Assembly: GCA_947474565.1 (NCBI GenBank)
Contig: CANJIS010000013.1
Span: 1-60,121, forward strand
Source: Alphaproteobacteria bacterium
GTDB lineage: Bacteria > Pseudomonadota > Alphaproteobacteria > Micropepsales > Micropepsaceae
Direction of reading: 5' to 3'
Length of the DNA stretch: 60,121 nucleotides
The notes beneath the pieces were generated by a model. It saw only the letters and a list, made by a program, of their open reading frames with translations. It made no database searches and was not told the DNA's origin. Positions within the stretch are counted from its first letter, which is position 1, and every line of letters begins with the position of its first letter. The translations under genes were made by a program, and so were the position numbers. Positions 1 to 60,121 of the stretch are shown here, piece by piece.

Positions 1-1
1 A

Positions 2-31
2 GTCGTGGGCGGCTCGATCATCAACCCGTAA
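2..31 (+). CDS. C-terminal end of an upstream gene (partial)
   Basis: Ten codons in one frame end in TAA and read VVGGSIINP. The rest lies outside the window. That this is a gene end is inferred from the strong terminator that begins nine bases after the stop codon. The product cannot be identified from nine residues. Confidence 0.5.
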   Translation, partial: VVGGSIINP

Positions 32-39
32 TCGTCTGA

Positions 40-76
40 CGCCGGGAGAGGGTAAAACCTCTCCCGGCGTTTTTTT
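40..76 (+). terminator. Rho-independent terminator
   Basis: A perfect 12-bp stem (40-51 with 58-69) encloses a six-base loop and is followed by seven T residues (70-76). It ends transcription of the upstream gene and isolates it from the exported-protein gene starting at 91. Confidence 0.92.
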
Positions 77-90
77 AAGGTCCGAGTGGA

Positions 91-681
91 ATGTTGAAAG
101 ACAAGCTCCGCAACGAAACCTTCAAGACGCTGGCGGTCAGCGCCGGTCTGGTCGTGGCCATTGCTGCCTCCGGTGCTTTCCTGGTCGCCCGCGCCGCGCC
201 GGCGCCGGGCAAAGCCGTCAAGCTCGCCAGCGCGACCTTTAAATCCAAATCCAACACCGCGACCTTCGCTGCCTCCTGCGGCGATGAGATGACGCTGGAT
301 ATGCGGCCCGATCCTGCCTGGGTTGGCCAGAGCTTTGCCAAGGACGATTGCTGGGCGCCCAAACTTCCCGCCTTTGTCGACGGCTATGCCGCCTACACGA
401 CAGACGGCAAGAAGGTGGAAGCCTCCATGGCGCAGATGGAGAAATATATCGTCCAGGCCCATGTCTACCAGAAATGCATCGCCAGCTTCGTCGTCGCCAA
501 GCGCGCCGAGGCCGACAGCAAGCATGTACCGGTGGACAAGGCGTTCCTGGTGATCGAAGACCACCGCCTCGCCGCCAGCAAGGCGAACGAGAAGAAGGTC
601 GCCACCCAGGTCGAGATCACCATCGCCCAGTACAATGAAAATGGCAGCGCCTGCACCGACGGCGGCGACATCGTTTTCTAG
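91..681 (+). CDS. Exported or membrane-anchored protein of unknown function
   Basis: The 196-residue product has a basic N-terminus and one hydrophobic segment at about residues 14-35, rich in Ala, Val and Gly. This could be an uncleaved anchor or a signal peptide ending near ARA-AP. The remainder is soluble and contains four cysteines (CGDE, DDCW, QKCIA, SACTD) that could form two disulfides in the periplasm. AAGG ten bases before the ATG is a possible ribosome site. I do not recognise the family. It stands alone between a terminator and a converging gene. Confidence 0.75.
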   Translation: MLKDKLRNETFKTLAVSAGLVVAIAASGAFLVARAAPAPGKAVKLASATFKSKSNTATFAASCGDEMTLDMRPDPAWVGQSFAKDDCWAPKLPAFVDGYAAYTTDGKKVEASMAQMEKYIVQAHVYQKCIASFVVAKRAEADSKHVPVDKAFLVIEDHRLAASKANEKKVATQVEITIAQYNENGSACTDGGDIVF

Positions 682-690
682 GATCGCGGA

Positions 691-1533
691 TTATCCCGGC
701 GCGCCGTGGCACTTGGCCACCGGCTTGCCGCTGCCGCAGATGCAACTGCCGACAGGCTGCGGCGCCAGCATTTTCCGGAACACCGCATCGGGGACCTTGA
801 CCTGATGAAACAGGCCGATGACCGACAATGTCAGGTTCTTGCGGGACAGGCGGCCGGTTTCCAGCACCAACGCCTTGACGCGATGCAGCACCTCGTTGCG
901 CACCTCGTCGACACCCGCCTCATCCAGCAAGGCGCGCAGGCTTTTGACGGCGATGCTCCTCGACATCATGTAATAGGAAATCCAGACATCGTCGTGGAAC
1001 ATCACGTCCCTGCCCGCGATGTGCTGGCGGTAGAAGTCGAAGATCCCTTCCAGGTTGGGCGACCAGAAGCTGAACCCGTCCACGCCCTGTCCTACCGGCA
1101 GCCCGCGCAGGGAATAGGTGAAGAAGCTGAAGCAGGATTGATGGTCGCGGCGCTGATGCTCGATCAGGCGGCGCAGGAAGAATTTCTTGTACGTCACATC
1201 GTCATCGGCCAGCACGACATAGCAGGGCTGCGTGATCTTCCCCAGCATGCCCAGCAATTTTGATCCCGGGCCGTAATCTTCCGGGATCCGCACGATCTCC
1301 ACCTTTTCGGAAAAAGGCGGTTCGCGGAAAAAATCCGGAATGACGTAAGGGCCTTCGTCCCGCAGCGCAGTTTTTGGCAAAGACAGGAAAATCCGGTCGG
1401 GCACCATGCTGCCTTCCAGCAGCGATTCCAGGGCCGGCCGCATCAAGCCGATGCGGCTGGGCAGCGTGGTGATGCCGATAAAGACGGGGTAACGGTCTAC
1501 CAAGGAAAGTCCGGGTTTGATCGAAGTGCCCAT
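691..1533 (-). CDS. Glycosyltransferase-like protein with C-terminal SEC-C zinc motif
   Basis: The 280-residue protein starts with an alternating hydrophobic strand (PVFIGITTLPSR) and has CYVVLADDDVTY near residue 110, the Asp-rich pattern used by GT-A-fold transferases to bind a metal-nucleotide sugar. A second acidic cluster, FHDDVW, lies near residue 180. The last 20 residues contain CICGSGKPVAKCHG, a textbook SEC-C zinc knuckle. There is no signal peptide, so a cytoplasmic enzyme is expected. Acceptor and sugar are unknown. The fold assignment is inference; the SEC-C motif is clear. Confidence 0.72.
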   Translation of the reverse strand: MGTSIKPGLSLVDRYPVFIGITTLPSRIGLMRPALESLLEGSMVPDRIFLSLPKTALRDEGPYVIPDFFREPPFSEKVEIVRIPEDYGPGSKLLGMLGKITQPCYVVLADDDVTYKKFFLRRLIEHQRRDHQSCFSFFTYSLRGLPVGQGVDGFSFWSPNLEGIFDFYRQHIAGRDVMFHDDVWISYYMMSRSIAVKSLRALLDEAGVDEVRNEVLHRVKALVLETGRLSRKNLTLSVIGLFHQVKVPDAVFRKMLAPQPVGSCICGSGKPVAKCHGAPG

Positions 1534-1645
1534 GGTGCGGTGAAACCATGCAGACTGACAAGGTTTACGATGTCGCTTGCCGGCAACTTGGAAGTGCAGT
1601 CATTTCGCTTTCCTGCTATAAGGCAAAAAAACCCGGGCCAACACC

Positions 1646-2182
1646 GTGCCTCTTTCCAGTCACCTTTCCGCGTTCCTGATTTTGACCCTCTCCTCCTGCC
1701 CCGCGATGGCTGGTGGACTGGGTGAACCTATCGCCCGCATTCATGGCGCGCTGCAATCGCTGCTGCATTGTGAATGGCAGGGATCGACCCCTTACACCAT
1801 ATGCCCAACTGCCCAAGTACGTGATGTGGTCGGGGTCAATGTGGATGCATCGGGCGATTATCCAGAAACTATCGAGTTTCGCCCCATCCTCACGCTTTAC
1901 CCGCCGGATTCGGACGCCAACACCTTAAGCCGCAACACCGTGGTGGCGATCGTCCACTATTTCTTTCCGGAGTGGAAAGAGGAAGCCGCCTGGGTCGGCG
2001 ACGCCCTGAAAGCTGCGGATAATGATGAAAATTCCGAACATGCAATAACCATCGGCGGCGCAACCCTTTATATCCGCTCACTCGATGTCGAAGATGGTGA
2101 AGGCAATTACGCCCTGGTGGTGATTACCAAGCTACCATCCATTGAACGATGGAAAACAGATAAATTATCGATAGCAAAATAA
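1646..2182 (+). CDS. Secreted protein of unknown function
   Basis: Translation from GTG at 1646 gives 178 residues with a typical signal peptide: a hydrophobic core at residues 5-18 and likely cleavage after AMA near residue 22. The mature part is acidic, with two cysteines (LHCEW, TICPT) and no known motif. It ends 13 bases before the quinoprotein gene, which has its own ribosome site, so the two may be co-transcribed. A link to the quinoprotein is only positional. Confidence 0.65.
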   Translation: MPLSSHLSAFLILTLSSCPAMAGGLGEPIARIHGALQSLLHCEWQGSTPYTICPTAQVRDVVGVNVDASGDYPETIEFRPILTLYPPDSDANTLSRNTVVAIVHYFFPEWKEEAAWVGDALKAADNDENSEHAITIGGATLYIRSLDVEDGEGNYALVVITKLPSIERWKTDKLSIAK

Positions 2183-2195
2183 ATAGGAGGAAACG

Positions 2196-4103
2196 ATGTT
2201 GACACGAAGCATCGCCCTGATTTTGGGATTGGCCGGCCCAGCTCTGCTGGCTGCGCCAAGCCTGGCGCAGGACGCACCAGCCGATAGCGCCGCAGCGCCT
2301 GCGCGAAGTGCGCGCGCAGCGGTCCGGGTACGGCCCGGCTATCAGCTGCCTCCGGAAAATTCCGCGGGGCTTTATCCTGTCGGGGGCGAGCCATTTTTTC
2401 GAGCCAATTGCGGCAGCTGCCACGAGCCGGCGATCAACGGCGCGGAAAGCCGCACCGGCATGGCAAAATATTCGCCCGAGGAAATGTACGACAAGATCAA
2501 GCATGGCAGCATGTGGCAGTATGCGGTCAATATGAACGAAGCGCAGATTTTTGGCGTGGTGCGCTATCTTACCGGCAAATCTCCCGTGCCGAATTTCGCC
2601 CTGGGCCCCGATCCCAATATGTGCGCCGCCGACACGGCGCTGCAGCCGGGTGGGCCGATGTGGAACGGCTGGAGCGTGGATGTCAGCAACAACCGCTATC
2701 AGGCCAATCCCGGGTTCGCCGCCACCGACATACCGCGGCTGAAGCTGAAATGGGCCTTTTCAATTCCGGGCACTAAGACGACACAGCCCACCATTTTCGG
2801 CGACCGCATCTATACCGGTTCGATGGATGGCTTTGTCTATTCCCTGGACGCTAAGACCGGTTGCGTCCACTGGCGGCAGTTTCTACGCAGCGCGCCGGTG
2901 CGCGCCGCCATGAGCGTAGGCAAGAATGACGCGGCGGCGAGCGGCTATGCCCTATATTCCGGCGACGACCGTTCCAACATGCGCGCCTTCGATGCACAAT
3001 CCGGCAAGCTGCTCTGGACCACACGGGTTTCCAAGAATCCGGTGGGGCGCATCACCGGCGCTCCCACGCTTTACAATGACGTTCTGTATGTGCCGCTGTC
3101 TTTCTCCGAGGAAAGCCAGCGCGCTGTGGAAGGCTATCCCTGCTGCACTGGATTGGGCCGGATCATCGCGGTGAGCGCAAAAGACGGCAAGATCATCTGG
3201 GATCAATCCATTTTGAATGAGGAGCCGCACCCCACCACCAAGAACGGCTTTGGTGTTCAACAATACGGCCCCGCGGGCGGGTCGGTGTGGAATTCGCCGA
3301 CCATAGATGCCAAGCGCGGCGTGCTGTATGTCGGGACTGGGAATTCTACCACGACAGTCCCCAATCCGGCCAGCGACGCGGTTATCGCCATGGACCTGAA
3401 GACCGGCAAAATCAAATGGATCAATGAGGTCTATGAGAACGATAATATGTTCGCAGGACCGGCGGGCGATGCCGGTCCCGACTGGGATTTAGGCACATCC
3501 CCCATGCTGGCCACCCTGAAAAGCGGCAAGCAGGTCCTCATTGAAGGCAGCAAATCGACGGAGATTTTTGCGCTCAATCCCGACAATGGGAAAATCCTGT
3601 GGCGCACGCCGGTGTTCGGGCATGGCGGCGGCAGCGGCGGTATCCACTGGGGACCCACCACCGATGGCAATGTCGTGATCGGCCCGCTCAACGATCCCGG
3701 ATTGCCTTCGCAGGGTGCCAGGCCCGGAATCGTTGCGGTCGACATCAACACCGGAAAGCTGTTGTGGCGCATCGACGCCAAACTCCAACCACCCTGCAAT
3801 GTGGCGTCGGGACGCTGCGCCCCCGGTTATTCCGCGGCGGCGACCACGATTCCGGGCGTGCTGTTTGCCGGCGCTATCGACGGCCATCTGCGGGCCATCG
3901 CTCTCAAGGATGGCAAGGTGATCTGGGATTACGACACGGCGGTGCCGGTGGATACGGTCAATGGCGTGAAACAGGCCTGGGGCGGCTCGATTGATACCGG
4001 TGGCCCCACCATCGCGGGCGGCATGATGTATGTCGTGTCCGGCTATACCGGCAGCTCGGGCGAAAACAACCTACTCGAAGCTTTCTCGGTTGATGGACGG
4101 TAG
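2196..4103 (+). CDS. Cytochrome c / PQQ-dependent quinoprotein dehydrogenase
   Basis: The 635-residue product begins with a signal peptide (cleavage near SLAQ-D, residue 25). A cytochrome c domain follows with CGSCH at residues 72-76 and candidate axial methionines downstream. The rest is an eight-bladed beta-propeller of the PQQ dehydrogenase type, with repeated WxxxxG/DAKTG units, a vicinal Cys pair in YPCCTG, and GTGNST. A c-type haem fused before the propeller resembles polyvinyl-alcohol dehydrogenase-type enzymes, which oxidise alcohols in the periplasm. Start choice is secure: AGGAGG lies six bases before the ATG. No PQQ synthesis genes are in the window, and the substrate is unknown. 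Confidence 0.85.
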   Translation: MLTRSIALILGLAGPALLAAPSLAQDAPADSAAAPARSARAAVRVRPGYQLPPENSAGLYPVGGEPFFRANCGSCHEPAINGAESRTGMAKYSPEEMYDKIKHGSMWQYAVNMNEAQIFGVVRYLTGKSPVPNFALGPDPNMCAADTALQPGGPMWNGWSVDVSNNRYQANPGFAATDIPRLKLKWAFSIPGTKTTQPTIFGDRIYTGSMDGFVYSLDAKTGCVHWRQFLRSAPVRAAMSVGKNDAAASGYALYSGDDRSNMRAFDAQSGKLLWTTRVSKNPVGRITGAPTLYNDVLYVPLSFSEESQRAVEGYPCCTGLGRIIAVSAKDGKIIWDQSILNEEPHPTTKNGFGVQQYGPAGGSVWNSPTIDAKRGVLYVGTGNSTTTVPNPASDAVIAMDLKTGKIKWINEVYENDNMFAGPAGDAGPDWDLGTSPMLATLKSGKQVLIEGSKSTEIFALNPDNGKILWRTPVFGHGGGSGGIHWGPTTDGNVVIGPLNDPGLPSQGARPGIVAVDINTGKLLWRIDAKLQPPCNVASGRCAPGYSAAATTIPGVLFAGAIDGHLRAIALKDGKVIWDYDTAVPVDTVNGVKQAWGGSIDTGGPTIAGGMMYVVSGYTGSSGENNLLEAFSVDGR

Positions 4104-4106
4104 CGC

Positions 4107-4134
4107 CAAGCCGCCGCAGAGTTGCGGCGGCTTG
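4107..4134. terminator. Bidirectional hairpin between quinoprotein gene and tRNA-Glu
   Basis: A perfect 12-bp stem (4107-4118 with 4123-4134) with a four-base loop starts three bases after the quinoprotein stop codon and lies 22 bases from the 3' end of the convergent tRNA-Glu. T-tracts on both sides are short, so termination is likely but not certain. Confidence 0.7.
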
Positions 4135-4155
4135 TTACGGATATGAGGGGTGGAA

Positions 4156-4230
4156 TGGTGAGCCCTAGGGGAGTCGAACCCCTCTTGCGAGAATGAAAAT
4201 CTCGAGTCCTAACCGATAGACGAAGGGCCC
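4156..4230 (-). tRNA. tRNA-Glu (UUC)
   Basis: The reverse strand folds as a cloverleaf: a seven-pair acceptor stem GGGCCCT/AGGGCTC with one G-U pair, a GGTTAGGAC D-arm region, an anticodon stem CGAGA/TCTCG with loop TTTTCAT (anticodon TTC), and a T-arm with GGTTCGACTCC. CCA is encoded (plus-strand 4156-4158). It converges on the quinoprotein gene. Confidence 0.96.
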
Positions 4231-4291
4231 ACGCGGGTCGGTTGATACAGGCCCGCCTTGGCAAGTGCAAGCCCGGTTTTCCGTAACCACG

Positions 4292-6079
4292 TCAGAGGCT
4301 TGCGGGGGCTGCGTCTTCGATTTGCAGTTGCGCCCGCTCTGTCCCGCTCCAATCATCGCTGCGCAGCTTTCCGGCGGCGTGAATCAGCCGTCCCCGGCTC
4401 GCCAGCAGGCCCTCGCCCAGCGGCGTCCCCACAGCGCGGAAGGCGATGGCGTCCAGCCGCGCCCCGTCACCCCCCACCAGCCGGAGTTTCACATGCGCGC
4501 CGCCCACGACATCGGCGAACGCCACTTTCAGATTGGGAAAGCCCAGCAAGGGTTCGGGATTGCCGGCACCGAAGGGACCGGCCAGGGCGATCTCCCGCAC
4601 CAGCGCCGGACCGGCGGCGGCGGGCGATGACGCCGCTTCAAGTTCCAGGATAGCTGCTGCCTCCAGTGCTTTGTCTGCACGGGAGAATTGCACATGAAGA
4701 AACTCACGGAACGGCGCCAGTTGATCGGCCATCAGGGAGAAGCCCGCCGCCATGGCGTGGCCACCGCCGGACTCGATCAGGCCCGCCTCGCGCGCCGCCC
4801 GCACCATGCCGCCGATATCCAGCCCAGCAATGCCGCGCGCCGAACCACGGCCCATGCCGCCCTCGAACCCGGCGACAAAGGCGGGCTTGGCGAAACGCTC
4901 CTTCAGGCGCCCGGCCACGATCCCCACCACCCCGGGGTGCCAGCCTTCGCCCTCCACCAGGACAAAGGGGGCGTTCTCCTGTGGCGCGGCCAGGGCGACG
5001 GATTCTTCCAGAATGCGCTTTTCGATTTCCCGCCGCTCCAGATTGTGCAGGTCGAGCAGGGTGGCGAATTCGGCGGCTGCTTCCACTTCGCGCGCGATCA
5101 GAAGGTCGGCGCCCAAGCCGGAGCGGCCGACCCGGCCCCCGGCATTGATGCGCGGCCCGAAGACGAAGCCCAGATGATAGGCGGTGAAAGGCGGCGCGGC
5201 CTTGGCGATCTCGGCCAGGGCCTTGAGGCCAGGCCGCGACAGTTTGGAAAACTGGCCCAAGCCCTGGCGGACAAAGGCGCGGTTGATGCCCACCAGCGGC
5301 ACCACATCGCAGACCGTGGCAAGGCCGACCAGATCCAGATACTCGCGCAGATCCGGTTCGGTCAGCCCGCGGGCTGCATAAAAGCCGCTGTCGCGCAGAT
5401 GCCGGTTCAACGCCACCATAAAAAGAAACGTCACCCCGGCGGCGCAAAGAAAGGTAAGCCCCGATGCATCGCCCGGGCCATTGGGATTGACGTGCGCCAC
5501 CGCATCCGGCCGCGTCTCGACCCGGTGATGATCCAGCACCACCACATCGAGGGCGAGGCTGCGGGCGGTTTCAAACGCCGCCCCGCCCGAGGCGCCGCAA
5601 TCCACCGTCACGATCAGGTCCATGCCTTCGGCTTTCAAGGCCGCAAAGGCCGTGGCCGAGGGGCCATAACCTTCGGTCATGCGGTCGGGGATATAGGCGC
5701 GCGGGCTTGCGCCCAAGGCAGAGAAAAATTCCGTCAGCAGTGCCGACGATGTCGAGCCATCCACATCGTAATCGCCGAACACGGCGATGCGCTGACCCTG
5801 TTCCAGCGCAGCCGCCACCCGCGCCACGGCCTTGTCCATCTCTGCCAGCACCAGCGGATCGGGCATCAGCTTTTTCAAAGTGGGGTTGAGATAATCGTGA
5901 ACCTCGGCGGCATGGATGCCGCGAGACGCCAGCAGCCGGGCGGTGGCGGCAGACAAGCCGGCTTCCTGCACCAGGGTGCGGGCCGCATCTTCGTCTACCG
6001 CGGTCAATTGCCAGCGCCGCCCCGAAAAACTGCGTGCCACGCCAAAGGCTGCATTGGGGCCTGCTGGGGGGGTGCCCAA
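4292..6079 (-). CDS. recJ: Single-stranded-DNA exonuclease RecJ
   Basis: The 595-residue protein carries the DHH-family signatures in order: DYDVDG at residues 103-108, VDCGAS near 160, the DHH triad at 183-185 and GGGHAMAAG in the DHHA1 domain. An OB-fold region follows. RecJ degrades 5'-ended single strands in recombination and mismatch repair. Length fits the family. It starts two bases after the stop codon of hom, so hom and recJ are co-transcribed, and the aminotransferase lies just upstream. Confidence 0.95.
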   Translation of the reverse strand: MGTPPAGPNAAFGVARSFSGRRWQLTAVDEDAARTLVQEAGLSAATARLLASRGIHAAEVHDYLNPTLKKLMPDPLVLAEMDKAVARVAAALEQGQRIAVFGDYDVDGSTSSALLTEFFSALGASPRAYIPDRMTEGYGPSATAFAALKAEGMDLIVTVDCGASGGAAFETARSLALDVVVLDHHRVETRPDAVAHVNPNGPGDASGLTFLCAAGVTFLFMVALNRHLRDSGFYAARGLTEPDLREYLDLVGLATVCDVVPLVGINRAFVRQGLGQFSKLSRPGLKALAEIAKAAPPFTAYHLGFVFGPRINAGGRVGRSGLGADLLIAREVEAAAEFATLLDLHNLERREIEKRILEESVALAAPQENAPFVLVEGEGWHPGVVGIVAGRLKERFAKPAFVAGFEGGMGRGSARGIAGLDIGGMVRAAREAGLIESGGGHAMAAGFSLMADQLAPFREFLHVQFSRADKALEAAAILELEAASSPAAAGPALVREIALAGPFGAGNPEPLLGFPNLKVAFADVVGGAHVKLRLVGGDGARLDAIAFRAVGTPLGEGLLASRGRLIHAAGKLRSDDWSGTERAQLQIEDAAPASL

Positions 6080-6081
6080 AA

Positions 6082-7389
6082 TCAGGCGGCTTCCATCGGG
6101 ATCATGCAGGGCCGCGCTTTGACCTTGTCGGACGCGGCGATTGCCTTGAGTGCGCCCTCAACTGCCTGCTGCGAGGCGTCATGCGTGATCATCACGATGA
6201 AGACGCTTTCGGAAGGCGCGCGGCCGCGCTGGATCATGCTTTCGATGGAGACACCGGCCTTGGACAGATGACCGGCGATTTCCGCCAACACACCGGGAAC
6301 GTCCAAAACTTCAAAGCGCAGATAATATGCCGATTGCGTCGCGCCGGGATTGGCGGGCATCAGCGGCTTGAGGCTGGCGGCGGGACGGCCGAACACCGGG
6401 CCGAAGGAACCGCGCGCGATTTCCACAATATCGGACACCACCGCGGACGCGGTCGGCGCTTCGCCGGCGCCGCGCCCTGAGAAAAAGAAATGGCCGGCAG
6501 CGGCGGCATCCACCACCACGCCATTGGCGGCGCCGTCTACATTGGCCAGCGGCGTGCGCGCCCGCACCATGGCGGGATGAACGCGCTGGTCAATGCCAGA
6601 ACTTGTGCCGTCTTTATTATAAGTTTGGCGCGCCACGCCCAGCAGCTTGATGCGGAAGCCGAACTCAGACGCGAAAGCGATATCGGTGGCCGTGATGTGC
6701 TCGATGCCTTCCACCTTCATATTGGCCAGATCGGGCGCGGTGCCGAACGCCAGACTGGCAAGGATCGCAAGCTTGTGGGCGGTGTCGCCGCCGCCAATAT
6801 CCAGCGTGGGATCGGCTTCGGCGTAGCCCTTGGCCTGCGCTTCCTTCAGCACATCGGCAAAGCCCCTGCCCGTCACTTCCATTTCGGTGAGAATGTAATT
6901 GCAGGTGCCGTTGAGAATACCCTTCACGGCATCTACGCCATGGGCGATCAGCGCCTCGCGCAACGTGGTGACGATGGGAATGCCGCCAGCCACCGCCGCT
7001 TCAAATTTCAATTGCAGGCACTTGGCCTCGGCCATTTCGGCCAGGCGCTTGCCGTGCTTGGCGAGCAGCGCCTTGTTGGCGGTCACCACATGCTTGCCGT
7101 TCTGCAAGCTCGTTTCCACCAACTGACGGGCGACACCTTCTTCGCCGCCGATCAGCTCCACCACCACATCGGCATCGCTGGACGCCAGCGCCACCGGATC
7201 GGCGACAAACTTTCCGACCGCAAAATCACGCTGCTTGTTCGGATCGCGCGCGCTGACGGCGGAAATTTGCAGAGCACGCCCGGCCTGCGCCGCCAGCATC
7301 GTCTGGCGCGCGGCCAGCGCCTTGACCACACCGCCGCCCACTGTGCCGAGGCCGGCGATGGCGATTTTCAAAGGAGCACCCATCTTCAT
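6082..7389 (-). CDS. hom: Homoserine dehydrogenase
   Basis: The Rossmann motif GLGTVGGG lies close to the N-terminus, followed by the catalytic domain (NGTCNYIL, EADPTLDIGGGD) and a C-terminal ACT domain that in this family senses threonine. The enzyme reduces aspartate semialdehyde to homoserine on the way to threonine and methionine. A longer reading from 7440 would overlap the aminotransferase by 41 bases and adds non-conserved residues, so I chose ATG 7389 (ATG 7383 is also possible), ten bases after that gene's stop. It produces the precursor used by the metY-type enzyme elsewhere in the window. Confidence 0.93.
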   Translation of the reverse strand: MKMGAPLKIAIAGLGTVGGGVVKALAARQTMLAAQAGRALQISAVSARDPNKQRDFAVGKFVADPVALASSDADVVVELIGGEEGVARQLVETSLQNGKHVVTANKALLAKHGKRLAEMAEAKCLQLKFEAAVAGGIPIVTTLREALIAHGVDAVKGILNGTCNYILTEMEVTGRGFADVLKEAQAKGYAEADPTLDIGGGDTAHKLAILASLAFGTAPDLANMKVEGIEHITATDIAFASEFGFRIKLLGVARQTYNKDGTSSGIDQRVHPAMVRARTPLANVDGAANGVVVDAAAAGHFFFSGRGAGEAPTASAVVSDIVEIARGSFGPVFGRPAASLKPLMPANPGATQSAYYLRFEVLDVPGVLAEIAGHLSKAGVSIESMIQRGRAPSESVFIVMITHDASQQAVEGALKAIAASDKVKARPCMIPMEAA

Positions 7390-7399
7390 TTTAAAAAAG

Positions 7400-8620
7400 T
7401 CATTTTGCCGCTGCCAAATCGTCGTCGGCAGGCGCGCCATTGGTGCCCGTGGAAAGAAATTTCTTCACACTGCGCGCCGCCTGGCGGATGCGCTGTTCAT
7501 TTTCCACCAGCGCCACGCGGACATAGCCTTCGCCATATTCGCCGAAGCCGATGCCCGGCGACACCGCGACCTTGGCGTGGATCAGCAACTGCTTGGCGAA
7601 CTCCATCGAACCGGCTTCGCGGAATTTCTCAGGCACCGGGGCCCAGGCAAACATCGAAGCTTCCGGCGAGGGAATGTCCCAGCCCGCCTGCGCCATGCTT
7701 TTCACCAGCACATCGCGGCGCGATTTGTAGACGGCGCGGATTTCATCAACGATGCTTTGCGGACCGTTCAAAGCGGCGGCGGCAGCGACCTGGATCGGCG
7801 TGAAGGCGCCGTAATCCAGATACGACTTGATGCGCGCCAGCGCGCCGATCAGTTTTTCATTGCCGGCGGCAAAACCCATGCGCCAGCCCGGCATGGAATA
7901 GGTCTTGGACAGCGACTGAAATTCGATGGCGATATCCTTGGCGCCGTCCACTTCCAGAATGGAAGGCGGCGGCGTATCGCCGAAATAAATATCGGCATAG
8001 GCCAGGTCGGACAGCACCCAGATTTCGTGCTTCTTGGCGAACTTCACGATCTCTTTGTAGAAATCCAGGCCCACCACCTGCGCGGTGGGATTGGACGGAT
8101 AATTCACCACCAGCGCCAAAGGCGACGGCACCGAATGACGCGTCGCCTTGCCGATGCTCGACAGATACTCTTCCGGGCTGGTGGCGGGAATGTGCCGGAT
8201 GGCGGCGCCGGCAATGGTGAAACCGAACGCATGAATGGGATAGGCGGGATTGGGCACCAGCACGACATCGCCCGGCGCGGTGATCGCCATGGCGAGATTG
8301 GCAAAGCCTTCCTTGGAGCCCAGCGCCGCGATGACTTCGCGGTCGGGATCCAGCGTCACGCCGAAGCGGCGCTTGTAATAGGCGACGTGGGCCTTGCGCA
8401 GGCCCTTGATGCCGCGCGACGCCGAATAGCGGTGGGCGCGCGGATCGCGCGCGGTCTCGCACAGCTTGTCGACGATGAAATCGGGAGTCGGCATATCGGG
8501 ATTGCCCATGCCGAAATCGATGATGTCGTCGCCCTTGGCGCGCGACTGCGCCTTGAGGCGGTTTACTTCCTCAAAGATATAAGGCGGCAGCCGCTTGATG
8601 CGGTAAAAGTCGGTATTCAT
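7400..8620 (-). CDS. Class I PLP aminotransferase (AlaC / LL-DAP aminotransferase-like)
   Basis: From ATG 8620 the product is 406 residues, with the class I/II fold: NYPSNPTA, SDLAYADI and the PLP-binding lysine K239 in SLSKTYSMPGWRMGF. A start at 8671 would add 17 unconserved residues. The sequence resembles alphaproteobacterial proteins named LL-diaminopimelate aminotransferase, which mostly act as glutamate-pyruvate transaminases like AlaC. Position directly upstream of hom is a common alphaproteobacterial arrangement and suggests an amino-acid operon. Substrate is not decided by the sequence. Confidence 0.85.
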   Translation of the reverse strand: MNTDFYRIKRLPPYIFEEVNRLKAQSRAKGDDIIDFGMGNPDMPTPDFIVDKLCETARDPRAHRYSASRGIKGLRKAHVAYYKRRFGVTLDPDREVIAALGSKEGFANLAMAITAPGDVVLVPNPAYPIHAFGFTIAGAAIRHIPATSPEEYLSSIGKATRHSVPSPLALVVNYPSNPTAQVVGLDFYKEIVKFAKKHEIWVLSDLAYADIYFGDTPPPSILEVDGAKDIAIEFQSLSKTYSMPGWRMGFAAGNEKLIGALARIKSYLDYGAFTPIQVAAAAALNGPQSIVDEIRAVYKSRRDVLVKSMAQAGWDIPSPEASMFAWAPVPEKFREAGSMEFAKQLLIHAKVAVSPGIGFGEYGEGYVRVALVENEQRIRQAARSVKKFLSTGTNGAPADDDLAAAK

Positions 8621-8740
8621 GGGTAGATCCTGAAAACGCCAGAGAATCGGGCAATCGGCGGCCCGGCGCAATCATTTTTGCTATTAATTGCGGCGCTTTT
8701 TGAGCAGAGGGTTCATGCACTCATTGAGGGGCCGGTCCGG

Positions 8741-8812
8741 CCGCTCGCTGCGGCTCGGCGCGTTCGGGGCTCAAATCGATCCGCAGGATCGATTTGACCG
8801 GCTTCGCCGGTC
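8741..8812 (+). repeat. Dispersed repeat family C, copy 1
   Basis: A CTCGCTGCGGCTCGGCGC segment is followed by a perfect palindrome (8772-8796, 11-bp arms, loop GCA) centred on GATCCGCAGGATC and then a second hairpin (8796-8812, GACCGGC-TTC-GCCGGTC). The same order of parts occurs in reverse at 56632-56711. It sits just beyond the stop codon of the OmpA-like gene and could also serve as its terminator. Confidence 0.7.
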
Positions 8813-8817
8813 GCCCC

Positions 8818-10164
8818 TCACCCCTGCACAAAAATCTCGGCTCGCCGGTTGCCCTCTTCGCCCTGGGGCATGGATTCGTAATAGACCGGCTGGCTGTCAC
8901 CCACCGCTTCAATCAGAACCCTGGCTGCGGGCACGCCCTGACGGATCAGTTCCTGGCCCACGGCATTGGCGTAGTCCTGGGACTTATTGAAGATGGTCGT
9001 CAGATGGCGATCAACCGGCATATTGGCGGTGCGGCTGGAGGCATGGCCCACAACCCGGATCGTACCGGCCCCGCCCATGGATTTGTACTGCTCCGCCGCG
9101 GCGCGGATCTGGGCGCGGGCGGCAGCGGAAATGGTGGTGCCGTCACCGGGGAAAAATACGGTGGCGGTCGGTGTGCCGCCCATGGAGGCGATGGCGCTGC
9201 CGGACACGGAAACCGCATCCAGATTGGCAGTCACCGCGCCGGACATGGCTTCCGGTCCACCCATGCCGCCCTTGGGCGCCACGGCAGGCACAGCGGCCTG
9301 ACGAACCGGCGCGATGCCGGCCCTGGAAGCGGCCTGGCGATAGCGGGCAACCACGGGCTGCGACACCCATTGGTTGATCGAAGCATCAAGCGGCGGCGCG
9401 GCAGAAGGCTGGAAGCCAAGCTGGGCGTCGGAGGCGTATTGGGTCCCCATTGCGGCGCCACGCGACGGCGTATTGGCAGGCACGGCGGGCTGGGCACCCG
9501 GCGGACGAGCGGCGGCGGGAGCAGAAGCGGACGCCGAATAAGCAGGAGCAGCGGCCGCCATCTGGGCGCCGCCGGCAACCGGAACGGCGGCTGTGCCCTG
9601 GGTCAAAGCGGAAGGCGGCGGCGCCCCGGCGGCCATCGAGGCCTGGGGCGGCGGAGCGGCCGGGCGGGCGGCGGGCGGCGGTGCGACAGCCGCAGACCCT
9701 TGGGCCGAAGGCGGCGGCGCGCCCATGTCGGTGGTGGGCGGGGCGTCAGGCGCAGCCATTGCCATCTGCGGCATCGATTCGGCGGCGCCGGGCGGCGTGG
9801 CCGAGGCTTCAGCGCCAGCGCGCAGGCTATCAGCGCTATAGCGCGCCTGGGCGCCATCGGCGGCCAAAGACTGGGCGGCAGCCTGGCTCTGGGCTGGCGC
9901 GGTGGTGGCCGGGCGGCTGGGAAAATTGGCGAGATCGGGCGTGGTGTCGGCGGCGGAATCCGTGGAAACGCCGCTATTGTCGGCAACCTCGGTGGGTTCG
10001 TCGTCACCAAACCAACCGGTCGGATCAAGCGCCGAAGCGACGCTGCCGACCGCGCTTGCAGTCGCGTCGGCTGCGCCCGTGGCAGCATCGGTAACCGTGT
10101 CGCAACCGGCAAGGGTCAGACCCAGGCCCAGCGCCAACGGCAAAAGCGAAATCTTACTGGTCAT
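8818..10164 (-). CDS. OmpA-family peptidoglycan-associated lipoprotein with long Ala/Pro-rich linker
   Basis: Starting at ATG 10164 the 448-residue protein has a lipoprotein signal, LGLTLAGC, with acylated Cys near residue 20. About 290 residues of low-complexity Ala, Pro, Gln and Ser follow. The OmpA-like domain occupies roughly the last 120 residues (FFPGDGTTIS, VVGHASSRT, GNRRAEIFV), which binds peptidoglycan. It would tether the outer membrane to the wall across a long flexible spacer. An open frame extends upstream to 10779 but antisense to phaC, so the lipoprotein start is much better supported. Confidence 0.85.
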   Translation of the reverse strand: MTSKISLLPLALGLGLTLAGCDTVTDAATGAADATASAVGSVASALDPTGWFGDDEPTEVADNSGVSTDSAADTTPDLANFPSRPATTAPAQSQAAAQSLAADGAQARYSADSLRAGAEASATPPGAAESMPQMAMAAPDAPPTTDMGAPPPSAQGSAAVAPPPAARPAAPPPQASMAAGAPPPSALTQGTAAVPVAGGAQMAAAAPAYSASASAPAAARPPGAQPAVPANTPSRGAAMGTQYASDAQLGFQPSAAPPLDASINQWVSQPVVARYRQAASRAGIAPVRQAAVPAVAPKGGMGGPEAMSGAVTANLDAVSVSGSAIASMGGTPTATVFFPGDGTTISAAARAQIRAAAEQYKSMGGAGTIRVVGHASSRTANMPVDRHLTTIFNKSQDYANAVGQELIRQGVPAARVLIEAVGDSQPVYYESMPQGEEGNRRAEIFVQG

Positions 10165-10333
10165 GCAATACGTCCCGATTTTTCGGGGGACCGCCCCGAT
10201 GCCCCAGCCCTTTTTTATATCGTGGGCAAAAGGCGGTTCCAAGCATCCGGACCCTCTAAATCCGTGAATTCTTGAACAATTTCGCAGATGCGACACTGGA
10301 ACGGCGGCCCAAAAGCGGTTTGCGCCGGATCGG

Positions 10334-12214
10334 ATGACCGGGCTAAACCGGCTCATGGCGAAAAAAGACCCAAAAACCGCCGCCCCCTCGGCCAAGAGCG
10401 AATCTCCAGAGGCGATCTCCGCCGACAGCTTCGCGCAGCTGGACAGTGAGAAATTCGCCCAGAACATGCTCAAGGTCGGGGCCCAGACCCAGAAGCTGCT
10501 GTCCGGGTTCGTCAAGCGCATGGCCGAACGCGAGTCCGGCCCGCTCGATCCCCTGAATGTGTCGGGAGCGTTTCTTACCCTGGCCAAGGCGATGAGCCAG
10601 GACCACCAGACCGTGATCGAAGGCCAGGTAGCGTTATGGAAAGACTGGATGGGGCTGTGGGAAGCCACCGTGCGGCGGGTGCTGGGCGGTGAAGCCCCCG
10701 TGATGGCCGCGCCCCTGCCCGGCGACCGCCGCTTTCGCGACAGCGAATGGCAGAGCAATGAGGTTTTCGATTTCATCAAGCAGTCTTACCTGCTGGCCGC
10801 CAATTCGATGCAGCAGACCGTGGCCAGGCTGAACGGCATTCCCGCGCCGGAGCGCAAGCGGATCGAATTTTATACCAAGCAGTTCGCCGATGCCTTCGCC
10901 CCCACCAATTTTCCGTTCACCAATCCGGAAGTGGTGCGCGCCACCCTGACCTCGAACGGCGAAAATCTGGTCAAGGGGCTGGACAATCTTCTGGCCGATA
11001 TCGAACGCGGCCATGGCGAGCTTTCCATCCGCCAAACATCGTGTGATTTCGTGCTGGGCGAGAATATCGCCACTGCGCCGGGCAAAGTGGTGTTTCGCAA
11101 TGACCTGATCGAGCTGTTGCAGTTCACGCCCACCACCAAACAGGTGGATGAGCGTCCGCTGCTGATTTTCCCGCCCTGGATCAACAAATACTACATTCTG
11201 GATCTGCGGCCCGAGAACAGCATGATCCGCTGGCTGGTGGGTCAGGGCTACACCGTCTTTGTGGTGTCCTGGAGCAATCCCGATGCGCGGCTGGCGCAAT
11301 ATGGCTTCGAGGATTACATGCGCGAAGGCGTCTTCGCGGCGCTGGACGCGGTGAAAGACGCAACCGGCATCGAAGACCCCAACTGTGTCGGCTATTGCAT
11401 CGGCGGCACGTTGCTGGCGGCAACGCTGGCTTACATGGCGGCCAAAGGCGATCCGAAATACGGCAAGGACCGCATTCATTCCGCCACCTTCTGGGCGGCG
11501 CAGACCGATTTCAGCGAAGCGGGCGACTTGTCCGTGTTCGTGGATGAAGCGCAACTGGAAGCGCTGGAAGAGCAGATAAAGGCCGAAGGCGGCGTGCTGA
11601 AGGGCTCCAAAATGGCGACCGCCTTCAACATGCTGCGCGCCAACGACCTGATCTGGTCGTTCGTGATCAACAATTACATGCTGGGCAAGCAGCCCATGCC
11701 GTTTGATCTTCTCTATTGGAATTCCGACACCACCCGCATGCCGGAAAAGCTGCATCTGTCCTATTTGCGGCAATGCTATCGCGACAATGCCCTGGCGCTT
11801 GGCAAGATGGTGCTGGACGGCGTGACGCTTGATCTGTCGAAAGTGACCCAGCCGGTCTATCTGCAATCGGCGCGAGAAGACCATATCGCTCCCGCCGCGT
11901 CCGTGTTCAAGGCGACAAAACTGTTCGGCGGAAAGCTGCGCTTCATCATCGCCGGATCGGGCCATATCGCGGGCGTGATCAATCCGCCGGCGGCGAAGAA
12001 ATACCAATATTGGACCAGCGACGCGAAAAATCCCGCCACGATCGAAGCCTGGCGCGAGAAAGCTGCCGAGCATGCCGGCTCCTGGTGGCCGGATTGGGAC
12101 GCATGGCTGACGCCGCTGTCGGGAAAAAAGATCGACGCGCGCAAACCCGGTGACGGAAAACTGAAAGCGCTGGGCGATGCACCTGGGACTTACGTGAAAG
12201 TGAAAGCGCAGTAA
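10334..12214 (+). CDS. phaC: Class I poly(3-hydroxyalkanoate) synthase
   Basis: The 626-residue product matches class I PhaC in length and has the lipase-box-like GYCIGGT with catalytic Cys355, SAREDHIAP carrying the catalytic Asp, and GSGHIAG carrying the catalytic His. It polymerises hydroxyacyl-CoA at the granule surface. ATG 10334 has only a weak ribosome site and ATG 10355 (MAKKDPK) is an alternative start. phaA, phaB and phasin genes are not adjacent. It is divergent from the OmpA-like gene, with about 170 bases between them. Confidence 0.95.
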   Translation: MTGLNRLMAKKDPKTAAPSAKSESPEAISADSFAQLDSEKFAQNMLKVGAQTQKLLSGFVKRMAERESGPLDPLNVSGAFLTLAKAMSQDHQTVIEGQVALWKDWMGLWEATVRRVLGGEAPVMAAPLPGDRRFRDSEWQSNEVFDFIKQSYLLAANSMQQTVARLNGIPAPERKRIEFYTKQFADAFAPTNFPFTNPEVVRATLTSNGENLVKGLDNLLADIERGHGELSIRQTSCDFVLGENIATAPGKVVFRNDLIELLQFTPTTKQVDERPLLIFPPWINKYYILDLRPENSMIRWLVGQGYTVFVVSWSNPDARLAQYGFEDYMREGVFAALDAVKDATGIEDPNCVGYCIGGTLLAATLAYMAAKGDPKYGKDRIHSATFWAAQTDFSEAGDLSVFVDEAQLEALEEQIKAEGGVLKGSKMATAFNMLRANDLIWSFVINNYMLGKQPMPFDLLYWNSDTTRMPEKLHLSYLRQCYRDNALALGKMVLDGVTLDLSKVTQPVYLQSAREDHIAPAASVFKATKLFGGKLRFIIAGSGHIAGVINPPAAKKYQYWTSDAKNPATIEAWREKAAEHAGSWWPDWDAWLTPLSGKKIDARKPGDGKLKALGDAPGTYVKVKAQ

Positions 12215-12215
12215 C

Positions 12216-12238
12216 GACATCGCGCTAGGCGCGATGTC
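12216..12238. terminator. Convergent-gene hairpin with three-base loop
   Basis: A perfect palindrome with 10-bp arms (12216-12225 and 12229-12238) and loop TAG begins two bases after the phaC stop. It overlaps the last codon of the convergent PDZ gene by two bases. It lacks a T-run and is likely a shared terminator. Confidence 0.6.
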
Positions 12239-13442
12239 AGTTCGTCCGGCCCGGCTCCAGCTTTTCGTTCTCGCCGCCGATCTGGTGATAATAGCCGGGG
12301 CCTTGCGCGCCGCTCTGCCAGAAATCAGTTTTGGGCTTGACCAGGTAATTGATGCCATCGGGGCCATGAACGTAGCCCAGCTTGAGGACGTTCATATAGG
12401 CGGCAGCAAAATCGCCTTCCCCGCACTTTCCCTCAAGGCAGCGTGTAGAAACTGCCGTCTCCACCAATCCGCGATCCTGCGGCAAAAGACTCTGCGTATC
12501 CGAAGCGGCGCAATGCAGGGAAAACGCCACCGCGCCGGTCTGCGGCACGGCCCAGCTGGCATCCCCAGCCGCCACCGCAGCGATCCAAACCGAAATCCTG
12601 TTTCCTGTGACGCGATACTGCGCGAACCCGGCCGCGCCCTTGGGAGTGCCGAACTTGAGCAGGGTAAAGCCGTAAAGCTGCGGTTCTATCGCCGTGACCG
12701 TCGGCTGCGCCTGGAAATTTTCTGCGATCAGCTCCGCCACAAAGCCCTGCGGATCGCGGCCGTTCAACGACGCCGTTTCGAACACGGCATGCTGAAAACC
12801 CTGCGGCGCCATCACATGCAGCATGCTGTCATCCGACGCATGGGCGGCGACAAACCAGCCTTCCGGGGCAAAGCCGTTGCACTGCCCTTTGCCCAGCCCC
12901 TTCAGCGCCAGCGGCTTGATGAAAGCGCCACGTGCGATCTTTTGCGACCAGGCGGCATTTGCCGCCATGCCGGGGCGCGGGAAAAATTGGTCCGCCAGCG
13001 TGCGGGGCGGCTTGACCGAATGCTTGTTGGACAAAGGCGGCTCACCCGCGAAAACCAGCATGATATCGCGTGGCTCGATCTCGCCATGCGGCTCATCGAA
13101 TACCGTGAAAAGAACCTGATCGCCTTCGCGATGACTGCGCACAATACCCGCCGCCTGTGCGGCAGAAGTAATCGGCACGCCATCGATGGCCGCCACCACC
13201 TGGCCGGCCTCAAGACCTGCGCCCTTGGCGGGACTGGAATCGTCCACCACTTCGACCAGCGCGCCCGGTGTTTTCAGCAGCGGCGCGCGGTGCACCGCCG
13301 CCCGGGTCGTCACGGAAAATTGCACACCGGCATAGCCGCGCGGCTTGCCCGGCGGATGGACGTACCAGACCACGCCCCCGACCAGCGCCGCCACACCCAG
13401 AACGATGAGAATCGTCCACCCCGTCATAGGCGCTTTTAGCAC
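12237..13442 (-). CDS. Membrane-anchored PDZ-domain protein
   Basis: A single transmembrane helix (residues 8-27) anchors a 401-residue protein. The PDZ domain follows at about residues 40-135 (YAGVQF, GAGLEAGQVVAAIDGVPI). The remaining 260 residues are soluble, probably periplasmic, with Cys pairs (TRCLEGKCGEG) and no protease triad that I can identify. It begins three bases after the argC stop and probably shares its transcript. The function may be protein scaffolding or quality control; this is inference. Confidence 0.75.
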   Translation of the reverse strand: MLKAPMTGWTILIVLGVAALVGGVVWYVHPPGKPRGYAGVQFSVTTRAAVHRAPLLKTPGALVEVVDDSSPAKGAGLEAGQVVAAIDGVPITSAAQAAGIVRSHREGDQVLFTVFDEPHGEIEPRDIMLVFAGEPPLSNKHSVKPPRTLADQFFPRPGMAANAAWSQKIARGAFIKPLALKGLGKGQCNGFAPEGWFVAAHASDDSMLHVMAPQGFQHAVFETASLNGRDPQGFVAELIAENFQAQPTVTAIEPQLYGFTLLKFGTPKGAAGFAQYRVTGNRISVWIAAVAAGDASWAVPQTGAVAFSLHCAASDTQSLLPQDRGLVETAVSTRCLEGKCGEGDFAAAYMNVLKLGYVHGPDGINYLVKPKTDFWQSGAQGPGYYHQIGGENEKLEPGRTN

Positions 13443-13444
13443 AA

Positions 13445-14389
13445 TTAGATGAGGCCGGTCGTCTCGGGAATATTGAGCATAATGTTCAGGTTCTGGACCG
13501 CCGCACCGCCCGCGCCTTTGCCCAGATTATCGAACGCCGCCACCAGCCGCGCCTGATCGTCCTTGCCGAAGACAAAAAGTTTCATGCGGTTGCTGCCCGC
13601 CAGGATTTCAGCGTCCAGACCTTTCAGCGCCGCCGCTTCTTCCAGGCTGGCGACTTCGACCAGCGCCTTGCCTTCATAGGCATGCGACAGGGCGCCATGC
13701 AGGTCGGCCAGTTTTGGCTCTCCATCCAAGGCCCAAAGCTGAAGCGGCAATTCCACCAGCATGCCGCGATAGAAACGCGCCACGCTGGGGGAGAACAGCG
13801 GCGCATGACTCAGGCCTGCATGCCGGGTCATTTCCGGAATATGTTTGTGGCCCAGCCCCAACGCATAGCCGCGCTGCACCGTCTCCACATAAACCGGCGA
13901 ATCCGCTTTCTCGAATTCCTCGATCATGCTTTTGCCGCCGCCGGAATAACCGGAGACGCCATGCACCGTGAGCGGAAAATCAATCGGCACCAGTCCGGCG
14001 CGCACCAGGGGCCGCGCCAGCGCCAGAAAGCCGGTCGCCCAGCAGCCGGGATTGCTCACACGCTTGGCGCCGGCGATCTTGGCGGCGCAATCGGCTTCCA
14101 GTTCGGCGAAGCCATAGGTCCAACCCTCGCCCACCCGGTGGGCGGTGGAGGCGTCAATCACGCGTGTGTTCGGATTATCGATCAACGACACCGCCTCCCT
14201 GGCGGCATCATCCGGCAGGCACAGGATCACCACATCGGCGGCGTTGAGCGCTTGTCTGCGCGCGCGCGCGTCCTTGCGCTCGGCATCGCTGAGCGTGATC
14301 AGGGAGATATCCGCCCGCCCGGAAAGCCGCTCGCGGATTTCCAGGCCGGTGGTGCCGGCGGCGCCGTCTATGAAAATCTTCGCGGTCAT
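13445..14389 (-). CDS. argC: N-acetyl-gamma-glutamyl-phosphate reductase
   Basis: The 314-residue enzyme has the NADP-binding GAAGTTG near residue 10 and the catalytic Cys116 in SNPGCWATG. It reduces N-acetylglutamyl phosphate in arginine synthesis. The length identifies the short (type 2) AGPR common in alphaproteobacteria. The frame opens 91 bases after the rpsI stop, beyond a terminator-like hairpin, so it may have its own promoter or depend on read-through, as rpsI-argC neighbourhoods do in related genomes. Confidence 0.94.
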   Translation of the reverse strand: MTAKIFIDGAAGTTGLEIRERLSGRADISLITLSDAERKDARARRQALNAADVVILCLPDDAAREAVSLIDNPNTRVIDASTAHRVGEGWTYGFAELEADCAAKIAGAKRVSNPGCWATGFLALARPLVRAGLVPIDFPLTVHGVSGYSGGGKSMIEEFEKADSPVYVETVQRGYALGLGHKHIPEMTRHAGLSHAPLFSPSVARFYRGMLVELPLQLWALDGEPKLADLHGALSHAYEGKALVEVASLEEAAALKGLDAEILAGSNRMKLFVFGKDDQARLVAAFDNLGKGAGGAAVQNLNIMLNIPETTGLI

Positions 14390-14418
14390 GGTCCGTCCTT
14401 ATAAACCAAGCGTATGGG

Positions 14419-14459
14419 CAAAAGAAAATGGCGGGCTGGCTTGCGCCAACCCGCCATTT
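14419..14459 (-). terminator. Terminator after rpsI
   Basis: On the reverse strand a 14-bp stem with one mismatch (14446-14459 with 14426-14439) and six-base loop is followed by a T-rich tract (TTTTCTTTT). It lies 20 bases after the rpsI stop codon and before argC. Confidence 0.8.
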
Positions 14460-14479
14460 CGAGGAAGTGCAAAAGCCTT

Positions 14480-14968
14480 TTAGCGCTTGCTGAACTGGAA
14501 GCTGCGGCGCGCCTTGGGACGGCCGTACTTCTTGCGTTCGACGGCACGCGGGTCGCGGGTGAGGAAACCACCCGGCTTGAGGGCCGCACGCAGCGTCGGT
14601 TCATAATTCACCAGAGCGCGGGAAATGCCGTGACGCACCGCGCCGGCCTGACCGGACAGACCGCCGCCATTCACCGTCACGATGACGTCGAACTGGCCAT
14701 CGCGATTGGTGGCGATTAGGGGCTGGCGCAGGATCATGCGCAGCACCGGACGGGCGAAATAGGTCTTCTCATCGCGGCCATTGACCGTGATCTTGCCGGT
14801 GCCCGGCTTGATCCAGACGCGCGCAACCGATTCCTTGCGGCGGCCGGTGGCATAAGCGCGGCCCTTGGAGTCGCGCTTGTTGTCGATCTTCTCGGCTTCG
14901 TTGGCCGAGGTGGTCTTGGCCTTGATCAGCGTCGAACGCAGTTCGCCGAATTTGTTCTCATCCGCCAT
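14480..14968 (-). CDS. rpsI: 30S ribosomal protein S9
   Basis: The 162-residue protein has a short acidic N-terminal extension followed by the S9 core: [24 protein letters not shown] and the basic tail ending RRSFQFSKR, whose conserved KR terminus contacts tRNA in the P site. It follows rplM by four bases, the universal rplM-rpsI operon. Confidence 0.98.
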
Positions 14969-14972
14969 GTGC

Positions 14973-15449
14973 CTAAGCCGCCTTCGTCTTGTACTGAGTG
15001 TTCTTGGGATTCATCTTGGCCACATCCAGCGTTTCCGGCGCCTGCGCCTCATGCGGATGATTGGGGCCCGGATAGACGCGCAGATTGGACATCTGGCGGC
15101 GGCCCAGCGGACCACGCGGCACCATGCGCTCAACCGCCTTCTCAAGAATGCGGTTGGGGAAACGGCCCGCCATGATGGCGCCCGCGGTGCGTTCCTTGAT
15201 GCCGCCGATATAGCCGGTGTGATGGTAGTACACCTTCTTCTTCAGCTTCTGGCCGGTCAGCACCACCTTCTCGGCATTGATGACGATGATGTTATCGCCG
15301 CAATCCATGTGGGGGGTGTAGGTGGGCTTGTGCTTGCCGCGCAGGCGCATGGCGATGATCGAAGCCAGACGACCCACGACCAGCCCTTCGGCGTCGATCA
15401 GGATCCACTTCTTTTCGATCTCGGAGGCGCGCGCCGAGTAGGTTTTCAT
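14973..15449 (-). CDS. rplM: 50S ribosomal protein L13
   Basis: The 158-residue product shows L13 signatures: [45 protein letters not shown] and [12 protein letters not shown]. It is the first gene of the rplM-rpsI operon, behind a well-formed sigma-70-type promoter at 15476-15504. The IS1595-family element inserted about 50 bases upstream of that promoter's -35 element. Confidence 0.98.
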
Positions 15450-15475
15450 GGGGAAATCTCTTTGTTGGACGGCAC

Positions 15476-15504
15476 GATATACGGAGCGCCCCTTGCCTCG
15501 TCAA
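15476..15504 (-). promoter_or_regulatory. Sigma-70-type promoter of rplM-rpsI
   Basis: On the reverse strand TTGACG (15499-15504) and TATATC (15476-15481) are separated by 17 bases, close to the consensus. The predicted start leaves a leader of about 20 bases before the rplM ATG. Confidence 0.65.
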
Positions 15505-15538
15505 CAAAAATAGCGAGATTCCGGGCCTTTTTCGTATG

Positions 15539-15554
15539 CGGTATTATAATACCG
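15539..15554. promoter_or_regulatory. 16-bp perfect palindrome upstream of rplM
   Basis: CGGTATTATAATACCG is a perfect, loop-free dyad 35 bases upstream of the rplM -35 element and one base from the target duplication of the IS. It looks like an operator for a dimeric regulator or part of an older promoter; no regulator can be assigned. Confidence 0.4.
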
Positions 15555-15555
15555 T

Positions 15556-15563
15556 GTGTTTTG
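15556..15563. repeat. Target-site duplication, left copy
   Basis: GTGTTTTG directly precedes the left inverted repeat and recurs at 17547-17554 directly after the right one. Eight bases is the usual duplication for IS1595-family elements. Confidence 0.93.
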
Positions 15564-15588
15564 GGCGATGTTACACTTGCCGTACCCA
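15564..15588 (+). repeat. Left terminal inverted repeat of the IS1595-family element
   Basis: The first 16 bases are identical to the right end read in reverse; the next nine match except at two positions. Confidence 0.92.
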
Positions 15589-15663
15589 GCCGCTAGGGGT
15601 ATGTAGGTGGCGCGCCATATCTATTTGGATGGTAGAGACCTTGAGCGCGACCAGAGGGTGCTC

Positions 15664-16325
15664 ATGCGGTTCCGTTTGACCTATCAGGGCGACCTACTCA
15701 GCAGCCAGCCGCCCAAAAACGGCGACCCGGATAGGCGCGGCCCTCACAAGCACGACATCCGGAGACATTTCCATAGACAGCTCAAGCAGTATTGGGAGAC
15801 CCATCGCTGGTTGAAAAACGCGTGGATGGATGGTGCTCACCACACCGTCTTGCCAGAGGGGCCTCCCGCGTATTTACGGCCAATCCACGGGAGAAACGGC
15901 CCATGTCCGCCGCTCTAGGCGAGATTTATGGGCACAACAATTATCAATTCACGCCTCTTGCTTGGAAAGAGTCTGAAACCACCTGCTCGTTGCGGTTTTT
16001 GGTGTTGCGGAGGGATGGCGACGCCGCAGTATCCGCTGGGAGGGACATCGATAATCGCATCAAGACTGTTATCGATGCCTTGACAGTTCCACTTCCGAAA
16101 TATGGCTCGCCGCTCGGTATGGATGGCAACCCATTGCCGCCGCAGGACGGCGAAACGCCGCTATTCGTGCTCTTGGACGACGATAGACAGGTCACCCACC
16201 TTGAAGTGGAGACTGACGCGCTGTTATCCGCGCCAGACGGGTCAAGCGATGCCTACGTTCAACTGAGCGTGCTGGTAGAAATCAGGCCCTATCACACCAA
16301 TATGTTCAACCTCAGCTTTGCTTAG
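15664..16325 (+). pseudogene. RusA-like crossover-junction nuclease, IS passenger gene, frameshifted
   Basis: ATG 15664 (MRFRLTYQGDL), preceded by AGAGGG, opens a frame ending at 15918. The frame ending at 16325 continues the protein with GRDIDNRIKTVIDAL and LLDDDRQVTHLEVET, the spaced aspartates of RusA-type endonucleases. Total length of 662 bases is one short of a multiple of three, consistent with loss of one base near 15885-15903. Alternatively the second part starts independently at ATG 15903, which has GGGAGA seven bases upstream and overlaps the first frame by 16 bases. RusA enzymes cut Holliday junctions. A role in transposition is speculative. Confidence 0.72.
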
Positions 16326-16449
16326 GTTTGGCGACCTTCTCAAATGCCTTTGGGTCGTCACTGGCGCCAACTTCCTTGGCCATGTCTTTGAACCGCTTGT
16401 GCCGCTCGGCGTCTGTCAGCTTGGTTTTTTCGGGCTTCTCTTTTGCCAT
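16312..16449 (-). CDS. Small basic protein inside the IS1595-family element
   Basis: A 45-codon frame from ATG 16449 encodes a Lys/Glu-rich soluble peptide beginning MAKEKPEKTKLTDAERHKRF and containing KDMAKEVGASDDPKAFEKV. The pattern LTDAERHKRF with a following amphipathic helix looks protein-like rather than random. It overlaps the end of the RusA-like gene by 14 bases tail to tail. A purine-rich AAGAAG lies before the start. The function is unknown; its place inside the element suggests an accessory gene of the IS. Confidence 0.6.
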   Translation of the reverse strand: MAKEKPEKTKLTDAERHKRFKDMAKEVGASDDPKAFEKVAKPKQS

Positions 16450-16475
16450 GACTTCTTACCCCAAAAGACGCGCTT

Positions 16476-16504
16476 AAACGGGGCCACAGTATAGCCCCGT
16501 TTTT
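16476..16504. terminator. Hairpin with T-run between IS genes
   Basis: AAACGGGGC (16476-16484) pairs with GCCCCGTTT (16494-16502) around a nine-base loop and is followed by further T residues. On the reverse strand it terminates the transposase transcript; the 45-codon gene begins 27 bases beyond it. Confidence 0.7.
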
Positions 16505-16544
16505 ACGCCAGCGAATAAATGCAGCGACTTGCTGCGTGAAAGTT

Positions 16545-17476
16545 TTAGGCTCGGCTAGTTGCTGCGTAGGTGAGACGCTTACCCTTCACGCCTTGCAGGG
16601 CGTTTGCGGCACGGCTCACGTCATCAATTCCAAGCTTCTCGCGATTGTTCTGGCGGAAGTCGAACTCAGCAAATAGCGGTCAAGGTGCTGCTCTCCGCAA
16701 TGCTGGTAGATGCCAACCATGCCGCGCTTAAAGACCGAGAAAAAGCCTTCAAGGGTATTGGTGTGGACCTTGCGGCCATTCTTGCCGTTGCGGACGTAGG
16801 TCTTGTTGTGATCCACGCTCTCATGCTTCAGGCCGGTATCGGTATAGATGCCGCTGCCATCGGTATGCAGGATGGTGCCGGGGAGCACGTTGCTTTCCAG
16901 AATGTCGATGATGGTCAACTTGGTGGCTTCCTTGACGCGCTGCGAGCGGATTTGACCGCCGCGCTCCACAAGGCAGACGACCTTCATTTTGTTGGCACCG
17001 CCGCGACGGAAGAAAATGTCCCGCTTGCCAGCCTGACGGCCAATGTAAGTCTCGTCCGCTTCCACAATCTTGCCCTTGCCGCCGAGCGGGCCAGCGTCAG
17101 CACCGGGAGCCATGGCTTCGCGGATGCGGTGACCAAGGAACCAAGCGGTTTTCATGGAGCAATTCAGCATCCGCTGGATCTGGCGGGTGCTGATGCCCTT
17201 CTTGCTGGCGCACATCAGGTGGATCACCTGGAGCCACAGGTGGAGGGCCAGATGGCTGCTTTCAAAGATGGTGCCCATGCGGACGGTAAAGGGCTTACGG
17301 CATGCGTAGCACTTATACAGGCCGATCCGGGTGGACTTGCCCTTCATGGCGCTGGACTGGCCGATAACCCCGCAATGGGGGCAGGAGCGCCCGTCAGCCC
17401 ACAGGTTGGCCTCCACATAGGCAAAGGCCGCTGCTTCGGACTGGAAGCGGGGGGCGTTCAGGACGGACTTGGCCAT
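16545..17476 (-). pseudogene. IS1595-family (ISXO2-like) transposase, frameshifted near C-terminus
   Basis: The frame from ATG 17476 has the N-terminal zinc ribbon (CPHCG, KCYACRK), then EADETYIG, LHTDGSGIY and HTNTLEGFFSVFKRG, the catalytic DDE-type residues of this family. It stops at 16616 after out-of-frame residues. Restoring one base between 16670 and 16671 gives TAT TTG GCT GAG and the family-like tail RYLAEFDFR...LQGVKGKRLTY ending at TAA 16545. The loss looks like one G of a GG pair. The catalytic core is intact, but about 45 C-terminal residues are replaced. Confidence 0.88.
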
Positions 17477-17521
17477 TTGGGGCGGCTTTCAGGATTACCC
17501 CTAGAATCTAGGCCTTGGGCT

Positions 17522-17546
17522 TGGGTATGTCAAGTGTAACATCGCC
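17522..17546 (-). repeat. Right terminal inverted repeat of the IS1595-family element
   Basis: Reverse complement of the left end at 23 of 25 positions. The transposase start codon lies 45 bases inside. Confidence 0.92.
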
Positions 17547-17554
17547 GTGTTTTG
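17547..17554. repeat. Target-site duplication, right copy
   Basis: GTGTTTTG, identical to 15556-15563. Confidence 0.93.
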
Positions 17555-17633
17555 TTTGATTTGGACGCCTTTTGGCCGGCGATCCCGCCAGGCCCTTTTG
17601 GTGGCCGCCGCCCACCACCGTATACATAGCCCC

Positions 17634-17813
17634 ATGACCAAAGAACCCACCCGCGACGAGCAGCCCCCCCCCAAAAAAAACCCGACCAAGCCCATCACGC
17701 CCAAACCCCCCGCTCCCAAACTAAAGGGCGGCAGGCCGCCCCTCACCAAAGCAGAGCACGCGGCGCAAAAGCGCGTTGATAAGAACGTCATCAAACGCAT
17801 GCGCAAACGCTAA
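17634..17813 (+). CDS. Possible small Lys/Pro-rich protein
   Basis: ATG 17634 opens 59 codons encoding a Pro- and Lys-rich first half (with a long C-run and A-run in the DNA) and a basic helical tail, GGRPPLTKAEHAAQKRVDKN. There is no clear ribosome site. It sits between the IS right end and the convergent dioxygenase remnant. The charged tail looks like a real basic protein, but the low-complexity first half and missing ribosome site leave this doubtful. No family recognised. Confidence 0.35.
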   Translation: MTKEPTRDEQPPPKKNPTKPITPKPPAPKLKGGRPPLTKAEHAAQKRVDKNVIKRMRKR

Positions 17814-17835
17814 CCGCTTCAGCGCAGGAACGTCT

Positions 17836-18429
17836 TCAGCGCAAAAACGGGCCTGAAATCCAGGAGACCAGCGAGACCCGCCGGCCCGCCGTGATCGCGC
17901 TGACCCGGTGCAAGGCATAAGACGGGAACAGGATCACGGCGCCCCGCTCCCGGGGCGCGGTTTCGATATGGGCTGAGGACCGCAGCTCCAGATCGCAGCC
18001 TTCATAGTCGGCGGGATCGCTGAGCTGCAGCACCAGCGAGAGTTTGCGCGGCACCGGCGTGACGGTGGCATGATCGACATGCCAGTCGTAATGGCCGCCT
18101 TCCGCCGTCTCATAGACGGTGTATTGCAGCTGCTCGGCCATCTCGCCGATGTCGAGCCGGTAGAATTGCTGGTTCAGGTGATAGGCTATGCGAAACAGCT
18201 TGTCATAAATTCAGTGGGTTTCAGGCCGGTTGCCGATCCAGGCGGTGCGGGTGACGCGGATATTCTCATAAGACGCTTCCCGGCTTTCGCCGTAGATAGC
18301 CGCCTTCTCGTGCTCCAGCTTTTCGCCGAAGGCGATGATGGCATCCAGCTCTTCCGGTTTGAAGCCGCCGCTCCAGACCGCGAAAGGCTGCACCGCCCGC
18401 AAATGCCGTACTGTTTCATCCATGCCCAA
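17836..18429 (-). pseudogene. Fe(II)/2-oxoglutarate dioxygenase with in-frame TGA
   Basis: One reading frame from ATG 18429 to 17836 would encode about 197 residues but has TGA at 18211-18213, between PETH and IYDKLF, where a TGG Trp codon is plausible. Downstream the prolyl-hydroxylase-type core is intact: HYDWHVD (iron ligands), a distal His in ALHRV and the 2-oxoglutarate Arg in RRVSLVSW. It resembles PKHD-type hydroxylases such as YbiX. A one-base G-to-A change explains the stop; a sequencing error cannot be excluded. ATG 18141 might yield a C-terminal fragment retaining the iron site. Confidence 0.85.
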
Positions 18430-18501
18430 GCATAAAAAGAGCGGCAGGCATGCGCAAGATTTCCCGTGTCATTGCCGGCCTGAGAGCATTAAGCTTGGTC
18501 C

Positions 18502-19305
18502 ATGGATGCGCCCGCTTCAGAACCGCTGCTGCTGATTGCCCAACAAAGGGGCATTTTGCGCCTCACCTTGAACCGGCCCAAGGCGCGCAACGCGCTTTCT
18601 TCCGCCTTGATGCAGGCTCTGCAGGATGCGCTGCAAAAGTCCGCAAGCGATCCAGGCGTGCGCGTGATTGTGCTGGCTGCCAACGGCCCGGTCTTTTCCG
18701 CCGGACATGATTTGCGGGAAATGTCGCAAGCGCGCGCCGATGGCGACAAGGGCAAGCAATCCTTCGCCGCTCTTTTCACCCAGTGCTCGGACTTGATGAT
18801 GGCGATTGTCCGCCATCCGCGCCCGGTGATCGCGGAAGTTCAGGGCCTGGCCACGGCAGCGGGCTGCCAATTGGTGGCAAGCTGCGATCTGGCGGTGGCG
18901 GTGGACACGGCCAAGTTCGCCACGCCGGGCGTGGATATCGGCCTGTTCTGTTCCACCCCCATGGTGGCCTTGTCGCGCAATGTGCCGCGCAAGCAGGCGA
19001 TGCATATGCTTTTGACCGGCGATGCCGTGACGGCGGAAGAAGCCGTGAACATCGGCCTGATCAACCGCACCGTGCCTGCCGCCGATTTGACCAAGGAAGC
19101 GACAGCGCTGGCGGAAAAGATTGCCGCCAAGCCGTCCACCACCATCAAGACAGGCAAGCACGCTTTCTATGTGCAGCATGAAATGAAGCTGGAAGACGCC
19201 TACCGCTATGCCGCCCAGGTGATGACGGAAAACATGCTCCACGTCGAGGCCAACGAAGGCATCTGCGCCTTCCTGGAAAAGCGCCCGCCCAACTGGCCGA
19301 AATAG
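18502..19305 (+). CDS. Enoyl-CoA hydratase/isomerase family protein
   Basis: The 267-residue product has crotonase signatures: NRPKARNALS, FSAGHDLREM (oxyanion hole and CoA pocket) and GLATAAGCQLVASCDLAVA. It lacks the usual pair of catalytic glutamates of true hydratases: the second position lies in FATPGVDIGLFC, where Glu is replaced. This resembles ECHDC3-like members of unclear activity. The CoA-binding protein gene follows after seven bases, then metY, suggesting one transcript. Confidence 0.88.
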   Translation: MDAPASEPLLLIAQQRGILRLTLNRPKARNALSSALMQALQDALQKSASDPGVRVIVLAANGPVFSAGHDLREMSQARADGDKGKQSFAALFTQCSDLMMAIVRHPRPVIAEVQGLATAAGCQLVASCDLAVAVDTAKFATPGVDIGLFCSTPMVALSRNVPRKQAMHMLLTGDAVTAEEAVNIGLINRTVPAADLTKEATALAEKIAAKPSTTIKTGKHAFYVQHEMKLEDAYRYAAQVMTENMLHVEANEGICAFLEKRPPNWPK

Positions 19306-19312
19306 TACCGCG

Positions 19313-19828
19313 ATGCCGAGCTATTCCGACACCTTGATCAAATCCATTCTGCGCTCGGTCAAGACCATCGCCATGGTCGGCGCCAGCGGCAATTCCATCC
19401 GCCCGTCCTACTTCGCCATGATGTATCTGCTGAACAAGGGACACAAAATTATTCCGGTCAATCCCGGCATGGCGGGCAAGGAGATACTGGGGCAGAAGGT
19501 TTATGCGTCGCTGAAAGACGTCCCTGCCCCGGTGGACATGGTGGATATCTTCCGCGAGTCCAAATACGCGCCGGAGATTGTGCGCGAGGCGCTGGCGGAA
19601 AAAGACCGGCTGGGCTTCAAGACCGTGTGGATGCAGCTGGGCGTCATCAGCGAGGAAGCCGAAAAGCTGGCGCAAGATGCCGGCCTCACCGTCATCATGG
19701 ATCGCTGCCCCAAGATCGAGCATGGCCGTTTTTCCGGCGAGCTGGGCTGGATGGGCATCAACCGCCGCGTCATCGACAACCGCAAGCCGCTGCTATTTGG
19801 CAAGGGCGGTTCATTGAACAAACTATAG
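19313..19828 (+). CDS. CoA-binding domain protein (YccU-like)
   Basis: The 171-residue product is a Rossmann-type CoA_binding domain: MVGASGNSIRPSYF near residue 24, KIIPVNPG, and WMQLGVISEEA, ending with MDRCPKIEHGRF. The Cys in DRCP is conserved in this family. It is known from structures to bind CoA, but its role is unsettled. It lies nine bases before the metY-like gene; this pairing recurs in alphaproteobacteria and hints at a link to sulfur amino-acid or thiol metabolism. Confidence 0.88.
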   Translation: MPSYSDTLIKSILRSVKTIAMVGASGNSIRPSYFAMMYLLNKGHKIIPVNPGMAGKEILGQKVYASLKDVPAPVDMVDIFRESKYAPEIVREALAEKDRLGFKTVWMQLGVISEEAEKLAQDAGLTVIMDRCPKIEHGRFSGELGWMGINRRVIDNRKPLLFGKGGSLNKL

Positions 19829-19837
19829 GAAGCGCAA

Positions 19838-21106
19838 ATGGCCGATTATGGATTCAACACACTGGCAGTGCATGCCGGGGCCCAGCCCGATCCCGCCACC
19901 GGGGCGCGCGCCACGCCGATCTACCAGACCACGGCGTTTGCCTTTGAAGACGCCGACCATGCTGCGGCGTTGTTCAATCTTCAGGTCTTCGGCAACATCT
20001 ATACCCGCATCATGAATCCCACCACGGCGGTGCTGGAAGAGCGCGTCGCGGCGCTGGAGAATGGCCGCGCCGGCCTTGCTTGCGCCTCTGGCCATGCGGC
20101 GCAGCTGCTGGCGCTGCACACGCTGATGAGTCCGGGCGACAATATCGTGGCGGCGCGCCAGCTCTATGGCGGCTCGATCAACCAGTTCAAGCTGGGCTTC
20201 GCCAAATTCGGCTGGGAAGCGCGCTGGGCCGACGCCACCAAGCCCGAAACCTTCGCGGCGGAAATCAACGACCGCACCCGCGCCGTCTTTATTGAAAGCA
20301 TCGCCAATCCCGGCGGCATCATCACCGACATCGAAGCCATCGCCAAAATCGCCCATGACGCCGGCGTGCCGCTGATCGTGGACAACACGCTGGCCTCACC
20401 CTTCTTGATCCAGCCGATCCAATGGGGCGCGGATATCGTGATCCATTCCGCCACCAAATTCCTTGGCGGCCATGGCAACTCCATGGCGGGTGTGATCGTG
20501 GATGGCGGCAAGTTCGACTGGGGCAGCGGCAAATTCCCGTCGCTCAGCGAACCCAATCCTTCCTATCACGGCATGCGGATGTGGGAGACGTTCGGCGATA
20601 TGGCGTTCGCCATTTCCACCCGCGTTCTGGGCTTGCGCGATCTGGGCGCTACGCTGTCGCCCATGAACGCCTTCCTGGTCATCACCGGCACCGAAACCCT
20701 GCCGCTGCGGATGCGCAAGCATTGCGACAATGCCTTGGAAGTGGCCCGCTGGCTGAAAGCCAACAGCAAAGTCGCCTGGGTCAATTACGCCGGGCTGGAA
20801 GACAATGCCTGTTATGCCCTGCACAAAAAATACTGCCCGAAGGGCGCGGGCAGCGTGTTCACCTTCGGCCTGAAGGGCGGCTATGAGGCCGGGTTGAAGC
20901 TGGTCAACAGCGTCAAGCTGTTCTCGCACCTGGCCAATGTCGGCGATACGCGCAGCCTTGTCATTCATCCGGCTTCCACCACCCACCGGCAATTGTCGGA
21001 TGAAGACCGCGCCAAGGCGGGCGCGGGCAACGATGTGGTGCGGCTGTCCATCGGCATCGAGGACGCCGCCGATATTATTGCCGATCTGGAACAGGCTCTC
21101 GCTTAA
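19838..21106 (+). CDS. metY: O-acetylhomoserine sulfhydrylase
   Basis: The 422-residue enzyme belongs to the Cys/Met-metabolism PLP family, with K207 in SATKFLGG as the PLP lysine, YTRIMNPT near the N-terminus and IGIEDAADIIADL at the C-terminus. Length above 420 and ARQLYGGS favour the MetY type, which makes homocysteine from O-acetylhomoserine and sulfide. AGGAAG lies before the ATG. The stop codon overlaps the end of convergent ctaA by four bases. Confidence 0.93.
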   Translation: MADYGFNTLAVHAGAQPDPATGARATPIYQTTAFAFEDADHAAALFNLQVFGNIYTRIMNPTTAVLEERVAALENGRAGLACASGHAAQLLALHTLMSPGDNIVAARQLYGGSINQFKLGFAKFGWEARWADATKPETFAAEINDRTRAVFIESIANPGGIITDIEAIAKIAHDAGVPLIVDNTLASPFLIQPIQWGADIVIHSATKFLGGHGNSMAGVIVDGGKFDWGSGKFPSLSEPNPSYHGMRMWETFGDMAFAISTRVLGLRDLGATLSPMNAFLVITGTETLPLRMRKHCDNALEVARWLKANSKVAWVNYAGLEDNACYALHKKYCPKGAGSVFTFGLKGGYEAGLKLVNSVKLFSHLANVGDTRSLVIHPASTTHRQLSDEDRAKAGAGNDVVRLSIGIEDAADIIADLEQALA

Positions 21107-22125
21107 GAAGCGTGCCGCAATTCATAGGCATGCCACACCGCGGCGCAGAACAGCGTCGCGGCGGCGACCTGATGGAAAGCCGCCAGACCTTCCGGTGCCT
21201 GCATCAACAGCGTGACGATGCCCAGGCCCGCCTGGGCGGCGGTGATCGCCGCCACCGCCTTGGCGCTTTTTTTGGCCAGGCCCGTCAGCTTTAGCCCAGA
21301 GAAATAAATCACGGCAGCACAGGCGGCGACGAGATACGCGCCGATGCGGTGATCGAATTGCGCCAGCCCGGGATTTTCAAACGGATTGAGCCACCAGGGC
21401 GACACCGAGAACGGCCCTTCGGGAAATACGCGGCCATCCATGTCGGGCCAGGTGTTGTAGAGCAGGCCCGCATGCAGCCCCGCCACCAGTGCGCCCAACA
21501 GCATCTGCACATAGACCAGTGCAACCATGACGTAAGCCCGGTTCGCCGGACGCGGCCCTGATTTCAGGCCGCGCAGATATTCCAGCCCGATCCACAGCAA
21601 AGCGCCCAGAAGAAGGATCGCCGCGCCCAGATGAATCGCCAGCCGGTACTGGCTGACCGAGACGCGCGTTTCCAGCCCGCTTTGCACCATCCACCAGCCG
21701 ATGAATCCTTGCAGCCCGCCCAGCGCGAACAGGATCAGCATGCGCGGCCATTCTTCGCGCTTGATCGCGCCGGTCCAGGCAAACCAGGCGAACGGTACGG
21801 CGAACAACACGCCCAGCATCCGGCCCAAAAAGCGATGCGTCCATTCCCACCAGAAGATGCCCTTGAAGGCTTCCAGGTCCATGCCGCGGTTTTCGAGAAT
21901 GTATTGCGGGATGCGCCGGTATTTGGCGAAGGCGTCCGCCCATTGCATGTCGCTGAGCGGTGGAATGGCGCCCATGATGGGATCCCATTCGGTGATGGAA
22001 AGTCCCGAACCGGTCAGCCGCGTCAAACCGCCGATGGTGACCATGCCCATGATCACTAAAGCCATGGCCAACAGCCAAAGCCCTACCGCCGTCCTGCTAC
22101 GCCAGAAATTTTGCCCGCGCGCCAT
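21103..22125 (-). CDS. ctaA: Haem A synthase (COX15/CtaA family)
   Basis: From ATG 22125 the protein has 340 residues and eight predicted membrane helices. The haem-ligating histidines are in EWTHRFLGR, LAIHLGAAIL, QFDHRIGAY and AAFHQVAAAT, and GGLTRLTGSGLSITEW opens the family domain. It converts haem O to haem A for cytochrome aa3 oxidase. An earlier start at 22185 would overlap the divergent DUF2842 gene, so the later start is preferred. Confidence 0.94.
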   Translation of the reverse strand: MARGQNFWRSRTAVGLWLLAMALVIMGMVTIGGLTRLTGSGLSITEWDPIMGAIPPLSDMQWADAFAKYRRIPQYILENRGMDLEAFKGIFWWEWTHRFLGRMLGVLFAVPFAWFAWTGAIKREEWPRMLILFALGGLQGFIGWWMVQSGLETRVSVSQYRLAIHLGAAILLLGALLWIGLEYLRGLKSGPRPANRAYVMVALVYVQMLLGALVAGLHAGLLYNTWPDMDGRVFPEGPFSVSPWWLNPFENPGLAQFDHRIGAYLVAACAAVIYFSGLKLTGLAKKSAKAVAAITAAQAGLGIVTLLMQAPEGLAAFHQVAAATLFCAAVWHAYELRHAS

Positions 22126-22168
22126 GCCGTCTGATAGCGTCTTGGGGCCTTGAAGGAAATCCCGAATA

Positions 22169-22384
22169 ATGACGCCCCGCACCAAAAAATTGATTGCGAC
22201 CCTTCTGATCCTGGTGGTTTGGCTGCCGCTCTACATGCTGTTCATCGCGGGGCTGCAATGGCGCATTCTGCCGGGCGCAGCCTGGTATGTCAGTCTGGTC
22301 TTTTACATTCTGGCGGGAACTTTGTGGGCCCTTCCCATCGGCTTGGCGTTACCTTGGATGCACCGGGACGCCAAAAAAGCATGA
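22169..22384 (+). CDS. DUF2842 membrane protein
   Basis: Seventy-one residues with two hydrophobic helices (about 9-30 and 40-60) and the ending LPIGLALPWMHR, typical of DUF2842 proteins found beside ctaA in alphaproteobacteria. The function is unknown; a cytochrome oxidase assembly link is inferred only from position. Its stop overlaps the next start by four bases (ATGA). Confidence 0.85.
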   Translation: MTPRTKKLIATLLILVVWLPLYMLFIAGLQWRILPGAAWYVSLVFYILAGTLWALPIGLALPWMHRDAKKA

Positions 22385-22644
22385 TCGACAATACGGACAA
22401 GCACCGTTTCGAATTGACCGAGAACGGGCTGATCGTTTCCGCCGAATACCGCCAGCATGATGACCGTTATGTCATCACGCTTGTCGAGGCTGATCCGGCG
22501 CTACGCGGCAGCGGGGCAGCAGGACGGTTGATGGAACAGATCGTCGCCCATGCCCGGGAGAAAAATCTCACCCTGGTGCCACGCTGCAGTTATGCGATGG
22601 CGTGGTTCAAGCGCCACCCAGCCGACAACGATGTTGTCGGCTAG
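22381..22644 (+). CDS. Small GNAT-type N-acetyltransferase (YjdJ-like)
   Basis: From ATG 22381 the 87-residue protein matches the short GNAT family: RFELTENGLIVSAEY, the acetyl-CoA loop DPALRGSGAAGRLM and the ending CSYAMAWFKRHP. It is translationally coupled to DUF2842 by an ATGA overlap. Substrate unknown. Copy 1 of repeat family A begins at its stop codon. Confidence 0.85.
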   Translation: MIDNTDKHRFELTENGLIVSAEYRQHDDRYVITLVEADPALRGSGAAGRLMEQIVAHAREKNLTLVPRCSYAMAWFKRHPADNDVVG

Positions 22645-22701
22645 GAGAGCCCGGAAAAGGGCGGCCTCGCGGTTTTCCGTGGGCCGCGCGACCAATAATA
22701 A
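22644..22701 (-). repeat. Dispersed repeat family A, copy 1
   Basis: Read in reverse it begins TTATTATTGGTCGCGCGGCC and contains CGGAAAACCGCGAGGCCGC followed by CTTTTCCGGGC. It aligns with copies at 23645, 37651 and 42729. The core resembles the widespread Rhizobiales intergenic element with GGAAAACCGGTTTCCACTTTTCC. Confidence 0.82.
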
Positions 22702-22729
22702 GACGATGCAGACGTACTGGAGTAACATT

Positions 22730-22796
22730 GTCATTCCCGCGCAAGCGGGAATCCAGTCTTTCTTGAATGCTGGATGCCCGCGTTCGCGGGCATGAC
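22730..22796. repeat. REP-like double hairpin B1
   Basis: Two hairpins (TTCCCGC-GCAA-GCGGGAA at 22734-22751 and GCCCGC-GTTC-GCGGGC at 22776-22791) lie inside a longer inverted repeat: GTCATTCCCGC...ATCCAG against CTGGAT...GCATGAC. This is the common proteobacterial doublet of small palindromes. It lies between the GNAT gene and the FAH-family gene end and may act as a terminator. Confidence 0.88.
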
Positions 22797-22804
22797 AAAG
22801 TTTT

Positions 22805-23632
22805 TCAGACGATCTTCTGGCTCTGCTCGCCCAGGCCGGCAATGCCCAGCTTCACTTCATCGCCCACATTCAGGAACATGGGCGGCTTTTGCAGCATGCC
22901 CACGCCCGCCGGCGTGCCGGTCAGGATCACGTCGCCCGGATAGAGCGTCATGAATTCGCTGATGTAGCTGACCAGGAAAGCCGGCTTGAAGAACATGTTG
23001 CTGCTGGTGCCGTCCTGGTAGCGCTTGCCGTTCACATCGGCCCACATCTTCACATTGTTGATGTCGGCGATTTCGTCCTTGCTGACGAACCAGGGGCCCA
23101 GCGGCGTGAAATCGTTGCCGCACTTGCCCTTGTCCCACTGGCCGCCGCGGTCATTCTGGAACCAGCGTTCGGTATAGTCATTGGCCAGCGCCCAGCCGGC
23201 GATGTGGTTCATGGCATCGGCTTCGGCGATGTTGAGCCCCTGCTTGCCGATCACGATGACGACTTCACATTCCCAATCCAGCTTCTGCGCGGTCTTGGGT
23301 TTGCGCACGGTATCGTTGGCGCCGACCAGCGTGTCGTTGGGCTTGAGGAACAGGATGGGTTCATCGGGCTTGGGCTTTCCCAAGGCTTCGGCATGGTCTG
23401 AATAATTCAGGCCCACGCCCACCACCTTGCCGATATTGGCAATGGGAACGCCGATGCGGGGATTGCCGGAAATAACCGGCAGCTTGGAAAGATCAGCGGC
23501 TTTTATCCTGGACAGATCGGCCAGCACCGCGCCGGTAATGTCCGGCACCAGGCTGGAAATATCGCGCAAATTGTTACCGTCCAGCAGCGCCGGCTTTTCC
23601 TTGCCCTTATCACCCACCCGCAGCAGCTTCAT
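22805..23632 (-). CDS. Fumarylacetoacetate hydrolase family protein
   Basis: The 275-residue enzyme has the FAH-family core: VGLNYSDHAEALG, the metal-binding WECEVVIVIG and VILTGTPAGVG near the end. Its N-terminal domain is the short one typical of bacterial members that act on 2,4-diketo or ureidoglycolate-like substrates, for instance in L-rhamnose or L-fucose breakdown. No sugar genes are adjacent, so the substrate remains open. Confidence 0.88.
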   Translation of the reverse strand: MKLLRVGDKGKEKPALLDGNNLRDISSLVPDITGAVLADLSRIKAADLSKLPVISGNPRIGVPIANIGKVVGVGLNYSDHAEALGKPKPDEPILFLKPNDTLVGANDTVRKPKTAQKLDWECEVVIVIGKQGLNIAEADAMNHIAGWALANDYTERWFQNDRGGQWDKGKCGNDFTPLGPWFVSKDEIADINNVKMWADVNGKRYQDGTSSNMFFKPAFLVSYISEFMTLYPGDVILTGTPAGVGMLQKPPMFLNVGDEVKLGIAGLGEQSQKIV

Positions 23633-23644
23633 GTTTCGTCCCCT

Positions 23645-23703
23645 TTATTATGGTCGCGCGGCCAACGGAAAACCGGTTTCCACTTTTCCTGGCCGTCGCT
23701 CCG
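23645..23703 (+). repeat. Dispersed repeat family A, copy 2
   Basis: Begins TTATTATGGTCGCGCGGCC and contains CGGAAAACCGGTTTCC then ACTTTTCC, ending GTCGCTCCG. It occupies the gap between the FAH-family start codon and the end of the next gene. Confidence 0.85.
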
Positions 23704-23722
23704 TTTTCTCATTGGTACACAT

Positions 23723-25108
23723 TCAGCGGTCACCGTAAAGCATGGTGACATTGATCCGGCGATTGAGATACCCCGGCTTGAAGTTGATCCGGTCAGTCTT
23801 GTGGAACAGGTCGGAATCGAAAATCACGGCCCGGTTGGCGCGATAGGGCACCGTGATGGGCTTGGCCCCCACCTCGTCCAGGAATTGCCGATTGGCGGCG
23901 ACATCGCGGTTGTATTTGGCCACGTCCCAATCCTTGGGCGCGGCGACATCCCACAGCACCAGCCCGCCGCTATTGGGATCATTGTTGGCGTCGTCCGGCG
24001 TGATCCAGAAATTGACATTCACGGCGGCGAAGTCGGCATGAATATCGATGCCATTCAGATCGCTGTCGTATTTGAAGCCCCACAAATAGCGCAGCGGATG
24101 CTTCTCAAAAATGGAGGGAAATATGGCGGGCAGTTCTTCCGCAATCTGCGCCAGCAGGGGACAGGCAAAGCCATATTCCGGCGTCGCGCCCAGATAGCCT
24201 TCGCGGTAAACCTTGCGCCAGATGGTCGAGGCGTGGGTGAAACGGCGCAAACCATCCAGCGCTTCGGGCGTGAGAAGATTGTCGATCACCACGATCTGCG
24301 GCCGGTTCTTTTCCCAGGCTTCAGCAATGGGCTGCGCATTGAGCGGATTGACCGCCGATCCCGGCACGCGTGCGCCGGCATCCAGATAGAACAGCGTCTG
24401 GATACCACGTTCCGCCAGCCAGGCTTTCTGTTCGGCGTCATGGCGCTGTTTCTGCGGCAGCTCCCAATGCTCTTCCCGGATGGGCGCGCCGCCATAGGCC
24501 AGCTTTGCCTGGCGCGCGTAATCGTCCAGCCCTTCGGCAACCCGGAAATTTTCGGTTTTCACCGCTGCGATGTTGCGCATCGCCTGGATGTAACCAGGCT
24601 CCAGCGCCAGCGCCTTTTCAAAACTCTTCAGTGCATCATCGGGACGCTTGAGCGCGCGCAGCGCCGCACCGCGATTGTTCCAGCTTTGCGCCGTGGGGCG
24701 CAGCTTCAAGGCCTTATCGACATCGGCCAGCGCATCATCCGTGCGGCCCATGTCGCCCAGCACGGAAGAACGGTTCAGCCACAGATCGGCATTGCCGGGC
24801 TGAAGCTTGATCGCGGCGCTGAAACTTTTCAGCGCCTCTTCGCTGCGGCCCAGGGCGCGCAGCACCGCACCGTTCAGATTATGCGCTTCGGCGGATTTGG
24901 GATTGAGCGCCAGCGCCTTTTCAATCGCCATCAGAGTTTCCGGTCCGCGCTGCTGCTGGAAGCTCAATCCCGCCAGCATGTACCAGGCTTGAAAGTTGCC
25001 GGGCTCCGCCACCAGCATCTGCCGGCACAGTATTTCGGCACGCGCCAAGTCGCCTTGCGCGTGGGCGGTGACGATCTGATCCAAGGTGGATTGGCCGCGT
25101 TGCGACAT
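23723..25108 (-). CDS. TPR-repeat protein with C-terminal 2OG-Fe(II) oxygenase domain (paralogue 1)
   Basis: The 461-residue protein begins with about six TPR-like units (residues 5-200; AEAHNLNGAVLRALGR, ADLWLNRSSVLGDMGR and similar). The C-terminal 200 residues form a 2OG-Fe(II) oxygenase: DIHADFAAVNVNFW supplies His and Asp, SDLFHKTD the distal His, and NRRINVTMLYG the 2-oxoglutarate Arg. No signal peptide. The TPR part probably selects a protein or tRNA-linked partner. A paralogue lies 670 bases upstream, on the far side of tRNA-Pro. Confidence 0.85.
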   Translation of the reverse strand: MSQRGQSTLDQIVTAHAQGDLARAEILCRQMLVAEPGNFQAWYMLAGLSFQQQRGPETLMAIEKALALNPKSAEAHNLNGAVLRALGRSEEALKSFSAAIKLQPGNADLWLNRSSVLGDMGRTDDALADVDKALKLRPTAQSWNNRGAALRALKRPDDALKSFEKALALEPGYIQAMRNIAAVKTENFRVAEGLDDYARQAKLAYGGAPIREEHWELPQKQRHDAEQKAWLAERGIQTLFYLDAGARVPGSAVNPLNAQPIAEAWEKNRPQIVVIDNLLTPEALDGLRRFTHASTIWRKVYREGYLGATPEYGFACPLLAQIAEELPAIFPSIFEKHPLRYLWGFKYDSDLNGIDIHADFAAVNVNFWITPDDANNDPNSGGLVLWDVAAPKDWDVAKYNRDVAANRQFLDEVGAKPITVPYRANRAVIFDSDLFHKTDRINFKPGYLNRRINVTMLYGDR

Positions 25109-25252
25109 GGTGCCTATTTAGACCATCGCCCTTTTCCATGCATCTGCCCGGAAATAAGGGGAAAAACAGTGCTTCCAGAGGCTTGCCCGCCCCCCGGTCA
25201 CCCCCCTATATTCCGCGCCCCCGAGGTTTTTCAGCCTCAGAGTTCTGAATGT

Positions 25253-25329
25253 CGGAGCGTGGCTCAGCCTGGTAGAGCATTCGCCTGGGGGGCGAAGGGT
25301 CGCAGGTTCAAATCCTGTCGCTCCGACCA
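25253..25329 (+). tRNA. tRNA-Pro (GGG)
   Basis: Acceptor stem CGGAGCG/CGCTCCG, D-arm GGCTCAGCCTGGTAGAGC, anticodon stem TTCGC/GCGAA with loop CTGGGGG (anticodon GGG), T-arm GGTTCAAATCC and encoded CCA (25327-25329). Confidence 0.97.
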
Positions 25330-25364
25330 TTTATAAGCGCCCGCAGAGCGGGCGCTTATAAATG
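25328..25364. repeat. 37-bp perfect palindrome at the 3' end of tRNA-Pro
   Basis: Two 17-bp arms around loop AGA. The left arm begins with the CA of the encoded CCA. No T-run follows. The same geometry with a different sequence occurs after tRNA-Thr (59259-59295). It probably serves as terminator or 3'-processing signal. Confidence 0.85.
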
Positions 25365-25388
25365 CCAAGAACCAGCGCGACAGCGCTC

Positions 25389-25757
25389 TTAACTACCCGT
25401 CACAACCACCGCGCCCGTTCCCTTGACGGTCTGCGTGCCCACCACAGACCCATCCGCTTTGGTGATGGTCATGGTGATGGAATTGAATGCGTTCTTGGCG
25501 TTGACGGTGCAGGAAATGAACGTGCCCTCAAACGACGCCGTGAAATTCCCCGCGCCGGTCACTTCATGCGCCTGGAGTCCGCCGCCTTCCGCCGTATTGC
25601 AGACGCCGTTGACGTAATTTTCAAAGCCGTCGCTGACGGTGGCGCCGTCCGCGCCCTTTTGTTCGATCTTGACGGTGTAGGTGGTGGGCTTGCCGCTGCA
25701 GCCCAAAAGAACCGGCGCGATCAGGATCAGGCTCAACACGGCGCGATATTTGGTCAT
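25389..25757 (-). CDS. Small lipoprotein of unknown function
   Basis: A 122-residue product with a lipoprotein signal ending in VLLGC (Cys near residue 20). The mature part is beta-rich, with Cys in NGVCNT and FISCTV that may pair, and no recognised motif. It lies 23 bases after the stop of TPR-oxygenase paralogue 2 and could be transcribed with it. Confidence 0.72.
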   Translation of the reverse strand: MTKYRAVLSLILIAPVLLGCSGKPTTYTVKIEQKGADGATVSDGFENYVNGVCNTAEGGGLQAHEVTGAGNFTASFEGTFISCTVNAKNAFNSITMTITKADGSVVGTQTVKGTGAVVVTGS

Positions 25758-25780
25758 GGCAATTTCCCCCCAACGAGTTT

Positions 25781-27379
25781 TTATGTGCCTTCGGATTTGC
25801 GCCGCCCATACAGCATGGTCACATTGATGCGGCGATTTTCATAACCGGGCTTGAAGCGGATCCGGTCGGTTTCATGGAACAGGTCTGAATCGAAAATCAC
25901 CGCCCGGTTGCAGCGATGGGGCACGGTGATGGATTTGGCCCCTTCCCGCTTCAGGAAAGCGCGCATCGCATCCTCATCGGCATTGTACTGTGCGAAATCC
26001 CAGTCCAGCGGCGCGCTGACATCCCAGATCACCAGCCCGCCATGTTCCTTGTCCAGGTTGGCGTCGTCCGGCGTGATCCAGAAATTAACATTCACGGCGG
26101 CAAAGTCGGCATGGATTTTGATGCCTTCCAGGCTGCTGTCATATTTGAAGCCCCACAGATAACGCAGGGCATGATCCTCGAAGATTGCCGGAAAGGTGCC
26201 CTGCAATTCTTCGGCGATCTGCGCCAGCAGTGGCGCGGCAAAGCCGCTCTCCGGCATCGCGCCCAGGTAGCCGCGGTCATATTGGCGCTGCCACATGGTG
26301 GAATCCAGGCAGTATTCGCGCAGCCGCGTCAGCGCCTCGCCGGTGAGAAGATTATCAATCACCACCACTTGCGGCTTGCTCTCCCGCCATTCGCGGCTGG
26401 CGGATTCCACATTCATGGGATTGATGGCGGGGCCTTTGATGCGCGCGCCCTCACCCGCATAAAAAGTCTTGGGCAGCGTCACGCCCTTGGCCGCCAGATG
26501 GTCGCGCTGTTCCTGGTCGTGACGCTGCTTGTGCGCAAAAGCGGATGCGTCGTCGGGCCTGTGCGCCAGCTCGGCATGGCGCATGAAGCTGGCCATGGCT
26601 TCCGCCAACCGGTTGCTTTCCAGCAGCACGCTGCTGCGAATGGACAGGGCCGGAACATAATCGGGATTGATCGCCAGCGCCCGCTCGGCGCTTTCCAACG
26701 CTTCGCCATAGCGCTTCATCGCCGACAGCGCCTTGGCGCGGCCGGTCCATGCTTTTTCATTGCGAGGCTCGCGCGCCAGCACGGCATCAAAATGCCCGAG
26801 CGCTTCCTCCAGGTTTTCGCGCAGATTGGCCAGCAGCACGCCGATATTGTAGCGCGCCGCGTTCAGATCCGGCCGGATGCTCAAGGCCTGGCGATAGGAA
26901 GCCAGCGCTTCGCCCGACCGCTCCAGCGCCTGCAGCGCCAGGCCGCGATTGTAATGCGCCCCTTCGCTGCGGGGCTCGATCGCCACCAGCTTGTCGAACG
27001 CCATCAGCGCATCCCCTGCCCGCCCGATATCCAGAAGCGTGGTGCCCAGATGGTGCCAGCCCTCGCCATAACGGGGGTTGATCGCCACCGCCTTTTCCAG
27101 ACGCGCCACCGCTTCATGGGCGCGGTTTGAGGCTTTCAGCAGCACGCCGGACAGCATCACCGCTTCGGGCGCATTGGGATTGATCGCCAGCGCGGCTTCG
27201 ATCTGGGCCAGCGCTTCAGGAATATGATGCTGCTGGTGATTGAGCGCGGCCAGCAGATAGCGGGCGTGGAAATTCCGCTGATCCATCGCGATGGCCTGGC
27301 GATACAGCTCCGCCGCTTCGACCAGCTTGCCGGCCTGGTGCAGCGGAACGGCGCGGCTGAGAAGAAGTTGCGCGGTCAT
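25781..27379 (-). CDS. TPR-repeat protein with C-terminal 2OG-Fe(II) oxygenase domain (paralogue 2)
   Basis: The 532-residue product has eight or so TPR-like units in its first 290 residues (GWHHLGTTLLDIGR, AHYNRGLALQALERSGEALA). The same oxygenase domain as paralogue 1 follows, with KIHADFAAVNVNFWITPDDA, DSDLFHETDRI and NRRINVTMLYG almost identical. The TPR part is longer by two units. Duplication of the whole gene, followed by divergence of the TPR half, explains the pair. Substrates unknown. Confidence 0.85.
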   Translation of the reverse strand: MTAQLLLSRAVPLHQAGKLVEAAELYRQAIAMDQRNFHARYLLAALNHQQHHIPEALAQIEAALAINPNAPEAVMLSGVLLKASNRAHEAVARLEKAVAINPRYGEGWHHLGTTLLDIGRAGDALMAFDKLVAIEPRSEGAHYNRGLALQALERSGEALASYRQALSIRPDLNAARYNIGVLLANLRENLEEALGHFDAVLAREPRNEKAWTGRAKALSAMKRYGEALESAERALAINPDYVPALSIRSSVLLESNRLAEAMASFMRHAELAHRPDDASAFAHKQRHDQEQRDHLAAKGVTLPKTFYAGEGARIKGPAINPMNVESASREWRESKPQVVVIDNLLTGEALTRLREYCLDSTMWQRQYDRGYLGAMPESGFAAPLLAQIAEELQGTFPAIFEDHALRYLWGFKYDSSLEGIKIHADFAAVNVNFWITPDDANLDKEHGGLVIWDVSAPLDWDFAQYNADEDAMRAFLKREGAKSITVPHRCNRAVIFDSDLFHETDRIRFKPGYENRRINVTMLYGRRKSEGT

Positions 27380-27492
27380 GGCCGATCATATGGAGGGCAA
27401 CCCGAATCGAGCAAGCTCGTCGAAAAACGCGGGTCTGCTTTGCGTTATCGGACGGGGCGACCTAAGGTCGGGCAATTGTCCTCGGGGGAAGC

Positions 27493-28683
27493 ATGGAAGC
27501 GGTCAGGGGCTGGACGCCCGCTCAAAAACGCACGGTCGCGGCCTCTTATCTGGCCTGGACCCTGGATGCGTTCGATTTCTTCCTGCTGATCTATGTCATC
27601 AAGGATCTGGCGGCCGGGTTCGCCACCACCATCACCACCATCGCTTTTGCCACCACCATCACCCTGGCCGTGCGCCCGTTGGGCGCTTTCCTGTTCGGCC
27701 GGCTGGCCGACCATTACGGCCGCCGCCCGGTGCTGATGGTCAATATCGGCGTCTATTCCCTGCTCAGCTTCGCCACCGCCTTCGCCCCCAGTGTCGCCGG
27801 CCTGCTGCTGATCCGCGCTTTATTCGGCGTCGGCATGGGCGGCATCTGGGGCATCAGTTCATCCCTGGCGATGGAGAGTATCAAAAAGGAAGCGCGCGGC
27901 GTGGTCTCCGGCCTGCTGCAGTCGGGCTATTCCACAGGCAATCTTCTGGCCGCCACGGTCTATGGCCTGTTCTTCACCACCATCGGCTGGCGCGGCATGT
28001 TCATGATCGGCATCGTGCCTGCCATCATCCTGATCCCTTTCATCCTGGCGGCAGTGCCGGAATCGCCCGTCTTCAATAAGGGCGAAAAGAAGCCGTCCAT
28101 CCTCCAGGTACTGAGCGAAAACTGGAAGCTGGCGATCTATGCCATCCTGCTGATGACCGCTTTCACGTTCTACAGCCACGGCACGCAGGATATTTACCCC
28201 ACCTTCCTGCAGCGCCAGCACGGCCTGGCACCGGGCATGGTCGGCACCATCAATGTCATCGCCAATATCGGCGCCATTCTGGGCTGCTTTATCTTCGGCA
28301 CAATGAGCCAGCGCTTCGGACGGCGCCGGACCATGATCAGCTCATGCCTGGTTTCGATCCTGGTGATCTATGTCTGGGCCTTCTCCAGCGACATTTCGAT
28401 GCTGATCCTGGGCGCTTTCCTGATGCAGTTCTTCAATCAGGGTGCCTGGAGCTGCGTGCCGGTGCATCTCAACGAGCTGTCGCCGCGCGCGGCGCGCGGC
28501 ACCTTTCCCGGCACCGTCTATCAACTGGGCAATCTGCTATCCTCGGTGAACCTGCCGCTGCAGGCCACCATTGCCGAACAGTACAGCTATGGGGTCGCCA
28601 TGGCGTCGGTGGCCTTCTGTGCGGCGGCGGCCGTGATCCTGCTGCTGTACTTCGGGCCGGAAGCACACAGCACGGATATGTAG
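27493..28683 (+). CDS. MFS transporter, probable sugar-acid or carboxylate symporter
   Basis: The 396-residue protein has about twelve hydrophobic segments and MFS signatures: LDAFDFFLLIYV in helix 1, GRLADHYGRRPVL in loop 2-3 and its counterpart GTMSQRFGRRRTM in loop 8-9. The pattern near helix 1 resembles the sialate/lactate proton symporter (SHS) group such as NanT and Jen1-like carriers. No catabolic partner genes are adjacent. It is divergent from the TPR gene, with its own start behind GGGGGAAGC. Confidence 0.85.
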   Translation: MEAVRGWTPAQKRTVAASYLAWTLDAFDFFLLIYVIKDLAAGFATTITTIAFATTITLAVRPLGAFLFGRLADHYGRRPVLMVNIGVYSLLSFATAFAPSVAGLLLIRALFGVGMGGIWGISSSLAMESIKKEARGVVSGLLQSGYSTGNLLAATVYGLFFTTIGWRGMFMIGIVPAIILIPFILAAVPESPVFNKGEKKPSILQVLSENWKLAIYAILLMTAFTFYSHGTQDIYPTFLQRQHGLAPGMVGTINVIANIGAILGCFIFGTMSQRFGRRRTMISSCLVSILVIYVWAFSSDISMLILGAFLMQFFNQGAWSCVPVHLNELSPRAARGTFPGTVYQLGNLLSSVNLPLQATIAEQYSYGVAMASVAFCAAAAVILLLYFGPEAHSTDM

Positions 28684-28699
28684 ACTCCAGGCACCATCA

Positions 28700-28778
28700 C
28701 CATGGGCGGGCTTGACCCGCCCATCCAACTTGGATTGACGGCTATAAAGTTGGATGGCTGGGTTTAACCCGGCCATGG
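28700..28778. repeat. REP-like double hairpin B2
   Basis: GGGCGGG-CTTGA-CCCGCCC and a second hairpin around GGGTTTAACCC are enclosed by a longer inverted repeat: CCATGG...CATCCAACTT against AAAGTTGGATG...CCATGG. Same architecture as B1 but unrelated sequence. It lies between the convergent ends of the MFS and MerR genes. Confidence 0.82.
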
Positions 28779-28801
28779 AGTATACATGGAGAGATGTAGC
28801 C

Positions 28802-29407
28802 TTAGCGGCGAGCCTGACGAAGGCGTTCTTTCAGGCCTTCAAGCTCGTCCAGAAGATCTCTGAGCTTGGCGCGCTCTTCGGCTTCCAGGCCGGGCACGAC
28901 AATCTGCGGCGCAGCGGCGGCAACCGGCGCTTCCTTTTTCGTTTCCTCAAAGAAAGGCAGCGACATCGGCGCAGGCACGGCGCGCAGATGGGTCGGCTTT
29001 TTCTTGGGCGCAGGCGCGCGCACGACAACCGGTTCCGGTTCGGGTGCAGCCTTCTCCACATAGACGATTTTTTCGATCACCAGGGGCTGGGGCGCCATGG
29101 CTTCGGGCTCGGCACCGCGGCCGATGCCGGCGACATGGCGCAGGCCCCGCTCCTTCAAAACCTTCTGGACACCACGAGTGGTAAGGCCGTCGGCGTACAA
29201 CAGCGCGCGAATACCGCGCAGCAAGTCCACGTCTTCAGGACGATAGAAGCGGCGGCCACCGGCGCGCTTTACCGGCTTGATCTGAACGAAGCGGCTTTCC
29301 CAGAAACGCAGCACATGCTGCGGCACGTCCAGATCAATCGCGACTTCGCTGATGGTCCGGAAAGCATCCGGCGATTTGATCGGAACGGCGAACGCAGCAG
29401 ACGACAA
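28802..29407 (-). CDS. MerR-family transcriptional regulator
   Basis: The 201-residue protein has the MerR winged helix at residues 15-85 ([36 protein letters not shown]), then a Pro/Lys-rich linker and a C-terminal Glu/Lys/Leu helix likely to dimerise. It lacks a metal-binding Cys loop. Position three bases after ihfA is conserved across alphaproteobacteria; its targets are not known from the sequence. Confidence 0.92.
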
Positions 29408-29410
29408 ATC

Positions 29411-29728
29411 TTAGTCCTCTTTTTCGGGCGACGGTGTCTGGCCGTTGATCACCGCCTTCAGCACATGGCTGGGACGGAACACCAGCACGCGGCGGGGCGC
29501 GATCGGCACTTCATCGCCGGTCTTGGGATTGCGGCCCATGCGCTGGGATTTCTGGCGCACTGCGAAAGTTCCAAAGGAAGACAGCTTCACCGTCTCGCCC
29601 TTGGCGAGCGCGCCGCACACTTCTTCCAGCATGTCTTCAACCATCTGGGCGGAGTCGGTGCGGGAAAGGCCCACGGCCTGGAACACCGCTTCGGTCAGAT
29701 CAGCGCGTGTTAATGTGTCGGTCGTCAT
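29411..29728 (-). CDS. ihfA: Integration host factor subunit alpha
   Basis: The 105-residue HU/IHF-fold protein begins with [20 protein letters not shown]. It has the DNA-intercalating arm [16 protein letters not shown] and the [12 protein letters not shown] signature. The alpha subunit is supported by sequence and by the conserved place between fabH and the MerR gene. It bends DNA as a heterodimer with IhfB. Confidence 0.95.
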
Positions 29729-29817
29729 AAGCCCCTCGACTCTCTTTAGCCTGTGGAAAACTAGGCTAGGGCCGATTTGCCGTCAATATCAGTAACTTGG
29801 CCGGGCAGCTTAAAGTG

Positions 29818-30789
29818 TCACCACCTGATGAGGGCGGCGCCCCAGGTGAAGCCCCCGCCCATGGCCTCCAACAGGACCAGGTCGCCCTTTTTGACCCGCC
29901 CATCCCGGACAGCCACTTCCAGGGCCAGGGGCACGGAAGCCGCTGAAGTGTTGCCATGGACGGCCACGGTGGAGACCACCTTTTCAGCGGGTATGCCCAG
30001 CTTCTTGGCCGTCCCGTCCAGGATGCGCTGGTTGGCCTGGTGGGGCACGAACCAATCGATATCGGCCACGGGGATGCCGGCCGCATCCGCCGAGGCCTGG
30101 ATGGCCTCTGCGATATTGGTGACGGCGTGGCGAAAGACTTCCTTGCCCTGCATGCGCAGGAAGCCGGTGGTGCGGGTCGAGGACGGGCCGCCGTCCGTAT
30201 AAAGCATGTCGTGCAGCCTGCCGTCGGAGAACAGGCGGGTGTTGAGAATGCCCTGGTCGGAATTGTCGCCCTTGGCGTCATAACCTTGCAGCACCAACGC
30301 CCCGGCGCCGTCGCCGAACAGCACGCAGGTGGTGCGGTCGTTCCAGTCCAACAGGCGGCTCATGCTTTCGGCGCCGATCACAAGGACCGTATGCGCCTGG
30401 CCGCCACGGATCATGTTGTCGGCCACGGACAGGCCATAGATGAAGCCGGAACAAACAGCCTGCAGATCGAACGCCGCGCCGCGCGTCATGCCCAGCCGCG
30501 ACTGCACCATCGTGGCGGTGGAGGGAAAGGTTTCATCCGGCGTGGTGGTGCAGCAGATGACGAGATCCAGTTCGCCCGCATCAATGCCGGCATCATGCAG
30601 CGCGGCGCGCGCCGCGCCCAGCGCCAGGTCGGACGTCTTTTCGCCCTCCGCCACGATCCGCCGTTCGCGGATGCCGGTGCGGGTGCGAATCCATTCGTCG
30701 GAGGTTTCGACCTTCTTGGCCAGATCGTCATTGGTGACGATGTTGGCGGGAAGATGAGCACCGATTCCCAGGACGCGGGTGCGAATCAC
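29818..30789 (-). CDS. fabH: 3-oxoacyl-ACP synthase III
   Basis: The 323-residue enzyme has catalytic Cys113 in [10 protein letters not shown], His in VPHQANQRI and Asn in HGNTSAAS, the FabH triad. It condenses acetyl-CoA with malonyl-ACP to start fatty-acid synthesis. Its ATG overlaps the plsX stop by four bases, as in most related genomes. Confidence 0.97.
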
Positions 30790-31823
30790 GATGCCGCCGT
30801 CTCTTCCGGCAGGCGCAAACGGGCGCGGTCGGCGCTGATACGGCTGTTGATGTCGGCGCGCGCCATGGTGATGGCCATGTCCACCGCCGCGGCGAAGCCG
30901 ATGGCATCGGTGCCGCCATGGCTTTTGACCACCACGCCGCCTAACCCCAGGAAAATACCGCCATTGGCGGCGCGCGGATCCAGGCGGCGGCGCAACGCCG
31001 CCAGCGCGCCGGACGCGATCAGCGCACCGATGCGGCCCGACAGCGAGCGGGTCAATGAGCGTTTGAGAAACTGGCCCACAAGCTTGGCGGTGCCTTCGGC
31101 GGTCTTGAGCGCAATATTGCCGGTGAAGCCGTCGGTCACCACCACATCCACAGTGCCTTCGGCGATGTCATTGCCTTCGATGAAGCCATGATAGGAAAGC
31201 GGCAGGTTGCTGTTCTTGAGAATGTTGGCGGCTTCCTTGACGCCGTCATTGCCCTTCTGATCTTCGGTGCCGACATTGAGAAGGCCCACTGTGGGCTTTT
31301 CCAGCCCCAGAATGACGTGCGCAAAGGCTTCGCCCATGATGGCGAATTCCACCAGCTGCTCGGCGGTGGCGCTGACATTGGCGCCGCAATCCAGCACCAC
31401 GCTCTGGCCGCGCAAGGTGGGCCAGATCGATGCGATGGCGGGGCGCGAGATATTTTCGATGGTGCGAAGCTGGAACATGGCCAGCGCCATCAGGGCGCCG
31501 GTGTTGCCGGCCGACACCGCGACTTCGGCTTCCTTGTTCTTGACGCACTCGATGGCTTTCCACATCGAGGTGTTCTGGCCACGGCGCAGCACATGGCTGG
31601 GCTTGTCTTCCATCGCCACGCGTTCGGAGGCATGGCGGACGCAAACCCGCTCGCGCAGCTTGCTGTGTTTGGCGAGAAGTTCGTTCAGCACCACCTCATC
31701 GCCAGACAGGATAAAGCGGACGGTGGGATGACGCTGGATCACGCGCAAAAGCGCACTGATGACGATGCCGGGTCCGGCATCACCACCCATTGCGTCAATC
31801 GAGACGATTAATTCGCGCGCCAA
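30786..31823 (-). CDS. plsX: Phosphate acyltransferase PlsX
   Basis: The 345-residue protein has the family signatures [11 protein letters not shown] at the N-terminus, [10 protein letters not shown] and [11 protein letters not shown]. PlsX makes acyl phosphate from acyl-ACP for phospholipid synthesis. It lies between rpmF and fabH in the canonical order and is coupled to fabH. Confidence 0.97.
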
Positions 31824-31854
31824 AGAGCACCCCTTCTGAGTTCAGAATAAGGGG

Positions 31855-32034
31855 TTAACTCTTGGCTTTCACCACTTCGCGGTCAGAATAATGGCCGCAG
31901 GAGCCACAGATGTGGTGCGGGCGCTTGGGTTCGCCGCACTTCGGGCAATCGGCATGCGCATTGACCACCAGAGCGTGATGCGAGCGGCGCATATTGCGGC
32001 GCGACGGCGAGGTTTTTCGTTTCGGGACCGCCAT
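31855..32034 (-). CDS. rpmF: 50S ribosomal protein L32
   Basis: Fifty-nine residues start [19 protein letters not shown] and carry the zinc ribbon CPKCG...[13 protein letters not shown] 32034 fits the family; longer upstream readings add unrelated residues. It is followed after 31 bases by plsX. Confidence 0.97.
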
Positions 32035-32158
32035 GGCGGGTTTTCTCCTAAAAAGCGCGGGTCCGAGAGAGCCGACGCAAAGCAAGGCGGGGTGGGTAGC
32101 AGGAAAAGAGGGCCTCAGACAAGCCAAAATCCCTGCCAAATGCAGGCAAACGGCCTGA

Positions 32159-32671
32159 TTAACCGCCTGATTTCAACCCCTTAAGCACGGCAAAGGGGCT
32201 TTCCAGCTTGGCATTGAGGCCTTCCGGAGCCTGAAACTCGACGCCGGGGGCCCTGGGATAGGGGGCAATCGCCAGCACAAACTCCTCCATCAGGGGCCCC
32301 GTCAGCTCGTAATGCGGGCTTTCAATCTCCTCCGGGGCATCGTCTTCGCTGGCGTCGAGCACGATTTCCTTCTCCGCCGTGCGGCGCAGATAGGGCGCCA
32401 GATGCAAATCCCGGGTGAAGTCTTTTTCGATTCGCGCCACCAGCGGCTCCAGAGTCACCACGCAGGCCTGCACGATTTCCGCCGACAGATGAAAGCCAAG
32501 CGTGAAATGGTTGGGGCCTGTTTTCTTGACGGTCACGCGGGCGCCGAATTTCGGCACGGCCAGCACGCCCACTTCTTTGGCGATGGCGGCGCGCTCTTCG
32601 TCGTTGGCTTCGATGCTGACGTCATCGCCGGCCTGGCCCAGCCGGCCCAAATTGTAGATTTTCGAGATCAT
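32159..32671 (-). CDS. DUF177 protein (YceD-like)
   Basis: The 170-residue protein matches the DUF177 family that precedes rpmF, including [16 protein letters not shown] with its single conserved Cys and an acidic stretch near residues 120-130. In plants and bacteria the family is linked to 23S rRNA accumulation; the alphaproteobacterial role is inferred. It overlaps the upstream gene by four bases (ATGA). Confidence 0.9.
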
Positions 32672-33168
32672 GAGAGATTTCCGAAATCGAAAGTTCCTTC
32701 CGGCGCATGCGTCAGCGCGGCACGGGCCTTTTCGACATACGCTGCAAGCGCCCTCGCCCGCGCGTCAACAGCGGCGCCGCGCCAGACATTGCGCGCCAGT
32801 GCTTGGGCCAACTGCTCCTCGTTCTGCGCCGCGCCATAGACCGAAAGCCGGCCATAAAAAGCATTGGCCAAGGCCTTCATCCGCCGGCCCATCCCCATGT
32901 CGCTGACGCCCTGCTGCCGCAAAGCTTCGTCAAAGCCGATGAACAGCGCGTCGGTCAGATCCTGGGCCGCTTCGTCCTGGCCCGTGGCTTTCAACCGCGT
33001 CAGCGCCAGCCAGCCATGCAGCGCAATGGCGTCAAAGCGGCCGTCTATGGTGTCGGGAATGCCGAAGGCCTTGAAAAGTACCGGCGACAGGGCCCGCCCT
33101 GTCAGCGCCTGTTCCAGGACCCGTCCCTGCTCCTTGCGGGCGGCCGATTTTCCTAACAAATTCAACAT
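32668..33168 (-). CDS. Ubiquinol-cytochrome c chaperone family protein
   Basis: From ATG 33168 the product has 166 residues and belongs to the CBP3-like family: FDAIALHGWLALTRLK, TDALFIGFDEALRQQGVSDMGMGRRMK and FYGRLSVY. Relatives help assemble cytochrome b of the bc1 complex. Upstream codons to 33201 are not conserved. It is coupled to the DUF177 gene and diverges from bamE. Confidence 0.92.
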   Translation of the reverse strand: MLNLLGKSAARKEQGRVLEQALTGRALSPVLFKAFGIPDTIDGRFDAIALHGWLALTRLKATGQDEAAQDLTDALFIGFDEALRQQGVSDMGMGRRMKALANAFYGRLSVYGAAQNEEQLAQALARNVWRGAAVDARARALAAYVEKARAALTHAPEGTFDFGNLS

Positions 33169-33230
33169 GCAACAGAGCTTTCGCGCGGGATAGACTTGCA
33201 ACCGGGAAGGCCCAAGGCTAGCACAGGGAT

Positions 33231-33689
33231 ATGTCCTATAAAATTCTTCTTATTGGCGCCGCAGCCCTTCTGATTGCCTGTACCCCGGTGGTCAGCCAGC
33301 GCGGCTATATGGAAGACAAGGAACTTGTCTCCGGCATCAAGAATGGGGCGGACACCAAGACCAGCATCCAATCCAAGCTGGGTTATGCCTCCACCACCGC
33401 CACCTTCGGCGGCGACGCCTGGTACTACATTTCCCAGACCGAGAAACAGGTCGCCTTCTTCACCCCCACGGTGCAGCAACGCTCCATCCTGGCGATCTAT
33501 TTCGACAAGGACGGCAAGGTCACCTCGACCCGGCACTATTCCCTGGCCCAGAGCCACGTCATCACCCTGGAAGACCGCACCACCCCGTCGCGCGGCCGCG
33601 AGCTGACCTTCCTGCAGCAGCTGCTGAACGCCACGCCTGCGCAAAGTAACGGAATGATTCAGGGCAATCCCGGTGGCGGCGCTCCGTAG
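33231..33689 (+). CDS. bamE: Outer-membrane assembly lipoprotein BamE
   Basis: The 152-residue product has a lipoprotein signal ending LLIAC (Cys near residue 17) and the SmpA/OmlA fold: TKTSIQSKLGYASTTATFGGDAWYYI, then AIYFDKDGKVTST. It belongs to the BAM complex that inserts outer-membrane barrels. It is divergent from the bc1-chaperone gene with a 62-base shared upstream region, the usual alphaproteobacterial layout. Confidence 0.92.
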   Translation: MSYKILLIGAAALLIACTPVVSQRGYMEDKELVSGIKNGADTKTSIQSKLGYASTTATFGGDAWYYISQTEKQVAFFTPTVQQRSILAIYFDKDGKVTSTRHYSLAQSHVITLEDRTTPSRGRELTFLQQLLNATPAQSNGMIQGNPGGGAP

Positions 33690-33720
33690 CGCCGGTCTTT
33701 CAGAATAAAGCGCAAACAAA

Positions 33721-33755
33721 AAAGCGCGGACCTTGCGGTCCGCGCTTTCTTTTTT
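33721..33755. terminator. Terminator between bamE and hppA
   Basis: A perfect 12-bp stem (33721-33732 with 33737-33748) with loop TTGC is followed by CTTTTTT on the plus strand and preceded by an A-run, so it can stop transcripts from both convergent genes. Confidence 0.92.
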
Positions 33756-33769
33756 GACGTTGATTCAGA

Positions 33770-35899
33770 TCAACCCAGATGGGCCAGGGTGGCGAGCAAC
33801 AGCAGCGCCACGATGTTGGTGATCTTGATCATCGGATTGACGGCCGGGCCAGCGGTGTCCTTGTAGGGATCGCCAACCGTGTCGCCCGTCACTGCGGCCT
33901 TGTGGGCGTCAGAGCCCTTGCCGCCGTGATGGCCGTCTTCGATGTACTTCTTGGCATTATCCCAGGCGCCGCCGCCCGAGGTCATGGAGATCGCCACGAA
34001 CAGGCCGGTGACGATCACACCCATCAGCATGGCACCGACAGCGTTGAACGCAGCAGTCTTGCCCGCAATCGTGTTCACCAGAATGAACAGCACGATAGGC
34101 GAGAACACCGGCAGCATCGAGGGGATAATCATCTCCTTGATGGCAGCCTTGGTGAGCAGGTCCACAGCGCGGGCATAGTTGGGCTTTTGCGTGCCCTGCA
34201 TGATGCCCGGCATTTCGCGGAACTGCTTGCGCACTTCTTCCACGACCGAACCGGCCGCACGGCCCACGGCGGTCATCGCCATGCCGCCGAACAGGTAGGG
34301 CAGCAAACCGCCGAACAGCAGACCGACCACGACCCAGGGATCGGACAGGCTGAAGGTCGGCTGCACCAGGTCGGCGAAGTAGCCAGAGCCCTGGGCGGCG
34401 AAATACTTCAGGTCCTGGGTGTAGGCGGCAAACAGCACCAGCGCGCCAAGACCGGCCGAACCAATGGCATAGCCCTTGGTCACCGCCTTGGTGGTGTTGC
34501 CGACCGCGTCCAGCGCATCGGTGGTCTTGCGCACATCGCCTTCCAGACCCGCCATTTCGGCGATACCGCCGGCATTGTCGGTGACCGGACCGAACGCGTC
34601 GAGCGCCACGACCATGCCCGCCAGCGACAGCATCGTGCTGACCGCGATGGCGATGCCGAACAGGCCCGCCATCAAATAGGTCACGATGATGCCGACGCAA
34701 ATCACCAGCGCCACCGGCGCCGTGGATTCCATTGAGATCGCCAGACCCTGGATCACGTTGGTGCCGTGACCGGTGACCGAGGATTTCGCGATCGACTGCA
34801 CCGGGCGGAAATTGGTGCCGGTATAGTATTCCGTGATCACGATCAGCGCGCCGGTAACAGCCAGGCCGACCACGCCGCACCAGAACAGCGTCATGCCGGT
34901 ATAGGTCATGCCGCCGCTGGAGATGGTGCTGTTGATGCCGACAAGCGCGTCGGTCAACGGATACAGACCGATCAGCGACAGAACCACCGTGGCGATCACG
35001 CCCTTATAGAGCGCGCCCATGATGTTGTTGGACGCCCCCAGACGGACAAAGAAGGTGCCGATGATCGAGGTCACGATGCTCATAGCGGCGATAGCCAGCG
35101 GATAGATCATCAGCTGAGCCTTCAAAGCGCCGCTGAAATAGATCGAGGCCAGCACCATGGTGGCAACCGTGGTCACCGCGAAGGTTTCGAACAAGTCGGC
35201 CGCCATGCCGGCGCAGTCGCCGACATTGTCGCCCACGTTATCGGCGATGGTCGCCGGATTACGCGGGTCATCTTCGGGAATACCAGCTTCAACCTTGCCC
35301 ACCATGTCGCCGCCGACGTCAGCACCCTTTGTAAAGATGCCGCCACCGAGACGGGCGAAGATGGAGATCAGCGAAGCGCCGAAGGAAAGACCGACCAGCG
35401 AGTCCACGATGATGCGGCTCTGTTCCGGGCTGTCGAGCGACAGACCCATCACGTTGGTGAGGATGTAGTAGTAACCCGCCACGCCCAGCAGACCCAGACC
35501 CACCACCAGCATGCCGGTGACGGCGCCGGCGCGGAACGCGACCGACAGACCGGCCGCAAGACCGGAACGCGAGGCTTCGGTGGTGCGCACATTGGCGCGC
35601 ACCGAAACGAACATGCCGACATAACCGGCCAGGCCCGACAGGACCGCACCGATCAGGAAGCCAAGGCCGAGTTGCCAGCCCAGGAACCAGCAGGCGAGCA
35701 CGAAGATCACCACGCCGACGATGGCGATGGTGGTGTATTGGCGATTGAGGTAGGCGCGCGCGCCTTCCTGAATGGCGGCAGCGATTTCCTGCATCCGGGC
35801 ATTGCCGGCGGAAAGGCTCAGGACCGAGCGGATGGTCCATCCGCCATAGGCCAGGGCCAACAGGCCGCTGAGCAGGATGAGCAGTAGATTCGAATTCAT
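33770..35899 (-). CDS. hppA: K+-independent proton-pumping pyrophosphatase
   Basis: The 709-residue integral membrane protein has about 16 helices and the pyrophosphatase motifs [18 protein letters not shown] and [23 protein letters not shown] carries Lys at the position that makes the enzyme potassium-independent (Ala in the potassium-dependent type). It couples PPi hydrolysis to proton export. ATG 35899 starts the first membrane helix; the frame to 35983 adds 28 unrelated residues. Confidence 0.96.
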
Positions 35900-36087
35900 T
35901 GGGGGACCCCTTCGAGAAGTAAGAAATGTGGGTCGGGGCTTTCGGTCCCATTCGCACGCGGAACCGGCAACGCCGATCCCCATGGCCGGTTTGGTACGAA
36001 CCGCTTCAAGGGCGGCGAGAATCTGGCAAAAACCCGTGCCTCAGGCAACCGCACTTTTGAGACAAAATGACCGGTTTAGAGCTTGCT

Positions 36088-36633
36088 CTAACCGCCGTGC
36101 TTCTTGGATTCCGCGGGTTTTTCCGCCGAATCATGCTGCAGCGCCAACTCGTTGGGATTGGGCGCGTGCAGCATCGGGGTCTCGGTGGGATGAAGCAGCG
36201 CGATCTGGACCTGGACCAGGGCGATGGAAACCACCTTGCCGGGGCCCATCACTTTCCTGGCGTCGGCCAATAGGCGTTGCTCCAGCGCATGCTGGTCTAC
36301 GCTCTCGGCGTCGTCGGATTTGGCAACGCTGTGCGTGTTCACATCGCGCACAAAAACGTCCTGTATAAAGGCGATGCGTTCACGCACCGACAGGGCCATC
36401 GTGTCGGAAGCCGCAGTCAGGCGGCTGGAGATATAGGCGTAACCAGACAACTTGCCGTCCGCGCCCATCATCGGCGCCATCAGATACGGCATATCGACAT
36501 TGGTGCCGGGCTTGCCGCCCTTGGCGTCTTTTTCGCCATGCTCTGTTTTCTCGGCCTTCTCAGCTTTCTCCTCCGCCGCGAAAGCGGGTGCGGTGAAGGC
36601 AAGCAAAGCCAGGGCGGTCAGCATGTGGCGCAT
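36088..36633 (-). CDS. Exported protein of unknown function
   Basis: From ATG 36633 the product has 181 residues with a signal peptide (LTALALLAFTAPAFAA-E). A Lys/Glu-rich stretch (residues 20-45) follows, then a domain with DVFVRDVNTHSV and GPGKVVSIALVQVQIALLHP, reminiscent of FliL-like or stomatin-associated folds but not assignable. It lies between thiL (upstream by 81 bases) and hppA on the same strand and may be part of the thiL operon. Confidence 0.75.
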   Translation of the reverse strand: MRHMLTALALLAFTAPAFAAEEKAEKAEKTEHGEKDAKGGKPGTNVDMPYLMAPMMGADGKLSGYAYISSRLTAASDTMALSVRERIAFIQDVFVRDVNTHSVAKSDDAESVDQHALEQRLLADARKVMGPGKVVSIALVQVQIALLHPTETPMLHAPNPNELALQHDSAEKPAESKKHGG

Positions 36634-36713
36634 GGGCCAAAGCTGACGAATTATACCTAATAAGTACTTAATTGCCCCCTCCGCCTTATGCGCTTCGCGC
36701 AAGGGGGAGCGGG

Positions 36714-37643
36714 TTAAAAGTGCCGATAGCCGGGCTTTTGAACGGGCACAGGCTGACCCTGATGGATCAGTTCAACGCCCTCGCCCGCGCTGACCGTGCC
36801 AATGCGGGTGAATGGGCCGTCCAGGCCGGCCGGTGCGGTAAAGGCGATCTGATAATCATCGCCCGCTGTCGCGGCGCGTGAAATGGCTTCGATCTCGTCA
36901 CCCCAGAAAGCGCGCAGCGATGTGGAACGCGGAATGCGCTCGGCTTCGACTGCGATGTGCACACCGGACGCCGACGCGATATGGCCAAGATCGGCGATCA
37001 ACCCGTCCGACACATCCACCGACGCATACGCCAGATCGCGCAAGCTGGCGCCGAATGTCACCGGCGGCTCGGGCACCCGGTAGCGCCCTATCAGATGATC
37101 GCGGTCCAGCTCGCTGAGCGTGTGTTTTTCACGGCGAAAAATGGCCAGCCCCCCGCCGCTGTCGCCGATGGTGCCGGTGACATAGACCGCATCCCCTGCC
37201 CGTGCGCCCGCGCGCTTGATCATCTTGCCCGCAGGTATAAATCCGAAGGCGGTGACGGTGATGGAAAGAATTTCGCCTCTGGAGGTATCGCCGCCCAACA
37301 GCGAAATGCCGAAGCGGTCCTGGTCGGTTTTCAAACCGGCGGCGAAATTTTCCAGCCATTCGCGGGTAAAGCCGCCGGGCAGCGTGAGCGCCAGCAGATA
37401 AAATTCCGGCTTCGCCCCTTTGGCGGCGAGATCGGACAGATTCACGCGCAGCGCTTTTTGCGCAATCTGGGCCGCCGGATCGAAAGCGAAGAAGTCTTTG
37501 CCTTCCGTGATCTGGTCGGTGGTGACGATGAGATCGAAACCGGGCCGCGCGGCAATCGCCGCGGCGTCATCCTTCAACCCGAACGCGCCGGGGTCTGAAG
37601 CCAGCGGCGCGAAGATCTCGGCGATGATTTCGAATTCGTTCAT
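36714..37643 (-). CDS. thiL: Thiamine-monophosphate kinase
   Basis: From ATG 37643 (MNEFEIIAEIFAPL) the 309-residue ATP-grasp-like kinase shows GLKDDAA, the metal-binding VTTDQITEGKDF, NLSDLAAKGAKPEFYLL and LLGGDTSRG. It phosphorylates thiamine phosphate to the diphosphate cofactor. It is preceded by nusB, the usual nusB-thiL pair; copy 3 of repeat family A separates them. No thiamine riboswitch is visible upstream. Confidence 0.95.
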   Translation of the reverse strand: MNEFEIIAEIFAPLASDPGAFGLKDDAAAIAARPGFDLIVTTDQITEGKDFFAFDPAAQIAQKALRVNLSDLAAKGAKPEFYLLALTLPGGFTREWLENFAAGLKTDQDRFGISLLGGDTSRGEILSITVTAFGFIPAGKMIKRAGARAGDAVYVTGTIGDSGGGLAIFRREKHTLSELDRDHLIGRYRVPEPPVTFGASLRDLAYASVDVSDGLIADLGHIASASGVHIAVEAERIPRSTSLRAFWGDEIEAISRAATAGDDYQIAFTAPAGLDGPFTRIGTVSAGEGVELIHQGQPVPVQKPGYRHF

Positions 37644-37650
37644 CGGCCCC

Positions 37651-37709
37651 CGGAGCATTTGCCGGAAAAGTGTAAGCGGTTTTCCGTAGCAAATGCGACC
37701 ATCAAATAA
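37651..37709 (-). repeat. Dispersed repeat family A, copy 3
   Basis: In reverse it reads TTATTTGATGGTCGCATTTG, then CTACGGAAAACCGCTTACAC and TTTTCCGGCAAATGCTCCG. Here the two flanks (GCATTTGC and GCAAATGC) form an inverted repeat, as in the Rhizobiales element. It ends seven bases before the thiL ATG, in place of a normal ribosome-site region. Confidence 0.85.
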
Positions 37710-37714
37710 GCTTA

Positions 37715-38191
37715 TCAGAAATCCAACTCACCTTCAGGTGTCGGCAGCCCGAATTCTTTGGCCCGTTTGCGGCGCGCAATGGTGTCCAGCGCGCCGTTCA
37801 CAAAGCCCGGTTCGTCACCGGCGAAGAAATCCCGGGCGATGGCGACATATTCGTCAATCACCACCTTGGCCGGAACATCGCGCCGGCCGATCAATTCAAA
37901 ACAGGCGCCGCGCAAAATGGCGCGCAGGATAGAGTCGATGCGCGTCATGGTCCATTTTTCGGACAGGCAGGCGGCAATGGCGCGGTCAATCTCGACCTGA
38001 TGCACCGGTACGCCCGTGACGATGGCGGAAAAAAACTCCGCATCCGGCTTGGTCTCGGAAAATTCGTCAAAGCGGTGGGCGATGAACTCTTCGGCCACTT
38101 CCTCGGCGCCGCCGCCGGACAATTCCATCTGGTAAAGCGCCTGCACCGCGGCCATGCGGGCGGCTCTACGGGCGGCGGCATCGGTACTCAT
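37715..38191 (-). CDS. nusB: Transcription antitermination factor NusB
   Basis: From ATG 38191 the 158-residue helical protein has ARMAAVQALYQMELSGG, SILRAILRGACFELIGR and VVIDEYVAIARDFFAGDEPGFVNG, all NusB signatures. It acts with NusE in rRNA antitermination. The start overlaps the ribH stop by four bases. Confidence 0.96.
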   Translation of the reverse strand: MSTDAAARRAARMAAVQALYQMELSGGGAEEVAEEFIAHRFDEFSETKPDAEFFSAIVTGVPVHQVEIDRAIAACLSEKWTMTRIDSILRAILRGACFELIGRRDVPAKVVIDEYVAIARDFFAGDEPGFVNGALDTIARRKRAKEFGLPTPEGELDF

Positions 38192-38616
38192 GACATTGCT
38201 CCCAGGCGCGCGCGCCATTGCATCAGGGTCAGGCAGGCACGCGCCGCTTCACCGCCGGCATCGCCCCGGGCAAAGTCCGCCAGCCGAAGCGCCTCGCCTT
38301 CATTTTCACAGGCCAGGATACCGTTGCCGATGCAAAGCTTCTGCTCGATGCCCAGCCGCATGAGCCCGTGCGCACTTTCGGCGGCGATTATCTCAAAATG
38401 AAAAGAGCCGCTGCGGATCACGCAGCCCAGGCCAATATAGCCGTCATAACGGCGGGACGCGGCGGCCAAGGCGATGGCAGGCGGAATCTCCAGCGCGCCG
38501 GGCACGGAAATACGCTCGAACTGCGCGCCGCCCTTTTCCAGCGCCGCAGTGGCGCCATCCGCCAGAGCGTCGGAGACAGCTTCGTGATAGCGGGATTCGA
38601 CAACCAGAACTTTCAT
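38188..38616 (-). CDS. ribH: 6,7-dimethyl-8-ribityllumazine synthase
   Basis: The 142-residue enzyme has VVESRYHEAVSDAL at the N-terminus, RISVPGALEIPPAIALAA and GCVIRSGSFHFEIIAAESAH with the catalytic His, then the nearly invariant GNGILACENEGEAL. It makes the riboflavin precursor lumazine. It lies between nrdR and nusB in the conserved alphaproteobacterial order. Confidence 0.95.
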   Translation of the reverse strand: MKVLVVESRYHEAVSDALADGATAALEKGGAQFERISVPGALEIPPAIALAAASRRYDGYIGLGCVIRSGSFHFEIIAAESAHGLMRLGIEQKLCIGNGILACENEGEALRLADFARGDAGGEAARACLTLMQWRARLGAMS

Positions 38617-38629
38617 GACGCTCTACCGC

Positions 38630-39094
38630 TCATGAAGGTTTGTCTTCGCCCTCTAGCTCACCGATCAGCGCTTCAAAGTCGCGGGTCTCGCGGAAATTGC
38701 GATAGACAGACGCAAAGCGGACGTAAGCCACCTTGTCCAGGCTGGCCAGGGCCTGCATCACCAGCTCACCGATCATGTTCGCGGGAATTTCATTCTCGCC
38801 CATGGATTCCAGGCGGCGGACAATGCCGGTGATCATGCGGTCAACCCGCTCGCGCTCCACCGGGCGCTTGCGCAGGGCATGATTGATCGAACGTTCCAGC
38901 TTGTCGCGGTCGAAGGACTCGCGTCGGCCACTCTTCTTCACCACGATCAATTCGCGCAGCTGCACCCGTTCAAACGTGGTGAAGCGGCCACCGCATTCCG
39001 GGCAGTGACGGCGGCGGCGGATGGCGGAATTATCCTCGGAAGGACGGCTGTCCTTCACCTGGCTGTCGTCGTGCTGGCAAAAAGGGCAGCGCAT
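38630..39094 (-). CDS. nrdR: Ribonucleotide reductase regulator NrdR
   Basis: The 154-residue repressor has an N-terminal zinc ribbon ([11 protein letters not shown]...[13 protein letters not shown]) and a C-terminal ATP-cone ([19 protein letters not shown]). It senses ATP/dATP to repress ribonucleotide reductase genes. It follows glyA by nine bases. Confidence 0.97.
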
Positions 39095-39103
39095 GTCAGG
39101 TCC

Positions 39104-40399
39104 TCACGCGTAAATCGGAAAACGGTCGCACAATTCCTTGACGCGGCGCGCCACGCTCTGCTCGACCTGCGCGTCACCCTCTTCGTTTTTGGCGACGGCG
39201 TCTACCACTTCCACGATCAGCTTGCCGATCTCGCGGAATTCGGCGGTGCCGAAACCGCGCGTGGTGCCGGCCGGTGAACCCAGGCGGATGCCCGAGGTGA
39301 TGATCGCTTTTTCGGTGTCGAAAGGCACGGCATTCTTGTTGCAGGTGATACTGGCGCGATCCAGCGCATGCTCGGTGGGGCGGCCCTTGGCGCCCTTGGG
39401 GCGCAGATCCACCAGCATCAGATGGGTGTCGGTGCCGCCGGTGACGATGTCGAGGCCGCTCGACTTGAGAACCTCGGCCAGCGCCTTGGCGTTTTCGATC
39501 ACGTTCTTCGCATAGGTCTTGAATTCCGGCTTGAGCGCTTCACCGAACGCCACCGCCTTGGCGGCGATGACATGCATCAAGGGGCCGCCCTGCAGGCCGG
39601 GGAACACGGCGGAATTGAATTTCTTGCCCAGATCCGCATCGTTGGAAAGGATCATGCCGCCGCGAGGACCGCGCAAAGTCTTGTGCGTGGTGGTTGTCAC
39701 GACATGGGCATGCGGCAAGGGGCTGGGATGGGCGTCGCCCGCCACCAGACCGGCGAAGTGCGCCATGTCCACCATGAAATAGGCGCCGATCTCATCGGCG
39801 ATTTTGCGGAAGGCGGCGAAGTCGATCTGGCGGGCATAGGCCGAACCACCGGCCAGGATCAGCTTGGGCTTGTGCTCACGGGCCAGGGCTGCGACCTGAT
39901 CCATGTCGATGCGCTGATCGTCTTTGCGCACCGTGTACGAGATCGGCTTGAACCATTTGCCAGAATAGTTGGCGGGATGGCCGTGGGTGAGATGTCCGCC
40001 CGCCGCAAGGTCCAGGCCCATGAAAGCGTCGCCCGGCTGCAGCAGGGCATAGAAAACTTCCTGGTTGGCGTTGGCGCCGGAATGGGGCTGCACGTTGGCG
40101 TAAGAGCAACCGAACAACTGACAGGCGCGATCGATCGCCAGTTGCTCGGTGACATCGACATATTCGCAGCCGCCGTAATAGCGCTTGCCGGGATAGCCTT
40201 CGGCATACTTGTTGGTCAGCACCGAACCTTGCGCTTCCAGCACCGCCCTGGAGACGATGTTCTCGGACGCGATCAGCTCGATCTTGTCCTTCTGGCGGCC
40301 CAGCTCATCGGAAATGGAGCGCGCGACGTCAGGATCGGCCTGGCTCAAGCTCTTGCTGAAAAAACCGGAATTTCCGGGAGCATTGGCTACCGCTGACAT
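39104..40399 (-). CDS. glyA: Serine hydroxymethyltransferase
   Basis: ATG 40399 is preceded by GAGGTGGG and gives 431 residues. The PLP lysine is in [31 protein letters not shown] and [17 protein letters not shown] are family signatures. It interconverts serine and glycine while charging folate. The operon reads glyA-nrdR-ribH-nusB-thiL. Confidence 0.97.
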
Positions 40400-40627
40400 A
40401 CCCACCTCGTTTTCGCGTGATCCGTGACATCTAGGCGGCCACGGCAGGAATGGCGATTTACCCCTTCCCCGCCACCAAATCTAGCGCGCCAAACGCCTCG
40501 CGTCAGCGCCCAGCCACGGGCGCGGAAAGTCTGGGTTTTGGGGGATTCCACAAAAAATTGCGGCTTTTACTGGAAAAATACAAGGAATCGGTAGAATAGG
40601 ACAGACTAAGCCCAGTAAAGACCGGCC

Positions 40628-41038
40628 ATGGACCAGAAATCAGAAGAAGAAATCCTCAAACAGGTGACGGAAATCGTCTCCGCTTACGTCAGCAAGAACG
40701 AGGTGGCGGCGGCCGACCTGCCCACGCTGATCAAGAGCGTGCACGCCACCCTGGGCGGCTTTACCGGCGACGGACGCGCCCCCACCGGCAAGGTCCCTGC
40801 CGTGCCGGTGAAGAAATCGATCACGCCCGATTTCATCATCTGCCTGGAAGACGGCAAAAAACTGAAAATGCTGAAGCGCTATCTGCGCACGCGTTATGGC
40901 CTGACGCCGGATGCCTATCGCGCCAAATGGAATCTGCCGGCCGATTATCCCATGACCGCGCCGAACTATGCCGCCAAGCGCAGCGACTTCGCCAAGCAGA
41001 TCGGCCTGGGCAAGCCAGCGCGCAAAAAACGCGCCTGA
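40628..41038 (+). CDS. MucR/Ros-family regulator lacking zinc ligands
   Basis: The 136-residue protein matches MucR/Ros over its length (ILKQVTEIVSAYVSKNEV, SITPDFIICLEDGKKLKMLK, YPMTAPNYAAKRSDFAKQIGLG). The zinc-finger histidines are gone: where MucR has LKRHLRTHY it has LKRYLRTRY (Tyr85, Arg89), leaving only Cys72 and Asp75. Zinc-free Ros-like domains that still fold are known from Mesorhizobium. It likely binds AT-rich DNA as a global regulator of envelope and cell-cycle genes. Confidence 0.9.
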   Translation: MDQKSEEEILKQVTEIVSAYVSKNEVAAADLPTLIKSVHATLGGFTGDGRAPTGKVPAVPVKKSITPDFIICLEDGKKLKMLKRYLRTRYGLTPDAYRAKWNLPADYPMTAPNYAAKRSDFAKQIGLGKPARKKRA

Positions 41039-41042
41039 TCCG

Positions 41043-42529
41043 TTGAGAGCCACGCACACCCTTTGGCTGGCGGCGCTGATTGCGGCGTTGCTCATTCCCT
41101 TTCTGCTGGTGGATGTGCCGCCAGTGCTGGATTATCCCAATCAGCTGGCGCGCTGGTTTGTGCTGGGGCACACCGATGACCCCATCCTGTCGCACTTTTA
41201 TGCGCCCAACTGGCATCTCACGCCCAATCTGGGCTTCGATCCGCTGGGCGTGGCTCTGGTAAAGCTTCTGCCGGTGCATGTGGCGGGGCGCATTGTGCTG
41301 GCCCTCAGCCTGCTGGCGCCGGTGCTGGGCGCGCTGCTTTACGCCAAAGCTGCCTTCGGCAAATGGACGGTCTGGCCGCTGGGCGTCAGCTTGATCGGCT
41401 TCAACGGCATTTTCTTCCTGGGCTTTGTGAATTTCCTGCTGGCCACGGGCCTGGCCTTCGCGGCGGCGGGATTGTGGCTTTGGTTGCGGCGACAGGGACG
41501 TGATCGTGATGCGGTGCTGATGGGCGCTGCTGCCAGCGCCCTGATTTTCCTCTGTCACATTTTCGGTGTTGCATTGTTCGCTTTGCTGATTGGGGCCCAG
41601 GAGATCGCACAGCCGCGTTCCGGCCTGCCGCGCTGGTTGTTGCCGCGCTGCTTCCGGCGCTGGCGCTGTATCTGCTCAGTCCACTTTCCGGCCATGACGC
41701 TGCAATGGCCGGCTGGGACGGCAAGCATAAATTCTGGGATCTGCTCACGCCCTTCATGACGACAGCCAAGCCGCTGACACTGGCGACCGGGCTGATCGTA
41801 CTGGGGGCGCTGATCTTTATTTGGCGCAATGCGGAATTCGCGCCCGGCACGCGCATCGCGCTGGCGGTTCTGTTTGTCATCTATCTCGCCGCGCCGGTGA
41901 CGCTGAAAGGCAGAACCTTCATTGATGTGCACTTTGCCCTGATGATGGGGCTGTTGGTTTTCGCCGGCCTGCGCCCTCGCCTTGCGCCCAACATGGAGCG
42001 CTGGCTGCTGCTGGGTATTTGCGCCCTGGTGGCGCTGCGCAGCCTTTATACCGGCGCGACGTGGCTGGATCATCGCCATGATCTTGCCGATCTGCGCGCC
42101 GCAATCGCGAAGGTCGAACCGGGATCACGGGTGCTCGCAACGCGCAGCCAAAATCCGACAACCGACGCCGCCACGCCGGAACGGCTTTTGCCGGATACCG
42201 AGCGGCTGGACAGCCACCTGCCGGCGCTGCTGGTGATCGAGCGACGGGCTTTCTGGCCCAATCTGTTCGCCGATCCGGTGCAGCAGCCGGTGATGGTGCG
42301 GCCGGAATATGCCGGCCTCGCCCGGCCGCTTTACGATCCACTGGACTGGGATGCCTTCAAGGGACCGCAGACGCCGGCGCTTTTGGCGTTCGCGCCTTAC
42401 CTGCGCGACTGGCGGGCGGACTTCGATACGGTGCTGCTGATTGACCGGCCGGAAAATCCCGCCCCGCCTGAAGGCCTGACGCCGCTCTATGCTGGCAGCT
42501 ACGCCGCGCTCTACAAAACGCCGCGCTAG
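41043..42529 (+). pseudogene. Multi-pass membrane protein, frameshifted
   Basis: TTG 41043, four bases after the MucR gene, opens a frame with about five membrane helices (residues 7-180), which goes out of register near 41600-41632. The frame ending at 42529 continues with LVVAALLPALALYLLSPLSG and further helices, then a soluble C-terminal domain (LDHRHDLADLRAAIAKVEPG...VLLIDRPENP). Total length is one base short of a multiple of three. Topology with a large extracytoplasmic tail resembles polyprenyl-phosphate-sugar glycosyltransferases, but no catalytic motif is certain. Confidence 0.78.
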
Positions 42530-42705
42530 CTTTTCTTCTTCATCACATACTCGAGCTTGCGCCGCGCCGCTTCCGCCAGCACGACCTGACCGGCATTGGC
42601 CGGGCCGACAATGGACGCTTCCATGCCGGACGCAGGATCAATCGCCGTGGCCTTGACCACGTTTCCCTGCACAACAAACTCAACGAAGATTTCGCGCTTA
42701 GTCAT
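42526..42705 (-). CDS. DUF6898-type small protein
   Basis: Fifty-nine codons from ATG 42705 encode a protein beginning MTKREIFVEFVVQGNVVKAT, followed by AIDPASGMEASIVGPANAGQ and a basic helical end. I recognise this as the short family often found downstream of hemA in alphaproteobacteria. The function is unknown. Its stop overlaps the end of the convergent membrane-protein gene by four bases. Repeat A copy 4 separates it from hemA. Confidence 0.75.
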   Translation of the reverse strand: MTKREIFVEFVVQGNVVKATAIDPASGMEASIVGPANAGQVVLAEAARRKLEYVMKKKS

Positions 42706-42728
42706 GGCCGGGTTCGATATCGAACGGC

Positions 42729-42790
42729 TTATTATGGTCGCGCGGCCTACGGAAATCCACGAGGCCGCACTTTTCCGGGCCGACGCTCCG
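42729..42790 (+). repeat. Dispersed repeat family A, copy 4
   Basis: Begins TTATTATGGTCGCGCGGCCT and continues ACGGAAATCCACGAGGCCGC then ACTTTTCCGGGCCGACGCTC. It fills the gap between the hemA stop and the DUF6898 gene, closest in sequence to copy 1. Confidence 0.83.
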
Positions 42791-42798
42791 GCGGCTGA

Positions 42799-44028
42799 TC
42801 AAGCCGCGACGCCGCCCATGCGCTTGACGTTGCAATGGGCCCACAGCTTGTCCATCACGCCAACCAGATGGTCGAACATCTGGTCATCATGGAACGGCGT
42901 GGGCGTGAAGCGCAGGCGCTCGGTGCCCTTGGGCACGGTCGGATAATTGATCGGCTGGACATAGACGGCATAGTCGCCCAGCAGCATGTCGGAAATCAGC
43001 TTGCAGTGGACGGGGTCGCCCACCAGCACCGGCACGATATGGCTGACCGACGGCATCACCGGCAGACCCTTTTCGGTGAAGCGGCGCTTCAAGGTGGCGG
43101 CGCGTTCCTGGTGGCGCTGACGAATCTCGTCATGCTCTTTCAGCCAGCGCACGCTGGCCAGGGCGCCCGCGGCCAGAACCGGCGGCAGCGAAGTGGTGAA
43201 GATAAAGCCATGGGCATAGGAGCGGATGGCGTCGATCAGCACCGCATCGGCGGCAATATAACCGCCCATCACGCCGAACGCCTTGCCCAGCGTGCCTTCG
43301 ATGATGTCGATCTCGCCCATCACGCCGTCACGTTCGGCGACACCGCCACCGCGCTTGCCATACATGCCCACCGCATGGACTTCGTCCAGATAGGTCATGC
43401 AGTTGTATTTCTTGGCCAGCGCCACCAGACCCTTGAGGTCGGCGATATCGCCGTCCATCGAATAGACGCTTTCAAAAGCGATCATCTTGGGCGCGGCGGG
43501 ATCGGCGGCTTGCAGCAGCTCTTCCAGATGAACCAGATCGTTATGGCGGAAGATGTGACGCTCACAGCCGCCATGGCGGATGCCCGCGATCATGGAGGCA
43601 TGGTTCATGGCGTCGGAGAAGATGATCAGGCCCGGCAGGATCTTCTGCACGGTTTCCAGCGTCGCCTCATTGGAGACATAGCCGGAGGTGAACAGCAGCG
43701 CCGCTTCCTTGCCATGCAGATCGGCCAGCTCGGCCTCAAGCTCGACATGGTAATGGGTGGTGCCGGAAATATTGCGGGTGCCGCCCGAACCGGCGCCGGC
43801 CTTGTCGATGGCCTGGTGCATGGCTTCGAGGACGACGGGATTCTGGCCCTGGCCGAGATAATCGTTGGAGCACCAGACGGTGACTTCCCGCTCGCCATTG
43901 CCGCCAGTCCAGTTGGCATGGGGGAAACGGCCGCGAATGCGCTTGAGATCGGCAAAGACGCGATAGCGCCCTTCCTGACGGATTGCCTGAAGCGCTTCTT
44001 CGAACCGGGATTTATAAGAGAAAGACAT
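42799..44028 (-). CDS. hemA: 5-aminolevulinate synthase
   Basis: The 409-residue PLP enzyme has K249 in [23 protein letters not shown] and [21 protein letters not shown]. It condenses glycine and succinyl-CoA, the first step of the alphaproteobacterial haem pathway. hemB, the next enzyme, lies 2.7 kb away on the other strand. A weak FNR-like box lies about 70 bases upstream. Confidence 0.97.
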
Positions 44029-44097
44029 CCAACGCCTTTAACCGAACGAACCTGCCCCGCCTGCTTTTATGACCCGAGCATATCGCACGGGAAGTGA

Positions 44098-44111
44098 TTG
44101 ATTTCACGCAA
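44098..44111 (-). promoter_or_regulatory. Weak FNR/FixK-like box upstream of hemA
   Basis: TTGATTTCACGCAA matches the dyad TTGAT-N4-ATCAA at eight of ten positions and lies 70-83 bases before the hemA ATG. hemA is oxygen-regulated by FnrL in Rhodobacter. The right half is imperfect. Confidence 0.35.
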
Positions 44112-44300
44112 TTTGTCACATTACCGGACCGCTGCCGGGACTTGGCTGGAACCATCCTTAATTCCATCTAGGCCCGATTTTACGGCCTTATTTTGTCCCT
44201 CCCGCCTGAACGCCGGCTGAACGGTTTTCGCTATTGCGAACTATTATCAAGTTCTGAATTCGATGAAGCCGCCTCCAGGCCCAACTCCCCCATGGATGAT

Positions 44301-44951
44301 TCACCCAGCGAGAGAAACCGCCGCATTCACCGCCATGGCGATGAAGACCGTGTTGAAGAAGAAAGACGCCACTCCGTGGCCCAGCACTGTGCGGCGCATG
44401 GTGGTGCTTTTCACCTGCACATCGGAAACCTGGCAGGTCATGCCGATCACAAACGCAAAGTAGAAGAAATCCCATGTGCCCGGTTGCTTGCAACTGAGAA
44501 ACTCCAGGTCGTGCCCTTCTTTGCCCGGGGTTTCCGGATCGTCGAAATAGAAGAGATTGGCGTAGTGAAAAGCCATCACGACATTGAGCACGAACCAGCC
44601 CAGCAACGCTCCGGTTCCCGCCAGGATCAGCGCGGGAAAGTTGAAGTCGCCCTGCTTGTGGGAAAGCACCTCGAACACCGCCAGGCAGAAGAAACCCGCC
44701 GTGGCCAGCGTGATCAGCATCACCACGCCAATCCCCTCATCTTCCTGCTTGGCGCGCTTTTTCAGTTGCTTGTGATCGCCCGCGATCATCAGGCAGAGGA
44801 TCAGGAAGATCGCATAAAAAGCGTTGCCGCCTGCCAGCAGGGGAACAGGCAACTCCAACCCCAGCGCGAAAGTCACGCCAAACGCGGCCAGCCCGCAACC
44901 CAGGGCGGTGAAAAAGCGTGCGTGATGGCGGACGCTGTGGAGCATCGCCAT
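44301..44951 (-). CDS. DUF1345 membrane protein
   Basis: From ATG 44951 the product has 216 residues and five or six membrane helices. The DUF1345 pattern HYANLFYFDD in the middle and YFAFVIGMTCQVSDVQV toward the end identify the family. Function unknown. GTG 44954 is an alternative start. The gene lies between the LdtR-like regulator and hemA on the same strand. The 272 bases to hemA contain only the FNR-like box. Confidence 0.88.
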   Translation of the reverse strand: MAMLHSVRHHARFFTALGCGLAAFGVTFALGLELPVPLLAGGNAFYAIFLILCLMIAGDHKQLKKRAKQEDEGIGVVMLITLATAGFFCLAVFEVLSHKQGDFNFPALILAGTGALLGWFVLNVVMAFHYANLFYFDDPETPGKEGHDLEFLSCKQPGTWDFFYFAFVIGMTCQVSDVQVKSTTMRRTVLGHGVASFFFNTVFIAMAVNAAVSLAG

Positions 44952-44987
44952 CACGTTAGCTGAGTCGCAGAACTCTGTCCGAAGCCC

Positions 44988-45497
44988 TTACAGGCGGAAC
45001 CTGACCTGGTCGATCCAGAAGCGCTCCATGCGCTTCAAGGTAACGTTCATGCCTTCCATGTCGGCGGCACCCACATTGCCCACCGCTTCCAGCGAGGCAA
45101 GGTGGCGGTCGAACAGTTCCTTCAGCGTGTCGCGCACCGCTTCGCCCTTGGGCGTCAGGCGCACCAGAACCGAACGGCGGTCGGCCTCGGACCGTTCATG
45201 GTGGATATAACCGCTCTCCAACAGCTTCTTGAGATTGTAGGAAACATTGGAACCGAGATAGTGACCGCGGGTGCGCAGTTCGCCCGCCGTCAGTTCCTGG
45301 TCGCCGACATTGAACAGCAGAAGCGCCTGGACCGAATTGATCTCGCGCTCATCGCGCCGGTCCAGTTCATCTTTGATCACGTCGAGAAGTTGTCGATAAA
45401 GTCGCTCAACGAGGTTGAGCGTCTCTAGATAATGTTTGCGCACGGACGAAGCGCTTTCGAGCACTTCGGCGGCGCGCGTTCTTGCCATCGCCGTCAT
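44988..45497 (-). CDS. ldtR: MarR-family regulator, LdtR-like
   Basis: The winged-helix protein (169 residues from ATG 45497; ATG 45488 also possible) contains VQALLLFNVGDQELTAGELR, GHYLGSNVSYNLKKLLESGY and SEADRRSVLVRLTPKG. These closely match LdtR, which in Rhizobiales controls an L,D-transpeptidase and envelope stress tolerance. No L,D-transpeptidase gene is adjacent, so the regulated partner must be elsewhere. Confidence 0.85.
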   Translation of the reverse strand: MTAMARTRAAEVLESASSVRKHYLETLNLVERLYRQLLDVIKDELDRRDEREINSVQALLLFNVGDQELTAGELRTRGHYLGSNVSYNLKKLLESGYIHHERSEADRRSVLVRLTPKGEAVRDTLKELFDRHLASLEAVGNVGAADMEGMNVTLKRMERFWIDQVRFRL

Positions 45498-45668
45498 ATT
45501 ACACCCACACAACCCGCTTTTTGCGGTGTCCACCTGTTATGGGATCAGACTAGGGCGCGAGGTATTAAGGGCGTGTAAAATGCGCGCAATTCGTGGCGTA
45601 TTGTCCGTGAGTTCCAGGAACCTCGCTGCGCATGGACAACAAAAGGTAAAGCGGAAAATGCGAATGCG

Positions 45669-46706
45669 TCAGACCGCAAGTTCTCGCGCGCCGAGAGACG
45701 CGAAATAGCCAGCAATATCGCTATCTTTTGCAGCGGCCAGTGATGCGGGCTGCCATTGCGGTTTGCCATCCCGGTCGATCAGCGTGGCGCGCACACCTTC
45801 GCGGAAGTCGTGCGCCATCACTGCGCGGGAGGCAACGCGGTATTCCATTTTGAGACAGTCGGAAAGATTTCTGCCTTTGGCTTCCCGAAGGCTGCGGAAA
45901 ATGAACTTCAGCGCCGAGGGCGAACGGCTGCGCATCGTGGCGGCGGTGGCGGTGGCGAAAGCGCTGGAATCGCGGTCCAGCCGTTCCAAAATCGTTTCCA
46001 CCGAGGCGGCGGAAAAAATCGTGTCGATGCGGGCGCGTTCGGCCTCCAGCGATGGAGAATCCGGTTTGAAAACAAAAGGCGCAATCGCCGTATCGAGATG
46101 TTCGCCTTCCGCCAGTCGCGCCAGGATATTGTCGTAATCCGTTGCCTTCACCGCATGGGTGAAAAGCCCGAGCGCCATGGCATCGGCCAGACCGATGCGC
46201 GCGCCCGTCAGTCCCAGATAGGTGCCCATCTCGCCGGGACAGCGCCCCAGGAAATGGGTGGCGCCGACATCCGTAAGAAAGCCGATGCCGGTTTCCGGCA
46301 TCGCGAAGGTCAGGCTCTCATCGGCCAAGCGATAGCGCCCATTGATCGAAACCCCTGCCCCGCCGCCCATCACAATGCCATGCGTCAACGCGACATACGG
46401 TTTCGGGAATGCGCTCACCAGCGCATCGGCGCGGTATTCATCGGCGAGAAATTTCGCTGCCGCATTGCTGGCGGCGACGTTGGATTCATACATGAAGCGG
46501 ATATCGCCGCCGGCGCAGAAAGCTTTGGGGCCTGCGCCGCGGATCGCAACCGCCTTGATGGCGTCATCCGCCGCCCATTCCGGCAGCATTTTCAGCAGGC
46601 CCAGGCACATGCCATGGGTCAGGGCGTTCAGCGCCTTGGGGCGATTAAGGGTAATCAGCCCAACCGCGCCCCTTTTTTCGAACAGAATATGCGGCTCTTG
46701 CTCCAT
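45669..46706 (-). CDS. 3-hydroxyisobutyryl-CoA hydrolase family protein
   Basis: The 345-residue crotonase-fold enzyme has LNRPKALNALTHGM, FCAGGDIRFMYE, GIVMGGGAGVSING and the HIBCH-type FAMPETGIGFLTDVGATHFL. Length and motifs fit the valine-degradation hydrolase rather than a hydratase. A 3-hydroxyisobutyrate dehydrogenase-like gene lies 2.2 kb away, possibly the next step, although in a separate unit. Confidence 0.9.
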   Translation of the reverse strand: MEQEPHILFEKRGAVGLITLNRPKALNALTHGMCLGLLKMLPEWAADDAIKAVAIRGAGPKAFCAGGDIRFMYESNVAASNAAAKFLADEYRADALVSAFPKPYVALTHGIVMGGGAGVSINGRYRLADESLTFAMPETGIGFLTDVGATHFLGRCPGEMGTYLGLTGARIGLADAMALGLFTHAVKATDYDNILARLAEGEHLDTAIAPFVFKPDSPSLEAERARIDTIFSAASVETILERLDRDSSAFATATAATMRSRSPSALKFIFRSLREAKGRNLSDCLKMEYRVASRAVMAHDFREGVRATLIDRDGKPQWQPASLAAAKDSDIAGYFASLGARELAV

Positions 46707-46727
46707 GGCCCTTCCATACCATATTGA

Positions 46728-47738
<1,011 letters not shown>

Positions 47739-47748
47739 GGCATCTCTC

Positions 47749-48261
47749 ATGCCGATTCCAACTCGCGTGGAACTCCAGCCTTATAATCCGGATTGGGCAC
47801 ACGCGGCACAGCGGGAAGCACTGCGCCTTGAGGCCGCCAGCAATGGCGTGATTACGTCCGTCCATCACATCGGTTCAACCGCTATTCCCGGCATTCGCGC
47901 CAAACCCATTCTGGATCTCATCCCGGTGGTGCGCGATCTGGCGGCGTGGGATAGCTTACGTCCGCAGATCGAGGCGCTGGGTTATGCCTGGTGGGGCGAG
48001 TTTGGTCTGCCCGGCCGCCGTTACTGCACCTGGGATAATGGCGGCGCGCACAAAATTCACCTGCATTGTTACGAGGCAGGAACATCTGAGATCACACGGC
48101 GTCTGGCGTTCCGCGATCATTTGCGGCGGCATTCTGCTCTGGCGCAGCAGTATGAAATGGAAAAATCACGCTGCGGCGACCTGCACCCGCTCGACTCGCA
48201 GGCCTACAGCGCTTGCAAGAGCGAATGGATTAAACGCATAGAAGCAGAAGCGCTGGCCTAA
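47749..48261 (+). CDS. GrpB/UPF0157 family protein
   Basis: From ATG 47749 the 170-residue nucleotidyltransferase-fold protein has VELQPYNPDWAH, the GSTAIPGIRAKPILDLI signature and HLHCYEAG. It begins ten bases after the hemB stop. Biochemical role unsettled; some members are linked to CoA synthesis. Its end overlaps the convergent TetR gene by four bases. Confidence 0.9.
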   Translation: MPIPTRVELQPYNPDWAHAAQREALRLEAASNGVITSVHHIGSTAIPGIRAKPILDLIPVVRDLAAWDSLRPQIEALGYAWWGEFGLPGRRYCTWDNGGAHKIHLHCYEAGTSEITRRLAFRDHLRRHSALAQQYEMEKSRCGDLHPLDSQAYSACKSEWIKRIEAEALA

Positions 48262-48890
48262 TCGCGCTTGGTCGAGAACAGACTGCGCAGCAGAATTTCC
48301 GACCGCGACGGCAGCACATGCAGTCCGGCGCGGCGCTGGCCCAGGTCAATCACATTCTCCAGCACCAGCATGGCAAGACCATGCACCGCCGCCCAAACCG
48401 CCAGACCCAGATTGTGGTCCGACAGGGAGGCGCCGATTTCCGCGCCAACGGCATCGGCGGCATTGCTAAGTGCCGGGAATTTTTCTCGGTTCGGCAATTG
48501 CGGGCCGAACATCAACCGCGCCACCGCAGGGCGCTGGGCGACGAAGCGCATATAGGCGGCGCCGATGTTGGCGATGCGATCCGATTCCGGACCGCCGACC
48601 TTGCCGGCATCCACGATGTGCTGGCGCAGCTCGGCAAAGCCTTCCAGTCCCAATTCCACCAGCAAGGCTTCGTGATTGGGAAAATGACGATAGGGCGCAG
48701 CATGGCTGACGCCGGCGCGGCGGGCCACGGCACGCAAGGTCAGCGCGCTGAGATCCTGTTCTTCCAGAATGGAACGAGCGGCTTCCAACAATCCATTACG
48801 CAGATCGCCGTGATGGTACGCCCGGTCACCAGAGGTGCGGCCGCGCTGCGCCGGCTTTTGGGAAATCGAATCGTTGGATGTGTTGCTCAT
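48258..48890 (-). CDS. TetR/AcrR-family transcriptional regulator
   Basis: From ATG 48890 the 210-residue protein has an unstructured start, then the TetR helix-turn-helix (ARSILEEQDLSALTLRAVAR, VSHAAPYRHFPNHEALL) and a WHG-like ligand domain (FVAQRPAVARLMFG, LAVWAAVHGLAMLVLE). It follows the efflux operon by 46 bases on the same strand. It may control that operon or itself through the direct repeats just upstream. Confidence 0.9.
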   Translation of the reverse strand: MSNTSNDSISQKPAQRGRTSGDRAYHHGDLRNGLLEAARSILEEQDLSALTLRAVARRAGVSHAAPYRHFPNHEALLVELGLEGFAELRQHIVDAGKVGGPESDRIANIGAAYMRFVAQRPAVARLMFGPQLPNREKFPALSNAADAVGAEIGASLSDHNLGLAVWAAVHGLAMLVLENVIDLGQRRAGLHVLPSRSEILLRSLFSTKRD

Positions 48891-48907
48891 GTGATGCCCT
48901 TCATATG

Positions 48908-48926
48908 CTGAACTTGTACTGAACTT
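48908..48926 (-). promoter_or_regulatory. Direct repeats upstream of tetR-type gene
   Basis: CTGAACTT occurs twice with a three-base spacer (11-bp period), 18-36 bases before the TetR start codon. It could be an operator on one DNA face; not palindromic, so the assignment is weak. Confidence 0.3.
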
Positions 48927-48936
48927 TGTCGAATTG

Positions 48937-49833
48937 TTATGATTTGTTGCGAGCGCGCTCCTGCCGCGCGAATAGGCTGGAGGTATCCCAGCGTTTGCCG
49001 CCCATCTGCTCAATTTCCGCGTAGAACTGGTCCACCAGCGCCGTGACCGGCATGCTTGCGCCGTTGCGGCGCGACTCATCCAGCACAATGGAAAGATCCT
49101 TGCGCATCCACTCCACCGCGAAGCCGAGATTATACTCGCCCGCCGCCATGGTCTTGTAGCGGTTCTCCATCTGCCAGCTTTGCGCCGCGCCTTTGGAAAT
49201 CACCTCCACCACTTTTTCGATGTCCAGACCGGCGGCGCGGGCGAAGGAAAAACCTTCCGCCATGCCCTGCACCATCCCGGCGATGCAGACCTGATTCACC
49301 ATCTTGGTGATCTGGCCTGCGCCAGAGTCTCCCATCAGCCGCGACTGCTTGGCGTAAACCGCCATCACCGGCTCGGCCTTGGCATAAGAAGCTTCGCTGC
49401 CGCCGCACATGATGGTGAGCTTGCCGTTCACCGCGCCGGCTTCGCCGCCCGAAACCGGCGCGTCGAGAAATTCAAAACCGGCTTTTTGGGCCACCGCCGA
49501 CAATTCGCGCGCGATCCCGGCCGACGCCGTGGTGTGATCCACAAACAGCGCACCCTTCCCCATGGATTCGAAGGCGCCGTCTTTTCCGATGGTGACATCG
49601 CGCAGGTCGGAATCGCGCCCGACGCAAGCGAAGACAATGTCCTGCCCCTTGGCGGCAGCGGCCGGCGTTGGCGCGGACTTACAATTGGAAGTGGGGGCGC
49701 CACCATATTCGCCCACCCATTTCTGCGCCTTGGCCGGATTGCGGTTGTAGACCGTAACTTCATGGCCGGCTTTTTTCAGGTGGCCCGCCATCGGGTAACC
49801 CATCACGCCCAAACCGATAAATGCGAGTTTCAT
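48937..49833 (-). CDS. 3-hydroxyisobutyrate dehydrogenase-family NAD(P)-dependent oxidoreductase
   Basis: The 298-residue beta-hydroxyacid dehydrogenase has the Rossmann motif GLGVMGYPMAGHL, DAPVSGGEAGAVNGKLTIMCGG with the substrate loop, and the catalytic Lys in GAGQITKMVNQ. The family includes 3-hydroxyisobutyrate dehydrogenase, tartronate semialdehyde reductase and GLYR1-type succinic semialdehyde reductase; motifs do not settle which. Its ATG directly abuts the end of the MFS gene, so it is part of the efflux operon. Confidence 0.88.
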   Translation of the reverse strand: MKLAFIGLGVMGYPMAGHLKKAGHEVTVYNRNPAKAQKWVGEYGGAPTSNCKSAPTPAAAAKGQDIVFACVGRDSDLRDVTIGKDGAFESMGKGALFVDHTTASAGIARELSAVAQKAGFEFLDAPVSGGEAGAVNGKLTIMCGGSEASYAKAEPVMAVYAKQSRLMGDSGAGQITKMVNQVCIAGMVQGMAEGFSFARAAGLDIEKVVEVISKGAAQSWQMENRYKTMAAGEYNLGFAVEWMRKDLSIVLDESRRNGASMPVTALVDQFYAEIEQMGGKRWDTSSLFARQERARNKS

Positions 49834-51402
49834 TTATTCCACCACTTCAATGTCCGGCTTCTTGGGCGCTTGTCCCGCAAAGACTGGGCGTTTCATCATC
49901 CAGATCACGAAAAATACAGGCAGAGAGACATAGAACATGAAAAGAAAATCGTTGGCATAAGCCTGAACCATGGAGCGGTATTCGATCAGCCCATTCAGAT
50001 TGGCCAATCCGAACGGGATCACCGGGTTCATGAACATGGATTCGCTGTTGACGCCCAGCGCCCGGTTGAAGGGGCTGGCATAATGGGCCAACTGGGAATG
50101 AATGGTTTGCACGCTCGAAGCCAACACGGTGGTGGTGAGCGACACACCCACGGCGCTGCCGATATTGCGCATCAGGTTGGTCAGCCCCGCGCCATCGGTG
50201 CGAAATTGCGGGCCAAGTGTGGCAAAGGCCACCAGATTCATCGGCACGAACACCAGACCCATGCCGATGCCCTGAATGAAGGTGACAATCGAAATCTGGC
50301 CAACGCCGATGGAAGGCGTCCATTCCGTCATGTCCCAGAGCGACCACAGCAGCGCCGTGGCGCCCAGTGTCATCAGGAAGCGCGGATCCATCTTCATGGT
50401 CAGGCGCCCGGCGAACAGCATGGCGAACATCACGCCCAATCCGCGCGGCACCATCAGAAAGCCGGTCTGGGTTACGCTATAGCCGGACAGGTTCTGCAGG
50501 TACGGCGACATCAGGGCGGAACTGGCCAGCAGCACCAGGCCCATCACGAACATCAACACCAGGCCACCGGAAAAATTGCGGTCCTTGAAGATGGCCAGCG
50601 GAATGAAGGGCTTTGGGGCGGTGAACATGTGCACCAGGAAGAGGTACAGCGACGTGCAGGCGATAATGCCCTCGATCACGATTTCGGGCGAAGAAAACCA
50701 GTCCTTGGTGGTGCCCCGATCCAGCATCAATTGCAGCGACGCCAAGCCGACCGACAGCGCGATGAAACCGAACCAGTCGAATTTCAGGGTGTGATCGCGG
50801 GCCGTGTCCTTGAAGAAGATCATCAGCGCGGCGACGGCGGCGATGCCGAACGGCACATTGATGTAGAACACCCAGCGCCAGTTATAGGCGTCGGTCAGAA
50901 CGCCCCCCAGTGTCGGACCCAGGATCGGCCCCAGCATCACGCCCATGCCCCAGATCGCCATCACCGAGCCGCGGCGGCTGGGCGGATACATGTCCAGCAT
51001 CACCGCTTGGCTCAGCGGCCCCAGCGCCGCGCCGAAACAGCCCTGGATCAGGCGAAACGCAACCATCTGCTCCAGCGACTGGGCCGCGCCGCAGGCCATG
51101 GAGGCCACGGTGAAACCGGCCAGGCAGGTGATGAGGAAATTCTTCTTGCCGAAGCGCGCCGACATCCAGCCCACGGGCGCGGTCATGATCGCGGCGGCGA
51201 TGATGTACGACGTCAGAACCCAGGTGATCTGGTCGCGCGAGGCCGACAGGCTGCCCTGCATATAGGGCAGCGCCACATTGGCGATGGTGGTGTCGAGCGC
51301 CTGCATCAACACGCCCGCCATCGAGCCGATCAGCACCGCCCATTCAGCAAATTTGCTGTCATAGGCATGCGCGGCATGCGGTGTATGCGTTGCGGCGGCC
51401 AT
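49834..51402 (-). CDS. DHA2-family multidrug efflux MFS transporter (EmrB-like)
   Basis: The 522-residue protein has 14 predicted helices and motif C-like LGPTLGGVLTD, with QALDTTIANVALPYMQGSL in helix 1 and WMSARFGKKNFL in loop 2-3. It pairs with the EmrA-like gene 13 bases upstream to form a tripartite inner-membrane pump that needs an outer-membrane channel. That channel gene is not in the window. Confidence 0.92.
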   Translation of the reverse strand: MAAATHTPHAAHAYDSKFAEWAVLIGSMAGVLMQALDTTIANVALPYMQGSLSASRDQITWVLTSYIIAAAIMTAPVGWMSARFGKKNFLITCLAGFTVASMACGAAQSLEQMVAFRLIQGCFGAALGPLSQAVMLDMYPPSRRGSVMAIWGMGVMLGPILGPTLGGVLTDAYNWRWVFYINVPFGIAAVAALMIFFKDTARDHTLKFDWFGFIALSVGLASLQLMLDRGTTKDWFSSPEIVIEGIIACTSLYLFLVHMFTAPKPFIPLAIFKDRNFSGGLVLMFVMGLVLLASSALMSPYLQNLSGYSVTQTGFLMVPRGLGVMFAMLFAGRLTMKMDPRFLMTLGATALLWSLWDMTEWTPSIGVGQISIVTFIQGIGMGLVFVPMNLVAFATLGPQFRTDGAGLTNLMRNIGSAVGVSLTTTVLASSVQTIHSQLAHYASPFNRALGVNSESMFMNPVIPFGLANLNGLIEYRSMVQAYANDFLFMFYVSLPVFFVIWMMKRPVFAGQAPKKPDIEVVE

Positions 51403-51415
51403 CCCCTCCGGCGTC

Positions 51416-52504
51416 CTATTGATTCTGCATGCGCTGCCAGCGTGTCTTGCCGGTATCGATCTTGACCACCGCGCTGAGGCCTGCGCGCAGCGGCGGATCG
51501 CCCGCCTTCTGGTCTATCGCGATGCGAACCGGAATGCGTTGCACCACCTTCACCCAGTTGCCCGAAGTATTTTCCGACGGCAACGCCGAGAAGGAGCTAT
51601 CGCTGCCGGCGCTGACATTGTCGATATGGCCGGTCCAATGCTTGCCGGGATACGTATCGATGGTGATGTCCACCGGCGCGCCCTGCTGAACATGGGTGAG
51701 TTCGGTTTCCTTGAGGTCGGATTCGATCCAGATCTTGTCACCGATCAGGCCCACCGCGCTGGTGGTGGTGAAGGCCGACATGGCCGAAATCACCAGCGTG
51801 CCGGGCTGCAGCGAATCCACTTCGCTCACAATGCCGTCGAACGGCGCACGCACCGTGGCGTGGTCGAGCTGGCGCTGGGCTTCATCCACCGCCGCCTGGG
51901 CCTTCTGGTAAGCCGGAGATTGTTCCGCCGGCAAATTGGGATTGCCGTTCAGCTTGGCCAGGGCGGTGGTGGCCATTTGCTGCGCCGACACCACATTGGC
52001 CTGGGCCGTCAGCATGGCGCCCCGCGCCTGATCCACCAAAGTCGTTGCGATAGCGTTCTGCTGCTGCAGCGCCGTATAGCGGTCATATGTCTGCTTGGTC
52101 AGCGCCACCTGCGGCCGCTGCGCCGAGATCTGCGCTAGTGCCGAGCGATAGGCGCCCTTGTCGGACTCCACATCCAGCACCGTCTGGGACAGCGTCGCCT
52201 TGGCGTTGGCCAGCGCGATCTGGAACGGATGCGGATCCAGCGTGAACAGAATATCGCCACGCTTGACCATCTGGCCCTGCTTCACATCCACGGTCTGGAT
52301 CAATCCCGACACGTCGGTCGAGACCATCAGCTTGTTGGCATGAACGTAAGAGTCGTCGGCCGAGATGTAGCGCCCGCCGGTGAGATAGACATATCCGCTG
52401 ACCGCGGCCACCACGATCACACCGCCCAGCATCAGAACCTTGCGGACGGTGGCTTTGCTGATGCCCGTCTTGGTGTTTGTGTTGTCATAAGCAACTGCAG
52501 ACAT
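51416..52504 (-). CDS. HlyD/EmrA-family membrane-fusion protein
   Basis: The 362-residue adaptor has one membrane helix (residues 26-46), a biotinyl-lipoyl-like domain split by a coiled-coil hairpin (residues 75-200) and VRAPFDGIVSEVDSLQPGTL. It links the DHA2 pump to an outer-membrane channel. It begins two bases after the marR stop, so the operon is marR-emrA-emrB-oxidoreductase. Confidence 0.92.
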   Translation of the reverse strand: MSAVAYDNTNTKTGISKATVRKVLMLGGVIVVAAVSGYVYLTGGRYISADDSYVHANKLMVSTDVSGLIQTVDVKQGQMVKRGDILFTLDPHPFQIALANAKATLSQTVLDVESDKGAYRSALAQISAQRPQVALTKQTYDRYTALQQQNAIATTLVDQARGAMLTAQANVVSAQQMATTALAKLNGNPNLPAEQSPAYQKAQAAVDEAQRQLDHATVRAPFDGIVSEVDSLQPGTLVISAMSAFTTTSAVGLIGDKIWIESDLKETELTHVQQGAPVDITIDTYPGKHWTGHIDNVSAGSDSSFSALPSENTSGNWVKVVQRIPVRIAIDQKAGDPPLRAGLSAVVKIDTGKTRWQRMQNQ

Positions 52505-52506
52505 TT

Positions 52507-52968
52507 TTATTCTCCGCCCACAACGAGCTCTTCGCTCGAACTTTCCATGTTCAATTTGTTTTTCATGTGCTGAAGCACGTTCAACATCGCCTGACGGTCC
52601 GCGTCGGCAGCGCCGCCCAGCAGCCAGTCATCCAGATCGGCTTTGTAGGCTTCGATCTTGGCCAGTATCTCTTTCGACGCCGGCAACAGATGCAGGCGGC
52701 GGATGCGCCGGTCGCACGGATCGGCCCTGCGCTCGATAAACCCGCGCGCTTCCAGCCGGTCCACCAGGCGGCCGACCGTGATCGGCTCCACTTCGCAGAT
52801 GGCCGCCAGTTCGATCTGGGAAAGGCCGGGCTGGCGATGGAGCCGGGCCAGGATCACGCCCTGTGCCCGCGTCAGGCCATATGTCCGAGCCCAGCGGTCA
52901 AAGCGGGTGCGCAGCATCCGCGCCACATCGTGGAGCTGGATCTGCAGGTCTTTGTCGAAATTGGTCAT
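52507..52968 (-). CDS. MarR-family regulator of the efflux operon
   Basis: The 153-residue winged-helix protein has LTRAQGVILARLHRQPGLSQ, EPITVGRLVDRLEARGFIER and DPCDRRIRRLHLLP, the MarR DNA-recognition and wing segments. The single Cys in DPCD could sense oxidants. It is the first gene of the efflux operon, and a palindrome sits in its own promoter, so autorepression is expected. Confidence 0.92.
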   Translation of the reverse strand: MTNFDKDLQIQLHDVARMLRTRFDRWARTYGLTRAQGVILARLHRQPGLSQIELAAICEVEPITVGRLVDRLEARGFIERRADPCDRRIRRLHLLPASKEILAKIEAYKADLDDWLLGGAADADRQAMLNVLQHMKNKLNMESSSEELVVGGE

Positions 52969-52991
52969 GTTTTCCCTGTTCGCGCGGCGAG

Positions 52992-53020
52992 AAGATAAGC
53001 AGCGTTATAATAACGTGCAA
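52992..53020 (-). promoter_or_regulatory. Promoter with embedded palindromic operator for marR-emrAB
   Basis: On the reverse strand TTGCAC (53015-53020) and TATCTT (52992-52997) are separated by 17 bases. The spacer contains the 13-bp dyad CGTTATAATAACG (53003-53015). A MarR dimer there would block RNA polymerase. Confidence 0.6.
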
Positions 53021-53089
53021 GCTGATAACGCATGCTAAATAACCCCGGAATGTGGGAGGGAATATCGCAAAAAACCCAGCGGTAGCGCC

Positions 53090-53124
53090 AAAAAAAAGCA
53101 GCCGGCGGTGGAGCCGCCGGCTGC
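53090..53124 (-). terminator. Rho-independent terminator of pstS
   Basis: An 11-bp GC-rich perfect stem (53098-53108 with 53114-53124) with five-base loop is followed on the reverse strand by eight T residues. It lies 28 bases after the pstS stop codon, so pstS is transcribed alone. Confidence 0.93.
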
Positions 53125-53152
53125 ATGCACTGCATAGGTGTTATTCGCGGCG

Positions 53153-54184
53153 CTACATGCCCGAGCCGACGATGCCTTTCCAGCTGGCTTCGATGGCCGA
53201 AACCGCGTTCTGGGGCAGCGGGACGTAGTCCAGGCCCAGCGCCAGCTGGTCGCCCTTCTCCATGCCCCATTTGAAGAACTTCAGCGCCGCGGCGGAAGCC
53301 GCCTTGTCGCCCGGGTTCTTGTACATCACGGCGGAGGTGGTGGCGGTGATGGGCCAGGTATTGGCGCCGGCATCATCCAGGAACAGAACAACGAAATTGT
53401 TCTTCGCGGCAGCAGCCCAGTCGGCGCTGGCGGCAGCGGCCTTGAAGTTGTCCGGGGTGGCATCAACCGTCTTGCCGTCCTTGTTGATCATCTTGGCGTA
53501 GTTCAGGTGGTTCTGCTTGGCATAGGTGTATTCGACATAACCAATCGCGCCGCTGATGTGCCCGACATTGCCGGCAACGCCTTCATTGCCCTTGGCGCCG
53601 ATGCCGACGGGCCAGTCAATCGCCGTGTCAGCGCCGATATTGTCCGCCCAGTCTTTGCTGATACGCGCCAGATAGGTGGAGAATTGATAGGTGGTGCCCG
53701 AACCGTCGGAACGATGCACGACAGCGATAGCCTGACCCGGCAGCGCCAGGCCCGGATTCAGCTTCTTGATTTCCGGTGCGTCCCAGCGGCGGATTTTGCC
53801 CTGAAAGATGGCAACCAGCGTGGGGCCATTCAGCACCAGCTTGCCGGGCGCAAGACCACGAACATTCACGATCGGAACAATGCCGCCGATGATCACCGGA
53901 AACTGGGTCAGACCCGCCGCCGCCAATTCCTTGCCTGTGAGCGGCTTGTCGGTGACGCCGAAGGTCACGGTCTTTGCCTTGATCTGGGCGATGCCGCCGC
54001 CGGAACCGATCGACTGATAATTGAGATTGTCGCCCGACTGGCCTTTGTAAACCGCGGCCCATTTGGCAACGACGGGAAACACGAAGGTCGAACCGGCGCC
54101 GGTGATTTCCATGGCGAAGGCCATGTTAGCGGACAGGGCGAGTGCTGCCGCAGCGCCAATCGAGGCTTTAAAGTGCTTGGTCAT
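53153..54184 (-). CDS. pstS: Phosphate ABC transporter substrate-binding protein PstS
   Basis: The 343-residue periplasmic protein has a signal peptide (ending NMAFAM), then ITGAGSTFVFPVVAKWA and the phosphate-binding SIGSGGGIAQIK and HRSDGSGTTYQF. The usual pstCAB-phoU genes do not follow; a terminator does, so this is a stand-alone pstS behind a three-unit Pho box. Confidence 0.95.
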   Translation of the reverse strand: MTKHFKASIGAAAALALSANMAFAMEITGAGSTFVFPVVAKWAAVYKGQSGDNLNYQSIGSGGGIAQIKAKTVTFGVTDKPLTGKELAAAGLTQFPVIIGGIVPIVNVRGLAPGKLVLNGPTLVAIFQGKIRRWDAPEIKKLNPGLALPGQAIAVVHRSDGSGTTYQFSTYLARISKDWADNIGADTAIDWPVGIGAKGNEGVAGNVGHISGAIGYVEYTYAKQNHLNYAKMINKDGKTVDATPDNFKAAAASADWAAAAKNNFVVLFLDDAGANTWPITATTSAVMYKNPGDKAASAAALKFFKWGMEKGDQLALGLDYVPLPQNAVSAIEASWKGIVGSGM

Positions 54185-54234
54185 GGAATGCTCCGTTGCG
54201 CGCCGGCGTGATCGCAGGGACGGGCAACAGCAAT

Positions 54235-54263
54235 GTGATACTTATGTGAAGCCTGTGTGACAG
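54235..54263 (-). promoter_or_regulatory. Pho box of three direct units upstream of pstS
   Basis: On the reverse strand CTGTCAC (54257-54263), GCTTCAC (54246-54252) and GTATCAC (54235-54241) are spaced exactly 11 bases apart with four-base spacers, the PhoB binding pattern. The last unit ends 50 bases before the pstS ATG. Confidence 0.75.
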
Positions 54264-54288
54264 CCGGGCGGAAAAGCGCAGAAATCCG

Positions 54289-54813
54289 CTACTTGTCATC
54301 CGTCGTGCGGCGGCCGGAGACACCTTCGGGCGGCTTGCCCTGCGCCAGGGCGCTGTATTTGCCACCGAAATAGACCAAAGGCGCGCTTTGACTGGGCCGG
54401 GAAAAACGCAGCACGCGGCCAATCAGAATTGTGTGATCGCCGACATCCACCGTTTGCTCGCGCTGACATTCGAACACCGCCAGGGAATCGGCCAGGGCCG
54501 GTGGACCCAATTCGGTGGGAAGCAGCGCAATGCCGTCCAGCTTGTGTTCGCCGGGGCGCGCCAGACGGGACGAGACCTCTTTATGATCCGTACCCAGAAG
54601 ATTGATGGTGAAGACCTGCGCGTCACCGAACAGGGCATGGCGGCTGGATTTGCGGTCCATGCACCACAGGACCAGCGGCGGATCGAGTGAAACCGACGTA
54701 AAGGAATTGACGGTTATACCGACGGGGCTTCCTGGACCCGGCGCAGTAACCACCGCCACCCCGGTGGGGAAGCAGCCCAAAGCCTCACGATAAGCGCGCA
54801 AATCAAAGCTCAT
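54289..54813 (-). CDS. Flavin reductase family protein
   Basis: The 174-residue split-barrel protein has FPTGVAVVTAPG, GITVNSFTSVSLDPPLVLWC and an ending HTILIGRV...PLVYFGGKYSAL, signatures of NAD(P)H:flavin reductases that supply reduced FMN/FAD to monooxygenases. No partner oxygenase is nearby. It shares an upstream strand with pstS, but the Pho box lies between them. Confidence 0.9.
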   Translation of the reverse strand: MSFDLRAYREALGCFPTGVAVVTAPGPGSPVGITVNSFTSVSLDPPLVLWCMDRKSSRHALFGDAQVFTINLLGTDHKEVSSRLARPGEHKLDGIALLPTELGPPALADSLAVFECQREQTVDVGDHTILIGRVLRFSRPSQSAPLVYFGGKYSALAQGKPPEGVSGRRTTDDK

Positions 54814-54945
54814 GACCCGACATTAGTACCCCCCGCTTCACACTCGGTTAAGGGGGGGTATGCATGATCGGCCAAAGTTTATAGGACGGTCAGGCCGGGC
54901 ATCAGATCCGGGCCACCCGTCCAGGTAATAGCAACGGTGGGACAC

Positions 54946-55842
54946 ATGGCCGACGGTACGGTCATTATCAAACGCATCAAAAAAGGCGGGCATGGCGGCC
55001 ATCATGGCGGCGCCTGGAAAGTCGCCTACGCGGACTTCGTGACCGCGATGATGGCGTTCTTCCTGCTGATGTGGCTGATCAACACCACCACGCCGGAGCA
55101 GAAACGCGGCATCGCCGACTATTTCGCGCCCCAATCCATCGCCCAGACCGTGTCCGGTTCCGGCGGCGTCCTTGGCGGCAAGGTGATGGGCGAAGACGAT
55201 GCCCATGCCGGCGGCGCCCAATCCGTGATGCAGAAGCAATCGCCGCCCTCGCCGCCGTCATCGGCGCGCGCGCTGGCCAGCGGTTCGACCCAGGGTGGTG
55301 CCGGCGGCACCACCCAATCCAGCGCCAACGCGAACTCGGCGCAGGACGGCGACTTCGCACACGCCGCCGAAGCGATCCGTCAATCGGTGCAGGACAATCC
55401 CGATCTCGCCAACCTGACGCATCAATTGATTCTGGAACAGACGCCGCAGGGCCTGCGCATCCAGCTGGTCGATCAAGACGGCCGCCCCATGTTCCAGCAG
55501 GGCAGCGCCGAGCCCATGCCCTATACCAAAAAGCTGATGGCGGCAGTGGGTGCGATCATTGATACCCTGCCCAACCGGGTTTCGATCAGCGGCCACACGG
55601 CCGGCAATGATTCCAATGCCACCGGCAGCGAGTGGCAGATGTCTTCGGCCCGCGCCGATGCGGCCCGCGCCCTGCTGCAAGCGGGTGGCCTGGCTTCGGA
55701 TAGTATCTATGAAGTGGCGGGCAAGGCCGGCTCGGAGCCGCTGTTGCCGGAAGATCCCAATGGCTCGGCCAACCGGCGTCTTTCCATCCTTCTGATGAAG
55801 GAAGCGCCGCCCGCGCCGCCCGGCAACACCTTGGCGAACTAA
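54946..55842 (+). CDS. motB: Flagellar motor stator protein MotB
   Basis: From ATG 54946 (GGTGGG precedes it) the 298-residue protein has AWKVAYADFVTAMMAFFLLMWLI, with the proton-binding Asp in YADF. A long Ser/Gly/Gln linker follows, then the OmpA-like peptidoglycan domain (ISGHTAGND, SSARADAARALL). It anchors the stator to the wall. motA is not adjacent, so the stator genes are split in this genome. Confidence 0.93.
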   Translation: MADGTVIIKRIKKGGHGGHHGGAWKVAYADFVTAMMAFFLLMWLINTTTPEQKRGIADYFAPQSIAQTVSGSGGVLGGKVMGEDDAHAGGAQSVMQKQSPPSPPSSARALASGSTQGGAGGTTQSSANANSAQDGDFAHAAEAIRQSVQDNPDLANLTHQLILEQTPQGLRIQLVDQDGRPMFQQGSAEPMPYTKKLMAAVGAIIDTLPNRVSISGHTAGNDSNATGSEWQMSSARADAARALLQAGGLASDSIYEVAGKAGSEPLLPEDPNGSANRRLSILLMKEAPPAPPGNTLAN

Positions 55843-55900
55843 CCAGTTTAAGGATCAATTCCTTGCGCGATGGCCGGGGCTGGCTTCATAGTCAGGCAGC

Positions 55901-56647
55901 ATGACCGATCCCAGGAACAGCCGCGTTCCGCAATTCTTCCTGACGCCGGGAGGGCCCTGCCCTTATTTGCCGGACCGGATCGAGCGCAAGGTTTTCGCCC
56001 GCCTCACCGGGCCGCTGGCCCAGCCGCTCAGCGAAGCCCTCACCCATTCCGGTTTTCGCCGCAGCCAATCCATCGCCTATCGCCCCGCCTGTGAAGGCTG
56101 CAACGCCTGCGTTTCGGTCCGCATCGTGGCGAATGCGTTCGAGCCCAGCCGCAATCAGCGCCGCATCACCAAACGCAACACCGATCTGGTGCGCCGCCAG
56201 GCGCCGGCGGAAGCAACGCGCGAACAATTCGCCTTGCTGCGCACGTATCTGGATTCCCGCCATTCCGGCGGCGGCATGAGCGACATGGGCCTGTTCGACT
56301 ATGTTGCGATGGTCGAGGAAACGCCGGTCAACACCCATATCGTGGAATATCGCCGCCCCGACGAAGACGGAAAGCCCGGCGCCTTGCTTGCCTGCGCGCT
56401 GACCGATGTGCTGCGCGACGGCCTTTCCATGGTCTACAGCTTTTTTCATCCCGGCGAGGAAAGCCGCAGCCTGGGCACGCACATGATCCTGGATCATATC
56501 GAAGCGGCGCGGGAGCGCGGGCTCGACAATGTCTATCTGGGCTATTGGGTGCAGGGCTCGGAGAAGATGGATTACAAGGCGCGCTTCGCGCCGTTGGAAG
56601 CGCTGGGCCCTAATGGGTGGGAGAGGTTGGGTTCGTCAGGCCGATAG
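55901..56647 (+). CDS. bpt: Aspartate/glutamate leucyltransferase
   Basis: The 248-residue protein carries the ATE N-terminal CPYLPDRIERKVFA segment and RRSQSIAYRPACEGCNACVSVRI with its Cys cluster, then the GNAT-like C-terminal YSFFHPGEESRSLGTHMIL. It transfers Leu to N-terminal Asp/Glu to mark proteins for ClpS/ClpAP degradation. The stop codon lies inside the loop of a hairpin. Confidence 0.94.
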   Translation: MTDPRNSRVPQFFLTPGGPCPYLPDRIERKVFARLTGPLAQPLSEALTHSGFRRSQSIAYRPACEGCNACVSVRIVANAFEPSRNQRRITKRNTDLVRRQAPAEATREQFALLRTYLDSRHSGGGMSDMGLFDYVAMVEETPVNTHIVEYRRPDEDGKPGALLACALTDVLRDGLSMVYSFFHPGEESRSLGTHMILDHIEAARERGLDNVYLGYWVQGSEKMDYKARFAPLEALGPNGWERLGSSGR

Positions 56648-56711
56648 GCCTGACGAATGAAATGATCCTGCGGATCATTTCAACAACCGAGCGCCCGAGC
56701 GCAAGCGAGGG
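56632..56711 (-). repeat. Dispersed repeat family C, copy 2
   Basis: In reverse: CCTCGCTTGCGCTCGGGCGC, then the palindrome GAAATGATCC-GCA-GGATCATTTC (56659-56681), then a hairpin with 11-bp arms (56632-56642 with 56647-56657). Order and spacing match copy 1 at 8741-8812. The second hairpin spans the bpt stop codon and probably terminates bpt. Confidence 0.7.
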
Positions 56712-56749
56712 CCGGATGGCGGTAAATGCGTACGCCGGCCGAATACTTC

Positions 56750-57250
56750 TTAAACCCGAGCGCCCCTCGTCACTTCCACTTCATACGCAAACCCCACCGG
56801 CGTTCGGATCGTCTTCAGCATCACTTCATCCTCCGCGCCCAGATGGCCCAGCTCTTCATGGCGGTCGGGCAGCAGCAGGGTGTAATTTTCCGACACCGCG
56901 ACATAGACCAGCAGATTGTTGTCCAGGCCATGATGCATCAGCGCGGTCAGCCGTTCGAAGAAGGGCGATTTGCGCCACTGGCCCGGCGTGGACGGATCAA
57001 CATGAGCGACGATCTTGTTGCCGCTGCTGCGCAGCACGATATTGGATTTTTCCGGTTTCCATTCCGGGGCCAGCGTATCGTTGAGCAGCCAATCGCAATT
57101 GAAGGTGCGGCATTCGCCGGGGCGTTCGCCATAGATGCCGCAGCCTTTTCCCGGCAGGCAATGCGGACACCATTGGCCGCCGGGCTTAGCCAGCGCGCCG
57201 ATGCCCATGACTTTGCAACAAAGCGAACAAGAGCCGCATTCGCGCGCCAT
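56750..57250 (-). CDS. YkgJ-family cysteine-cluster protein
   Basis: The 166-residue protein begins CGSCSLCCKVMGIGALAKP and continues WCPHCLPGKGCGIYGERPGECRTFNCDWL, the Cys-rich metal-binding pattern of the YkgJ (PF03692) family, thought to bind zinc or an Fe-S cluster. The C-terminal half is soluble and not conserved. Function unknown. It lies alone between bpt and metG. Confidence 0.88.
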   Translation of the reverse strand: MARECGSCSLCCKVMGIGALAKPGGQWCPHCLPGKGCGIYGERPGECRTFNCDWLLNDTLAPEWKPEKSNIVLRSSGNKIVAHVDPSTPGQWRKSPFFERLTALMHHGLDNNLLVYVAVSENYTLLLPDRHEELGHLGAEDEVMLKTIRTPVGFAYEVEVTRGARV

Positions 57251-57356
57251 CCTGCACTCCCCCAGCCCGGCCCCTTCTGATGAAGGCCAGTGTTACTTGA
57301 GGGTAATGATTACAACGAAAGCTTACTCTGTCCAGACGGTTTGACGTGTTCGGCCG

Positions 57357-59078
57357 TCAATCACCGCCGCCGAATTGAAGCTTCAGCGCGGCCACCCGCT
57401 CCTCGTCGATCTTGGCGAACAGCACATCCGGCGGGTTGATCGGCGCGTCGGCTTTCAGGCTGTCCAGCTCCTGGGCCATGGGCCGGCGCGGCCAGGCAAT
57501 GGCGCCGTTCTCATAGGCGACGGGCGCGATGGCCTGATGAATCTTCACCGCCATCTGAGGCATTACCGGCCAGGACAGCGGCGCGAACAGGCGCACCAGA
57601 TTGAGCCCCATGCGCACGCCCACCGCCGCCTTGGCGCGGTCGGTCTTGATATGGGTCCAGGGCGCGGCACGGGTCATATACTCATTGCCCGCCACCCAGA
57701 TGGCGCGCAGTTCGCCAAGCGCCTTGCGGAATTCCGCGGCTTCCAGGAATGCGGTGTATTGCTGGGTGCGCTTTTCCAATTCCGCGATCAGGGCGTTTTC
57801 GTCATCGCCATACGCGCCCTCGCCCGGCACCTTGCCGTCAAAGCGGGCGACGCAGAATTTGGTGACGCGGTTGACGAAATTGCCCAGCACATCGGCCAGG
57901 TCTTTATTGATCGTGCCCGCGAATTGTTCCCAGGTGAAGTTGCTGTCGGCGCTCTCCGGCGCATTGGCGATCAGGTAATAGCGCCAGGTATCCGCGGGCG
58001 CGACCTCCAGCGCCTTGTCCATGAAGATGCCGCGCTTGCCGGAGGTGGAGAATTTTCCGCCGTCATAGTTCAGCCAGTTGAAACCCTTCAGCCGGTCCAC
58101 CAGCTTCCAGGGTTCGCCCGACGCCATGATGGTGACGGGAAAGCCAACGGTATGGAAAGGCACGTTGTCCTTGCCCATGAATTCCCAATAGGTGACGTCT
58201 TTCGCCGCGTCGCCGTACCACCAGCTTTTCCAGGCATCGCCCTTGCCGTTTTTGTCGGCCCATTCCTTGGTCGACGCGATGTATTCGATGGGCGCGTCGA
58301 ACCAGACGTAAAAGACTTTTCCTTTTAGCTTGCCCTCACCGATATCGTCGGGCACCGGAATGCCCCATTCCAGGTCGCGGGTGATGCCGCGATCCTTCAG
58401 ACCTTCATCCAGCCACTTGTAGGCGATGGAGGTGACCAGCTGCGGCCAGTTCGCCTTGTGGCTGTCGATCCATGCGCGCAGGCGATCCACGAACTGCGAT
58501 TGCTTGAGGAACAGATGCGTGGCGTCGCGGATCTCGATATCCTGCGCGCCCGACACGGCAGAGCGCGGCTTGATCAGATCGGTGGGATCGAGCACGCGGG
58601 TGCAGTTCTCGCACTGGTCGCCCCGCGCCCGTTCATAGCCGCAATGCGGACAAGTACCGATAACGTAGCGGTCGGGCAGGAAGCGGCCATCGGTGGGTGA
58701 ATAGGCCTGCTTGGTGGTGCGCAGTTCCAGGAAACCATTCTTCCACAGAGCCCGCGCGAAATGCAGCGTCAGCTCCTGGTTCTGTGGCGAAGACGAGCGG
58801 CCGAAATTGTCCCAGGAGAGGCCGAACTGATTGCCCAGCTCTTTTTGCACCTTGAACCATTTGGCGCTGTAGTCGGCGACGGGAATGCCTTCATCCAGCG
58901 CCGCCAGTTCCACCGGCGCGCCATGTTCATCGGTGGCGCAGATCGCCAGCGTCTCATGGCCGCGCGCCCGGCAGAAACGGGCAAAGATGTCGGCGGGCAG
59001 CATGGAGCCCACCAGATTGCCCAGATGCTTGACCCCGGCCACATATGGCAGGGCGGAAGTGATCAGAATGCGCGTCAT
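57357..59078 (-). CDS. metG: Methionine--tRNA ligase
   Basis: The 573-residue class I synthetase has the HIGH-equivalent KHLGNLVGS near the N-terminus and a zinc knuckle (CPHCGYERARGDQCENC). The KMSKS-equivalent is degenerate, KFSTSGKRG. WFDAPIEYI and a helical anticodon domain follow. It lacks the C-terminal Arc1p-like dimer domain, so about 570 residues is normal for this group. It is divergent from tRNA-Thr. Confidence 0.95.
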   Translation of the reverse strand: MTRILITSALPYVAGVKHLGNLVGSMLPADIFARFCRARGHETLAICATDEHGAPVELAALDEGIPVADYSAKWFKVQKELGNQFGLSWDNFGRSSSPQNQELTLHFARALWKNGFLELRTTKQAYSPTDGRFLPDRYVIGTCPHCGYERARGDQCENCTRVLDPTDLIKPRSAVSGAQDIEIRDATHLFLKQSQFVDRLRAWIDSHKANWPQLVTSIAYKWLDEGLKDRGITRDLEWGIPVPDDIGEGKLKGKVFYVWFDAPIEYIASTKEWADKNGKGDAWKSWWYGDAAKDVTYWEFMGKDNVPFHTVGFPVTIMASGEPWKLVDRLKGFNWLNYDGGKFSTSGKRGIFMDKALEVAPADTWRYYLIANAPESADSNFTWEQFAGTINKDLADVLGNFVNRVTKFCVARFDGKVPGEGAYGDDENALIAELEKRTQQYTAFLEAAEFRKALGELRAIWVAGNEYMTRAAPWTHIKTDRAKAAVGVRMGLNLVRLFAPLSWPVMPQMAVKIHQAIAPVAYENGAIAWPRRPMAQELDSLKADAPINPPDVLFAKIDEERVAALKLQFGGGD

Positions 59079-59185
59079 GGCCTGTTATTATGTGAGGTGC
59101 AGGATCACCTACTTACAGGCTCATGCGCCGGGGTCAAATAGGACCGTTGCGGGGCTGAAAAAGTCAGCGTAAGCACCTGTTCCGG

Positions 59186-59260
59186 GCCGGAATAGCTCAG
59201 CGGTAGAGCAGCGGTTTTGTAAACCGAAGGTCGGGGGTTCAATCCCCTCTTCCGGCACCA
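59186..59260 (+). tRNA. tRNA-Thr (UGU)
   Basis: Acceptor stem GCCGGAA/TTCCGGC, D-arm GCTCAGCGGTAGAGC, anticodon loop TTTGTAA (anticodon TGT) on a stem whose outermost pair is mismatched (G-A), T-arm GGTTCAATCCC and encoded CCA (59258-59260). Confidence 0.95.
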
Positions 59261-59295
59261 TTCATTCCAATCCGCAAGGCGGATTGGAATGAATG
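59259..59295. repeat. 37-bp perfect palindrome at the 3' end of tRNA-Thr
   Basis: Two 17-bp arms around loop AAG; the left arm begins with the CA of the CCA tail. Geometry equals the palindrome after tRNA-Pro although the sequences differ. It ends 10 bases before the stop of the convergent exported-protein gene. Confidence 0.85.
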
Positions 59296-59305
59296 TCAGA
59301 CGCGC

Positions 59306-59701
59306 TTAACGCACGAGGATGATCTGATCGGGCGTCAGCACCCGGATCATCGGAATGGTGTTGGTGCTTTCAACCACGCCGGTGATGGCGATGACTTTGC
59401 CATCCAGTTCGCGGATATCGGGAAACTTGTTCTGATCCCCTTCGGCGATAAAGCCGGCGAAGATAGCGCCCGGACCACCATTGCTGTTCAGGCGCAAATA
59501 TACGCCCGGCTGCAGCAGCGTGTTGGAAGGGCCGATACTGGCGATACCTTCCACCGTCACGTTCTGGCCCCTCATGCCGGTGGCCTGTTCCGGGCTGACG
59601 CGGCGGCTGGGCGGCGCGGCGGATTCTGCCGAGGCATCCATGGATGCCAAAGCGGGGACGAAAATGCTGGCCAGGGCAACAGCGATGACAAAGCGGCGCA
59701 T
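59306..59701 (-). CDS. Exported OB-fold-like protein
   Basis: From ATG 59701 the 131-residue product has a signal peptide (VIAVALASIFVPALA) and a beta-rich domain (NVTVEGIASIG, GVYLRLNSNGG, GKVIAITGVVEST, IRVLTPDQIILV), whose strand pattern suggests an OB fold. No family is certain. It starts one base after the stop of the upstream 62-residue gene, so the two are translationally coupled. Confidence 0.75.
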   Translation of the reverse strand: MRRFVIAVALASIFVPALASMDASAESAAPPSRRVSPEQATGMRGQNVTVEGIASIGPSNTLLQPGVYLRLNSNGGPGAIFAGFIAEGDQNKFPDIRELDGKVIAITGVVESTNTIPMIRVLTPDQIILVR

Positions 59702-59702
59702 A

Positions 59703-59891
59703 TCAGAACCCGGCGTGAATGGCGTGGAAGGAGCTGCCGACCAGACTGTGAACCCGGGCCGACTGCACGCTTTGCGGCGGGGCCGCTTCAGCGACGCTGG
59801 GGGCGGCCTGCAGACCGGCGCGGTCATGGACGGAAATCGCCAGCACGGCGATAAAAGTGGCTCCAAACAGCAGGCGGGTAATGCCGGTCAT
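59703..59891 (-). CDS. Small membrane or secreted peptide
   Basis: Sixty-two codons from ATG 59891 encode one hydrophobic segment (residues 6-20, LLFGATFIAVLAIS) followed by an Ala/Ser/Gln-rich tail. The ATG is preceded by AGGAGACACGCC, a good ribosome site. TGA is followed after one base by the ATG of the next gene. Function unknown. Confidence 0.65.
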   Translation of the reverse strand: MTGITRLLFGATFIAVLAISVHDRAGLQAAPSVAEAAPPQSVQSARVHSLVGSSFHAIHAGF

Positions 59892-60061
59892 GGCGTGTCT
59901 CCTGTAGCGGGAAGTTCCCGCGTCAGAGAGATAACACCGACATCAATTGAAAGTTTCCGTGAGCGGCCAGAATGCACTAGGTCCAATCGACATTCAGGAT
60001 TCTCAAGAGAGGCTTTGGCTGATTCAGTTTGCTCCGGGTCGAGTGATTCGGAGCGGCAGGA

Positions 60062-60121
60062 ATGGTCAAGCGATACGAATTGACGGACACGCAGTGGAAC
60101 CGGATTTGTGAGGTTTTACCC
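60062..60121 (+). mobile_element. IS5-type transposase, N-terminal fragment cut by the window end
   Basis: ATG 60062 opens MVKRYELTDTQWNRICEVLP, the standard start of IS5-family (IS427/IS1031-like) transposases. The frame continues beyond the window, so completeness cannot be judged. GGAG 15 bases upstream is too far for a strong site; GCAGGA lies closer. The left end of the element should be in the roughly 170 bases before it (59892-60061), where I see no other gene; the inverted repeat cannot be defined without the right end. Confidence 0.8.

Follow-up and report, generated by a model that had tools for sequence, protein, structure and literature searches.

At positions 15564 to 17546 of the window, that is, the whole 60,121-nt stretch of DNA that was analysed, lies an insertion sequence of the IS1595 family carrying, besides its transposase, a gene for a predicted RusA-like nuclease and a gene for a 45-residue protein. 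This element is probably one copy of a cargo-carrying IS1595 chassis with an exchangeable slot, into which the RusA-like gene has been captured repeatedly as cargo, and transposition takes place without need of the nuclease. The chassis would comprise a DDE transposase enclosed by two inverted repeats and joined, in many relatives, by a small protein, modelled with low confidence as two helices; the space from the small gene to the far repeat would be occupied by a variable cargo gene, usually convergent to the transposase, and the transposase would move chassis and cargo together. The RusA-like cargo may be kept as a nuclease of the defence, competition or addiction type, or for DNA processing, and presumably persists by helping the host or the element. 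The family is ordinary, and it is its design that is under-described. The question shifts from a single odd insertion sequence to a widely shared minimal-transposon design, with a constant core and a cargo slot that is refilled, in many cases with genes of nuclease, methylase or toxin-antitoxin type.

Structure and state of the window element

Both ends of the element have been placed exactly, at 15564 and 17546. The left terminal inverted repeat, on the cargo side (15564-15588, + strand), and the right one, on the transposase side (17522-17546, - strand), agree at 23 of the first 25 positions, and a perfect 8-bp target duplication, GTGTTTTG, flanks the element on both sides (15556-15563 and 17547-17554). 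From simple calculations, the chance that two given 25-mers reach an identity of at least 23/25 is p ~2e-12, and that of an 8/8 duplication is 1.5e-5. The transposase ORF (286 aa; 16616-17476, - strand), comprising a zinc ribbon and a DDE domain, matches PF12762 (DDE_Tnp_IS1595, E 9.6e-26) and PF12760 (E 2.5e-11) in Pfam and the IS1595 model NF033547 in NCBIfam (E 6.4e-51), while the 45-residue protein is encoded on the same strand at 16312-16449 and recurs beside IS1595 transposases both with and without RusA-like cargo. The base-exact ends, the repeats and the duplication described in the initial annotation are therefore confirmed by the sequence and its IS1595 transposase by Pfam and NCBIfam; the ORF of 45 residues and the pattern of aspartates that it pointed out are both present as well. 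The element belongs to the IS1595 family, of which it has the transposase type, the N-terminal zinc ribbon, the inverted repeats and the 8-bp duplication, and occurs as a single copy in the 2.18-Mb draft genome (39 contigs). It may be of the ISNwi1-like type, and would share with that subgroup the terminal type GGnnATnnTA, the 8-bp duplication and the presence of passengers.

Siguier, Gagnevin and Chandler are said to have described in 2009 IS1595 'transporter IS' with passenger genes. Passages of PMC3129680 record IS copies whose passenger genes have no relation to transposition, and passages of PMC5704250 name tISCpe8, a lincomycin-resistance element, and MTnSag1, both mobilisable, and suggest a replicative, circle-forming mechanism; the corresponding passages of PMC3004938, PMC7371123, PMC6209633 and PMC7031236 hold nothing further on IS passenger genes. 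Like tISCpe8 and MTnSag1, the window element combines a DDE transposase, inverted repeats, an 8-bp duplication and an extra gene. Unlike in these two elements, extra DNA is found here in every bounded copy, often with a small protein and sometimes with RusA-like cargo. A literature search, mostly of non-subscription papers and covering titles, abstract starts and passages, returned no report of RusA linked to IS1595, and the RusA combination was likewise unreported in a search of the same scope for IS1595 with cargo, anti-phage genes or a palindromic target.

The initial annotation considered the element complete, a description that does not hold for its coding capacity, as a frameshift interrupts both the RusA-like gene and that of the transposase. 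From 15664 on, the first third of the RusA-like gene matches the beginning of L029, an intact relative, and remains colinear with it in one frame (15664-15918, + strand; the longest ORF over this part starts at 15607), and from ~15900 on it continues in another frame, which encodes the C-terminal catalytic part (15900-16325, + strand), recognised by alignment and by conserved residues (DIDNRIK ... LLDDD). The 177-aa RusA ORF originally listed (15792-16325) corresponds to the C-terminal part only, with a spurious start. Among the 82 RusA-like relatives extracted, all are single ORFs of 183-235 aa with the exception of the fragments L012, L057 and L081. Similarly, in an alignment to L133, an element from the same genus, the transposase match ends at RYL and the conserved C-terminus continues in another frame (about 16545-16670, - strand), whereas the other 11 transposase rows aligned reach the conserved C-terminus. 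The split of the transposase frame bears on activity and leaves the family membership unaffected. Since neither break sits in a long homopolymer, the sequence favours a true decay of both genes, and, because both large genes are split, the window copy is probably dead.

The scores against RusA (PF05866) in Pfam were 14.1 bits for the window protein, 14.7 for that of L076 and 13.8 for that of L007, all below the cut-off of 22.8, and no Pfam RusA match was obtained at E 0.1 for L008, L047, L043 and L006; six homologues found no match in PHROGs and PADLOC, and a PDB search with the sequence gave nothing relevant. Fold prediction, which the initial annotation had proposed, was carried out on the L047 homologue with AlphaFold2 (pLDDT 88.5) and led to the RusA fold: structural alignment of the model gave Z-scores of 8.3, 8.1 and 8.0 with the RusA structures 1q8r, 2h8c and 2h8e, over 106-109 residues, against 4.6 for the best unrelated entry. 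This similarity emerged only in the second alignment after Foldseek, which by itself gave no match at E 0.001 and no RusA entry among the best 50. Besides the fold, the cargo family has in common with the RusA endonuclease the D-x-D-xxx-K motif plus a further D. In fact, D113, D115 and K119 are conserved in 83/83 RusA-like rows and D154 in 82/83, with one gap, and all four are conserved in the 22/22 rows linked to a transposase; the first motif was favoured by the search patterns, from which D154 was absent. We take the counterpart catalytic residues in E. coli RusA to be D70, D72, K76 and D91. The cargo family differs from RusA in its length (183-235 aa versus 109-120 residues in the solved chains), in its large insertions, with 16-17% identity to those chains, in a Pfam score of ~14 versus 22.8 bits and in having no PHROG match. 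The cargo is thus RusA-like in fold and in catalytic-type residues, and the initial assignment to the RusA-like nucleases is upheld even below the Pfam cut-off, and the protein may cut branched DNA as RusA does, including Holliday junctions. In the five RusA-like pairs tried, dN ranged from 0.23 to 0.35, with synonymous distances not computable and taken as saturated; one of these pairs (L020/L058) has only one member beside a transposase. An uncurated RusA-like family is now flagged for testing.

Recurrence and exchange of the cargo

A profile scan of 84,980 genomes revealed 143 RusA-like relatives, the best 80 of which were analysed, with L003, L004 and L005 treated as the loci L047, L008 and L012 and counted once. 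Of the 80 loci, 21 have an IS1595 transposase within ~2 kb, a count that excludes L033, with a weaker transposase match 2.5 kb off. Among the 21, 12 are RusA-bearing elements bounded by inverted repeats and 8/8 duplications (L008, L011, L018, L021, L024, L028, L035, L043, L046, L047, L064 and L076), the duplication of L011 being a run of T; together with the window element and with L338, a bounded RusA-bearing element from a virus-binned contig, the elements with perfect duplications amount to 14. Five of the 12 come from genomes titled Acidobacteria or a group within, and the others are titled Alphaproteobacteria or Proteobacteria, with the exception of L035, titled Micavibrio and belonging to the Bdellovibrionota in the taxonomy used. 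As a rule the RusA-like gene follows one end, and after it come the small gene, the transposase, which points the opposite way, and the other end; nuclease and transposase lie on the same strand in L032, L058 and L337. The transposase-nuclease pair is not an isolated accident, since it is found again in two phyla, enclosed by related inverted repeats. A search of viral contigs with the window RusA-like protein alone confirmed none, and a plasmid search gave two distant matches, with the transposase match absent from the fetched flanks. In the unbounded RusA-bearing locus L014, the small gene is separated from the transposase by a gene for an N6/N4 DNA methylase that includes an Mrr-like domain (L014:5412-7037, - strand).

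In the remaining 59 of the best 80 loci there is no adjacent transposase in the flanks examined. This figure is an upper bound for RusA-like genes outside such elements, because 11 of the 59 have less than 2 kb of downstream sequence and in five loci (L019, L023, L049, L061 and L081) end motifs of the IS1595 type lie next to the RusA-like gene with no adjacent transposase. One of them, L019:32-1199, is an element of 1,168 bp that has ends of this type and an 8/8 duplication, GACGCAAA, and contains the RusA-like gene alone.

When the transposase, rather than the nuclease, was used as the query, the RusA-like gene disappeared from the samples. The transposase profile matched 95 of 385 alphaproteobacterial genomes, and none of 60 loci from among the best-matching ones has a RusA-like gene in the DNA fetched; 36 of them are bounded by ends with 7/8 or 8/8 duplications, and all 36 contain 0.7-3.3 kb past the transposase match. 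Within the family that includes G452, the Acidicapsa genome in which L043 lies, the acidobacterial transposase was detected in 31 of 60 genomes, with a RusA-like gene in 0 of the 31 loci, 21 of which are bounded, all by 8/8 duplications. There are thus 57 bounded relatives that lack the RusA-like gene and hold other ORFs. The end-finder recognised 57 of 92 real transposase matches versus 1 of 183 mixed control loci, in which the left part of one locus was joined to the downstream part of another. Because of the 0/60 and 0/31 counts and of the extra DNA in the bounded copies, the IS1595 lineage is considered cargo-bearing as a rule, with the RusA-like gene as one rare cargo. The initial annotation proposed that, if recurrent, the combination would be a distinct transposon type, and the recurrence has been found (14 elements, two phyla), whereas a type defined by RusA has not (0/60 and 0/31). 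It had also reasoned that related IS1595 elements consistently lacking the gene, or a gene occurring mainly outside IS ends, would point to chance cargo, and both situations are largely what was observed, the former in the two transposase-led samples and the latter in up to 59 of 80 loci.

The other cargo was surveyed through 81 mechanically defined ORFs of at least 120 aa, a maximum of two per element, from the 57 elements, and 23 Pfam families were matched at 1e-5. More than one match was obtained for DUF3800 (4), GmrSD_N (3), N6_N4_Mtase, RelA_SpoT, HNH and GIY-YIG (2 each), and single matches for a cytosine methylase, NotI, N6_Mtase, Methylase_S, Panacea, HATPase_c_4, two HEPN types, PIN, XcyI, MethyltransfD12, PIN_10, DUF1828, DUF433, SLFN_AlbA_2, NYN and NA-iREase1; HsdM/S is counted among the recognisable cargo, and a second list of cargo families covers the first 25 of 150. 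We take nearly all of the matched families to be of nuclease, methylase or toxin-antitoxin types. As at least 49 of the 81 ORFs, some of which may be non-genes, have no Pfam match at 1e-5, the defence-like character of the cargo rests on a minority of ORFs.

Both phylogenies were of the quick kind, with 78 rows for the transposase, from which the fragments L013, L016 and L032 were absent, and 83 rows for the RusA-like protein. On the transposase tree the RusA label needs 9 changes, 8 of them forced by starred branches, versus a mean of 17.1 for shuffled labels; on the RusA-like tree the element label needs 13 changes, 7 of them forced, versus a shuffled mean of about 20, and a clade of 40 rows has no element member. 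A single clade was rejected with a p-AU of 9e-9 for the 22 RusA-like rows linked to a transposase and with a p-AU of 5e-5 for the 11 alphaproteobacterial transposases that carry RusA. The rejected single clades and the forced label changes therefore argue for repeated capture or exchange of the RusA-like gene, and the clustering of both labels beyond that of shuffled labels for some co-inheritance. Two pairs of sister transposases, each with a support of 100, illustrate the exchange: L011 has the RusA-like gene and L131 does not, and the transposases of the window and L133, from the same genus, are 75% identical and accompany different cargo.

The small protein mainly follows the transposase. 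Of the 8 other alphaproteobacterial loci with nuclease and transposase, 6 (L014, L018, L035, L046, L062 and L076) contain the family according to a model built on the window protein and three relatives, with L011 and L016 below that cut-off; among the 60 transposase-led loci of the Alphaproteobacteria, a widened model detected it in 13. The acidobacterial loci have a different small family, present in 23 of the 31 and usually adjoining the transposase on the other strand. A transposase lies within ~2 kb of at least 14 of 22 alphaproteobacterial small-protein matches, in a class draw of 372 genomes for the small protein and 385 for the transposase, and of 24 of 35 acidobacterial ones, counted by hand; L009 and L026 have the small gene beside a RusA-like gene and no transposase. 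Its presence with differing cargo and these counts indicate that the small protein, whose model consists of two helices (pLDDT 69, pTM 0.33), goes mainly with the transposase. It may act as a transposition factor or regulator, and for the former role it is a better candidate than the nuclease.

Possible roles of the nuclease

The proposal that the RusA-like protein serves as a nuclease against phages or plasmids, with the elements as single-gene defence vehicles, is a sharper form of the exchangeable-slot explanation. Restriction-modification, GmrSD, HEPN, PIN and Panacea cargo is found on the same chassis, and some homologues outside elements lie near TIR, AAA_15, AbiU2 or Hachiman genes. The six homologues compared, on the other hand, have no match in the defence database PADLOC, and the neighbours tried at six loci (L029, L030, L040, L065, L066 and L085) comprise one unmatched protein and five ordinary ones (enzymes, receptors or transporters). 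On balance this narrower proposal is plausible and short of even probability, and a defence-type function of the RusA-like gene, by analogy with the other cargo, is a good guess. In a broader formulation, held with similar reserve, the widespread IS1595 lineage of Alphaproteobacteria and Acidobacteria might be a dedicated carrier of defence and addiction cargo of one or two genes, with the RusA fold as a repeatedly captured, as yet undescribed defence nuclease and with at least one branch inserting at a fixed offset from operator-like palindromes. A refilled cargo slot would offer a simple route for the spread of defence-type genes.

The surroundings of the RusA-like genes outside elements were surveyed for 62 of 212 neighbour proteins from 21 loci and, among their families, for the first 25 of 53 and of 68. 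The neighbours are mixed and include two TIR proteins, one AbiU2-type HEPN, one Hachiman helicase, one AAA_15 and housekeeping genes. A general defence context of RusA-like genes was considered and rejected, the neighbours being ordinary or mixed. Homologues near TIR-domain or AAA_15/AAA_21 genes can be seen at L006:4469-5251, L048:5218-6366 and L042:2512-4023.

A different role was suggested by the initial annotation, in which the nuclease would be a transposition helper resolving branched intermediates of the element's own transposition. A junction nuclease would fit a replicative mechanism with such intermediates, and the association is repeated in two phyla, with catalytic-type residues invariant in all 22 transposase-linked rows. 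However, duplications of 7/8 or 8/8 are present in the 57 related elements that lack the gene, and a helper of this kind is therefore not needed. Furthermore, up to 59 of the 80 RusA-like loci, as well as the whole 40-row clade, are without an adjacent transposase, and close transposases differ in carrying the gene; the helper role is thus improbable. It is also unlikely that the gene is a neutral hitchhiker without a selected role, trapped at random beside the repeat, as the broken window copy and its absence from both transposase-led samples could suggest, since capture was repeated, with a single clade rejected by the trees, the catalytic-type residues are invariant, dN is only 0.23-0.35, and random capture would not be expected to yield mostly nucleases, methylases and toxin-antitoxin types among the recognisable families.

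Insertion sites

The window element starts 1 nt plus the 8-bp duplication past a palindrome, CGGTATTATAATACCG (15539-15554), located upstream of rplM and conserved in the genus, where it was found with at most 3 mismatches in 28 of 30 loci. An IS1595-type end at the same 9-nt offset is present in six genomes, namely those of the window, G009, G036, G001, G018 and G030 (loci L244, L249, L250, L252 and L253 besides the window). The complete element of G030, L133, differs from the window element in its duplication, ATTCAGCC, and in its cargo and is inserted in the opposite orientation, which implies at least two independent insertions at the rplM palindrome. The end in G018 is imperfect and is accompanied by transposase fragments, and no transposase was found at the rplM site in the DNA fetched from G009, G036 and G001, whose ends could be remnants of fewer events.

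Palindromes also occur near other insertions. L046 and L146, from the transposase branch of the window, and L172, from another branch, lie 3 nt from AT-rich palindromes identified by eye. The insertions of L047, L076, L147 and L177 are in the loop of GC-rich hairpins, and L047 and L076 have a common duplication (CTCGCGGG/CCCGCGAG). A hairpin score of at least 7 was obtained at 7 of 49 insertion sites versus 3.4% of control positions; a hairpin loop as a general target was rejected, as the enrichment is confined to the strong end, with an overall p of 0.06. Finally, the gene adjoining the window element (17836-18423, - strand), putatively encoding a 2OG-Fe oxygenase-like protein, has an in-frame TGA at ~18211-18213, where the congener G009 has a Trp.
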